The position numbers were made by a program, and so were the translations under genes. Below the pieces are notes generated by a model. That model saw nothing but the letters and a program-made list of their open reading frames with translations. It had not been told where the DNA came from and ran no database searches. Below, one piece after another: positions 1 to 44,643 of a stretch of DNA of 44,643 nt; positions within the stretch are counted from its first letter, which is position 1, and the number at the start of each line of letters is the position of its first letter. Source of the stretch: an uncultured Bacteroidota bacterium (GTDB lineage: Bacteria > Bacteroidota > Bacteroidia > Flavobacteriales > Flavobacteriaceae); the NCBI GenBank assembly GCA_902594745.1, contig CACJNF010000008.1:1-44643 (forward strand). Direction: 5' to 3'.

Positions 1-1089
1 AATATCTCAACTGATTCAATTAAAACTTATTGGGGAGATGATAAGAAGTGGAAAATAATGCTAAAAGAAGTAAGGCCTGATATAGTATTCATTTCTACTG
101 ATTGGAACAGTCATGGTGTGATGGCTGTTGAAACTATGAAAAATGGGGCACATGCTTTCGTTGAAGTGCCTCTTGCAATGACATTAAAAGAATTGTGGAA
201 TATTGTTGATACTTCTGAAAACTATAAAAAGCATTGCATGATGATGGAAAATGTTAATTATGGTAGAGAAGAGTTGATGTTTTTGAATATAATTAGAAAT
301 GGACAACTAGGAGAGCTACTTCATGGTGAAGCTGCCTATATTCATGATTTAAGATTTCAAATGAATGAAGAAACAAGAGGAACAGGATCATGGAGAACTC
401 TTGAATATGAGAAGAGAAGAGGTAATTTATACCCTACACATGGACTTGGACCAGTATCACAGTATATGAATTTATTAAGATCTGAGGATACATTTAAAAC
501 GTTAGTTTCGTTCTCTTCACCTGCTGTGGGTAGAAAAAAGTTTGGTAAAGAAAATTTCCCAGCAAATCATAAATGGAACAATCTAAATTATCAAAATGGT
601 GATATAAATACTTCAATTATTAAAACTTATCTAGGAAGAACAATAATGGTTCAATGGGATGAGACAAGTCCAAGACCTTACACAAGGCTAAATTTAATTC
701 AGGGAACCAAAGGTATATTAGCAGGTGGGCCAACTAGAGCTGCATTTGATAAAGGATTTGAAAATTATACCAAAGATTCAAAACAATGGGTCAAAGGTGA
801 AGGAATAGATCGGCTTTATGAAAAATATGATCATCCTTTGTATAAAAGATTAAATAATCAAACAAAAAATACAGGTCACGGAGGAATGGATGGTATAATG
901 ATGTATAGAATTGTTGAATGTCTACAAAATGGACTGCCTCTTGATCAAAACGTATATGAAGGTTGTGCTTGGAGCTCACTAATTGAACTAACTTCTAACT
1001 CTGTTAACAATGATGGTGAACCTCAATTTTTTCCAGATTTTACAAGAGGAGACTGGGTTAATACTAAAACATTTGATATTATTTCTTGA
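1..1089 (+). CDS. Gfo/Idh/MocA-family oxidoreductase, GH109-like (5' end outside window)
   Basis: The reading frame is open from base 1, so the gene begins before the window and the ATG at 58 is internal. The missing part should be the N-terminal Rossmann NAD-binding region with its GxGxxG. What is visible is the rest of the NAD domain (VFISTDWNSH, FVEVPLAMTL) and the C-terminal catalytic domain (CMMMENVNYGREEL, YPTHGLGPVSQYMN, GHGGMDGIMMYRIVECLQ). This pattern is that of the glycoside hydrolase 109 group, whose characterised members are NAD-dependent alpha-N-acetylgalactosaminidases. The family also holds dehydrogenases, so the substrate is an inference. The TGA stop overlaps the next ATG by one base, which points to co-translation with the sugar kinase that follows. 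Confidence 0.85.
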   Translation, partial: NISTDSIKTYWGDDKKWKIMLKEVRPDIVFISTDWNSHGVMAVETMKNGAHAFVEVPLAMTLKELWNIVDTSENYKKHCMMMENVNYGREELMFLNIIRNGQLGELLHGEAAYIHDLRFQMNEETRGTGSWRTLEYEKRRGNLYPTHGLGPVSQYMNLLRSEDTFKTLVSFSSPAVGRKKFGKENFPANHKWNNLNYQNGDINTSIIKTYLGRTIMVQWDETSPRPYTRLNLIQGTKGILAGGPTRAAFDKGFENYTKDSKQWVKGEGIDRLYEKYDHPLYKRLNNQTKNTGHGGMDGIMMYRIVECLQNGLPLDQNVYEGCAWSSLIELTSNSVNNDGEPQFFPDFTRGDWVNTKTFDIIS

Positions 1090-2168
1090 TGTATAAAAAG
1101 ATAATATCCAAAGCACCTGGAAGAGTATGCCTATTTGGTGACCATCAAGATTATCTAGGATTACCAATAATAGCCACAACAATAAATAATGAAATTAAAA
1201 TAGAGGCTACTCAAAATAATGATAGAGAATTTAAAATTATTAAAAAAGACCTAGGATCAACAGATCTCATACCAATTGATTTTGAATATGATCCAGATGA
1301 AAAAGATTTTCTAAAAATTGCTTTAAATGTTCTAAAAGATTTTGAATGTAAACCTGACATAGGATATGATGTTAGTATTACTAGTAAAATTCCAATAAAT
1401 TCTGGTTTGTCAAGCTCATCTGCATTAATTGTAGCATGGGTAAATTTTCTTCTTAATATGTTCACTGACTATGAAGTAACTTCAAATTTATTAGCCGAGA
1501 TCTCATATAGAATAGAGGTTGAAGAGGTAGGAGGTTCAGGTGGAAAAATGGATCAATATACTATTGCTAACGGAAAAACAATTTATTTAGATACCAAGAC
1601 TGATGGTATTATACCTTTTAATCATAAATTATGTGATATGATTGTTGGTGTCTCAAATCAGAGTAAAGATACACAAGGACTACTAAAGAAACTTAAAGAC
1701 AACGCATTAAACTCAATTCAAATTGTAAAAAATCATTATAAAGATTTCAGTTTTACAAATATTGATAATGTAGATTTAAATAAATGTTTATCGTTTCTTG
1801 ATGATGATTTAAAACCATTCTTTAGGGCTGCTGTAGGTAACTACAGAACTACTATAAAAGCAAAAAATGAATTTCAAAAAGATGAACTTGATATTGATAA
1901 GATTGCAGAATTAATAAATATTCACCATAGTTTTTTAAAAAATGATTTAAAAATTACTACTCCTGAGATTGATGATATGATAAGTATTGCAGCTGATAAC
2001 GGCTCAATTGGCTCTAAAATTGTTGGCTCAGGTGGTGGAGGTTCTATTATGTGTCTGTCACAGGATCAGTCTTATTCACTTAAAATTGTAAATGAATTAA
2101 AAAAATATGGTGTTAAGGATGCCTTTATTGCAAATATGGGTAAGGGTCCAACTATTTCTTATGAATAA
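1089..2168 (+). CDS. GHMP-family sugar kinase (galactokinase-like)
   Basis: ATP-dependent small-molecule kinase of the GHMP superfamily, about 359 residues, the usual length. All three family motifs are present: an N-terminal sugar-binding motif APGRVCLFGDHQDY, the ATP loop PINSGLSSSSA at about residues 101-111, and the C-terminal glycine-rich motif KIVGSGGGGSIM. The first motif resembles the GRVNLIGEHTDY motif of galactokinases, so a hexose or an N-acetylhexosamine is the likely substrate; this is not proven. I chose the ATG at 1089, which overlaps the upstream stop by one base, over the TTG at 1086. It sits between a GH109-like enzyme and a nucleotidyltransferase, as in a route that turns a freed sugar into sugar-1-phosphate and then a nucleotide sugar. 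Confidence 0.85.
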   Translation: MYKKIISKAPGRVCLFGDHQDYLGLPIIATTINNEIKIEATQNNDREFKIIKKDLGSTDLIPIDFEYDPDEKDFLKIALNVLKDFECKPDIGYDVSITSKIPINSGLSSSSALIVAWVNFLLNMFTDYEVTSNLLAEISYRIEVEEVGGSGGKMDQYTIANGKTIYLDTKTDGIIPFNHKLCDMIVGVSNQSKDTQGLLKKLKDNALNSIQIVKNHYKDFSFTNIDNVDLNKCLSFLDDDLKPFFRAAVGNYRTTIKAKNEFQKDELDIDKIAELINIHHSFLKNDLKITTPEIDDMISIAADNGSIGSKIVGSGGGGSIMCLSQDQSYSLKIVNELKKYGVKDAFIANMGKGPTISYE

Positions 2169-2985
2169 TATTCCTTTAATTATAATGGCAGCAGGTGCAT
2201 CATCTAGGATGAAAGCTTCTGATTATAGCACTAATCTATCTGAAGATCAGGTTTCTCAATCTAACTCTCGTGCTAAGGGATTTATTAAGATAAATGAAAA
2301 AAATGAAACTTTGATTTACCATATTATCAAGAACTCAATTGCTGCAGGAATTCAACACTTTTATGTAATACTATCAGAAGACTCAATTGAATTCCAAAAT
2401 TATCTTAAGAAGATTGAAAAGAAATTATCAGTTAAAATAAGATTTGCATTTCAAGATTACTATGGTAACTCAAAACCAATGGGAACAGCTGATGCAATAT
2501 ATCAAGCTATGAACCAATTCCCTGTTTTAAAATCATCAAGGTTTATAGTATGTAATTCTGATAATATATACTCGGTAAAAGCAATTAAAACTTTAAAATT
2601 AGAACTTACCTACAACTCAATGATTGCATATAATTCCAAATGCCTTGATTTTAGTGAGGAAAAAATATCCTCTTTTTCAATTCTAGATATTAAAAATAAA
2701 TTTTTGTATAAGATTATCGAGAAGCCTACAATTAATCATATTAGAAATATTACTGAAGAAAAGTTTGTAAGCATGAATATTTTTTCATTTTTTGGCGATC
2801 AAGTATATGGTTATTTAAGTAATTGTGAAGTTAATCAGGATAGGGGAGAAAAAGAGATTGCTACGGCAATCCAAAATATGATAAATGATAGAAATGAATC
2901 TATTAAGGTCTTTAAAATTTGTGAGCATGTTCCAGATCTAACATATAAAAATGATATAGAACTAATAAATAACTTTTTAAAATAA
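2161..2985 (+). CDS. sugar-phosphate nucleotidyltransferase (NTP_transferase family)
   Basis: Predicted to join an NTP to a sugar-1-phosphate. The N-terminus reads MNNIPLIIMAAGASSRMK, the Rossmann strand and G-x-S-x-x-R nucleotide loop of this fold. IVCNSDNIYS around residue 130 supplies the metal-binding aspartate, and IIEKP is a typical later motif. The frame stays open upstream of 2161, but the ATG at 2161 places the nucleotide motif right at the N-terminus as expected, and it overlaps the end of the kinase gene by 8 bases, so coupling is likely. The final substrate cannot be read from the sequence. An unusual hydrophilic insert follows the first motif, at about residues 20-40. Confidence 0.8.
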   Translation: MNNIPLIIMAAGASSRMKASDYSTNLSEDQVSQSNSRAKGFIKINEKNETLIYHIIKNSIAAGIQHFYVILSEDSIEFQNYLKKIEKKLSVKIRFAFQDYYGNSKPMGTADAIYQAMNQFPVLKSSRFIVCNSDNIYSVKAIKTLKLELTYNSMIAYNSKCLDFSEEKISSFSILDIKNKFLYKIIEKPTINHIRNITEEKFVSMNIFSFFGDQVYGYLSNCEVNQDRGEKEIATAIQNMINDRNESIKVFKICEHVPDLTYKNDIELINNFLK

Positions 2986-3010
2986 AATTAACTTTCAACC
3001 TGACTGCAAG

Positions 3011-3032
3011 ATATGATATCATATTATCTTTG
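3011..3032 (+). promoter_or_regulatory. msrA promoter with adjoining palindrome
   Basis: TATCTTTG at 3025-3032 fits the Bacteroidota -7 box TAnnTTTG and would start transcription near 3039, about 12 bases before the msrA ATG. Touching its upstream side is a perfect 14-base palindrome, ATATGATATCATAT (3011-3024), which could be an operator. The box is a consensus match; the operator role is inference. Confidence 0.5.
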
Positions 3033-3050
3033 TAGGCGATCTCATTAAAT

Positions 3051-3710
3051 ATGAAAAGATTTATAATTACATCTATAATTTTACTAACATCTTGTGATAT
3101 AAGTTCACAAAGAGCAATTGACAATCCTCAGCCAGTCAATCAAATTGATAATAAAAGCTATGACGGTATGAGTAGGGCTTACTTTGCATCTGGATGTTTC
3201 TGGTGTGTTGAAACAATTTACGAAAGTTTAGATGGAGTTAAAGAAGTTTACTCAGGTTATGCAGGTGGTTCAACAGTTAATCCAAATTATTACCAGGTTA
3301 TTTCAGGTAAAACAGGACACGCTGAGGCTATAGAAATAATCTACGATAGTCAGATAATCTCTTATGACACCCTTCTAAAGGTCTTCTTTGACTCTCATGA
3401 TCCTACAACACCAAATAGGCAAGGCCCAGACTATGGAACTCAATATAGATCGATAGCTTTTTACTCAAATATTGATGAAAGAATTAAAATTAAAAACTAT
3501 ATAGATTTACTATCTTCAAATTCAATTTTTGGAAAAAAAATCATTACTGAGGTTAAAGAGATAATTAAATTTTATTATGCAGAGGATTATCACCAAGACT
3601 TTGAAAAAAAGAATCCATACAGTCCTTATATTCAAAGTGTTTCAATACCTAGATTTAATCGATTTAAGCAAAAAGCATCTAATTACATAAAAATAAAGGA
3701 TAACCATTAG
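3051..3710 (+). CDS. msrA: peptide methionine sulfoxide reductase MsrA, lipoprotein form
   Basis: Reduces methionine-S-sulfoxide in proteins. The catalytic motif SGCFWCVE is clear, at about residues 46-52, followed by the family signatures YAGG, GHAEAIEI, FFDSHDPTTPNRQGPDYGTQYRS and YYAEDYHQDF. The N-terminus MKRFIITSIILLTSC is a lipoprotein signal with the acylated cysteine at residue 15, so the enzyme probably acts in the periplasm or at the outer face of a membrane, not in the cytoplasm. A linker of about 25 residues leads to the catalytic domain. No MsrB domain is fused. It has its own promoter. Confidence 0.95.
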   Translation: MKRFIITSIILLTSCDISSQRAIDNPQPVNQIDNKSYDGMSRAYFASGCFWCVETIYESLDGVKEVYSGYAGGSTVNPNYYQVISGKTGHAEAIEIIYDSQIISYDTLLKVFFDSHDPTTPNRQGPDYGTQYRSIAFYSNIDERIKIKNYIDLLSSNSIFGKKIITEVKEIIKFYYAEDYHQDFEKKNPYSPYIQSVSIPRFNRFKQKASNYIKIKDNH

Positions 3711-3807
3711 ACTATTTATTACCTTAGTTATCGATTTATATAGATATGTTTAAAATGATTGCAGATGAGAAATAGCGTATTATATTTCAGATTTTTAATT
3801 TTAAATA

Positions 3808-4311
3808 ATGATTAAAGTAAATATTGAGAAGAATAATAAAGATTTTCAAATTCTTGAAAATCAAGAAGTTCTTATAAAAGGAATAAAGCCTAAGTGGTAT
3901 TCAAGCCAAATAAACTTTTTTTATAATAGCAGAACTTATCAGATAAAAAAGAAAAGCTTTTGGAGTTCATCTTACAATATTTTCCAGGGAAGTAAAATTG
4001 TTGGTGTATTTAATTATAAATGGAAGACAGGAGGATATTCTCTTAGTCTAAATGACTTAAAGAAAGAATATACTTTGACTCAATCAAATACAGGCGGAAT
4101 GTGGAAAATTGAAAGACTATATACTCTTTTAGAAGATGGTTCAAAACCTATCTTAACAATTAAGTATTCATTTAAAAAATGGAAAGAAAATATAGAGATA
4201 GAGAAAGTTGATTTAAGTGATTCAAGTTTAGACTTAATTATTTATGGTTTATTCATAATGAGAAGGTTACAATCTGCTGAGTCTGCTGCTTCTTCACCAG
4301 TTTATGGCTAA
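3808..4311 (+). CDS. conserved-looking protein of unknown function, beta-rich
   Basis: I do not recognise this 167-residue protein with confidence. There is no signal peptide. It is rich in short beta-type segments with many Trp and Tyr residues (PKWYSSQINFFYNSRTY, FWSSSYNIF, YKWKTGGYSLSLN). A hydrophobic stretch near the C-terminus (LDLIIYGLFIMRRL) is followed by a small Ser/Ala tail. The overall look recalls LURP-one/tubby-like scaffold proteins, but that is only an impression. The last bases overlap the next small gene by 8, so the two are probably made together. Confidence 0.7.
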   Translation: MIKVNIEKNNKDFQILENQEVLIKGIKPKWYSSQINFFYNSRTYQIKKKSFWSSSYNIFQGSKIVGVFNYKWKTGGYSLSLNDLKKEYTLTQSNTGGMWKIERLYTLLEDGSKPILTIKYSFKKWKENIEIEKVDLSDSSLDLIIYGLFIMRRLQSAESAASSPVYG

Positions 4312-4483
4312 AATAATTGACATATACGGTAATGAATATATTGTCCCAGATATAATAACTTTCAAGGAACATATAATTAAATATCATACTTTAGATGGAG
4401 AGCCTGATGGAAGTATACATGAAGAAAATGGTTACTATTTTAGAGTAGATGATGAGTTTTATAATAATTTAAAAAATCTATAA
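4304..4483 (+). CDS. small hypothetical protein, 59 residues
   Basis: The ATG lies inside the last codons of the upstream gene (8-base overlap) and the frame runs 59 codons to TAA. The product begins MAKIIDIYGNEYIVPDIITF, is acidic in its second half (DGEPDGSIHEENGYYFRVDD) and has no membrane segment. Codon use matches the neighbours. The overlap with an open upstream gene and the protein-like composition support a real gene. Function unknown. Confidence 0.6.
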   Translation: MAKIIDIYGNEYIVPDIITFKEHIIKYHTLDGEPDGSIHEENGYYFRVDDEFYNNLKNL

Positions 4484-4504
4484 TATCTTTATAGTTAGAC
4501 TGTT

Positions 4505-4888
4505 ATGAAGTATTTTCTGTTTATAGTTTTATTTATCCTCGGTTGTTCCAATATTTTATACAACCATAATGATACAATGTCTATGCTAGTTTCAAAGCAG
4601 ATGGTAATCGATAAATTTGGTGAGCCTTCTAGTTTAAACAAAAGAGAAGGTTATGATGAATATTATTATGATTTTGGAGTTTTTGAAGAACGTGTTAACT
4701 ATTTTGACCCAAAAATTTCAACAGTTTCTCGGCAAACTGATTCTGTATATTCTCCCGCAAATAGTGAAGTTGCCCCTCAATTTAGGATACAATTAACTCA
4801 AAAATATGTAAAGTTTCATATAGCTGGAGAAAAAGTAATTTACTGGGAGAGTCAATCAGTAAACTTCCCAACAAAAAAAAATGATTAA
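4505..4888 (+). CDS. putative lipoprotein, 127 residues
   Basis: The N-terminus MKYFLFIVLFILGCSN is a lipoprotein signal with the lipidated cysteine at residue 14. The segment MLVSKQMVIDKFGEPSSLNK resembles the start of SmpA/BamE-type small domains (helix, then G-x-P), but the rest does not clearly match. The remainder is polar and Tyr-rich (YDEYYYDFGVFEERVNYF). It follows the two unknown genes by 21 bases and may share their transcript. Exact function unknown; an envelope-associated role is inferred from the lipobox. Confidence 0.7.
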   Translation: MKYFLFIVLFILGCSNILYNHNDTMSMLVSKQMVIDKFGEPSSLNKREGYDEYYYDFGVFEERVNYFDPKISTVSRQTDSVYSPANSEVAPQFRIQLTQKYVKFHIAGEKVIYWESQSVNFPTKKND

Positions 4889-4972
4889 TTGTTGCATAAC
4901 GGTTAATACAGATCTATTTTTCTAAGAAAAATTTAAATTTTAATTTATTAATATTGATCTTAAAAATATTCT

Positions 4973-5731
4973 ATGCCAGTTAAAACTTATAGTAAGAATA
5001 ATCAAGCAAATGGTAATTTTAATGGAGGTGAAATTCTTGAAAAAAAACCTATAGGATTTCCACAGGATCAAGGTATATTAAAACCTTACTCAAATTTGTT
5101 TTACTGGGCTCACGCTTGGGCTCCACAAAATGACAGTATTATAGGTCTTCATCCTCATCGAGGTTTTGAGATATGTAGTTTTGTTTTAAAGGGGGAAATT
5201 GAACATTATGACACTCTTTTGGATAAGTGGATAACTCTTAAAGAAGGGGATGTTCAAGTTATTAAAGCAGGTAAAGGAATATCTCATTCAGAAAAATTAA
5301 AAAAAGGTTCTGAAATATTTCAAATATGGTTTGATCCTAACCTTCATGTTTCATTATACGAAGAAGCAAACTATAGTGACTACAAATCAGAGATCTTTTC
5401 GATTAAAAAAGAGGACGGAAAGGAAACTAAAATTATTTCAGACATTAATAATCAAATAGATTTAAAATCTGATTCAATCCAAATTTACCAGCATTCATTC
5501 ACTAAGGGTATATACAGCCATGAGATAAGTCAGGATAGATTCCACTCAATCTTCATCCAACATGGTATACTAAAAATAAATGATGAAACTTATAATTCTG
5601 GAGATTTCTTAATAGTTGATAGTGAGGTTTTGCTAAGTATCGAAATAATTTCAGACTCAAAAGTATTTGAAATTACTTCACTAATTGAACTTCCATATAA
5701 AACATATGCTGAAATGCACAACATTAGTTGA
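4973..5731 (+). CDS. pirin family protein (bicupin)
   Basis: A cytosolic cupin of about 252 residues. The N-terminal pirin domain shows the conserved metal-binding set: FYWAHAWAP, GLHPHRGFEICSFVLKGEIEHYD (two His plus Glu-type ligands) and VIKAGKGISHSEKL, then FQIWFDP. The C-terminal cupin is less conserved. Related bacterial pirins bind iron and some have quercetinase activity; the substrate here is unknown. The ATG follows an A/T-rich leader. The gene is the last of the plus-strand run beginning with msrA, and hairpins at 5780-5812 and 5847-5869 could end its transcript. Confidence 0.9.
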   Translation: MPVKTYSKNNQANGNFNGGEILEKKPIGFPQDQGILKPYSNLFYWAHAWAPQNDSIIGLHPHRGFEICSFVLKGEIEHYDTLLDKWITLKEGDVQVIKAGKGISHSEKLKKGSEIFQIWFDPNLHVSLYEEANYSDYKSEIFSIKKEDGKETKIISDINNQIDLKSDSIQIYQHSFTKGIYSHEISQDRFHSIFIQHGILKINDETYNSGDFLIVDSEVLLSIEIISDSKVFEITSLIELPYKTYAEMHNIS

Positions 5732-5779
5732 CTGTAATTAGTTTTAATATTATACTTGAAAATTAGTTTTATAAAATTC

Positions 5780-5812
5780 GAAAGCCTGACTCACTAGGTG
5801 CGCCAGGCTTTC
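5780..5812. terminator. GC-rich hairpin, probable bidirectional terminator
   Basis: GAAAGCCTG (5780-5788) pairs perfectly with CAGGCTTTC (5804-5812). The loop can close further through CAC and GTG. On the minus strand the stem is followed by GAATTTTAT, a weak U-tract, and on the plus strand by TAATTCTC. It would end pirin transcription from the left and any minus-strand transcript coming from 6115 or from the GC-enriched island. Confidence 0.6.
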
Positions 5813-5846
5813 TAATTCTCTACTCACGATTGAAATTATTTCAAAT

Positions 5847-5869
5847 AGTAGTTAATTTGACTACTTTTT
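5847..5869 (+). terminator. second hairpin with U-run after the pirin gene
   Basis: AGTAGT (5847-5852) pairs with ACTACT (5860-5865) across a 7-base loop and is followed directly by TTTT. This is a short plus-strand intrinsic-terminator shape, weaker than the hairpin at 5780-5812. Confidence 0.35.
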
Positions 5870-5884
5870 AATGTTTAGAGTTTT

Positions 5885-5945
5885 GTAAGCTTTATCTCTG
5901 CTTTCGCTTTGAACGTTACGGCGAATTTTTCCGTCCCTTTCACTT
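5885..5945. other. GC-enriched non-coding island, possible structured RNA
   Basis: This stretch is clearly richer in G and C than the AT-rich spacer around it and can fold locally (ACGG at 5918-5921 with CCGT at 5931-5934). It lies between hairpins at 5780-5812 and 5957-5994. Short frames on both strands are open across it but lack a usable start codon. I could not match it to tmRNA, RNase P RNA, SRP RNA or 6S RNA. A small RNA is possible but unproven. Confidence 0.25.
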
Positions 5946-5956
5946 ACTTATATAAA

Positions 5957-5994
5957 AGTAGAAAAATAATTGAGAAATACAAACTTTTTCTACT
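5957..5994 (-). terminator. 10-bp hairpin downstream of the cysteine-rich ORF
   Basis: AGTAGAAAAA (5957-5966) and TTTTTCTACT (5985-5994) form a perfect 10-bp stem around an 18-base loop. Read on the minus strand the stem runs into TTTATA, so it could terminate a transcript from the cysteine-rich ORF that ends at 6050. Confidence 0.4.
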
Positions 5995-6049
5995 AAATTG
6001 TTAATAACTTTTGGTAACATGCTGTTAATCAGTTATTTAATTTCATATT

Positions 6050-6115
6050 TTAACACTCACAGCATGTACATTCACATGAATTTTGACAGTTACACTTTAC
6101 ACAGTTGCAATCCAT
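6050..6115 (-). CDS. metallothionein-like cysteine-rich peptide, 21 residues
   Basis: ATG at 6115, TAA at 6050-6052, 21 codons. The peptide begins MDCNCVKCNC and has nine cysteines, at positions 3, 5, 8, 10, 14, 16, 18, 19 and 21, forming C-x-C, C-x-x-C and C-C patterns. The other residues are small or polar (Asp, Asn, Val, Lys, Gln, Ser, Glu, Thr), with no aromatic residue and no hydrophobic core. This is the composition of a copper- or zinc-thiolate peptide; the 25-residue Neurospora copper metallothionein is similar in scale and C-x-C spacing. An in-frame stop lies five codons upstream, so the ATG is the only start. The leader is A-rich, as elsewhere in the window, and a possible -7 box TATCTTAG lies at 6139-6146. 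Metal binding is inference from composition. Confidence 0.55.
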   Translation of the reverse strand: MDCNCVKCNCQNSCECTCCEC

Positions 6116-6161
6116 TGTAATAATTTTTTAATTCATAACTAAGATAATTAAAATTTAAACT

Positions 6162-6178
6162 AGATTAATTATTAATCT
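6162..6178. promoter_or_regulatory. hyphenated palindrome in the divergent spacer between Cys-rich ORF and tRNA
   Basis: AGATTAAT-T-ATTAATCT is a perfect 8+1+8 inverted repeat. It lies 47 bases upstream of the minus-strand cysteine-rich ORF and 30 bases upstream of the tRNA. Relative to the possible minus-strand -7 box at 6139-6146 it falls near -38, where an activator could sit. Operator function is a guess. Confidence 0.35.
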
Positions 6179-6191
6179 CATTATATATATA

Positions 6192-6199
6192 TATTTTTG
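6192..6199 (+). promoter_or_regulatory. -7 promoter box of the tRNA-Arg gene
   Basis: TATTTTTG matches the Bacteroidota TAnnTTTG box. Transcription would start near 6206, one or two bases before the mature tRNA, so it probably drives the tRNA and the exchanger gene behind it. It follows a run of TA repeats (6181-6193). No clear -33 TTTG is visible. Confidence 0.55.
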
Positions 6200-6207
6200 C
6201 AGGAAAT

Positions 6208-6280
6208 GGGCAATTAGTTCAACTGAATAGAACAGAAGATTACGGCTCTTCAGATGGGGGTTTGAGTCCTCCATTGCCCT
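6208..6280 (+). tRNA. tRNA-Arg, anticodon ACG
   Basis: A 73-nt cloverleaf. Acceptor GGGCAAT pairs with ATTGCCC, discriminator T at 6280; D stem GTTC/GAAC; anticodon stem GAAGA/TCTTC around loop TTACGGC, giving anticodon ACG (wobble A, presumably edited to inosine); variable loop AGAT; T stem GGGGG/CCTCC with loop TTTGAGT. No CCA is encoded. The D loop AACTGAATA lacks the usual GG: position 19 is A and T-loop position 56 is T, so the normal G19-C56 pair is replaced by A19-U56. A15 faces U48, an allowed Levitt pair. All five stems pair, so the gene looks functional. The promoter box just upstream and a gene start 7 nt downstream suggest a tRNA-mRNA co-transcript. Confidence 0.9.
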
Positions 6281-6287
6281 CTAAATT

Positions 6288-7235
6288 TTGATTTTGGATT
6301 TTTTAGGTATTTTATTTGGTATTATTCTTCTGTCTCATGGTGGTGATATACTTACAAAATCTTCCGTTGACTTATCATTAAAATTTTCTGTTCCTAAAAT
6401 TATAATTGGCATGACAGTTGTCTCATTTGCTACATCTGCACCCGAGCTTATCGTCAGTTTAAATGCAACTCTAAATGGGTTTTCAAATTTTGCTATAGGT
6501 AATGTAATAGGATCAAATATTGCCAATATTGGACTGGTTCTTGGAATAATAACAATAATATACCCCATTACTTTGCAACAAAGATTTTATTCTTCAGATT
6601 TTCCTATCCTAATGCTTTCAACATTTTTATTCTATATACTATTAATAACTGGTAGTAAAATATCTAGAGCTGAAGGTATTATTCTTCTTGTTTCAATTTC
6701 TCTGATACTTATATATTTATTTCTATATCAAAAGAAAAGTATTTCTGAGTTCTCAGATGTAGTTGATACATCTAAAATCTCTATCCCTAAATCAATTATT
6801 TATGTCTTATTTAGCGGATTGCTATTATGGCTTGGCTCAGAAACTTTAATAAAATCTGCCATTTCTGTAGCAAACAAATATGAGATATCTCAAAGAGTAA
6901 TAAGTGTAACAATGGTAGCTATTGGAACTAGTATCCCAGAATTAGCTGCATCTGTTGTAGCTTCAATAAAAAAACAAAATGATCTTTCAATAGGTAATCT
7001 TATTGGATCTAATATATTTAATCTTCTGGTAGTGATTGGAATTACATCTACTGTACTACCAATTGAACAAATTGACTCTAAAATTATATTTAATGATATG
7101 TTGTGGGTAATCCTTTTCTCAGCTATAATTCTTCCATTAGCTTATTTGAAAAGAAGAAATATTCTGACAAGAAAAAAAGGGATTATTCTATTAACATTAT
7201 ATTTAATTTTTATAATCCCTTTAATACTTAGTTAA
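6288..7235 (+). CDS. CaCA-family Ca2+/Na+ exchanger (YrbG-like)
   Basis: An inner-membrane cation exchanger with about ten transmembrane helices. The two inverted alpha-repeats are plain: GMTVVSFATSAPELIVSLNA with GNVIGSNIANIGLVLG in the first half, and TMVAIGTSIPELAASVVAS with GNLIGSNIFNLLVVIG in the second. Each carries the conserved acidic residue of the ion site (the Glu of PEL). Length 315 residues is usual. No ATG is available: the frame has a TAA at 6282-6284, two bases after the tRNA, and the first internal ATG would remove helix one, so translation must begin at TTG 6288 or TTG 6294. Expression is probably tied to the tRNA promoter. Confidence 0.9.
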   Translation: MILDFLGILFGIILLSHGGDILTKSSVDLSLKFSVPKIIIGMTVVSFATSAPELIVSLNATLNGFSNFAIGNVIGSNIANIGLVLGIITIIYPITLQQRFYSSDFPILMLSTFLFYILLITGSKISRAEGIILLVSISLILIYLFLYQKKSISEFSDVVDTSKISIPKSIIYVLFSGLLLWLGSETLIKSAISVANKYEISQRVISVTMVAIGTSIPELAASVVASIKKQNDLSIGNLIGSNIFNLLVVIGITSTVLPIEQIDSKIIFNDMLWVILFSAIILPLAYLKRRNILTRKKGIILLTLYLIFIIPLILS

Positions 7236-7247
7236 GATGCTGTTCCT

Positions 7248-8252
7248 TTAGGAAACGCTCTTTACTGTTTTTACAATTATTGCTGCTACTTTATAAGGGT
7301 CAGCATTTGATGCAGGTCTTCTATCCTCTAACCATCCTTTCCATCCACTCTCAACAGTCATTATAGGTATTCTAATAGATGCACCTCTATCTGAAACTCC
7401 ATAACTAAACTCAGTAATTGATTGTGTTTCATGGTCACCAGTTAATCTTTGATCATTATATGCGCCATAAACTGCAATACAGTCATCAACAACAGGTCTA
7501 AATGATTCACAGATTTTTTCATAAGTCTCTTTTGACCCACAAGTCCTTAAAGTTGTATTTGAGAAATTTGCATGCATACCAGATCCATTCCAATCAGTAG
7601 CACCAAGAGGTTTAGGATGATATTCAATTTTAATAGCATAATCTTCTGCTATTCTTTCTAATAAATATCTAGCTACCCACATTTCATCTCCAGCTTCTTG
7701 AGCTCCTTTCGCAAAAGTTTGAAATTCCCATTGACCCGCAGCAACTTCAGCATTTGTTCCTTCAACATTAATTCCTGCCTCAAGACATACGTCAAGATGA
7801 CGATCCATTATTTCACGTCCAAAAGTATTTGCACCTCCAACTGAACAATAGAATTGTCCTTGAGGAGTTTGATCTTTTGGGAATCCAAGAGGTAAGTTAG
7901 TCTCAGTATCCCAAAGGAAATATTCTTGTTCGAAACCAAACCAAAAGTCATTATCACTATCATCAATAGTTGCTCTACCATTTGACTCGTGAGGAGTACC
8001 ATCTGCGTTTAATACCTCAGTCATTACTAGAAAACCATTTTTTCTTTCAGGGTCTGGATATATTGCTACTGGTTTTAATAAACAATCTGAGGAGCCACCT
8101 GGAGCTTGTTGAGTTGAAGAACCATCAAAAGACCACATAGGACAGCTAGAAAGTTTACCGTCAAAGTCTGAAACGACTTTAGTTTTACTTCTAAGGCTTT
8201 GGGTTGGTTTATAACCATCAAGCCATATATATTCTAATTTAGATTTGCTCAT
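7248..8252 (-). CDS. glnII: glutamine synthetase, type II (eukaryotic-like)
   Basis: Makes glutamine from glutamate, ammonia and ATP. The length of 334 residues and motifs are those of the short GSII class of plants, rhizobia and many Bacteroidota, not GSI or GSIII: PMWSFDGSSTQQAPG, WFGFEQEYFLW (metal-binding Glu), GTNAEVAAGQWEFQ, DWNGSGMHANFS (ATP/metal His), GDHETQSITEFSYGVSDRGASIRIP and LEDRRPASNADPY near the C-terminus. It has no adenylylation-loop tyrosine of the GSI kind. The gene is convergent with the exchanger (12-base gap) and has its own upstream region. A weak -7 box (TAAATTGG, minus strand, 8277-8284) lies 24 bases upstream. GOGAT subunits encoded at 24354-30310 complete the GS-GOGAT pathway. 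Confidence 0.95.
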   Translation of the reverse strand: MSKSKLEYIWLDGYKPTQSLRSKTKVVSDFDGKLSSCPMWSFDGSSTQQAPGGSSDCLLKPVAIYPDPERKNGFLVMTEVLNADGTPHESNGRATIDDSDNDFWFGFEQEYFLWDTETNLPLGFPKDQTPQGQFYCSVGGANTFGREIMDRHLDVCLEAGINVEGTNAEVAAGQWEFQTFAKGAQEAGDEMWVARYLLERIAEDYAIKIEYHPKPLGATDWNGSGMHANFSNTTLRTCGSKETYEKICESFRPVVDDCIAVYGAYNDQRLTGDHETQSITEFSYGVSDRGASIRIPIMTVESGWKGWLEDRRPASNADPYKVAAIIVKTVKSVS

Positions 8253-8566
8253 AGTAATTATTTTTTGTTAAGTGCGCCAATTTAATTTTTTTTGAATTCT
8301 GAGGATGTTGATAACCTCAATTTTAATGAACTTTTATTAATCTATTATTTTATCGAATAAAAATTATTAAATACATATAAAATTGAATGAAAAATTGAGA
8401 AAAATGCATTACAATAAATCACTTTAAATTTTATATAATAAATTCATTATCAATTATAAAAAACCTGAAATCTAAATTATATTAAATAGAAAATTTAAGC
8501 TTATATGTTAATGGTAATTTATCAAAAACTTATTAAGATTTTTTTTTGATAACTTTGCTGTGAATA
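8253..8566. other. divergent spacer between glnII and purM
   Basis: About 314 bases of very AT-rich sequence with no believable gene. An inverted repeat TGAGG (8300-8304) and CCTCA (8315-8319), spanning a GTT/AAC pair, lies about 50 bases upstream of glnII and could be an operator or leader hairpin. The purM promoter box is at the right end. I see nothing else that can be supported. Confidence 0.4.
8550..8557 (+). promoter_or_regulatory. -7 promoter box of purM
   Basis: TAACTTTG matches TAnnTTTG. The ATG follows 10 bases later, so the transcript would begin only a few bases before the start codon and be nearly leaderless. Confidence 0.55.
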
Positions 8567-9733
8567 ATGACCAACAGATATAAATTAAGGGGTGTCTCTT
8601 CTGATAAAGAAGATGTTCATAATGCAATAAAAAATCATGATAAAGGTCTGTATCCAAAAGCCTTTTGTAAAATTCTTCCTGATTTAATTTCAAATTCAGA
8701 TGACCATGCATTAATTATCCATTCAGATGGTGCTGGTACCAAATCATCTCTAGCATATATTTATTGGAAAGAAACTGGTGATACTTCTGTATGGAAAAAT
8801 ATAGCTCAAGATTCCATTGTGATGAATCTTGATGATGTTGCTTGCGTTGGTGCAATTGATAATATTGTAATTTCATCTACAATTGGAAGAAATAAAAATA
8901 AGATTCCAGGTGAGGTAATTTCCAATATAATTTCTGGAACTGACGAAATATTAAATTTTTATAGAGATCTCGGAATAAATATTCATAGTGGTGGAGGAGA
9001 AACCGCTGATGTTGGTGATCTTGTAAGAACTATAATAGTAGATTCTTGTATGACAGTTAGAATCAAAAAGAGTCAAATAATTGATAACTCAAATATCAAA
9101 GCAGGAAATGTTATTGTTGGACTATCCTCTTCAGGCACATCTTCTTATGATAAAGAATATAACTCAGGTATTGGAAGTAACGGGCTTACATCAGCTAGAC
9201 ATGATGTTCTCTCTCATTACATTAAAGAAAAATATCCAGAGTCATATGATAACGACCTACCTAGCGAATTAGCCTATTGTGGTTCAAAAAATTTAACAGA
9301 TAAATTAGAAGGGTTTAATATTGATATAGGAAAAATGCTTTTATCTCCAACAAGATCTTATGCACCTCTTTTAAAGTTAATTTTTGATGAAATCGGAAGA
9401 AATAAAATAAATGGAATAATTCATTGTACTGGAGGTGGTCAAACAAAAATTTTACATTTTATTGATAATTTACACATAATAAAAAATAATCTTTTTGAAA
9501 TTCCTCCAATTTTTAAGCTAATAATGAATGAGTCTAACACAGATCCAAAGGAAATGTACAAGGTTTTTAATATGGGACATAGAATGGAAATTTATTTAGA
9601 TCCAGAAAATGCATCTAAGGTTATTGATATCTCAAAATCAGTCGGAATAGATGCTAAAATTATTGGAGAAGTGATTGAATCAGATGTTAAGAGACTAAGT
9701 ATTCAATCAGAATTAGGTAATTTTGATTATTAA
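8567..9733 (+). CDS. purM: phosphoribosylformylglycinamidine cyclo-ligase (AIR synthetase), long Bacteroidota form
   Basis: Fifth step of purine synthesis: ATP-dependent closure of FGAM to AIR. The 388-residue product follows the longer Bacteroidota PurM version: [18 protein letters not shown] at the start, [89 protein letters not shown] and [13 protein letters not shown]. These cover the ATP- and FGAM-binding glycine-rich loops of the AIRS fold. It leads the purM-prfA-pyrF run, with 8 bases before prfA, an order I know from other Flavobacteriia. Confidence 0.93.
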
Positions 9734-9741
9734 TAGTCATT

Positions 9742-10818
9742 ATGCTTATAGAAAAAATAGATATTGTTAAAAAAAGATATGATGAGATATATCAAATGAT
9801 TAGTAATCCAGAAATCATTGCAGATCAAAAAAAATATATTGAGTTAAATAAAGAGCTAAAAGAGATTAGTATTCTTGTAAATAAAGGAAAATTATATAAA
9901 GAAGCAATCGACCAAAAAGATGAAGCTGAGGGTTATATAAAATCTTCTGATGATAAAGACATGATTGAGATGGCTAAAGAACAATTGGAAATCTCAAAAC
10001 AATCTATAGAAAAACTTGAAGATGAAATTAAAATTCTTCTAATTCCCAAAGATCCGGATGATGCGAAAAATGTTGTGGTAGAAATTAGAGCAGGAACTGG
10101 TGGAGATGAAGCGAGTATTTTTGCGGGTGATTTATATAGGATGTATACAAAATTTGCACAAGAAAAAAAATGGAATTTAAGTATTGTTGATACTAGTGAG
10201 GGAACAGCTGGAGGATTCAAAGAGGTCATATTTGAAATAGCAGGGGAGGATGTGTATGGTGAATTAAAATATGAATCTGGAGTTCATAGGGTCCAGAGAG
10301 TTCCTCAAACAGAGACTCAAGGAAGAGTTCATACATCTGCAGCAACTGTTATGGTCCTGCCTGAAGCCGAAGAATTTGACGTTGAGATTAATATGAACGA
10401 AGTAAGAGTTGACTACTTTTGTTCATCTGGTCCTGGAGGTCAATCTGTTAATACTACATACTCGGCGGTTAGATTAACACATGAGCCGACTGGAGTTGTT
10501 GCTCAATGTCAAGATCAAAAATCTCAACATAAAAATAAAGAAAAGGCCATGAAAGTTCTAAGATCAAGACTTTATGAGATTGAGCTTAATAAAAGAATGG
10601 AGTCCGACTCTAAAAAAAGAAATGAACTGGTAAAATCTGGAGATAGATCAGCAAAAATTAGAACATATAATTATCCTCAAGGAAGAGTTACAGATCATAG
10701 AATTGGTTTGACACTTTATGACTTACCAAAAATTTTAGATGGAGACGTTTCTAAGTTAATTGATGAGATTAAATTGTATATCAATACTGAGAGACTAAAA
10801 GAAGCCGGAGAAGTATGA
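9742..10818 (+). CDS. prfA: peptide chain release factor 1
   Basis: Ends translation at UAA and UAG. The 358 residues comprise an N-terminal helical domain, a codon-recognition domain with the P-x-T type tripeptide in [19 protein letters not shown], and the catalytic GGQ motif in [17 protein letters not shown] at about residues 230-234, whose Gln is the usual PrmC methylation target. No prmC is in the window. The stop shares ATGA with the pyrF start, a sign of coupling. Nothing looks abnormal. Confidence 0.96.
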
Positions 10819-11636
10819 TAATGAATAAATTACATGATCAAATAAATAAGAAGAAATCATTTCTTTGTATTGGTCTTGATATTGATAAAAATAAAATTCC
10901 TAAATCAATATTAGAATTAGATGATCCTATCTTTGAATTTGCGAAGAGAATTATTGACTCTACTAATGAATATGCAATTGCTTATAAACCAAATATTGCA
11001 TTTTTTGAGGCTTATGGTGCAAATGGCTTTAAATCTCTTAATAAAATCGCAAACTACCTTAATCAAAATTATCCTGAAATATTCACTATAGCTGATGCAA
11101 AGAGAGGAGATATTGGAAATACTTCAAAAATGTATGCTAATGCTTTCTTAGAGGAACTTAACTTCGATTCAATAACTGTTTCGCCATATATGGGGTCTGA
11201 CTCTGTTGAGCCTTTTTTAAGTATTGAAGATAAGTTAGTCTTTCTGCTTGCGTTAACCTCAAATATTGGCTCAAACGATTTTCAAGAACTTAATTTAGAT
11301 AACAATAATAAGCTTTATAAAAAAGTAATAGAAACATCCAGAACATGGAAGAACAGTAGCAGGATTATGTATGTAGTTGGTGCTAAAAACACTAAAGAGA
11401 TTCGTAAAATAAGAAATATGGTTCCTGATTCTTATCTTTTAATCCCAGGAGTTGGCGCTCAAGGTGGAAATATGGCTGAAATCTGTAAACAAGGTTTGGA
11501 TAAAAATTTAAAATTGATCATCAACTCATCAAGATCAATTATTTACGCATCAATTAATGATGATTTCGCTGAATGTGCTGCTAAAGAAGCAAAAAAAATT
11601 AGAGATGAAATGGAAAATTATATTAATGCACTATAA
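10815..11636 (+). CDS. pyrF: orotidine 5'-phosphate decarboxylase, subfamily 2
   Basis: Last step of UMP synthesis. A TIM-barrel enzyme of about 273 residues, with the subfamily-2 catalytic signature [15 protein letters not shown] at about residues 94-108 (Asp-Lys pair), [10 protein letters not shown] near the N-terminus, [21 protein letters not shown] and [12 protein letters not shown] for phosphate binding. The ATG at 10815 overlaps the prfA stop by four bases; the ATG at 10821 is an equally good fit to family length. The downstream hydrolase begins two bases after the stop. Confidence 0.94.
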
Positions 11637-11638
11637 TT

Positions 11639-12424
11639 ATGATTCATTACACTAAATTTCTATGTAAAAATAAAGATGCAGATTGGATAACTTTTGTTCA
11701 TGGTGCAGGGGGTAGTTCTACAATATGGTTTAAACAAATAAAATATTTTTCAAAAAAATATAATTTATTACTACTTGATTTAAGAGGTCATGGAAAATCA
11801 AAATCAATTCCAATTAATCCATTTAAGAAAAAATATACATTTAATTCAATTACAAATGATATACTTGAGGTAATAAATGCTGAAAAAATTAAAAAATCTC
11901 ATTTTGTTGGTATCTCTTTGGGATCAATTCTAATTAGGAATTTTGCCGAAAAAAATCCAACTAGAGTAAAAAGTTTAATAATGGGTGGAGCAATAATGAA
12001 ATTAAATTTTAGATCAAAAGTACTTATGTTTCTGGGTAACTCTACGAAATCAATACTTCCTTACATGTGGATATATAAACTTTTTGCATTTATAGTAATG
12101 CCTAATAATAATCATAAAGAATCTAGGCTCTTATTTGTTAAGGAAGCAAAAAAGCTTTATCAAAAAGAATTTAAAAGATGGTTTCAATTAACTACTGAAT
12201 TGGTCCCTTTATTGAAATTTTTTAGACAAATTGAAATACAAATTCCAACTTACTACATAATGGGTGATCAGGACTACATGTTCTTACCCTCTGTCAAGGA
12301 AATAGTAAAAAATCATAAGAATTCTAAGCTTTTCGTAATACCAAACTGTGGTCATGTGGTAAATGTTGAAAAACCGAATATTTTTAATTTAAAGATGTTT
12401 GAGTTTATAGGAATGAGTGACTAA
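11639..12424 (+). CDS. alpha/beta hydrolase
   Basis: A 261-residue alpha/beta-fold hydrolase. The oxyanion segment is FVHGAGGSSTIWFKQI, the nucleophile elbow is FVGISLGSILI (G-x-S-x-G, Ser near residue 92), an acidic residue lies in YIMGDQDYMF, and the catalytic His in VIPNCGHVVNVEKP. LLLDLRGHGKS is a strong family match. Substrate unknown. It follows pyrF by two bases, so it is probably co-transcribed, and ends convergently with the amidohydrolase gene, sharing four bases. Confidence 0.88.
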   Translation: MIHYTKFLCKNKDADWITFVHGAGGSSTIWFKQIKYFSKKYNLLLLDLRGHGKSKSIPINPFKKKYTFNSITNDILEVINAEKIKKSHFVGISLGSILIRNFAEKNPTRVKSLIMGGAIMKLNFRSKVLMFLGNSTKSILPYMWIYKLFAFIVMPNNNHKESRLLFVKEAKKLYQKEFKRWFQLTTELVPLLKFFRQIEIQIPTYYIMGDQDYMFLPSVKEIVKNHKNSKLFVIPNCGHVVNVEKPNIFNLKMFEFIGMSD

Positions 12425-14019
12425 TCTATATTTCTTTCCTTATTTGATGTCCAATCTTTTTCTTCTCCAGGTTGATATATTTCATAATTTAATTCATCCT
12501 TACTTTTTCTAACCATTTTTCTAACATCCTCTAATAGTAGCTTTGAATCATAAACAATACCATCTTTAATTGTATACTTAACACCTCCCACTCTTTCGAC
12601 TTCATTATCTTTATTGAGCTTTATAGCTCCAGTACCATATAAAACCTTAAGATTTTCAAGTGGATTTTCTTCAACCAGGACAAGATCAGCTTTTTTACCT
12701 ATTTCTATTGAACCAATTTCTTTATCCATACCTAGTGCTTCTGCGCCTTTTAATGTAGCTGACATAACAACTTCAAGTGGATGGAATCCAGCCTCTCTCA
12801 ATAACTCTAACTCTCTTATGTAAGCGAATCCATAGAGTTGAAAAATGAATCCAGAATCTGACCCAACTGTTACTCTACCTCCTCTATTTTTATATTCGTT
12901 AACGAAATTCATCCATAGATTAAAATTCTTTCTCCACGCAACTTCTTGTTCTGTGCCCCAAAAATGCCAATAGGATCCATGAGATATTCTACTAGGTTGA
13001 TAAAACTCCCATAAACTTGGTAAAGTATATTCTTCATGCCATTCAGCTCTTCTAGCTCTTTGAAGGTCTCTGCTAGCCTCATAAATATTGAAAGTTGGAT
13101 CTAATGTAAAATCTAGTTCAATTAATTCATTCATTACATTATTCCAATGTTCTGAGCCAGGTTTTGCAGCCTGATCCCAAAGTTTACCAGCTTCTTCAAA
13201 CCTATGTTGCTCATTAGAATAATTATAATAATAAGGATAATTCTGTACAATTTTATCATCAAAGAGAGCCTCTGGTAAACCATACCAATGTTCCATTGAT
13301 GTTAGTCCAGCTCTAGCTGAATTTAAAACATTCCATCTTACTACATTTAATTGTGCATGATGCATAGCTGAGCCAAGACCTAGTGAATTATTTTCATCTA
13401 AAGCAGCAATCATTATATCAGGTTCAGCTCCAAAAAACTTAATACCATCTGCACCTTTCTTCGCATTAAATCTTACCCATTCTCTAGCTTGATTTGGATT
13501 ACTTATTTCATTAGTATAACCTGATCCAAAACCTGAATAAATAACAAGTCTTGGAGCTATAATTTCATTTTTGATACTCTTGTTTTTTAAATCTAGACTA
13601 AAGTCAATACCTCTTCCACCTGGTTCTCTGACAGTTGTAACACCATGTGCTAACCAAAGTTTAAAAACATAGTCAGGTTCAGCACCTTGTGAAACACCTC
13701 CAATATGTCCGTGCATATCGATAAATCCAGGAAGTATATACATTCCAGTAGCGTCAATTTCACGTCCACCTTTTTTTAGTTTAGGTCTTCTTCGCTCATT
13801 AATTTCAACTCCAGGATAACCAACAGTTTTTATAGACTTAATTATATTTTTCTCTATTACAATATCAACTGGTCCTAATGGTGGACTACCATTTCCATTA
13901 ATTAAAGTTACTCCTCTTATAATCAGTTGCTCAAAAGGTCCTTCTGAAAGATTTTTTTCTTGAGAGCTCAGATTAAAAGAAAATAATACACATAATGTAA
14001 ATAATAGATTTTTTCTCAT
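12421..14019 (-). CDS. secreted amidohydrolase family protein (imidazolonepropionase-like)
   Basis: A metal-dependent hydrolase of the amidohydrolase superfamily, 532 residues. A Sec signal peptide (MRKNLLFTLCVLFSFNLSSQ) points to the periplasm or outside. The metal-binding H-x-H is in LPGFIDMHGHIGG, a Lys ligand candidate in GADGIKFFGAEPD, and His in SMEHWYGLPEAL. The C-terminal GSDSG and KADLVLVEENPL patterns close the composite domain. The long middle section with aromatic and Arg-rich segments is unlike short imidazolonepropionases. Substrate unknown; peptides or amides are likely given the superfamily. The gene follows the crcB group by one base on the same strand. Confidence 0.87.
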   Translation of the reverse strand: MRKNLLFTLCVLFSFNLSSQEKNLSEGPFEQLIIRGVTLINGNGSPPLGPVDIVIEKNIIKSIKTVGYPGVEINERRRPKLKKGGREIDATGMYILPGFIDMHGHIGGVSQGAEPDYVFKLWLAHGVTTVREPGGRGIDFSLDLKNKSIKNEIIAPRLVIYSGFGSGYTNEISNPNQAREWVRFNAKKGADGIKFFGAEPDIMIAALDENNSLGLGSAMHHAQLNVVRWNVLNSARAGLTSMEHWYGLPEALFDDKIVQNYPYYYNYSNEQHRFEEAGKLWDQAAKPGSEHWNNVMNELIELDFTLDPTFNIYEASRDLQRARRAEWHEEYTLPSLWEFYQPSRISHGSYWHFWGTEQEVAWRKNFNLWMNFVNEYKNRGGRVTVGSDSGFIFQLYGFAYIRELELLREAGFHPLEVVMSATLKGAEALGMDKEIGSIEIGKKADLVLVEENPLENLKVLYGTGAIKLNKDNEVERVGGVKYTIKDGIVYDSKLLLEDVRKMVRKSKDELNYEIYQPGEEKDWTSNKERNID

Positions 14020-14020
14020 T

Positions 14021-14392
14021 TTAATTAAATATTTTATTCATAGTTAGAAAGCCTAGATAGGCTAAGGCTATACATAAAGATACACTAATAAAAATGTATA
14101 TAAATGAGTTTAATATTTCATTAGACTTAATAAAATTCAGATTCTCCATTGAAAATGCTGAGAAAGTAGTCAAACCACCACATATACCAACAACAAGGAA
14201 GTAGTAATAATCAGATTTTAACATATTGGAATTAATTAAATAACTTATAATTAGTCCAATTAAAAAACTACCAATTAAATTAACTGTTAATGTTGAATAT
14301 GGAAAGGAATCACTTGGAACTAATCTATTTAAAATTAATCTTATTGCAGATCCTAAACCTCCTCCCAAAAAAACAAGAAATAACTCTTTCAT
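14021..14392 (-). CDS. crcB: fluoride channel CrcB/Fluc
   Basis: A small four-helix membrane protein that exports fluoride as a dual-topology dimer. Family marks: FLGGGLGSAIRLILNRL at the start, TLTVNLIGSFLIGL (pore Asn) and CGGLTTFSAFSMENL (the TTFS stretch near the central Na+ site). I chose the ATG at 14392; an upstream in-frame start at 14422 would add ten residues and overlap the preceding gene by about 30 bases. It begins one base after the small membrane-protein gene, so the two form an operon. I see no fluoride riboswitch in the 48-base spacer upstream of the pair. Confidence 0.9.
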   Translation of the reverse strand: MKELFLVFLGGGLGSAIRLILNRLVPSDSFPYSTLTVNLIGSFLIGLIISYLINSNMLKSDYYYFLVVGICGGLTTFSAFSMENLNFIKSNEILNSFIYIFISVSLCIALAYLGFLTMNKIFN

Positions 14393-14393
14393 T

Positions 14394-14579
14394 TTATCTA
14401 AAAAGATTACTGTAAGCAGCAATTATTGAAATAAAAACAATAAATACAATTAAGATTACATACGAATTTTTATAATAAACATTGTGAAGTCTTGAATCCT
14501 TTATATAAGAGTATCCAATTATCAGAGAAAATAATATTATGAATATTATAGCAAAAATTAGTTGTCCTTTAGTAAACAT
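14394..14579 (-). CDS. small two-helix membrane protein of Flavobacteriia type
   Basis: 61 residues with two hydrophobic helices (LIFAIIFIILFSLIIGYSY and YVILIVFIVFISIIAAYS) separated by a short basic/Tyr segment (KDSRLHNVYYKNS). The N-terminal MFTKGQLIFA is familiar to me from conserved small proteins of Flavobacteriia. Function unknown. It directly precedes crcB and is divergent from the pyrophosphohydrolase gene. Confidence 0.75.
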   Translation of the reverse strand: MFTKGQLIFAIIFIILFSLIIGYSYIKDSRLHNVYYKNSYVILIVFIVFISIIAAYSNLFR

Positions 14580-14627
14580 TAATTAAATTTATTTTAATCA
14601 AACTTTTCTAATATAAAATTAACAATT

Positions 14628-15017
14628 ATGATAACTAATGCTATTGATGCAGTAAAAGAATTTAATGAAGCTTTTAAAATAAAGTACTCAAAAAATCAAA
14701 AAGCAGATCTTGATGAATCTACAATTGAGTTAAGATATAGACTAATGCAAGAAGAAAATGATGAGTATTTAGAAGCAGCAAGAAAAAAGGATTTAGTTGA
14801 AATTGCAGATGCACTTGGAGATAAACTTTATATTCTCTGTGGAACAATACTTGCACATGGACTTCAAGATAAAATTGTAGAAGTATTTGATGAAATTCAA
14901 AGGAGCAATATGAGTAAGCTTAGTGCAGATGGAACACCTGTAATAAGGGAAGATGGTAAAATTTTAAAAGGACCGAATTACTTTAAGCCAAATATAAAAT
15001 CAATTCTAGAAAAGTAA
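14628..15017 (+). CDS. MazG/PRA-PH-like nucleotide pyrophosphohydrolase
   Basis: 129 residues of the all-alpha NTP pyrophosphohydrolase fold. The metal-binding signature is present: LMQEENDEYLEA (E-E-x-x-E) followed by EIADALGDKLYILCGT (E-x-x-D). Members hydrolyse NTPs, often damaged or non-canonical, to NMP and pyrophosphate, or act in histidine synthesis as HisE; no his gene is near, so housecleaning is more likely. The C-terminal half KLSADGTPVIREDGKILKGP is typical of the Bacteroidota form. It ends one base short of the convergent ilvE stop. Confidence 0.85.
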   Translation: MITNAIDAVKEFNEAFKIKYSKNQKADLDESTIELRYRLMQEENDEYLEAARKKDLVEIADALGDKLYILCGTILAHGLQDKIVEVFDEIQRSNMSKLSADGTPVIREDGKILKGPNYFKPNIKSILEK

Positions 15018-15018
15018 A

Positions 15019-16068
15019 CTACTCAGTAATTTTATATCTCCAATTGTGGGTATCATCAGAAATATTCTGTTGAATATTAATAATAGCAGTTTTAATTTTT
15101 GAAGCAAAGTCGTTGTCTAATTCTTCAAGTTGAAATTTCTCATCTTTATAACCAAATGAATTAATTGGAGCTATCACTGCAGCTGTTCCACATCCAAAAA
15201 CTTCTTTTAAATTACCTGACTTAAACTCTGAAATAAGTTCTTTCACAGTTATATCTCTTTCTTCTACTTCAATTCCAATATCCCTAGCAACTTGTATCAC
15301 ACTTTTTCTTGTTACACCATCTAAAATTGTGTCACTTGTAAGTGGAGTAATAAGTTTATCATTAATTCTGAATACTACACTCATTGTTCCAACTTCCTCA
15401 ATTTTTTGATGAGTGGAAGAATCAGTCCAGACGATTTGATCGAAACCTTTTGATATTGCTATAGATGTTGGGTAAAATGCTGCACCATAATTTCCTGCTG
15501 CTTTAGCATACCCTGCACCTCCCGGAGCAGCTCTACTAAATTTATCTTCTATGTAAACACTTAGCGGCTTTGAATAATAAGCAGCACCAGGTGAGCAAAT
15601 AATTAAAAATTTATATTTTTTTGAAGGGCTTGCAGCAAGCATTTCTGATGAAGAAAAAACAAAAGGCCTAATGTAAATTGAAGATCCTGGCTCATTTGAA
15701 ACCCAGTCTCTCTCGAGACTTATTAGTTTGTTTAAGCCTTGAAAAAAATAGTCCTCAGGCAATATTGGAATATGCATCCTTTCACAAGATTTTTTAATTC
15801 TTTCATAATTGTCTTTAGGTCTAAACAACCATAAATCCTCATTTTTATCCTTGTATCCTTTCATTCCCTCAAATATAGCTTGGCCATAATGAAAAACATG
15901 TGTTGAGGGATCAAGATTAATTGAACTGTAGGGCTTAATTACTGGATCTTCCCATTTATCATTATCATAATTGCACTCAAACATATGATCTGTAAATATT
16001 TCTCCAAATTTTATAGTAGAGAAGTTTACATCATTTATTTTTGTACTCTTAGATTTAATGATTTTCAT
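15019..16068 (-). CDS. ilvE: branched-chain amino acid aminotransferase
   Basis: PLP-dependent fold-type IV transaminase acting on Val, Leu and Ile, 349 residues. The catalytic Lys lies in GYAKAAGNYGAAF, and further marks are HYGQAIFEGMKGYKD, YIRPFVFSSSEML, the cofactor Glu in QKIEEVGTMSVVF and DGVTRKSVIQVARD, and the phosphate-binding GCGTAAVI. All active-site residues that I can place are there. A near-consensus promoter box TATCTTCG (minus, 16075-16082) lies just upstream, giving an almost leaderless mRNA. Confidence 0.94.
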   Translation of the reverse strand: MKIIKSKSTKINDVNFSTIKFGEIFTDHMFECNYDNDKWEDPVIKPYSSINLDPSTHVFHYGQAIFEGMKGYKDKNEDLWLFRPKDNYERIKKSCERMHIPILPEDYFFQGLNKLISLERDWVSNEPGSSIYIRPFVFSSSEMLAASPSKKYKFLIICSPGAAYYSKPLSVYIEDKFSRAAPGGAGYAKAAGNYGAAFYPTSIAISKGFDQIVWTDSSTHQKIEEVGTMSVVFRINDKLITPLTSDTILDGVTRKSVIQVARDIGIEVEERDITVKELISEFKSGNLKEVFGCGTAAVIAPINSFGYKDEKFQLEELDNDFASKIKTAIINIQQNISDDTHNWRYKITE

Positions 16069-16096
16069 AGAATTCGAAGATAATTAAAAAATCAAT

Positions 16097-17011
16097 ATGA
16101 AGGTATTAATTACGGGCGGTTCAGGGACTTTAGGTAAAGAAATTTCAAATCTTGTATTCAAGAAAAAATACGAGGTTAATATTCTAACTAGAAATAAAAA
16201 TTTAAAATCCCATAATCCACAATTAAAATATTATTATTGGAATCCTATAAAAGAGGATATTGACTTAGATTGTTTCAATAATGTTGATTGCGTAATAAAT
16301 CTTGCAGGTTTTTCTGTATTTAGTCTATGGACAAAAGCCAATAAAACTAAAATATTTGAAAGTAGAGTAGGGTCAACAAACTTTATTTTAGATGTTATTT
16401 TAAAGAAAAATATTAAAATTAAATCATTCGTTAATGCCTCTGCAATAGCTGCATACAGAGACTCTTCAGATTTTACATCTTCTGAAAATGATTCAATCGA
16501 TAACCCTAATTCATTTATTAATCAAGTTGTTGTAAAGTGGGAAAATGAAGTTAAAAAATTTGAAAGTAAACTTCCTGATATTTCATTTTCCATAATGAGA
16601 ATAGGGCTTGTTTTATCAAAGTCAGGTGGGCTATATAAAATATGTAAGATGCTATCAAAATTATTCATACTTTCTCCTACTGGAAATGGTAATCAGTGGC
16701 AATCATGGATCCACGAAAAAGATGCTGCTAAAATTATTTTATCAAGCTGTGAGAATTCCTGGAGGGGTACTTATAATTTAGTTGCTCCAAATCCAGTTAA
16801 ACAAAATGAGTTAATTAATAAAATTGCAATTTTTAATAAGTCAAGGGTTATATTTCCTAATATACCTTCTTTTGTAATTAAGTCAGTATTTGGTGAAATG
16901 TCTGAGGTTATTCTTTCTAGTCAAAAAGTAAAATCGATTAAACTTAATGAGTCTGATTTTTCGTTTAAATATATTGATGATGCTTTGAAAGACCTATCAA
17001 AAAATATATGA
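16097..17011 (+). CDS. TIGR01777-family NAD(P)-binding epimerase-like protein
   Basis: An extended SDR-type protein of 304 residues (SDR39U1/YfcH group). The nucleotide-binding motif is VLITGGSGTLGKEI; CVINLAGFSVFSLWTKANKTKIFESRV is the hallmark of this family; then FVNASAIAAY, MRIGLVLSKSGGLYKI and QWQSWIHEKDAAKII. The reaction of this family is not established. The gene is divergent from ilvE with a 28-base gap. Confidence 0.88.
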   Translation: MKVLITGGSGTLGKEISNLVFKKKYEVNILTRNKNLKSHNPQLKYYYWNPIKEDIDLDCFNNVDCVINLAGFSVFSLWTKANKTKIFESRVGSTNFILDVILKKNIKIKSFVNASAIAAYRDSSDFTSSENDSIDNPNSFINQVVVKWENEVKKFESKLPDISFSIMRIGLVLSKSGGLYKICKMLSKLFILSPTGNGNQWQSWIHEKDAAKIILSSCENSWRGTYNLVAPNPVKQNELINKIAIFNKSRVIFPNIPSFVIKSVFGEMSEVILSSQKVKSIKLNESDFSFKYIDDALKDLSKNI

Positions 17012-17069
17012 CATTCTGACATAAAATTAAGATGGCAAAAAAATTGCTTATAATAACATAAAATAGTTC

Positions 17070-17573
17070 ATGAATAAAAAGAAAACTGAAAGTAAAACTG
17101 CTAAATCAAGTGCTTCTAAAAAGAAATCACCTTCGGTCAAAGAGTTAAATGAAATAATAAATAATGAGAAGGATAAATATGTAAGATTATTTGCTGAATT
17201 TGAAAACTATAAAAGGAGAACTGCAAAAGAAAGAATTGATTTATTTAAAACAGCAGGTAAAGAAGTTCTATCTAGTTTGATACCTGTTGTTGAAGATTTT
17301 AAAAGAGCTTTAAATCAGGAGGATGTAAATCAGGAGGACAATCAGGGCATTAAGTTAATCTACAATAAGCTTATAGAAACTCTAAAAAACCAAGGTCTTG
17401 AAGAATTGGAAGTTGAGATTGGTGATTCATTTGACTCAGAAATTCATGAAGCAATTAGTCAAATTCCTGCTCAAAATGATGATCAAAAGGGAAAAATAAT
17501 TGATATAATAGAAGGGGGTTATAAATTAGGTGATCAGGTTATAAAATTCCCAAAAGTTGTAGTTGCTCAATAA
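17070..17573 (+). CDS. grpE: nucleotide exchange factor GrpE
   Basis: Releases ADP from DnaK. 167 residues: a Lys/Ser-rich disordered N-terminus, a long coiled coil (ELNEIINNEKDKYVRLFAEFENYKRRTAKE) with the conserved FENYKRR, then PVVEDFKRAL and the C-terminal beta domain with DSFDSEIHEAISQIP and EGGYKLGDQVIKFPKVVVA. The dnaJ gene follows after six bases, so the co-chaperones are made together; dnaK is not in the window. I see no CIRCE element in the 58-base leader. Confidence 0.95.
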   Translation: MNKKKTESKTAKSSASKKKSPSVKELNEIINNEKDKYVRLFAEFENYKRRTAKERIDLFKTAGKEVLSSLIPVVEDFKRALNQEDVNQEDNQGIKLIYNKLIETLKNQGLEELEVEIGDSFDSEIHEAISQIPAQNDDQKGKIIDIIEGGYKLGDQVIKFPKVVVAQ

Positions 17574-17579
17574 AAAGTT

Positions 17580-18692
17580 ATGAAAGAAGATTATTACGAA
17601 ATATTGGGAGTATCAAAAAGCGCTTCTAATGCTGAGATAAAAAAAGCATATAGAAAAAAAGCTATTCAATATCACCCCGATAAAAATCCTGGAGATAAAA
17701 CTGCAGAAGCAAATTTTAAAAAAGCTGCAGAAGCATATGAAGTTCTTAGTGACCCTAATAAGAAAGCTAAATACGACCAGTTTGGTCATAGTGCTTTTGA
17801 TGGTGCAGGTGGATTTGGTGCAGGTGGCATGAACATGGATGATATCTTCAGTCAATTTGGAGACATTTTTGGTAGTGCATTTGGTTCATCTTTTGGTGGA
17901 TTTGGAGGAGGAGGTCAAAGGGTTTCAAAGGGGTCAAATCTTAGAATAAGGGTAAAGTTAACACTAGAAGAAATTGTGAATGGTGTTGAGAAGAAAATCA
18001 AGGTTAAAAGAAAAATTCTTTCACCTGATTCTAAATTTTCGACATGTACAACATGTAATGGTTCTGGCCAGGTTTCTAGAATTACAAATACAATTTTAGG
18101 TAGAATGCAGTCTACTTCAATATGTCCAAACTGTAATGGTGCAGGTCAATCAATTACATCTAAAGGTGCAGGAGCTGATTCTAATGGTATGCTTAATTCT
18201 GAAGAAACAGTTTCAATTAAAATTCCTCCAGGTGTTGAGGAAGGAATGCAACTTAAAGTATCAGCAAAAGGAAATGATTCTAATAATCCTAATGGTATCC
18301 CTGGAGACCTATTAGTATTAATAGAGGAATCAAATAATGATCTATTTACTAGGGACGGAAAGCATCTCCATTATGATCTGTATATAAGTATTTCAGAAGC
18401 TGCACTTGGTGTATCAAAAGATATTCACTTAATTGATGGAAAAGTTAGAATAAAGCTCGAGTCAGGTATTCAATCTGGAAAAACACTTAGATTAAGAAAT
18501 AAGGGAATACCAGATCTAAATGGATATTCAAAAGGGGACTTATTAGTTCATGTAAATATTTGGACACCTAAGACTTTAAATAAAAAACAGAAAGACTTCT
18601 TTAAAGAAATGCTAGATGATGATAATTTTAAGCCAAACCCTAAAAAATCTGAAAAGTCCTTTTTTGAAAAAGTTAGAGATATGTTTGCATAA
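17580..18692 (+). CDS. dnaJ: chaperone DnaJ with only one of the two zinc sites
   Basis: DnaK co-chaperone, 370 residues. J domain with HPD at residues 32-34 (YHPDKNPGD), then a Gly/Phe-rich linker (about 70-115), a cysteine-rich region and two C-terminal substrate domains ([15 protein letters not shown]). A normal DnaJ has four C-x-x-C-x-G-x-G repeats. Here only the second and third remain, CTTCNGSG (about 154-161) and CPNCNGAG (about 180-187). At the expected place of the first is a Lys-rich [13 protein letters not shown], and at that of the fourth [12 protein letters not shown], without cysteines. Repeats one and four form zinc site I, so site I is gone as a unit while site II is kept. ATP-stimulated work with DnaK should persist. 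Confidence 0.94.
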
Positions 18693-18726
18693 ATAATTTT
18701 ATCTTAGACCATCTAATAATCTTAAA

Positions 18727-19893
18727 ATGAGCAAAATCCTTATAATTGAAGATGAGGAACCAATCAGAAGAGTTCTAGTAAGAATACTTACAGATGAGGA
18801 CTCTAGTTTTGAAATTCATGAAGCATCTGATGGAAAGAAAGGCCTTGATCTTATTAAGAATGATTCTTATGATCTTGTTCTTTGCGATATAAAGATGCCT
18901 AAAGTAGATGGTATTGAGCTACTTCAAAGAACTAGAAAGACTAACTCTACTATTCCTTTTATTATGTTAACCGGTCATGGAAACATTGAAACTGCTGTAG
19001 AATCTATGAAGCTTGGAGCATATGATTTTATATCTAAACCCCCAGATCTAAATAGACTTATTAATTCTGTAAGAAATGCTCTAGAGAAAAAAGAACTAAT
19101 AGCTGAAAATAAAATCTTAAGAAAAAAAGTTGCTAAAAAATATGAAATAATTGGCAATTCAAAGTCCATTATGGAAATACATGCAATGATTGATAAGGTT
19201 GCTAAGACTGAAGCAAGAGTATTAATAACTGGAGAAAGTGGAACTGGAAAGGAGCTTGTTGCCCATAATATTCATGAGAAAAGTAGTAGAGCTAAATCCC
19301 CATTTATTGAAGTAAACTGTGCTGCAATTCCCTCAGAACTAATTGAAAGCGAGCTTTTTGGTCATCTTAAAGGTTCTTTTACTTCTGCTGTAAAGGATAG
19401 GGAAGGTAAGTTTGAAGCTGCAAATAATGGAACTATATTTTTAGATGAAATAGGAGACATGAGTCTTGCTGCACAAGCTAAAGTTTTAAGGGCTTTAGAG
19501 GAAAATAAAATTCAAAGAGTAGGAAGTCAAAAAGACATAAGTGTTGACGTTAGAGTTTTAGCTGCTACAAACAAGGACTTAAAAAAAGAAATAGACGATG
19601 GTAATTTTAGGGAGGACTTATACCATAGGTTAGCAGTTATTGTGATTAAAGTGCCTGAATTGAGCAAGAGAAAGTCAGATATTCCAGTTCTTGTAGATCA
19701 TTTTTCTAATATAATTTCAAAGGAACAAGGGATTGAAACAAAAAAGTTCAGCAAAGATTCACTAAAACTTCTTGAAGATTATAATTGGTCAGGTAATGTT
19801 AGAGAATTAAGAAATGTAGTTGAGCGATTAATTATATTAGGCGGTGAGACTATTTCAAAGGATGATGTAAGTTTGTTTGCTACAAAAAAATAA
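18727..19893 (+). CDS. NtrC-like response regulator: receiver plus AAA+ domain, no HTH
   Basis: Receiver domain at residues 1-120 with phosphorylation Asp54 (LVLCDIKMP), acidic pair EDEE near residue 8, and T/K switch residues in MLTGHG and ISKPPD. The AAA+ domain follows from about 140: Walker A GESGTGKE, Walker B TIFLDEIGDM, arginine motifs FREDLYHRL and the NWSGNVRELRN sensor. The GAFTGA loop that touches sigma-54 reads GSFTSA, at about 216-221. The protein stops right after the AAA+ lid (residue 388), with no Fis-type DNA-binding helix-turn-helix. It might act from solution, with another sigma factor, or as a non-transcriptional ATPase. No sensor kinase gene adjoins it. M28 and MATE genes follow closely. 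Confidence 0.9.
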   Translation: MSKILIIEDEEPIRRVLVRILTDEDSSFEIHEASDGKKGLDLIKNDSYDLVLCDIKMPKVDGIELLQRTRKTNSTIPFIMLTGHGNIETAVESMKLGAYDFISKPPDLNRLINSVRNALEKKELIAENKILRKKVAKKYEIIGNSKSIMEIHAMIDKVAKTEARVLITGESGTGKELVAHNIHEKSSRAKSPFIEVNCAAIPSELIESELFGHLKGSFTSAVKDREGKFEAANNGTIFLDEIGDMSLAAQAKVLRALEENKIQRVGSQKDISVDVRVLAATNKDLKKEIDDGNFREDLYHRLAVIVIKVPELSKRKSDIPVLVDHFSNIISKEQGIETKKFSKDSLKLLEDYNWSGNVRELRNVVERLIILGGETISKDDVSLFATKK

Positions 19894-19897
19894 TAAT

Positions 19898-21275
19898 ATG
19901 AGATTCTTCATAATTTTAGTTTCACTACTTACATTAAATCTTATTAATTCTCAAATAACTGAAGAAAATTCTGTTTTTATTGATAAAATATATGATGAAG
20001 CTCTGTCAAATGGAAAATCTTATGAATGGCTTGACTACTTATCAAACCAAATTGGTGGAAGACTATCAGGATCTATTAATTACGAAAGGTCAGTAAAATG
20101 GGGTAAAGAAGAGCTAGATCTTTTAGAAATTGATTCAGTTTGGCTTCAACCAGTTATGGTCCCAAAATGGGTTAGGGGTGCCCCTGAGTATGCTCATATA
20201 GAAACAAGGCCAGGAAATAATATCTCTGTTCCAATTGTAGCATTGGGCGGTTCAATCTCAACTCCATCAATTGGAATTTCTGCAAATGTAGTTGAAGTTA
20301 AAAGCTTTAAGGAGTTAAGGGATATAGGAAGAGACTCAGTTAGTGGAAAAATAGTTTTTTTTTAATCGTCCAATGGATGTAACATTGATTAACACTTTTC
20401 AAGCGTATGGTGGAAGCGTGAATCAAAGGACACAAGGGGCTGTTGAAGCAGCTAAACTTGGAGCTGTAGGTGTTATTGTCAGATCAATGACTACAACTTT
20501 AGATAATTATCCCCACACAGGTTCTATGTATTATGATGGCTTATCACTAAGTCAGAGAATACCCGCTGCTGCAATTAGTACTAATGGTGCTGAACTTCTA
20601 AGTTCTATGTTATCATTAAATCCAAAAATAAAGTTCTTTTTTAGACAGAACTCTAGAAACTTTCCTGACGTGTTGACTCATACCGTAATTGGTGAAATTA
20701 AGGGGTCAGAAAAACCAGATGAAATAATTGTTGTAGGTGGACATCTTGACTCATGGGATCTAGGAGATGGAAGTCATGACGATGGAGCAGGAATTGTTCA
20801 ATCAATGGAAGTACTAAGAATTTTTAAATCTTTAAATTACCTTCCTAAAAGGACTATTAGGGTAGTTTTATTTGCTAACGAAGAAAATGGACTAAGGGGT
20901 GGAAATAAATATGCTGAAGTTGCAAAACTCAAAAATGAAAAACATTTTTTTGCCATTGAATCTGATGCGGGAGGTTTTACTCCAAGAGGAATTAGTTTTG
21001 ATACATCTGATAAGGAATTTAAATCCCTAAAAAAGTTTGAGGAGTATTTTAATGATTACGGAGTAAGTTTTCTTCAAGGTGGAAGTGGAGCTGATATTGG
21101 ACCTTTAAAAGATGGTAATATTATTTTAGCTGGATTAAGGCCAGACCCTCAAAGATATTTTGATTATCATCATGCTGCATCTGATACTTTCGATAAAATT
21201 AACAAGCGTGAATTAGAGCTTGGAGCTGCTGCAATGGCATCTATAATCTATCTTATGGATAATTATAAGCTCTAG
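19898..21275 (+). pseudogene. M28 metallopeptidase (carboxypeptidase Q-like), split by one extra T
   Basis: Two abutting frames encode one protein. The first (19898-20365) gives a signal peptide (MRFFIILVSLLTLNLINSQ) and the N-terminal part to GKIVFF; the second is open through 20373-21275. Nine T's at 20355-20363 put a TAA at 20363-20365; with eight T's the frame would read on through VFFNRPMDVTLINTF without a break, giving about 459 residues. The second part has a complete zinc site: VVGGHLDSWDLGDGSHDDGAG, FANEENGLRGG, IESDAGG and YHHAASDTF. Nothing else is damaged. Either a sequencing error, a fresh mutation or polymerase slippage explains this. The MATE gene begins two bases after the stop. 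Confidence 0.85.
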
Positions 21276-21277
21276 TC

Positions 21278-22669
21278 ATGAACCAAATAATTGAAAGGTT
21301 CAGAAATTACAGTAAAGAATTTAAGTATAACCTAAAGTTAGCATACCCGGTAATGATAGGTATGCTAGGTCATACATTTGTTCAATTTATTGACAATGTA
21401 ATGGTAGGGCAACTAGGAACTGCTGAGCTTGCTGCTATTTCCTTAGGAAATAGTTTTGTTTTTATTGCAATGTCTTTAGGTATTGGATTTTCTCAGGCAA
21501 TTACTCCTTTAATTGCTGAAGCAGATGGTGCAAAAAAAAATAATGATATATCAAAAATATTTGAGCATAGTTTTTTAATCTGCTTATTTTTAGGATTATT
21601 CTTGTTCTTAATAGTCTTTTTAAATAGGAACCTATTATATTCAATGAATCAACCACAAGAGGTTGTTGAGCTTGCTTCGCCATATCTTTTTTGGGTATCC
21701 ATATCTCTGATAGCTACAGTAAACTTCCAGGCTTTTAGGCAATTTGCTGATGGTATGTCTTTTACAAGAGCTGCAATGTATTCAACTATTGTAGGAAATA
21801 TCATTAATGTTGCTTTAAACTTCTTTCTAATTTTTGGTTATTGGATCTTTCCAAAGCTTGGGGTAGAGGGGGCAGCAATAGGTACTTTAATAGCTAGGTT
21901 CTGTATGCTATTATTTATTATTTTTTATCTGAAACTTCATAAGAGACTATCTGTTTATATAAAAAGATTTTTTCCATCTAAAGTAGAGATTAAAAGATTG
22001 AAAAAAATTCTCTATTTAGGTCTTCCATCAGCTCTTCACAGTTTTTTTGAGGTAGCATTCTTTATATCTGCAGTTTGGATGTCAGGATTCATTGGTAAAA
22101 ATTCTCAAGCTGCTAACCAAATTGCTCTTAACCTTTCTTCAATGACATATATGGTTGCTCTAGGTGTTGGAGTTGCTGCTATGATCAGAGTTGGTAATCA
22201 AAGGGGTATGATGAATTTTAAAAAATTAAGAGAAGTCGCTTTATCAACTATTCTACTTATAATATCTATTGATGTAATTTTTTGTATAATTTTTTTACTT
22301 TTTAATGATTCTTTACCTCTTCTTTACTTGGATCCTAATAATCCTTCAAGTTTAACTGACGTAAATCAAGTATTAGAGATTGCATCAAAATTATTAATTG
22401 TTGCAGGTGTGTTCCAGCTTTTTGATGGGATACAAGCAGTAGTTCTTGGAGCTTTAAGAGGAATGCAGGATGTTAATAAGCCTGCCATAATTATTTTTCT
22501 TTCGTATGGTGTTATTGGATTTCCAATATCATATTATCTTGGCTTTTATACAAGTTTGTCAATGGTTGGAATATGGCTAGGACTTTTGTCTGGTTTATTT
22601 TCTTCCTCTTTGTTTCTATTTTTAAGATTTAATTATCTTTCTAGAAAAATAATAAGACTTAATGATTGA
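21278..22669 (+). CDS. MATE-family multidrug efflux transporter
   Basis: A 463-residue inner-membrane antiporter with about twelve helices in two similar halves. Family marks are the N-terminal LAYPVMIGMLGHTFVQFIDNVMVGQLGTAELAAIS, GIGFSQAITPLIAEADGA, and in the second half MVALGVGVAAMIRVGNQRG and QAVVLGALRGMQDVNKPA. Members export cationic drugs using Na+ or H+. A run of nine A's (21532-21540) inside the gene is in frame, so this one is intact, unlike its two neighbours. It overlaps the next gene by eight bases. Confidence 0.92.
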   Translation: MNQIIERFRNYSKEFKYNLKLAYPVMIGMLGHTFVQFIDNVMVGQLGTAELAAISLGNSFVFIAMSLGIGFSQAITPLIAEADGAKKNNDISKIFEHSFLICLFLGLFLFLIVFLNRNLLYSMNQPQEVVELASPYLFWVSISLIATVNFQAFRQFADGMSFTRAAMYSTIVGNIINVALNFFLIFGYWIFPKLGVEGAAIGTLIARFCMLLFIIFYLKLHKRLSVYIKRFFPSKVEIKRLKKILYLGLPSALHSFFEVAFFISAVWMSGFIGKNSQAANQIALNLSSMTYMVALGVGVAAMIRVGNQRGMMNFKKLREVALSTILLIISIDVIFCIIFLLFNDSLPLLYLDPNNPSSLTDVNQVLEIASKLLIVAGVFQLFDGIQAVVLGALRGMQDVNKPAIIIFLSYGVIGFPISYYLGFYTSLSMVGIWLGLLSGLFSSSLFLFLRFNYLSRKIIRLND

Positions 22670-23247
22670 GGAAATTTTAAAACTTGATTCAGACTTATTC
22701 TTATACTTTAATAATCTAGGTAATCCATATTTTGATAATTTCTGGATGTTTCTCTCAAAAACTGAAGCCAATGTAATAGTCTATTTATTAGTACTAATTG
22801 CTTATATATATTCAATTAATAACAAAAAAAAGGGCTAAAACTTTCTTCCGCTTAATTATTGCTGTAGCTATACTCATAACGATTTCAGATCAAACATCAA
22901 ATTTATTTAAAGACTCCTTTCAAAGGCTTAGACCATGTTATAATGAACTAATTTTTGACTCATTAAGACTTTTAAAAGAGTCATGTGGTGGAAGATATGG
23001 ATTCTTTTCAGCTCATGCATCAAATTCTTTTTCATTAGCAATCTTCTTCGGTCTATTATTGAGATCATCAAATAGGTTATTTATTTTTTTATTTGCTATT
23101 TATGCATTTTTAATTTCCTATAGTAGAATTTACCTAGGTGTACATTACCCAATTGACATTTTAGTAGGTGCAATTTTTGGCACTATAAATGCAATTGTTC
23201 TATTTAAAATATACCTATATAGTTTTAATTTTCTCAACAAAAGTTGA
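22662..23247 (+). pseudogene. PAP2-family phosphatase, split by one extra A
   Basis: An ATG at 22662 opens a frame of 58 codons ending TAA at 22836-22838 (start MIEEILKLDSDLFLYFNNLG, the usual PAP2 N-terminus). The rest of the protein continues in another frame to 23247. The switch point is a run of eight A's (22824-22831); with seven the frame would read NNKKRAKTFFRLIIAVA without a break. The catalytic motifs are all in the second part: KDSFQRLRPC, FFSAHASNS and SRIYLGVHYPIDI. It would be a membrane phosphatase for lipid phosphates such as undecaprenyl pyrophosphate or phosphatidylglycerol phosphate. As with the M28 gene, only one base is wrong. The 3' end overlaps the opposing glycosyltransferase gene by 33 bases. 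Confidence 0.8.
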
Positions 23248-24330
23248 CCAAGAATAATAACTTTTTGCTTTTATAATATTTGAGACATATAGTTGATTTC
23301 TTTTCTCGTCAATACAATTTAGAATTGCTTTTGCTAAATTTTCAGGAGTTTTGTCAAATACTTCGCCACTTTGATCCTTATTTATTATCTCTTTTAATCC
23401 TCTAACTTTTGAAACAACTAAAGGTTTATTATAGAAGTAGGCAAGGGGTGTAATTCCACTTTGACTCGCATTAATATATGGCTGAACAATTAACTCACTT
23501 GCACATATATAATCTCTTATCCTATCAAGCTCAAGGAAGTTATTGTCAATTAATATTTTTTCGCTAAGATTAAGTTCATTAACTAATTGTTTGTATTCAT
23601 TTAATGAATCATAGAACTCTCCTGCAATTATGAATTTTATATTATCATCTTTTATATAATTAATAGACTTTATGAATGTTTGAACACCTTTATATTTCCT
23701 AATAAGTCCAACAAATGTCACATACTTAAAGTCTTTCAAGTTTAGATCATTTTTTGCCTTTGTTTTTTCTTTGAGTATGGGAAGATTTGTGTTTATTGGA
23801 TGATATAGAGATAACACCTCTTTTCTCGTGTTAGAACGAATCATTTCTGCAATATTTTCAGAAAATGAAATAAATTTTGAACATGATTTAAGAAAAAGTT
23901 TTCTTAGGATACCCTCAAGAGGAACCTTTTCATGATTTTTCCAATTATCTACAATCCCAATAACTCTTATTTCTTTACTTAAAAAAAAACTAATAAAATA
24001 ATAGGGTAAACATAAAATTGGTGACCAATATCTTAAGATTACTATTTCTGGACTTAGTTTGTTAATTTTTTTTGAAACTATTAACCAATTAAAAGGATTA
24101 ATTGTATTAATCTTTCTTTTAATTTGAAATTTCTGCTTATATCTCTCTCTACTATATTGGGTATTTCCAGGAAAAAGAAAACTTGGATATAAAAATGAGA
24201 AGGTCCAAACTTCAGTAGACACTCCTGAATTAATAAGCTCATTACATAAAGAATGAGTAGAATCTGAAATACCTCCTCTATAAGGATAGGCACTTGAGAT
24301 TACTAGGAATTTAATCCTCTCTGAATTCAT
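23215..24330 (-). CDS. glycosyltransferase, GT-B fold (GT4-like)
   Basis: 371 residues. The N-terminal Rossmann domain has a donor/acceptor loop YPYRGGISDSTHSLCNEL. The C-terminal domain shows FVGLIRKYKGVQTFIKSI, IIAGEFYD and QPYINASQSGITPLAYFYNKPLVVSKVRGLKEII. The usual E-x7-E donor motif is replaced by this SQSGITPLAY form, which I know from a Bacteroidota GT4 subgroup. A role in glycolipid or surface polysaccharide assembly is inferred. It begins 23 bases after gltD and may be co-transcribed with it, though the functions look unrelated. Confidence 0.85.
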   Translation of the reverse strand: MNSERIKFLVISSAYPYRGGISDSTHSLCNELINSGVSTEVWTFSFLYPSFLFPGNTQYSRERYKQKFQIKRKINTINPFNWLIVSKKINKLSPEIVILRYWSPILCLPYYFISFFLSKEIRVIGIVDNWKNHEKVPLEGILRKLFLKSCSKFISFSENIAEMIRSNTRKEVLSLYHPINTNLPILKEKTKAKNDLNLKDFKYVTFVGLIRKYKGVQTFIKSINYIKDDNIKFIIAGEFYDSLNEYKQLVNELNLSEKILIDNNFLELDRIRDYICASELIVQPYINASQSGITPLAYFYNKPLVVSKVRGLKEIINKDQSGEVFDKTPENLAKAILNCIDEKRNQLYVSNIIKAKSYYSWSTFVEKIKTI

Positions 24331-24353
24331 AATACTAATTTATGGAAATATAT

Positions 24354-25805
24354 CTAGAGGTCTCCTAATGAGCTTTTTTGAGGTAAGTTAGAACTTCCCA
24401 TTAAGAATTTGTCAATGTGGTGAGCAGCTTCTCTTCCTTCAGATATAGCCCAAACAATTAGTGATTGGCCTCGTCTACAATCACCTGCAGTAAAGATATT
24501 ATCTATTTTAGTTTGGTAGTTTGAATTTGAATTTATATTACCTCGTTTATTTATTTCAAGATTAAATTTATTTGGAAGGTCAGTTTCAGGCCCTGTAAAT
24601 CCTAAAGCTAAAATAACTAAGTCACAATCCCATGTTTTAGTTGAACCAGGTATTTCAATGAACTCTTTTTTGTCAGAATCAAATTTAACATTTACTGTCT
24701 CAAGACCAATTAGATTATTATCAGAGTCACTAATAAATCCTTTAGTTAATATACTCCACTCTCTTTCAACTCCTTCCTCATGGGAAGATGATGTTTTAAG
24801 TGTGAAAGGCCAATAAGGCCATGGATTCTCTTCATTTCTATCAGTTGGGGGTTTTGAAGCAAGTTCAAAATTTATTACATTTTTTGCTCCATGCCTATTA
24901 GAAGTACCTATACAGTCTGACCCTGTATCTCCACCTCCAATAACAATAACGTTTTTTCCTTTTGCATTATAGCATTCGAGATGATCACTTAATTGATTAT
25001 CAACGAAACGATTATTATGAGTCAAAAAATCCATAGCTTGAATAACACCAGGTAAATCATTACCTGGGATATTTAGACTTCTTTTTATAGTAGACCCCGT
25101 ACATAATAAAATGCTGTCATATTTAGATTCAAGGTCAGTAATATCAATATCTTTTCCGATCTCTACATTACATTTGAAAGTAACACCTTCCTTTTCTAGA
25201 ATTTCTAAACGCCTATCAATTACATTTTTTTCAAGCTTAAAGTCTGGAATACCGTATCTCAGTAAACCTCCGATTTTATCATCTCTTTCATATACAGTAA
25301 CTTTATGACCGACTGAATTTAATTGCTGTGCTGCTGCTAGACCAGCTGGACCAGAGCCTACGATAGCAACTTTTTTACCGGTCCTTTTACTAGGAACTTT
25401 AGGTACTATCCAGTTTTCACTAAAGCCTTTTTCTACTATATGCTTCTCTATCAATTCAATTGAAACGGGTGGATCAATAATTCCTAAAACACATGCAGCC
25501 TCACAAGGAGCTGGACAAAGTCTTCCTGTAAATTCAGGAAAGTTATTGGTTGAATGAAGAACATCAAGAGCTTCTTTCCATTTATTATTATAAACTAAGT
25601 CATTGAAATCAGGAATCAAATTACCTAATGGACAACCACTATGACAGAAAGGAACACCGCAATCCATGCATCTTGCAGCTTGAGACTTTAATTCTTTATT
25701 TTTTGGAGATATTGTAAACTCTTTATAGTTCTTTAATCTTTTTCTAACGGGAATATACTTCTCGTCAATTCTATCATAGTCCTTAAAACCTTTAACCTTT
25801 CCCAT
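24354..25805 (-). CDS. gltD: glutamate synthase small subunit
   Basis: NADPH-oxidising subunit of GOGAT, 483 residues. N-terminal iron-sulfur cysteines in CMDCGVPFCHSGCPLGNLIPD and CPAPCEAACVLG; FAD-binding GSGPAGLAAAQQL; NADPH-binding VIGGGDTGSDCIGTS; C-terminal IFTAGDCRRGQSLIVWA. Its start codon shares one base with the gltB stop, so translation is coupled. Together with glnII in this window it completes the GS-GOGAT route of ammonia assimilation. Confidence 0.96.
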   Translation of the reverse strand: MGKVKGFKDYDRIDEKYIPVRKRLKNYKEFTISPKNKELKSQAARCMDCGVPFCHSGCPLGNLIPDFNDLVYNNKWKEALDVLHSTNNFPEFTGRLCPAPCEAACVLGIIDPPVSIELIEKHIVEKGFSENWIVPKVPSKRTGKKVAIVGSGPAGLAAAQQLNSVGHKVTVYERDDKIGGLLRYGIPDFKLEKNVIDRRLEILEKEGVTFKCNVEIGKDIDITDLESKYDSILLCTGSTIKRSLNIPGNDLPGVIQAMDFLTHNNRFVDNQLSDHLECYNAKGKNVIVIGGGDTGSDCIGTSNRHGAKNVINFELASKPPTDRNEENPWPYWPFTLKTSSSHEEGVEREWSILTKGFISDSDNNLIGLETVNVKFDSDKKEFIEIPGSTKTWDCDLVILALGFTGPETDLPNKFNLEINKRGNINSNSNYQTKIDNIFTAGDCRRGQSLIVWAISEGREAAHHIDKFLMGSSNLPQKSSLGDL

Positions 25806-28800
25806 TATTGAATTAATTGATCTATTTTTTCTTTTGCTATCCTTTCTAGAGCTATTTTATATTCTTTAGGCATTACTTTTATAAAATTCTTCTTTTCATT
25901 CTTCCAATTTGATAATATTTTTTCTGCTACTTCACTATTTGTGTTAGAAAAGTGATTTTCTAGCATTTCATAAATTATATCTTCATCTTGGATATTGGGT
26001 GCTTCAAGATCAATCATTTCCATGTTAAAATTCTTGTTGGACCTTTTATCATCTTTATAAATATAAGCAATACCACCACTCATACCAGCTCCAAAGTTTC
26101 TACCAATCTTACCTAGAATTAAAACAGTTCCACCGGTCATATATTCACATCCATGATCACCTACACCTTCAACCACAGCCTTTGCTCCAGAATTTCTTAC
26201 ACAAAAACGTTCACCTGCAATACCATTAATATAGGCCTCACCACTTATGGCACCATAAAGAGCAACATTTCCAATTATAATGTTTTCATTTGAAACAATA
26301 CTTGACTCTTTTGGAACTCTGACAGCAAGTGTTGCGCCAGATAAACTTTTACCAAAATAGTCATTTGTGTTTCCATAGACTGTCATATTTAATCCTCTAA
26401 CAGAAAAAGCACCAAAACTTTGACCAGCCGAACCATTAAAAGTTATGTTTAAAGTATTTTTTGAAAGCCCTTTCTCACCATGAATCTTTGAAATCTCATT
26501 ACTTAATAGTGCTCCAACAGCTCTATCGGTATTCTTAATATTGAATTCAAATGAAGATTTCACCTTGTTATTAACAGACAATTTTGCAACTTTTAATATT
26601 TTAAAGTCTAAAACACTGTCTAAGTTGTGGTTTTGTTTTGATGTATTTCTTAGCTTATCGTCATCTCCAGATAGAGGTTTATAAAGTAATTTGTCCAAAT
26701 TAATACCTTTGACTTTAAAATCATCAATTCCAGTTTTAGCTTTAAGTTTTTGTGTCTGACCAATCATCTCATCAATACTTCTAAAACCAAGATTAGCCAT
26801 TATTTCTCTTAATTCCTGAGCAACGAAATACATAAAATTAATGACATGCTCAGGTTTGCCTTTGAAGTTTTTTCTTAGCTCAGGATCCTGAGTTGCTATA
26901 CCAACTGGACAAGTATTTAAATGACATGCTCTCATCATTATACATCCAGATGCAACAAGAGGTGCAGTTGAAAAACCAAACTCTTCAGCTCCCAATAAAC
27001 ATGCAATTGCCACATCACGACCAGTTTTTAATTGTCCGTCACACTCTAAAACAACTCTGCTTCTTAAATTATTTAAAACTAAGGTTTGTTGTGCTTCTGC
27101 AACTCCAAGTTCCCATGGTAAACCGGCATGTCTTAATGAAGTTAAAGGAGAAGCTCCAGTTCCTCCATCGTAACCAGAAATTAAAATAACATCAGCTTTG
27201 GCTTTTGCTACTCCAGCAGCAATTGTACCAACTCCAACTTCAGAGACAAGCTTAACATTAATTCGAGCATTTCTATTAGCATTTTTCAAATCAAAAATTA
27301 GTTGAGCTAAATCTTCAATTGAGTAAATATCATGGTGTGGTGGTGGTGAGATAAGTCCTACATATGGAGTAGAATTTCTCACTTTAGCAATTAATGGGTT
27401 TACTTTAGGTCCTGGAAGTTGTCCACCCTCTCCAGGTTTAGCTCCTTGTGCCATTTTTATTTGTATTTCATCAGCGTTAGATAAATAGTATGAGCTAACC
27501 CCAAATCTACCAGAAGCAACTTGTTTAATTGAACTATTCCTTAAGTCACCATTTTTATCCTTATTAAATCTACTAGAGTCTTCACCTCCTTCACCAGAAT
27601 TACTTTTTCCTCCAATTCTATTCATTGCTATAGCAAGATTCTCATGCGCTTCTTTACTAATAGACCCATATGACATAGCACCTGTTTTGAATCTTTTGAC
27701 AATCTCAGTCCACGGTTCCACTTCTTCAATTGGAATTGGATTAAAATCTACAAACTTCAGAAGACCTCTTATAGTCATTAATTGCTCTTCTTGTTTATTT
27801 ACTATATCGGAATATTCTTTGTAAGAGGAGTAACTTTCTGTTCTTACCGAATTCTGAAGTTTAGAAATTGTCGATGGATTAAACATATGACTCTCTCCAT
27901 CTCTTCTCCATCTATAATCACCACCAGTTTCTATTGACGAGAAGTCAGATTCAGATTTAAATGCATAATTTATTCTTTCACTGATTTCCTTTTCAATAAC
28001 ATATAGACCAACTCCTTCAATTCTTGAAGGGGTATTTTGAAAATATTTATTGATAAAATTTGTCTTAAGTCCAAGTGCTTCAAAAATCTGAGACCCCCTG
28101 TATGAATTAAGTGTTGAAATACCAATTTTATTCATAATTTTTAGAATCCCTTTTGCGATTGCATCATTAAAATTAGAGATAGCAGAATCTATTGAAACAT
28201 TATTCAAATGTCCAGAATTATAGTGATATTCAATCACCTCATTAACTAAATAGGGGTTTATTGCACTTGCACCATATCCAAAAAGCATTGAGAAATGGTG
28301 AGGCTCTCTAGGCTCAGCTGATTCAACTATTATACCAAATTTAGATCTTTTCTTTTTCTTAATCATTGTCTGGTGGACATAAGAGCAGGCGAGAAGAATA
28401 GGAATAGGAGCCATTTTTTTGGAAACAAGTCTATCACTTAAAATTATTATATTACTTCCCTTATCAATGCACTTTTCAATTTCCAAAACAATTTTGTCTA
28501 AAGCTTCTTCAATTCCATTGTGACCTTTCTTGAATTCATATAAACATTTAATTGAACTTGCTTTGAAATTTTTATGATTTATATATTTAATCTTATCAAG
28601 ATCCTCATTGGAAATGATAGGATTTTTAATTGTTAGATTTACCGAATGCTCTTCAACTATTTCAAACAAATTATGATTTCTTCCGAGTGAAAGGCTTGTA
28701 TCTGTAATAATTTCCTCTCTTATACCATCTAATGGTGGGTTTGTAACTTGAGCAAATAGCTGTTTGAAGTAGTTGTAAATAAGTTGAGGTTTTTTAGAGA

Positions 28801-30310
28801 GAACTGCCAGAGGAGTATCTGTTCCCATAGATCCTATAGCCTCTTTACCAGTTTGACACATTGGAATTATTATTTTTCTAAAATCTTCCTTTGTATAGCC
28901 AAATATTTTCAATCTTGTCTCTATACTTAGTTTCTCATCTGGAGTTCTATTTCCTGTATAAGGTACATCTGATAATTGAAGAATATTTTTATTTATCCAG
29001 TCCTCGTAGGGTCTCTTAGACACAATATCCTCTTTAATTTCATCATCATTTACTATCCTGCCTTCTTCCATATCAACTAGAAAAATCTTACCAGGCTCCA
29101 ATCTTCCATGAGATAAAACATTATCTGGTTTTATGTCAACTACACCTGTTTCTGATGACATAATTACATACCCGTCTTTTGTCACAGTATATCTTGATGG
29201 TCTAAGACCATTTCTATCAAGAAGAGCTCCAATGAATTTACCATCTGTAAATGGTATAGAAGCTGGTCCATCCCAAGGCTCCATAATACAACTATTATAG
29301 TTGTAGAAAGCCCTTTTGCTTTTACTCATAGAATTATGCTTTTCCCAGGCTTCAGGGACAAGCATCATCATTACTTCAGGAAGTGATCTGCCTGTCATTA
29401 ATAACAATTCAACAACCATATCCATAGACGCTGAGTCAGATTTTTTTGGAACAATTATTGGTAATATCTTTTTCATATCACCATCAGAGATTTCAGAAGA
29501 CTCAAAAAGCTCTTCCCTAGACTTCATTCTACTTATGTTACCTTTAAATGTATTTATCTCACCATTGTGACACATATATCTGAATGGTTGAGCAAGATCC
29601 CATGTTGGGAATGTGTTTGTTGAAAATCTTTGATGAACAAGTGCAAGTTTAGTAACTAAATCTTTGTTAGTTAAATCGGTGTAGAATCTCTCGATATCCT
29701 CTGGGATTAGTAGACCTTTGTATATAATAGTTCTTAAACTTAGACTTGAAAAGTAGAAAAATTCACTTTGAGACAGCTCAGAGTTATAAATAATGTTTTC
29801 ACTAATTTTTCTAGCTACAAAAAGCTTTAAATTAAACTGCTTTTCATTCAATTTAGAATCTTTCGGTTTAATAAAAACTTGTTTGATTGTTGGCTGAGTC
29901 TTACTAGCAATAGAACCAACAACTTTAGAGTTTACTGGAACATCTCTCCACCCAATAATTTCTAACTCTTGTTTTTTGATTTCATCTTCAAATATTTTAA
30001 TACAATAATTTGATTGATTGATTTTATTAGGAAGAAATACCATGCCAACTGCATATTCGTTTGCTTTTGGTAAGTTGAAATCACATTGTTTTTTAAAAAA
30101 ATCATGAGGTATTTCAATTAAAATTCCAGCACCGTCTCCTGTTCTTCCATCTGAACTAACAGCACCTCTGTGTTCAAGACATGTCAGTATATTTAATGCT
30201 TTACTAATAATAGTATTAGTCCTTTCACCGTTTAAGCTACAAATAAAACCTGCACCGCAATTGTCATGCTCAAATTCAGATAAATAGAGTCCTTGGTCTT
30301 TTAATTTCAT
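25805..30310 (-). CDS. gltB: glutamate synthase large subunit
   Basis: 1501 residues. Class II glutaminase domain (about 1-430): the catalytic Cys is in HDNCGAGFICS near residue 18, after a short leader that is normally cleaved. A central domain (about 460-750) follows. Next the FMN-binding synthase barrel contains KTGAMSYGSISKEAHENLA, EGGEDSSRF and ISGYDGGTGASPLTS, and carries the 3Fe-4S cysteines in CIMMRACHLNTCPVGIATQ. A C-terminal GXGXG beta-helix (GSAGQSFGAFSVRGLNM) closes the protein. Glutamine amide nitrogen is passed to 2-oxoglutarate to give two glutamates. First gene of a gltB-gltD unit with its own promoter box at 30321-30328. Confidence 0.97.
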   Translation of the reverse strand: MKLKDQGLYLSEFEHDNCGAGFICSLNGERTNTIISKALNILTCLEHRGAVSSDGRTGDGAGILIEIPHDFFKKQCDFNLPKANEYAVGMVFLPNKINQSNYCIKIFEDEIKKQELEIIGWRDVPVNSKVVGSIASKTQPTIKQVFIKPKDSKLNEKQFNLKLFVARKISENIIYNSELSQSEFFYFSSLSLRTIIYKGLLIPEDIERFYTDLTNKDLVTKLALVHQRFSTNTFPTWDLAQPFRYMCHNGEINTFKGNISRMKSREELFESSEISDGDMKKILPIIVPKKSDSASMDMVVELLLMTGRSLPEVMMMLVPEAWEKHNSMSKSKRAFYNYNSCIMEPWDGPASIPFTDGKFIGALLDRNGLRPSRYTVTKDGYVIMSSETGVVDIKPDNVLSHGRLEPGKIFLVDMEEGRIVNDDEIKEDIVSKRPYEDWINKNILQLSDVPYTGNRTPDEKLSIETRLKIFGYTKEDFRKIIIPMCQTGKEAIGSMGTDTPLAVLSKKPQLIYNYFKQLFAQVTNPPLDGIREEIITDTSLSLGRNHNLFEIVEEHSVNLTIKNPIISNEDLDKIKYINHKNFKASSIKCLYEFKKGHNGIEEALDKIVLEIEKCIDKGSNIIILSDRLVSKKMAPIPILLACSYVHQTMIKKKKRSKFGIIVESAEPREPHHFSMLFGYGASAINPYLVNEVIEYHYNSGHLNNVSIDSAISNFNDAIAKGILKIMNKIGISTLNSYRGSQIFEALGLKTNFINKYFQNTPSRIEGVGLYVIEKEISERINYAFKSESDFSSIETGGDYRWRRDGESHMFNPSTISKLQNSVRTESYSSYKEYSDIVNKQEEQLMTIRGLLKFVDFNPIPIEEVEPWTEIVKRFKTGAMSYGSISKEAHENLAIAMNRIGGKSNSGEGGEDSSRFNKDKNGDLRNSSIKQVASGRFGVSSYYLSNADEIQIKMAQGAKPGEGGQLPGPKVNPLIAKVRNSTPYVGLISPPPHHDIYSIEDLAQLIFDLKNANRNARINVKLVSEVGVGTIAAGVAKAKADVILISGYDGGTGASPLTSLRHAGLPWELGVAEAQQTLVLNNLRSRVVLECDGQLKTGRDVAIACLLGAEEFGFSTAPLVASGCIMMRACHLNTCPVGIATQDPELRKNFKGKPEHVINFMYFVAQELREIMANLGFRSIDEMIGQTQKLKAKTGIDDFKVKGINLDKLLYKPLSGDDDKLRNTSKQNHNLDSVLDFKILKVAKLSVNNKVKSSFEFNIKNTDRAVGALLSNEISKIHGEKGLSKNTLNITFNGSAGQSFGAFSVRGLNMTVYGNTNDYFGKSLSGATLAVRVPKESSIVSNENIIIGNVALYGAISGEAYINGIAGERFCVRNSGAKAVVEGVGDHGCEYMTGGTVLILGKIGRNFGAGMSGGIAYIYKDDKRSNKNFNMEMIDLEAPNIQDEDIIYEMLENHFSNTNSEVAEKILSNWKNEKKNFIKVMPKEYKIALERIAKEKIDQLIQ

Positions 30311-30320
30311 ATGGAACTTA

Positions 30321-30328
30321 CAAATGTA
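30321..30328 (-). promoter_or_regulatory. -7 promoter box of gltB
   Basis: TACATTTG on the minus strand matches TAnnTTTG and lies 10 bases before the gltB ATG, giving a leader of about five bases. Confidence 0.55.
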
Positions 30329-30463
30329 TAATTATGAAGTTATCAATAGAAGTATATTATTGTTAATGATAATTATTAAATGTTTTTTTAGTAAATACTC
30401 AAAAAAAAACAGATTATTTTGATTATTTAATATTTATATGGTAAAAAAATAAATATCTATTAA

Positions 30464-31075
30464 TTAATCAATATCTATTACTTCATTTGAACCAAACAAT
30501 TGACCTATAAATTTTGAAAAAATTGCTTTACTAGATGTCTTATATCCAGTTTCTCTATCAAATACTTGAAAAGAAACATATTTGACAATCTTTTTATTGT
30601 GAAATCTTAACAGAAGCTTATCACCTTCATTATTTCCTCCATCTAAAATACTTGAGATATCAGCATATTTAATTCTTTTAACTAAAGGATTGGCTTTAAA
30701 TTCTTTATAGCCATTAATCATAAGATCTTTTAGTTTAATAAACATTTCTTGATCTTTTAAATGGAAACTTGAGATTTTACCTGTTGGATTATCTAATCCA
30801 AACTGAGTTAATTCAGTATCAAATCCAATTTCAAATCCACTAACGAAAAAAATAGTATAACTCCCATCTTCATTTTTCTCAGCTTGAGTTAAATACATGT
30901 CAGTCATTCCTCCTGTTAATTTAGACATTGCTTTACCCAGTTGACAACATTTTCCAATAGTTGTAGAGGTTTTTCTTAAAGGAACTAATTCTTCACTTGA
31001 ATCAAATAGTTCAATTTGACCATATGTATTTATGGAAAATAATATGAGTATGATAAGACTGATTTTAAATTTCAT
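30464..31075 (-). CDS. secreted protein of unknown function
   Basis: About 203 residues starting at the ATG at 31075; an upstream in-frame start at 31108 would overlap secA. The N-terminus MKFKISLIILILFSINTYGQ is a Sec signal with cleavage before Gln, as is common in this phylum. The mature part has a notable KCCQLGKAMSKLTGGMTDMYL segment and later an alternating beta pattern. I do not recognise a family. It follows secA by 10 bases on the same strand, so it may be transcribed with it. Confidence 0.7.
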   Translation of the reverse strand: MKFKISLIILILFSINTYGQIELFDSSEELVPLRKTSTTIGKCCQLGKAMSKLTGGMTDMYLTQAEKNEDGSYTIFFVSGFEIGFDTELTQFGLDNPTGKISSFHLKDQEMFIKLKDLMINGYKEFKANPLVKRIKYADISSILDGGNNEGDKLLLRFHNKKIVKYVSFQVFDRETGYKTSSKAIFSKFIGQLFGSNEVIDID

Positions 31076-31085
31076 AATGTTTTTT

Positions 31086-34000
31086 TTAATTTTTAATCTC
31101 CCACTCACCGTTTTGTAGAAGTTTTTCAGCTTGCTTAAACTTTAGAGTTCTTGTCTCTCCTGTTGAAGAGTTTTGTATTTCAACTTTTTCGTTTCTACCA
31201 ATCTTTGGAAGTTCCCTTGTTATAGTTTCAACCTTTTGAGAGTTTTGACTTGCACTTGCGCCAATACTTCTTGCTCTTTCGGCTAATTGATCACTATTTA
31301 AGCTTTCTTCTTTAGATGTCTTGTAATCATTATTAGTATTCACATTTGATCCAGCATCTTTTATATTTCCTTGATTATTTGGAAGATTTGATTTAAATAA
31401 GAAAGAAAGCAATTCTTTATTTAGAACATGAATCATTGATTTAAAAAGTTCATATGCTTCAAATTTATATATTAAAAGAGGATCTTTTTGCTCGTGAACT
31501 GCTAGTTGGACTGACTGTTTTAATTCATCCATTTTTCTGAGATGATTTTTCCATTTTTCATCAATTATTGCTAGTGATATACTTTTCTCAAAGTCCTCAA
31601 TTAAATTCTCACCGTTACTTTCATATGATTTCTCTAAATCGGTAACAATATTTATTACTTTCTTTCCATCGGTAAATGGAACTACAATTCTTTTAAATGA
31701 GTTGCTTTTATTTTCATATACATTTTTAATAACAGGCAGAGCTATTACTCTATTTAGCTCTTTTTTATTCGCATAGAATGTTTTTAACTCATCAAAAAGC
31801 TTATTTATAATTATATCTTCATCTGATTCTAAAAATTCATTTTCATCAATAGGTGATGTCATTGAAAAAGTAGTAATTAACTCAAATTCATAATTCTTAT
31901 AGTTATTTGTTGCTTTGTTAGCCCTAACTATCTCCTCAATTGTGTCAAACATGATATTAGAAATGTCAATTTGAAGTTTATCACCTCTCAAAGCATTTTT
32001 TCTAAGAGTATAAATTATATTTCTCTGAGAATTCATTACGTCATCATATTCTAGTAATCTCTTCCTTATACCAAAATTATTTTCTTCAACCTTCTTCTGA
32101 GCTCTTTCTATAGATTTTGTAACCATTGGGTGTTGAATATTTTCACCATCTTTTAGACCCATTCTATCCATTATATTTGCAACTCTATCCTGTCCAAAAA
32201 GTCTCATTAGATTATCTTCGAAAGAAACATAAAATTGTGAACTTCCAGGATCACCTTGTCTTCCAGACCTTCCTCTAAGCTGTCTGTCAACTCTTCTAGA
32301 GTCATGTCTTTCTGTACCAATAATCGCAAGACCACCAGCATCAATAACCTCTTTACTTAACTTAATATCAGTACCTCTACCAGCCATATTAGTTGCTATA
32401 GTTACTACTCCAGGATTTCCAGCTTCAGCAACTATATCAGCTTCTTTTTTATGAAGTTTAGCATTTAGAACATTGTGATTTATGTTTGATCTGTTTAACA
32501 TCTTACTTAGTAACTCAGAAATTTCAACTGAAGTAGTACCTATTAGTACAGGTCTTTTTTGACTCCTAAGATTAATTACTTCATCTATAATAGCGTTATA
32601 TTTTTCTCTTTTAGATTTGTATATCAAGTCATCCTGATCTTTTCTTGCTATTGGTCTATTTGTTGGAATCTCCGTTACATCAAGCTTATAAATTTCCCAA
32701 AATTCACCTGCCTCGGTAACAGCTGTACCAGTCATACCAGATAATTTAGAGTATAGTCTAAAATAATTTTGTAAAGTAATGGTAGCAAAAGTTTGAGTTG
32801 CTGCCTCAATCTTCACATTTTCCTTAGCTTCTATTGCTTGGTGAAGCCCATCAGAATATCTTCTACCATCCATAATCCTTCCAGTCTGTTCATCAACGAT
32901 CATAACCTTATTCTCAACTACAACATATTCAACATCCTTTTCAAAAAGAGTAAATGCCTTTAGTAGCTGGTTTATAGTATGAATTCTTTCACTTTTGACG
33001 TTAAATTCATTAAAAAGATCATTCTTTTCCTTAGCTTCTTCTTCAGGTGTAAGACCTTTGTTCTCAATAACTGCAATATCAGATGCTATGTTTGGCATTA
33101 TAAAGAAGTCCTTATCATCAAGGTCTTTTGATAATGTTTCTATGCCCTTTTCAGTTAATTCAATTTGGTTATTTTTTTCATCTATTGTAAAATAAAGCTC
33201 CTGGTCAATCTGGTGCATCTCTCTATTGTTATCCTGCATGTAAAAATTCTCTGTTTTTTGAAGAATTTGCTTCACACCCTCCTCACTCAAAAATTTAATT
33301 AGAGGCTTATTCTTTGGTAATCCTCTGAATACCCTATACAGAAAGAATCCACCTTTTTCATTATCAGAATTATTAATTAAGGATTTTGCTTCTGCTAATG
33401 TGGTTGATAGATATGTTTTTTGAAGAGAAACAAGATTTTGAATTTTAGGCTTAAGGTTATCAAATTCATGTCTGTCTCCATCTTTAGTTGGACCTGAAAT
33501 TATTAAAGGAGTTCTAGCATCGTCAATTAATACAGAGTCTACCTCATCAATAATAGCGTAATTATGTTTTCTTTGAACAATATCATCCAAAGAGTGAGAC
33601 ATATTATCTCTTAAATAATCAAAACCAAATTCATTATTTGTTCCATATGTAATATCTGCATTGTATGCTCTCCTTCTTTCCGGTGAATTAGGTTTATGAT
33701 GATCTATACAGTCGACTCTTAGTCCATGAAACTCAAATATTGGACCCATCCACGCACTATCTCTTTTAGCTAAATAATCATTAACTGTTACAAGATGAAC
33801 TCCATCCCCTGTTAAAGCATTAAGATATATTGGTAAAGTAGAGACAAGTGTTTTACCCTCACCTGTTTGCATTTCTCCAATTTTACCTTGATGAAGAACA
33901 ATACCACCAATTAGCTGAACATCATAATGTATCATATCCCATAATACATTCTTACCCGCAGCATCCCATGAATTCTTCCATATAGCGCTATCGCCATCAA

Positions 34001-34445
34001 TAGTAACGTATGATTTTTTTGAACCTATCTCTTTATCAAATTCTGAAGCAGAAACTTTTACAGATTCATTCTCATAAAATCTCCTCGCGGTTTCCTTAAC
34101 TACAGCAAATGCTTCAGGTAATATTTCATCAAGAATTTGAGCCTTTGTTTCTGATAGGTCTTTTTCTACTATTTCTACCTCACTAAATAGTTTTTCTTTT
34201 TCAATGTTTGAGGATTCATTAGCTATTGATTCATTTAATTTCTTAAGTGAAGAAGCTAATTCAAAAGTTTTATCAGATATAATTTTTTTGAAATTATATG
34301 TTTTACCTCTTAGCTCATCATTTGATAAAGATGACATTCCAATGAAATGTTTATTTATCTCATCAACAAGTGGAGTAAGCTTTTTAAGATCTTTACCTGA
34401 TTTATCACCAAGAAAGACCTTTAAAAGTGAGTTAACAATGGACAT
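31086..34445 (-). CDS. secA: preprotein translocase ATPase SecA
   Basis: Motor of Sec export, 1119 residues, of the long Bacteroidota type. Walker A is GEMQTGEGKTLVSTLPIYL near residue 195, the DEAD-like box IDEVDSVLIDDARTPLIISGP near 300, and the second motor domain has GMTGTAVTEAGEFWEIY and TNMAGRGTDIKLSKEV with GTERHDSRRVDRQLRGRSGRQGDPG. Compared with E. coli SecA the extra length lies in inserts of the N-terminal half. The C-terminus ends in GETRTLKFKQAEKLLQNGEWEIKN and has no zinc-binding cysteine tail, which is normal in Flavobacteriia. It has its own promoter. Confidence 0.97.
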   Translation of the reverse strand: MSIVNSLLKVFLGDKSGKDLKKLTPLVDEINKHFIGMSSLSNDELRGKTYNFKKIISDKTFELASSLKKLNESIANESSNIEKEKLFSEVEIVEKDLSETKAQILDEILPEAFAVVKETARRFYENESVKVSASEFDKEIGSKKSYVTIDGDSAIWKNSWDAAGKNVLWDMIHYDVQLIGGIVLHQGKIGEMQTGEGKTLVSTLPIYLNALTGDGVHLVTVNDYLAKRDSAWMGPIFEFHGLRVDCIDHHKPNSPERRRAYNADITYGTNNEFGFDYLRDNMSHSLDDIVQRKHNYAIIDEVDSVLIDDARTPLIISGPTKDGDRHEFDNLKPKIQNLVSLQKTYLSTTLAEAKSLINNSDNEKGGFFLYRVFRGLPKNKPLIKFLSEEGVKQILQKTENFYMQDNNREMHQIDQELYFTIDEKNNQIELTEKGIETLSKDLDDKDFFIMPNIASDIAVIENKGLTPEEEAKEKNDLFNEFNVKSERIHTINQLLKAFTLFEKDVEYVVVENKVMIVDEQTGRIMDGRRYSDGLHQAIEAKENVKIEAATQTFATITLQNYFRLYSKLSGMTGTAVTEAGEFWEIYKLDVTEIPTNRPIARKDQDDLIYKSKREKYNAIIDEVINLRSQKRPVLIGTTSVEISELLSKMLNRSNINHNVLNAKLHKKEADIVAEAGNPGVVTIATNMAGRGTDIKLSKEVIDAGGLAIIGTERHDSRRVDRQLRGRSGRQGDPGSSQFYVSFEDNLMRLFGQDRVANIMDRMGLKDGENIQHPMVTKSIERAQKKVEENNFGIRKRLLEYDDVMNSQRNIIYTLRKNALRGDKLQIDISNIMFDTIEEIVRANKATNNYKNYEFELITTFSMTSPIDENEFLESDEDIIINKLFDELKTFYANKKELNRVIALPVIKNVYENKSNSFKRIVVPFTDGKKVINIVTDLEKSYESNGENLIEDFEKSISLAIIDEKWKNHLRKMDELKQSVQLAVHEQKDPLLIYKFEAYELFKSMIHVLNKELLSFLFKSNLPNNQGNIKDAGSNVNTNNDYKTSKEESLNSDQLAERARSIGASASQNSQKVETITRELPKIGRNEKVEIQNSSTGETRTLKFKQAEKLLQNGEWEIKN

Positions 34446-34458
34446 GCCAATTTTTTTT

Positions 34459-34466
34459 CAAATTTA
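34459..34466 (-). promoter_or_regulatory. -7 promoter box of secA
   Basis: TAAATTTG on the minus strand, followed by eight A's, TTGGC and the secA ATG. The box fits TAnnTTTG and the predicted leader is about eight bases. The same leader form occurs before the DUF2795 gene. Confidence 0.55.
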
Positions 34467-34498
34467 TCAAAAAAATAACCAATAATAATTAAATAAGA

Positions 34499-34720
34499 TT
34501 AATACTCATCTTCATTCCAGAGGTAATCTTCTTCTGTTGGATAGTCTGGCCAAATTTCTTCTATGGATTCATAGACATCACCTTCATCCTCAAGGGACTG
34601 AAGATTCTCTACTACTTCTAAAGGAGCACCAGTTCTAATTGAAAAGTCAATAAGCTCATCCTTTGAGGCTGGCCAAGGAGCATCACTTAAATAGGAAGCT
34701 AGTTCTAATGTCCAATACAT
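34499..34720 (-). CDS. DUF2795 domain protein
   Basis: 73 residues, very acidic, beginning MYWTLELASYLSDAPWPASK. This protein is almost invariant in Flavobacteriia, and I know its position directly upstream of secA from other genomes. The EEIWPDYPTEEDYLW end is characteristic. Function unknown; tight linkage to secA suggests a link to export or its control (inference). It has its own promoter box and a leader nearly the same as that of secA. Confidence 0.88.
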   Translation of the reverse strand: MYWTLELASYLSDAPWPASKDELIDFSIRTGAPLEVVENLQSLEDEGDVYESIEEIWPDYPTEEDYLWNEDEY

Positions 34721-34733
34721 GTTAATTTTTTTT

Positions 34734-34741
34734 CAAAAATA
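34734..34741 (-). promoter_or_regulatory. -7 promoter box of the DUF2795 gene
   Basis: TATTTTTG on the minus strand matches TAnnTTTG, followed by eight A's, TTAAC and the ATG at 34720. It lies between lnt and the DUF2795 gene, so this gene and perhaps secA can be expressed independently of lnt. Confidence 0.55.
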
Positions 34742-34770
34742 TATTAAAACTTCAATATTCCAAGCAAAAA

Positions 34771-36384
34771 TTATTTTTTTAGCTTAGAAAATGAAATAAG
34801 TAGAAGTAAAATTGAAATTAGAATACTAATCCTTGCAATATAGTCGCCATTTTTACTGTAAAAAGTTCTTTTATCAATCGTATATGCTCTTCCTGATAAA
34901 GTGCCTTTGTCATCAAATGGTAACTTAGCTTTATATTCCCCAACTTCATTAATAATTGCAGAAACACCAGAATTTGCACTTCTAACAACATATCTTCTAT
35001 TTTCTATAGCCCTTAATCTAGCATAACTTACAAGATGTCTGTGCCCAGGAGAATCAAACCACCAAGCGTCATTAGTTATTATAGTAATAAAATTTGCACC
35101 CAAATCAACATAGTCAGCAACGTACTCTCCATAAATAGTTTCATAGCAAACTATAGGTACAGTTTTTAAATCTTTATTTGAATGTTTAAATAATTTTCTA
35201 TCAGATGGATGTTGAACACCTTTTGAAACGGTAGTACCACCTAGGTCAATCATTACATTTCCAAGAAGTGGCTCAAGAAAAGACTTAAGAGGCATATACT
35301 CACTACCAACAACTAATTTAGTTTTATGATTGTATTCGAATCCCTGATTGGCAGAAAAATTTATTGAGGAATTATAGTAATCTACCCATAGGTTATCTCT
35401 AACAAAATTTGCTGTTTTTGAAGGTTTATCCTGTTCACCTTGATATAATTCAAAAAATTGAATTCCGGAGATAAGATTTGTGTTTTTAAATTCATCAAGA
35501 AAATTACTGAGACTATCATGAAGCTTGGTATACTCAAAATATTCTACATTCTCGCCATAACCTTCGGAAAAGTATGTTTCAGGTGCTATAACAAAGTCAT
35601 ATTGATCTGATTTTAATTTATGAAATGTCAGCTCTTTAAATGTTTCAAAATAATCAAGGTTTGTTGATGAATTACCATATTTTGCTGCCCAAGGGTCAAT
35701 TCGAGGCTGAGTTAATAAGACCTTGAACTCTTCACCTAATTTAACAGAAGGTTTAACTATAAATGAAATTAAGATTGGAACACAAATCAAAATCGATCTT
35801 GCAAATAGTCTTACATAAAATCTTCTTTTATCATCAAATTCATGAAAACTTTTTATGAGACTAAAAAGAAAAACATTAGAGTATAGCACCCAAAGACTTC
35901 CTCCAAAACTTCCAGTGAATTCATACCATTGAATCCAGCTTATTCTTTCAGAGAATACATTACCTAAATTCAGCCAAGGCCATGAAAACTCCCAGTTTAA
36001 ATGAAATTTTTCAAAAGAAATCCAAAAAGTTATTAGGAACAAAAATCCTGCTTTGTAGTCAATCTTCCTCTTTACTCTGCTGTATAATAAGAAGATAATT
36101 GAATAAAAAAATGAGTTTACAACATTAGCAAAAATTGCGCCAGGTAAAGTTGTGTATACAATCCACCATGTGGTTAAGAGATTCCAAATTAGAAATGAAA
36201 AATAAGAGTAAAAGAATAACCTAATGTTTTTCTTTTCATAACTATCCTTACTAATTATGTCTTCAACGAAAAGTAAAGGTATTAGACTTACAAATATTAA
36301 CGGAGTAAATCCATTTATTGGCCACGAAGATGCTAATAAAATACCTGAGAGTAATGAATAAATGAGGAGTCTACTCACTTTCAT
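34771..36384 (-). CDS. lnt: apolipoprotein N-acyltransferase
   Basis: Adds the third acyl chain to lipoproteins, 537 residues. The N-terminal 200 residues hold about seven membrane helices; the nitrilase-like periplasmic domain follows with the Glu-Lys-Cys triad: VIAPETYFSEGYG (Glu), HKTKLVVGSEYMP (Lys) and VPIVCYETIYG (Cys), and a final membrane helix near the C-terminus. This matches the lipoproteins predicted at 3051 and 4505. It is divergent from pssA across 62 bases that contain a 20-bp palindrome. Confidence 0.94.
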   Translation of the reverse strand: MKVSRLLIYSLLSGILLASSWPINGFTPLIFVSLIPLLFVEDIISKDSYEKKNIRLFFYSYFSFLIWNLLTTWWIVYTTLPGAIFANVVNSFFYSIIFLLYSRVKRKIDYKAGFLFLITFWISFEKFHLNWEFSWPWLNLGNVFSERISWIQWYEFTGSFGGSLWVLYSNVFLFSLIKSFHEFDDKRRFYVRLFARSILICVPILISFIVKPSVKLGEEFKVLLTQPRIDPWAAKYGNSSTNLDYFETFKELTFHKLKSDQYDFVIAPETYFSEGYGENVEYFEYTKLHDSLSNFLDEFKNTNLISGIQFFELYQGEQDKPSKTANFVRDNLWVDYYNSSINFSANQGFEYNHKTKLVVGSEYMPLKSFLEPLLGNVMIDLGGTTVSKGVQHPSDRKLFKHSNKDLKTVPIVCYETIYGEYVADYVDLGANFITIITNDAWWFDSPGHRHLVSYARLRAIENRRYVVRSANSGVSAIINEVGEYKAKLPFDDKGTLSGRAYTIDKRTFYSKNGDYIARISILISILLLLISFSKLKK

Positions 36385-36397
36385 AAGTTTAAATACT

Positions 36398-36417
36398 TTG
36401 TAATATTAATATTACAA
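36398..36417. promoter_or_regulatory. 20-bp perfect palindrome between lnt and pssA
   Basis: TTGTAATATTAATATTACAA reads the same on both strands and lies in the centre of the 62-base divergent spacer (lnt starts at 36384, pssA at 36447). Its place and symmetry suit an operator bound by a dimeric regulator of both genes. No regulator family is identifiable from the sequence. Confidence 0.45.
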
Positions 36418-36446
36418 TTTTTTTATAAATTGGAAACACAAATATC

Positions 36447-37205
36447 ATGATAAAAGCCTTTATTCCTAATATTCTTACAGCACTTAATCTTATATGTGGT
36501 TGTTTTTCAATTGCTTTCGCATTCCAATTTCAATTTGAAGCAGTCTTAATTCTTGTATTATTAGGAGTTTTTTTTGATTATTTAGATGGCATAGTTGCAA
36601 GAATGTTAAATGCTGAATCAGAATTTGGTAAGCACTTAGACTCTCTTTCTGATATTGTTACAAGTGGAGTTGTTCCAGGTGTTATTGTATATCAGTTATT
36701 TAAACTATCAGGAAATCGTGTTACAGATTTTAATTTAGACCTCAACCTAGAACCAATAGTAAATTTAGATCTAATTTTCTCAATCTCCCCGATCGCATTT
36801 TTAGCTTTTTTCATTACTCTAGGTTCTGCCCTTAGACTAGCTAAATTTAATACTATTGACTACACTGATGAGTTTGAAGGTTTACCAACACCTGCTAATG
36901 CTCTATTTTTTGCCTCATTTCCAATCTTGATGGAGCATTACTACTTTCTTGAGTCTAAGGAATATTTTCTTAATAATTATACTTTAATATTATTAGTTGT
37001 ATCAAGTTTTATTCTTATGAATGTTCCTTTTAGACTATTTTCATTGAGAATTTCTTTAATAAAATATGATTATAATATTTTTAAAATTCTCACTATAGTT
37101 TTAAGTATACCAATAATTTTAATTTTTGGAATTGGTGGATTTTGTCTAATAATTATACTCTATCTTTTTTTGAATGTAATAAGGAATCTGTGGTCTTTAA
37201 TATAA
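36447..37205 (+). CDS. pssA: CDP-diacylglycerol-serine O-phosphatidyltransferase
   Basis: Makes phosphatidylserine, the precursor of phosphatidylethanolamine. A 252-residue membrane enzyme of the CDP-alcohol phosphotransferase family. The signature is FDYLDGIVARMLNAESEFGKHLDSLSD (D-G-x-x-A-R then G-x-x-x-D-x-x-x-D), preceded by the first helix PNILTALNLICGCFSIAFAF. About seven further hydrophobic helices follow. It is convergent with lptB, with a terminator hairpin over both stops. Confidence 0.92.
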   Translation: MIKAFIPNILTALNLICGCFSIAFAFQFQFEAVLILVLLGVFFDYLDGIVARMLNAESEFGKHLDSLSDIVTSGVVPGVIVYQLFKLSGNRVTDFNLDLNLEPIVNLDLIFSISPIAFLAFFITLGSALRLAKFNTIDYTDEFEGLPTPANALFFASFPILMEHYYFLESKEYFLNNYTLILLVVSSFILMNVPFRLFSLRISLIKYDYNIFKILTIVLSIPIILIFGIGGFCLIIILYLFLNVIRNLWSLI

Positions 37206-37225
37206 TTTGAAATTATATTTTTTTT
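37200..37225 (+). terminator. intrinsic terminator overlapping the pssA and lptB stop codons
   Basis: ATATAATTT (37200-37208) pairs with AAATTATAT (37210-37218) and runs directly into a run of T's (37218-37225). The stop of pssA (37203-37205) and that of lptB (37213-37215) both lie inside the stem, so one small hairpin serves a seven-base intergenic gap. The U-tract favours plus-strand termination. Confidence 0.6.
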
Positions 37226-37947
37226 CTTTTGAATTCGAAATTTTTACCTAAATATACCTTTCTGACCATTTCGTCTTTCGCAAGATCCTCAGGCACACCC
37301 TCTTTAAGAATCTTGCCTTCAAACATTAAATAAGTTCTGTCTGTAATTGCAAGTGTTTCTTGAACATTATGATCTGTAATAAGTATTCCAATATTTTTCT
37401 TTTTCAAAACAGAAATAATTGACTGAATATCCTCAACTGCTATAGGATCAACTCCAGCAAAAGGTTCGTCCAATAGTAAAAAGTTTGGGTTATTTGCTAA
37501 AGCTCTGGCAATCTCAGTTCTTCTTCTCTCACCACCAGATAAAAGATCACCTCTGCTTTTTCTTATATTAATTAATCCAAATTCCTCCATTAACTGTTCT
37601 GCTTTTTCTTTTTGTTGATTTTTTGAAAGTTCTGAAAACTCTAAAACACCTAGTATATTATCCTCAACTGAAAGCTTTCTGAAGACTGATTCTTCCTGCG
37701 CAAGATATCCTATTCCTTTTTGAGCTCTTTGATACATAGGATATGTTGAAATAACTTCTTTGTCAAGAAAAATATCACCTTGTTCAGGCTTTATTATTCC
37801 AACAATCATATAAAATGATGTGGTCTTTCCAGCACCATTTGGACCAAGTAAACCAACAATTTCTCCTTGATTTACTTCAATTGAAATATTATTAACCACT
37901 TTCCTTCCTCTGTAAGATTTTGATATGTCTCTTGCACTTAAAATCAT
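37213..37947 (-). CDS. lptB: LPS export ABC transporter ATP-binding protein
   Basis: ATPase of the LptB2FG complex that extracts LPS from the inner membrane, 244 residues. Walker A GPNGAGKTTSFYMIVGI, Q-loop in GYLAQEESVFRKLSVEDNI, signature LLSGGERRRTEIARAL, Walker B FLLLDEPFAGVDPIAVEDI and switch His ITDHNVQETL, all typical of LptB. It follows tatC by 10 bases. The lptF/G genes are not in the window. Confidence 0.94.
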   Translation of the reverse strand: MILSARDISKSYRGRKVVNNISIEVNQGEIVGLLGPNGAGKTTSFYMIVGIIKPEQGDIFLDKEVISTYPMYQRAQKGIGYLAQEESVFRKLSVEDNILGVLEFSELSKNQQKEKAEQLMEEFGLINIRKSRGDLLSGGERRRTEIARALANNPNFLLLDEPFAGVDPIAVEDIQSIISVLKKKNIGILITDHNVQETLAITDRTYLMFEGKILKEGVPEDLAKDEMVRKVYLGKNFEFKRKKI

Positions 37948-37957
37948 CTGACAAATA

Positions 37958-38755
37958 TTATGTATTTAATTTTTTATATCCAATTTTTGAAATAATTATA
38001 CTTATTTCATAAAGTATTAAAATAGGTATACTTACTATAATTTGGCTTGCTATATCAGGTGGAGTAATTATTGCAGATAGACTCAATACTATAACAAGTG
38101 CAAATTTTCTATTTCTTCTTAAAAAATCTGGTGTGACTAAACCTACTTTTGTCAAATAATGGATAATAATTGGAAGTTCAAATATCAAACCAGACGCTAG
38201 TACGGATGCTCTTAAAAGACCGATATAACTACTTAAATCAAAATCATTAAAAACCTCTGAGCTAATGGTATAATTACCAAGAAAATTTATGGATAATGGT
38301 GTAACAATATAGTAGCCAAATAGAACACCAATAAAAAAAAGTAATGATGAAATAATAATAAAACCTCTTGCACCTTCTTTTTCCTTTCTGTATAACCCAG
38401 GGCTTATAAATTTCCAAAATTCATAAATTACGTAAGGAAATGAAATAATAAAACCAGCTAAAATAGATGTCCAAAGGTGAGCGGAAAATTGCCCTGAAAC
38501 TGTTCTGCTTTGAACTCTAAATGGAAGTTCTTCAAAACAAAAGGCATTACCACCGAATGATTGAGAAATTGAGCAAAATAATTCATAACTAACAAAGTTT
38601 CCTCTTTTAGGTCCAAATATTATTTGATCAAAAATTATATCCTTTGCTAAAAATGCTACAACTGCTACTAATAAAACTGCAATTGTAGATCTTATAATAT
38701 GCCACCTTAGTTCTTCAAGGTGATCTAGAAAAGACATGTCTTTCGAATTACTCAT
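37958..38755 (-). CDS. tatC: twin-arginine translocase subunit TatC
   Basis: Receptor for folded Tat substrates, 265 residues with six membrane helices. MSFLDHLEELRWHIIRS is the conserved N-terminal motif containing the Glu that binds the twin-arginine signal; FWKFISPGLYRKEK and a Glu in IFELPIIIHYLTK are also present. A periplasmic loop of about 45 residues between the first two helices (GPKRGNFVSYELFCSISQ onward) is the longer kind seen in Bacteroidota. It overlaps kdsD by 8 bases. Confidence 0.94.
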   Translation of the reverse strand: MSNSKDMSFLDHLEELRWHIIRSTIAVLLVAVVAFLAKDIIFDQIIFGPKRGNFVSYELFCSISQSFGGNAFCFEELPFRVQSRTVSGQFSAHLWTSILAGFIISFPYVIYEFWKFISPGLYRKEKEGARGFIIISSLLFFIGVLFGYYIVTPLSINFLGNYTISSEVFNDFDLSSYIGLLRASVLASGLIFELPIIIHYLTKVGLVTPDFLRRNRKFALVIVLSLSAIITPPDIASQIIVSIPILILYEISIIISKIGYKKLNT

Positions 38756-39722
38756 CGTTTATACCTTGTTTGATAATATCTAAAATATGAACGACACCAA
38801 TAAAACTATTATTATTATCAGTAACTAAAACCTGGCTAATATTATTTTTCTTCATAATTTTTAATGCTTCACTAGCTAAAATATCTGACTTTAAAACTTT
38901 AGGATTGTTACCCATAAATTCAGAAGCTATTATATCCTCTATATTCTTTCTTTTTTCAATTACTCTTCTTATATCCCCATCAGTAATTATTCCAACAATC
39001 TCTTCTTCTTTTAATACTGCTGTAGCTCCATACATTTTAGATGAAATTTCATTTATAACTTCTGCAAAAGATGATAATGGATTTACTATAGGTATTCTTT
39101 TGTTATCAACTAGATTATTCAATGAAAGACTAAGCTTCTTTCCTAGACTTCCAGATGGGTGATATTCTCCAAATTCATTTGGAGAAAAACCCTTTAATTT
39201 TTGAATTGCCATTGCAATTGCATCTCCAATAGCAAGATGACAAGTTGAGCTGGTTGTTGGAGCTAAATTATTGTGACATGCTTCTTTTTCTATATCTGTA
39301 TGAATGAACATATCAGACATTTTATCAAGAGACGAACCTTTTTGACAAGAAATACCAATTAGTTTAATTTTAGCTTTATTCAAGTAGTTTGAAAGAGAAA
39401 TTATTTCATTTGATTCACCACTTTTAGATAGACAAATTACTACATCCTCTTTTCCTATAACACCCATATCTCCATGAAGAGCATCTCCAAGATGTAAAAA
39501 AATTGATTTTGATCCAGTAGAATTTAAAGTTGCTGATATTTTCATTCCAATAATTGCACTTTTACCTATACCTGTTAGAACTATCTTACCTCGACAATCC
39601 TTAAGTAATTCAACAATCTTGCAGAAGTTTGAATCTATAATCTTTGAGAGATTTGAAATAGATTTGGATTCAAGATTTAATGTATCAAGTGCAGTATTTT
39701 TAATTATTTCGGAATTAGTCAA
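38748..39722 (-). CDS. kdsD: arabinose-5-phosphate isomerase (KpsF/GutQ family)
   Basis: Converts ribulose-5-phosphate to arabinose-5-phosphate for KDO synthesis. 324 residues: an SIS sugar isomerase domain (LTGIGKSAIIGMKISATLNSTGS, VICLSKSGESNEI, ATTSSTCHLAIGDAIAMA) and two C-terminal CBS domains (about 205-320). The HPSGSLGKKL junction is typical. The only sensible start is TTG at 39722, since the next in-frame ATG is far inside. It leads the kdsD-tatC-lptB operon, all envelope genes, and is divergent from recQ. Confidence 0.92.
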   Translation of the reverse strand: MTNSEIIKNTALDTLNLESKSISNLSKIIDSNFCKIVELLKDCRGKIVLTGIGKSAIIGMKISATLNSTGSKSIFLHLGDALHGDMGVIGKEDVVICLSKSGESNEIISLSNYLNKAKIKLIGISCQKGSSLDKMSDMFIHTDIEKEACHNNLAPTTSSTCHLAIGDAIAMAIQKLKGFSPNEFGEYHPSGSLGKKLSLSLNNLVDNKRIPIVNPLSSFAEVINEISSKMYGATAVLKEEEIVGIITDGDIRRVIEKRKNIEDIIASEFMGNNPKVLKSDILASEALKIMKKNNISQVLVTDNNNSFIGVVHILDIIKQGINDE

Positions 39723-39754
39723 AATGGGATTTTTTTTTTAAATTATATATAGTA

Positions 39755-39771
39755 CAAATTTATAAAATTTG
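39755..39771. promoter_or_regulatory. overlapping divergent promoters of kdsD and recQ
   Basis: An inverted repeat CAAATTT-ATA-AAATTTG. On the minus strand TAAATTTG (39755-39762) is a full TAnnTTTG box serving kdsD, with a leader of about 26 bases. On the plus strand the matching arm reads TAAAATTTG (39763-39771), the same box with a one-base longer spacer, 13 bases before the recQ start. Confidence 0.5.
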
Positions 39772-39784
39772 AAACAACCATATT

Positions 39785-41914
39785 TTGGATAACTTAAAAT
39801 TAAGTTTAAAGAAACACTTTGGTTTTAATGAATTTAAAAACCATCAAGAATATGTTATAAAAAATCTTCTTGAAGGAAATGATTCCTTTGTTATTATGCC
39901 AACTGGTGGTGGTAAATCACTTTGTTATCAATTGCCAGCATTAATAATGGATGGTACAGCGATTGTTATATCTCCTCTTATTGCTTTAATGAAAAATCAA
40001 GTGGATCTGCTTAGAGCAAGTAGTACAGATCATTCAATAGCGCATGTTTTAAATTCAACTTTAACAAAACAACAGGTTTCGAATGTAAAAGAGGATGTTA
40101 CAAATAGCAAAACTAAATTACTTTATATAGCCCCTGAGACTTTATCTAAAAGTGAAACTATAGACTTTTTAAAAACAATAAAAATTTCATTTCTAGCTAT
40201 AGATGAAGCTCATTGTATTTCTGAGTGGGGGCATGATTTTAGACCAGAGTACAGAAAGATTAGAGAAATAATAGAACTAATTGACTCTGAGTTAAAAATA
40301 ATAGCTCTGACGGCAACAGCAACTCCAAAAGTACAAGATGACATTGTCAAAAATTTAAAAATAAATAATTCAAAAGTTTTTAAGTCATCATTCAATAGGC
40401 CAAACTTATTTTATGAAGTAAGGGGTAAAAATGAAGCAACAGATTTAGATTTAATAAAATTTATAAAATCAAAATCTAATCAATCTGGAATAATTTATTG
40501 TCTTTCAAGAAAGAAAGTTGAGGATCTATCTGAATTACTTAATATTAATGGAATCAATAGTTTGCCCTACCATGCTGGATTAGAAAAAAAAATTAGAGAA
40601 GAAAATCAAGACAAATTCCTAAATGATGATTGTAGTATTATAGTTGCAACGATTGCTTTTGGAATGGGTATTGATAAACCTGATGTTAGATTTGTAGTAC
40701 ATTATGATGTTCCAAAAAGTATAGAAGGTTACTATCAAGAAACGGGTAGAGCTGGAAGAGATGGAGTTGTAAGTCATTGTATAATGTATTATTCAGATGA
40801 AGACGCAGATAAACTGGAAAAGTTATTATCACAAAAGAAATCCTCTGAAAGAGAGGTTGGAATAATGCTTTTAAAAGAAGTCAAAAGCTTTGCAAAGACA
40901 TCAATTTCTAGAAGAAAATATTTATTAAGTTATTTTGGAGAAAAATATGATCCTAAAGTTCATAATGACTCAAGTATGGATGATAATTCAAAGAATCCTA
41001 AAGAAAAAATTAATGCTATTGAAAACCTCAAATTTCTAATTTCTAATTTTTTTAAGTCTGATAAAAAAATTTCATTTAAAGAATTGGTAAACACTCTGCC
41101 AATAGAGGAAAAAAATGAAATTACAAGAGATTTTTGGAAAACTTTAATTACACATTGTATTGTAGATGGAATATTAATAAGAGATATAAATGACATAGGG
41201 TCTTTAAGGATAACTGATTATGGTAAACAATATCTAGTTGATCAAAATAAATTTGATATAACTATTGATAACGATTTTTCTGTTGAAAATAAACCAAGGC
41301 ATACTTCTGTAAAAACAGGAGTAATTGACACAAATTTAATGGATAAATTAATTATACTAAGAAAAGATATTGCAAAAAAGAATTCCTTACCTCCATATGC
41401 TGTTCTTCAAGAATTTTCGTTAGAGGATATAACATACAAGTATCCAACATCTTTAGAGGAGTTCAAAAATATTAATGGTGTAGGTGAGGGGAAAGTTAAT
41501 AAGTTTGGTAATTATTTCATTAAACTTATTAAGGAATATATTGAGGAGAATCAAATTCAAAAACCAGATGATTTAGTCCTCAGAACATCAGGAGAAAAAT
41601 CATCAAAAAAGCTTTCCCTTATTCAAAATATTGATAAAAAAATACCTTTAGATGAAATTAGTGACTCAAGAGGAATTGAGTTCACTGAGTTGTTGTCAGA
41701 ACTTGAAAGCATTGTCTTCTCAGGAACAAAATTAGACATTGATTACTATCTTGAAGAAATACTTGATGAAGACCAACAAGAGGAACTTAAAGAGTACTTT
41801 CTAGAATCTGAGAGTGAGGATATCTCAGATGCTCTAGAAGAGTTTGATGGAGATTATGATGAAGAAGAACTTAGACTATACAGAATAAAATTTCTCAACG
41901 ATGTCTCAAATTGA
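39785..41914 (+). CDS. recQ: ATP-dependent DNA helicase RecQ, lacking zinc-binding cysteines
   Basis: 3'-5' helicase of 709 residues acting in recombination and replication repair. The start is TTG at 39785 (no ATG fits). Motor domains have VIMPTGGGKSLCYQLPAL (Walker A), IDEAHCISEWGHDFRPEYR (DEAH and aromatic loop), TATATPKVQDDI and YYQETGRAGRDG (motif VI). The zinc domain that follows (ISRRKYLLSYFGEKYDPK, about 377-420) has none of the four usual cysteines. A winged-helix part, an HRDC domain (LRKDIAKKNSLPPYAVLQE) and an acidic C-terminal extension follow. Loss of the cysteines may be normal in this lineage. Confidence 0.93.
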   Translation: MDNLKLSLKKHFGFNEFKNHQEYVIKNLLEGNDSFVIMPTGGGKSLCYQLPALIMDGTAIVISPLIALMKNQVDLLRASSTDHSIAHVLNSTLTKQQVSNVKEDVTNSKTKLLYIAPETLSKSETIDFLKTIKISFLAIDEAHCISEWGHDFRPEYRKIREIIELIDSELKIIALTATATPKVQDDIVKNLKINNSKVFKSSFNRPNLFYEVRGKNEATDLDLIKFIKSKSNQSGIIYCLSRKKVEDLSELLNINGINSLPYHAGLEKKIREENQDKFLNDDCSIIVATIAFGMGIDKPDVRFVVHYDVPKSIEGYYQETGRAGRDGVVSHCIMYYSDEDADKLEKLLSQKKSSEREVGIMLLKEVKSFAKTSISRRKYLLSYFGEKYDPKVHNDSSMDDNSKNPKEKINAIENLKFLISNFFKSDKKISFKELVNTLPIEEKNEITRDFWKTLITHCIVDGILIRDINDIGSLRITDYGKQYLVDQNKFDITIDNDFSVENKPRHTSVKTGVIDTNLMDKLIILRKDIAKKNSLPPYAVLQEFSLEDITYKYPTSLEEFKNINGVGEGKVNKFGNYFIKLIKEYIEENQIQKPDDLVLRTSGEKSSKKLSLIQNIDKKIPLDEISDSRGIEFTELLSELESIVFSGTKLDIDYYLEEILDEDQQEELKEYFLESESEDISDALEEFDGDYDEEELRLYRIKFLNDVSN

Positions 41915-44428
41915 CTACATAATATTTGAGTGAAATAGCATATTAAGTAGAATCCTGTTTGTGCCAAACCAAAATGCTCTGAAATTAGTATTATCAGTCA
42001 TCAACAAAATCTTACCTTTTCCACTCCTAATAACTTTAAATGGAACAGAATTTTTTAATAACGATATGTTTTCTTCTGAAATATATCCGCTCATTAATGG
42101 ATTAGATGAATATGTTATAGGATTATTAAAGCTCTGTTCACTTTTGCTCATGTATACATTTGAATTTCTAAATAGTGGAAGAGTATTGGATTCAATTCCA
42201 TAATTCACAGGGTGACTTCTGTCAATATTTGATTCAAAAATCGCACCACCTGTTTGTTGAGCTCCATAAAACTTTTCTCGATCTGAAAAAGAAACTCCTG
42301 AAGCTTTGAGATCATTAGACAAAAACTCTAACTCATTTAAATTATTAGATACCCATTTTACAGAGTTTCTATATGCAATAAGATTACCACCTCCATTAAT
42401 ATAATTCTTTAATTGTTCTGCTCTTAGTTTTGATCCGCTGTAATCTGGAAGAATAATGTGAGAATATTTGCTAAGATCGATGTATCTAATATCATCTATA
42501 TCAAGTTTAGTGATAGGTATATTATATCTTGTGTCAAGTAAATGCCAAATCTCACCTGCGTCATAACTTCTGACACCATCACCAACAATTAATCCAATTT
42601 TAGGTTCATTTACAATTATGAAGTAATCTGATCCAAGATCAATACCTGAGGTTATACCGGTAGACTGGGACTCAAAGTTTATATTATACTTATTAGATAC
42701 TTCTATTAATTTATTATAAATATCTTCAGAGTTCATAATTTGATTTTGAACTGGAATAAGATAAGTTCCATAATCAAACTCTTTACCTTTAATTGAGAAT
42801 TTTCTTGTTGCAGTTTTAACTCTTATACCTTCTTTAATTAAATGATATACAGCAGCCTGTGCATAATATTCATGTGGTTCAAATAAATATGCATAATTAG
42901 ATTTAGAGTCTACATTTCCTATTGGTTTCTTTGTTTCTGTAACTTCTTCTCCAAACAACTTAGACACGCTAGACTTACTTAGATTATCTGTATATGAATA
43001 ATTAACGTTAAATGCTAAAGGAAATGTCCATGCTGATACGTCATAAAATAAGCTATCCTTAAATTCAGTCTGAGTATAAAACATAGCATCTATGAGTGTC
43101 CTTTTGGGCTGATTCATTGAAATTATATAACTATTGTCTTTTGTGAATTTTTTACCATTTAAAACAACATCTTCAGAGATCTTATTAAACTTGATTTTAT
43201 GGCTATTTAATAAATCCGCAAGATGATGAACTGTAGATTCATCTTTTAGCTTACCAAAAACTATATTATCACTTGACTTTGGGTTCAATTCAATTTGATT
43301 ATCATAAAAATCTTTCATGTAATTTAAAAGCTTGACCCTCATGTTTTTTGCAGCCTTTACAGTTGAGAATGCTGTTGTAAGTTGATTTCTAATAGTAAAT
43401 GGGAATGTAAGAATTCCGTTAACACTTTCCTGAATATGACCTCTTGAGCTTCCTTGCTCAAATAAGATACCAATACCTCCATTAGCATCGGGATATGTTG
43501 AACCCTTACCAAAGAAGAAATCATCATAGTCTTCTTCGGAATAATAAAGAGATCCTATTTCATTTAGAGCCTCTTCATGATATGTTCCAATCTCTCTAGT
43601 TAGTTCTTGATTCAAATCAGAAATAAGAGGGTTCTTCCTTTCAGGGACACCAGGTTGAAAGAAAAAAGATGAGTTTGTACCCATCTCATGATGATCTGTT
43701 AAAATGTTTGGCAACCATTCTGTATAAGTTTGAATTTTTGCTTTAGTCTCGATAAGCTGATTTGGAAGGTAGTCCCTATTTAAATCAAACCAATAGTGAT
43801 TAGTTCTACCTCTTGGCCAATATTGATTATATTCCCTATCGTTTGGATCAGGATTTAAACTTTGATTTTTATTGCTATTAGCCCATTGAGAAAAGCGTTG
43901 AAGTCCATCTGGGTTTAAGCTTGGATCTAGAAGTATTATTACATTATCTAATAATTCTTTTGTTTCTTCAGAATCACTTGCTAGCAGATGATACATGTAA
44001 GGTAAAGCAGCATTTGAACCACTTGGTTCATCACCATGAACAGAGAATCCCTGATATACAACTATTGGCATATTAGATACATCAATATCTCTATCTTTTG
44101 AATTTGAAAGTTCCAAATGTTGCTTTCTGATTTCTTCTAATCTTGAATGATTTGACTCACTGGTAATTATCATTAACCATGACGTTCTGTTTTCATATGA
44201 TTTACCTCTATTAACTAGTTTAACTCTACTAGATGCTTTTGAAATCTCTTGAACATAATGACTTAATTTGTCATGGCTTATATGGAATTCTCCAACTTCA
44301 TGACCGATTACACTTAAAGGCGTAGGTATGGACTTATCATACTCACTTAGATCTCCAAGATAATATTCAAGACTGACCTGAGCATTTAAAAAGAGTGATG
44401 GAATTAAAAGTAATAAGAGTTTTTTCAT
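41915..44428 (-). CDS. secreted M14-family zinc carboxypeptidase
   Basis: 837 residues with a Sec signal (MKKLLLLLIPSLFLNAQ). The zinc-binding H-x-x-E is in GFSVHGDEPSGSNAAL at about 130-133, the third ligand His in ILTDHHEMGTNSSFFF at about 245, and the catalytic Glu in GILFEQGSSRG at about 322. The long C-terminal half includes a glutamine-amidotransferase-like fold segment (IGLIVGDGVRSYDAGEIWHLLD, HIILPDYSGSK) seen in large Bacteroidota M14 enzymes. It probably digests peptides outside the cell. It starts 14 bases after the PUR-family gene and abuts recQ end to end. Confidence 0.9.
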   Translation of the reverse strand: MKKLLLLLIPSLFLNAQVSLEYYLGDLSEYDKSIPTPLSVIGHEVGEFHISHDKLSHYVQEISKASSRVKLVNRGKSYENRTSWLMIITSESNHSRLEEIRKQHLELSNSKDRDIDVSNMPIVVYQGFSVHGDEPSGSNAALPYMYHLLASDSEETKELLDNVIILLDPSLNPDGLQRFSQWANSNKNQSLNPDPNDREYNQYWPRGRTNHYWFDLNRDYLPNQLIETKAKIQTYTEWLPNILTDHHEMGTNSSFFFQPGVPERKNPLISDLNQELTREIGTYHEEALNEIGSLYYSEEDYDDFFFGKGSTYPDANGGIGILFEQGSSRGHIQESVNGILTFPFTIRNQLTTAFSTVKAAKNMRVKLLNYMKDFYDNQIELNPKSSDNIVFGKLKDESTVHHLADLLNSHKIKFNKISEDVVLNGKKFTKDNSYIISMNQPKRTLIDAMFYTQTEFKDSLFYDVSAWTFPLAFNVNYSYTDNLSKSSVSKLFGEEVTETKKPIGNVDSKSNYAYLFEPHEYYAQAAVYHLIKEGIRVKTATRKFSIKGKEFDYGTYLIPVQNQIMNSEDIYNKLIEVSNKYNINFESQSTGITSGIDLGSDYFIIVNEPKIGLIVGDGVRSYDAGEIWHLLDTRYNIPITKLDIDDIRYIDLSKYSHIILPDYSGSKLRAEQLKNYINGGGNLIAYRNSVKWVSNNLNELEFLSNDLKASGVSFSDREKFYGAQQTGGAIFESNIDRSHPVNYGIESNTLPLFRNSNVYMSKSEQSFNNPITYSSNPLMSGYISEENISLLKNSVPFKVIRSGKGKILLMTDNTNFRAFWFGTNRILLNMLFHSNIM

Positions 44429-44442
44429 AATGGTTTTTTTAT

Positions 44443-44643
44443 TTATTCATCGTCGTTTTCAAAGTCAACATCAGCAAAGTCTTTATCTTCGTCATTATTT
44501 GCAGATTCTGAAGATTCATCTTTTTCTTTCTCTTTTTTTGAATCAAAATCTTTATCGTGTTTTTCGCTGATTACCTCAGTACCTTTCTTATCTATAATAA
44601 AGTCACATGTTTCTTTAAGTGAATTATTAAATTCATCAAAATC
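44443..44643 (-). CDS. PUR family DNA/RNA-binding protein, DUF3276 (5' end outside window)
   Basis: The last 66 codons and stop of a gene that begins beyond the window. DFDEFNNSLKETCDFIIDKK, then GTEVISEKHDK and FADVDFENDDE, is the C-terminus of the Bacteroidota PUR-alpha-like protein; I recognise the DYI..KGEEVISERHQ-like segment and the acidic FxDVDFE end. A Lys/Glu/Ser-rich linker lies between. These proteins bind single-stranded nucleic acid; the cellular role is unclear. The M14 gene follows by 14 bases. Confidence 0.8.
   Translation of the reverse strand, partial: DFDEFNNSLKETCDFIIDKKGTEVISEKHDKDFDSKKEKEKDESSESANNDEDKDFADVDFENDDE

Follow-up and report, generated by a model that had tools for sequence, protein, structure and literature searches.

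On the minus strand of a contig from an uncultured Bacteroidota bacterium lies a gene of only 21 codons whose product, MDCNCVKCNCQNSCECTCCEC, carries cysteine at nine of its 21 residues. This is a genuine gene, selected at the protein level, and we regard it as probable that the product is a one-cluster micro-metallothionein of marine Bacteroidota and phages, a reading in which metal binding, expression and benefit are inferred. The window referred to throughout is the whole stretch of DNA analyzed, 44,643 nucleotides in length. The gene and the features around it are as follows:

4973 to 5731, plus strand: gene of the pirin family, oriented convergently to the peptide gene
5957 to 5994, minus strand: hairpin proposed earlier; weak fold, without visible conservation in the alignment
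5995 to 6011, minus strand: conserved element AAAGTTATTAACAATTT, 38 nt past the peptide stop, present as a single copy in the window
6050 to 6115, minus strand: peptide gene, 21 codons and stop, nine-cysteine and micro-metallothionein-like, with frame and nine cysteines in 18 of 18 genomes
6139 to 6146, minus strand: possible −7 promoter box TATCTTAG, an exact or near match in the five closest genomes only
6208 to 6281, plus strand: tRNA-Arg(ACG), adjoining the peptide gene
6288 to 7235, plus strand: gene of the sodium/calcium exchanger family on the far side of the tRNA, on the strand opposite to the peptide gene

Re-reading the sequence reproduced the gene as originally predicted, including its coordinates, strand, sequence, nine cysteines, ATG and TAA stop, together with the in-frame stop claimed five codons upstream of the ATG. 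The cysteines stand at positions 3, 5, 8, 10, 14, 16, 18, 19 and 21, forming the array C-x-C-x2-C-x-C-x3-C-x-C-x-C-C-x-C. The window contains a single instance of this nine-cysteine-plus-stop pattern, and 100 dinucleotide shuffles of it contain none.

The locus was sought across the genus with flanking DNA as the query, and hence without presupposing the cysteines. Of 25 genus genomes, 21 gave a match somewhere, and 18, the window's own included, have a contig that spans the site. All 18 keep the 21 codons, the stop and the nine cysteines, and 17 keep the ATG, so the gene passed the check for start codon, cysteines and frame in close relatives that had been set for it; a profile search of the genus was positive in the same 18 of 25 genomes. 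In one 93%-identical relative (G008, also recovered as L158), ATA replaces ATG and the remainder of the peptide is intact, which may reflect a rare start codon, a recent loss or a sequencing error. Mean pairwise mismatch in the genus alignment is 0.197, 0.153 and 0.440 at the first, second and third codon positions, such that third positions diverge at two to three times the rate of the other two, and the third base of cysteine codons alone has a mean pairwise mismatch of 0.362. TGT and TGC are both used at each of the nine cysteine codons, a result in which the constancy of cysteine itself stems partly from how the hits were selected. Positions other than cysteine are variable, with pN/pS about 0.68. 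Because frame, stop and nine cysteines persist in 18 of 18 genomes while third codon positions change faster, we conclude that a protein is what is being selected.

The peptide was not found in seven genus genomes, whose assemblies are 54 to 87% complete. In none of them does a DNA match extend over the tRNA-Arg portion of the query, and a search for the exchanger protein, run without a positive control, matched in 0 of 7. A missing peptide in such assemblies cannot be distinguished from an assembly gap, and nothing can hence be inferred about loss. In one genome (G004), the contig breaks off inside the conserved element, a little before the peptide gene is reached, leaving the element at the contig edge. 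A short match in another (G016) falls within an unrelated gene and was rejected as chance.

Of the 18 genus genomes, 17 agree exactly in the first 15 bases of the downstream element AAAGTTATTAACAATTT, and the element lies 25 to 41 nt from the peptide stop in the 17 of 18 in which this was measured (G010 was left out). The two regulatory features of the original prediction found poor support. The proposed promoter box is one base away from the Bacteroidota −7 motif TAnnTTTG and, in the genus alignment, is exact in three genomes and nearly so in two, these being the five closest. The proposed downstream hairpin is only slightly more stable than its shuffles (z score −1.78, 10 of 200 shuffles being equally stable) and has no conservation by eye, and no consensus terminator was found in it. 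Further downstream, minus-strand positions 5765–5950 form a block whose conservation is visible by eye in part of the genus. Its fold is more stable than those of all 200 shuffles (z −4.29), and it ends with a strong terminator-like hairpin, AAAGCCTG...CAGGCTTTC. It matched no Rfam family and may be an unknown small RNA or belong to the transcript of the peptide gene as its 3′ part. Across the window, Rfam returned only the tRNA above threshold, and the sub-threshold matches look like chance.

Cellular copies outside the genus are rare. A scan of the genomes of 84,980 species with the nine-cysteine pattern returned 46 stretches, of which 23 represent the short peptide (one with an ATA start), with the genus itself accounting for 17 and other sources for six; the other 23 were dropped as longer cysteine-rich or broken frames. 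The outside records comprise four of other Bacteroidota, namely an uncultured Bacteroidetes, AG-390-M23, where the gene adjoins tRNA-Val (L166), Flavobacteriaceae NAT254 and NAT161 (L174 and L178) and Cytophagales PW7 (L177); one labeled Rhodothermaeota MED-G19 (L194); and a phage contig within a flavobacterial MAG (L172), whose neighboring genes match those of peptide-carrying viral loci. Profile searches were positive in 3 of 199 genomes of the family (the window's own, one of the same genus and G028) and, for the order and the phylum, in 1 of 395 each, the own genome only. Neighborhoods vary among the outside loci and differ from the window, with no constant neighbor across cellular loci, and the conserved unit is therefore the peptide rather than the locus. 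A small lipoprotein-like gene without a Pfam match adjoins the peptide in both NAT254 and NAT161. The copies in the window and in AG-390-M23 adjoin tRNA genes, and an apparent tRNA 3′ end at the contig start of the NAT161 locus was recognized by reading only and was not called by ARAGORN. tRNA genes are typical entry points of mobile DNA.

Very similar peptides are also carried by numerous uncultured bacterial viruses, and with at least 110 viral loci in addition to the six outside-genus records the range of the family exceeds what had been guessed from sequence alone. The first of two pattern scans of IMG/VR gave mostly trinucleotide repeats or broken frames, leading to a stricter second pattern. 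Together, at least 211 loci were fetched, of which at least 110 have a clean ORF, defined by an ATG, nine cysteines and a stop at the last cysteine or no more than three codons past it; the other 101 were dropped as repeats, as broken or longer frames, or, for L260, because the contig ends before the start codon. The number of viral loci given here is a minimum. In a scan of the TGC-first subset, 45 of 55 loci were clean, and the TGC-first share of 17 of 94 distinct cores gives a very rough extrapolation to about 250 viral loci.

The viral loci encode at least 88 distinct peptides, which, among the matches listed, are 20 to 24 residues long with one of 36, and whose commonest residues spell MKCNCKVCNCGTSCDCTCCNC. 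Among these same matches, glycine follows the fourth cysteine in 71 of 88 distinct peptides, serine stands two residues beyond that glycine in 70 of 88, and the stop comes immediately after the last cysteine in 105 of 110 loci, the remainder falling within the three codons allowed by the filter. The 36-residue version (L103, 795–905, minus strand) has an extra CNCENCKC segment, of the form C-x-C-x-x-C-x-C, before the standard array, a possible domain extension.

Among the matches listed, 65 of 110 loci have a cluster of phage replication, packaging or tail genes no farther than 6 kb away, a number that rises to 79 if the cluster of an FAD-dependent dehydrogenase is also counted, leaving 31 with neither in the stretch seen; a T4-type terminase cluster is nearby in 28 of 110, and no neighbor cluster exceeds 53 of 110. 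The single terminase compared (L076) is nearest to that of Flavobacterium phage immuto (60% identity) and then to that of a phage recorded from Microcystis elabens (53%). The gene is tightly packed behind other genes: of the 104 listed loci with an upstream frame, 90 have a same-strand frame ending between −14 and +32 nt from the peptide start, 14 of these with a 4-base overlap. A Shine-Dalgarno-like motif stands before the start in 2 of 110 viral loci among the matches listed and before none of the 22 genome-scan starts (the phage contig L172 included), and the viral leaders, again among the matches listed, are 54% A. Starts without a Shine-Dalgarno motif and with an A-rich leader are a habit of Bacteroidota, and on this basis the phage hosts are likely, but not proven, to be Bacteroidota.

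The FAD-dependent dehydrogenase (phrog_12409) lies downstream in 41 of 110 carriers among the matches listed (e.g., L229, L217 and L263). Its N terminus gives a Pyr_redox_2 match below cut-off, genes for a small protein and an AAA_28 ATPase frequently come next, and in named phages the dehydrogenase has only distant relatives, with no more than 29% identity. A tblastn search with a 21-residue member against 50,697 phage records found nothing, which is not evidence of absence, since a query of this kind is probably masked as low complexity. Flavobacterium phage immuto 13-6C and Microcystis phage Mel-JY01, the isolates whose terminases are nearest, gave no profile match in a search without a known-match control, and no short cysteine-rich frame was present in the 25-kb stretches of the two. 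Named phages likewise gave no megablast match to two of the viral loci.

Because the search pattern demanded nine cysteines, their constancy among its matches proves nothing, and eight-cysteine variants were for this reason sought in the viral collection. These scans covered three of the nine positions, replacement codons starting with A, C or G, and TAA or TAG stops; replacement by Ser TCN, Tyr, Phe or Trp and the other six positions fell outside them. No variant was found that had lost the cysteine at position 5 (with a pattern of the last seven cysteines only) or at position 19, and a single one had lost that at position 18 (L342, MCECKNCKCNESCGCGNCNC), set against 45 clean nine-cysteine loci in the TGC-first subset alone. 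The genus loci, which were found via their flanks, keep cysteine at all nine positions. Within the positions and codons tested, the nine-cysteine array is thus a near-invariant unit, which is what a metal cluster would require.

No family in the libraries searched accounts for the peptide. There was no match in NCBIfam for the 17 members scanned, none in PHROGs for 46 members, and none of significance in Pfam for the same number, the best being plant Metallothio_2 (E 0.54, in 5 of 46); a PDB search returned wheat Ec-1 alone, without significance (E 5.2). The prokaryotic metallothionein family PF02069 (Metallothio_Pro) matched none of 46 members at E values up to 10, a test of low power at 21 residues. 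The absence of a library family is probably due to a length below the floor of gene callers and to low-complexity masking. PF02069 was likewise found in 0 of the 25 genus genomes, which are incomplete assemblies, in a search whose 14 control genomes included Synechococcus elongatus as a positive; within the limits of such assemblies, the nine-cysteine peptide is the only metallothionein-like gene found in the genus. Among the matches listed, 2 of 111 distinct peptides contain a histidine or aromatic residue, as does 1 of 11 additional ones, and histidine itself is present in only 1 of 111.

Metallothioneins of the PF02069 type have about nine cysteines plus histidine ligands in some 50 or more residues, whereas in the broad sense the name covers very small proteins with at least about 20 to 30% cysteine, in C-x-C or C-C steps, and few or no aromatics and histidines. 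The narrow definition is not met: nine cysteines are present, but in 20 to 24 residues (36 in one case) with histidine nearly absent. The broad compositional criteria are met. Of the original description as metallothionein-like, composition, near-invariance and number of thiols, and scarcity of histidine and aromatics hold, while metal binding remains only an inference. By composition the peptide should act as a metallothionein does, but by the tests applied it lies outside the known bacterial family. No report of a phage-encoded metallothionein or of this nine-cysteine peptide was found among the open-access PMC matches listed; in the portion available of a phage paper that mentions metallothionein, the word falls in a section on a bacterial genome (PMC3974807).

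From the nine thiolates, the scarcity of histidine and aromatics and the lack of a hydrophobic core, we propose a stand-alone micro-metallothionein for Zn, Cd or Cu(I), the identity of the metal being itself inferred. The odd number of cysteines without a hydrophobic core would, judged from sequence, point to metal rather than disulfides. A stand-alone micro-gene would give rise to a peptide of 20 to 24 residues which, having no signal sequence, is presumably cytosolic. The nine cysteines would wrap a single metal-thiolate cluster, of about M3Cys9 with Zn or Cd or about six Cu(I), and the peptide would act as a one-domain metallothionein that buffers or sequesters soft metal ions; it could also serve as a thiol sink. 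In phages, probably of Bacteroidota, it may regulate metals or the redox state in infected cells, with protection of thiol chemistry, supply of zinc to virion or replication proteins, and control of host metal as options among which none is favored. In small marine Bacteroidota it is a separate gene, possibly exchanged with phages, a transfer that we infer.

A metal-binding peptide could, however, serve a regulatory or structural partner, for example by delivering zinc to or removing it from one protein, instead of acting as a bulk buffer. The tight placement behind phage genes in the 90 of 104 loci listed would fit such a role, and the viral G-x-S between the fourth and fifth cysteines could be an interaction feature. 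We consider it a minor possibility, given that the non-cysteine positions vary (pN/pS about 0.68) and that no cellular neighbor is constant and no viral one reaches beyond 53 of the 110 loci listed. Against the micro-metallothionein reading itself stand the lack of a significant match to any metallothionein family, the ATA start of G008 and the rarity of cellular copies outside the genus. In addition, no soft-metal transporter, sensor or chaperone was recognized among the eight window neighbors searched with Pfam, among the 45 of 346 viral neighbor clusters viewed by eye, or among sixteen phage-neighbor representatives (some from the same clusters) compared with Pfam or PHROGs.

So short a frame with such dense cysteine codons could also be a leader peptide (attenuator) that senses the supply of cysteine or cysteinyl-tRNA and controls a downstream gene, for which the dehydrogenase, at 100 to 126 nt in 25 of its 41 occurrences among the 110 viral loci listed, would be a candidate. 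This is very unlikely. From the peptide gene to position 3124 the minus strand has no frame of 60 codons or more, only frames of 22 to 44 codons; the next gene in the window, encoding the pirin, is convergent, leaving no same-strand gene to regulate; and downstream genes vary between phages and hosts. A leader, moreover, needs cysteine codons, not fixed spacing, and loss of a single cysteine is nearly unseen at the three positions tested. A RiPP precursor, disulfide-rich toxin or bacteriocin, also expected to be short, cysteine-rich and variable between cysteines, is highly improbable, with neither maturase nor exporter turning up when eight window neighbors were searched with Pfam (two of them without any family match), no signal sequence or leader segment, and an odd number of cysteines. 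That there is no protein at all, only a chance frame within a conserved RNA or DNA element, can practically be dismissed: the surrounding intergenic DNA is partly conserved in the genus too, but the mismatch gradient across codon positions, the use of both TGT and TGC at every cysteine codon, the stop directly after the last cysteine in 105 of the 110 viral loci listed, and similar peptides encoded at unrelated loci all contradict it.

Should the micro-metallothionein bind metal, it would set how short a natural metallothionein can be, offer an easily synthesized model for an isolated nine-thiolate cluster, and add metal management to the functions that phages bring to infected ocean bacteria. 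A bolder version, which remains tentative and which we hold somewhat doubtful, would rank it as the smallest metallothionein so far seen to be encoded by a gene, consisting of one stand-alone M3Cys9 unit. It would serve T4-like phages of marine Bacteroidota as an auxiliary gene that re-tunes zinc or copper in infected cells, and small-genome Bacteroidota would have kept a copy as their only metallothionein.

Several known metallothioneins offer points of comparison. The Neurospora-type copper metallothionein, a fungal protein of 25 residues with seven cysteines at fixed spacing and a Cu(I)6 cluster, resembles the peptide in size and in its C-N-C-G-x-x-C-x-C-x-x-C run, and its C-x-N-C step is shared with the eight-cysteine variant L342; the peptide has nine cysteines instead of seven, however, and the first gap is wider in Neurospora. 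With bacterial SmtA the peptide shares an opening C-x-C-x-x-C-x-C. Compared with SmtA, BmtA and PflQ2MT, on the other hand, the peptide is about one third to one half as long, has almost no histidine and a different spacing after the fourth cysteine, and is probably too short for their zinc-finger fold. The nine cysteines of PflQ2MT from P. fluorescens serve one cluster, as Zn3Cys9His or Cd4Cys9His (PMC7387436), and a single cluster of nine cysteines is what we infer for the peptide. M3Cys9 and Zn3Cys9 domains with nine thiolates are described for metallothioneins (PMC10612145), and the peptide is like those of animal metallothioneins and wheat Ec-1 in placing nine thiolates in one short segment. 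With Ec-1 it also has a short C-x-C-G-x-x-C-x-C similarity, not significant as found in the PDB search. The M3Cys9 units of animal metallothioneins and Ec-1 are, in contrast, domains of longer proteins.
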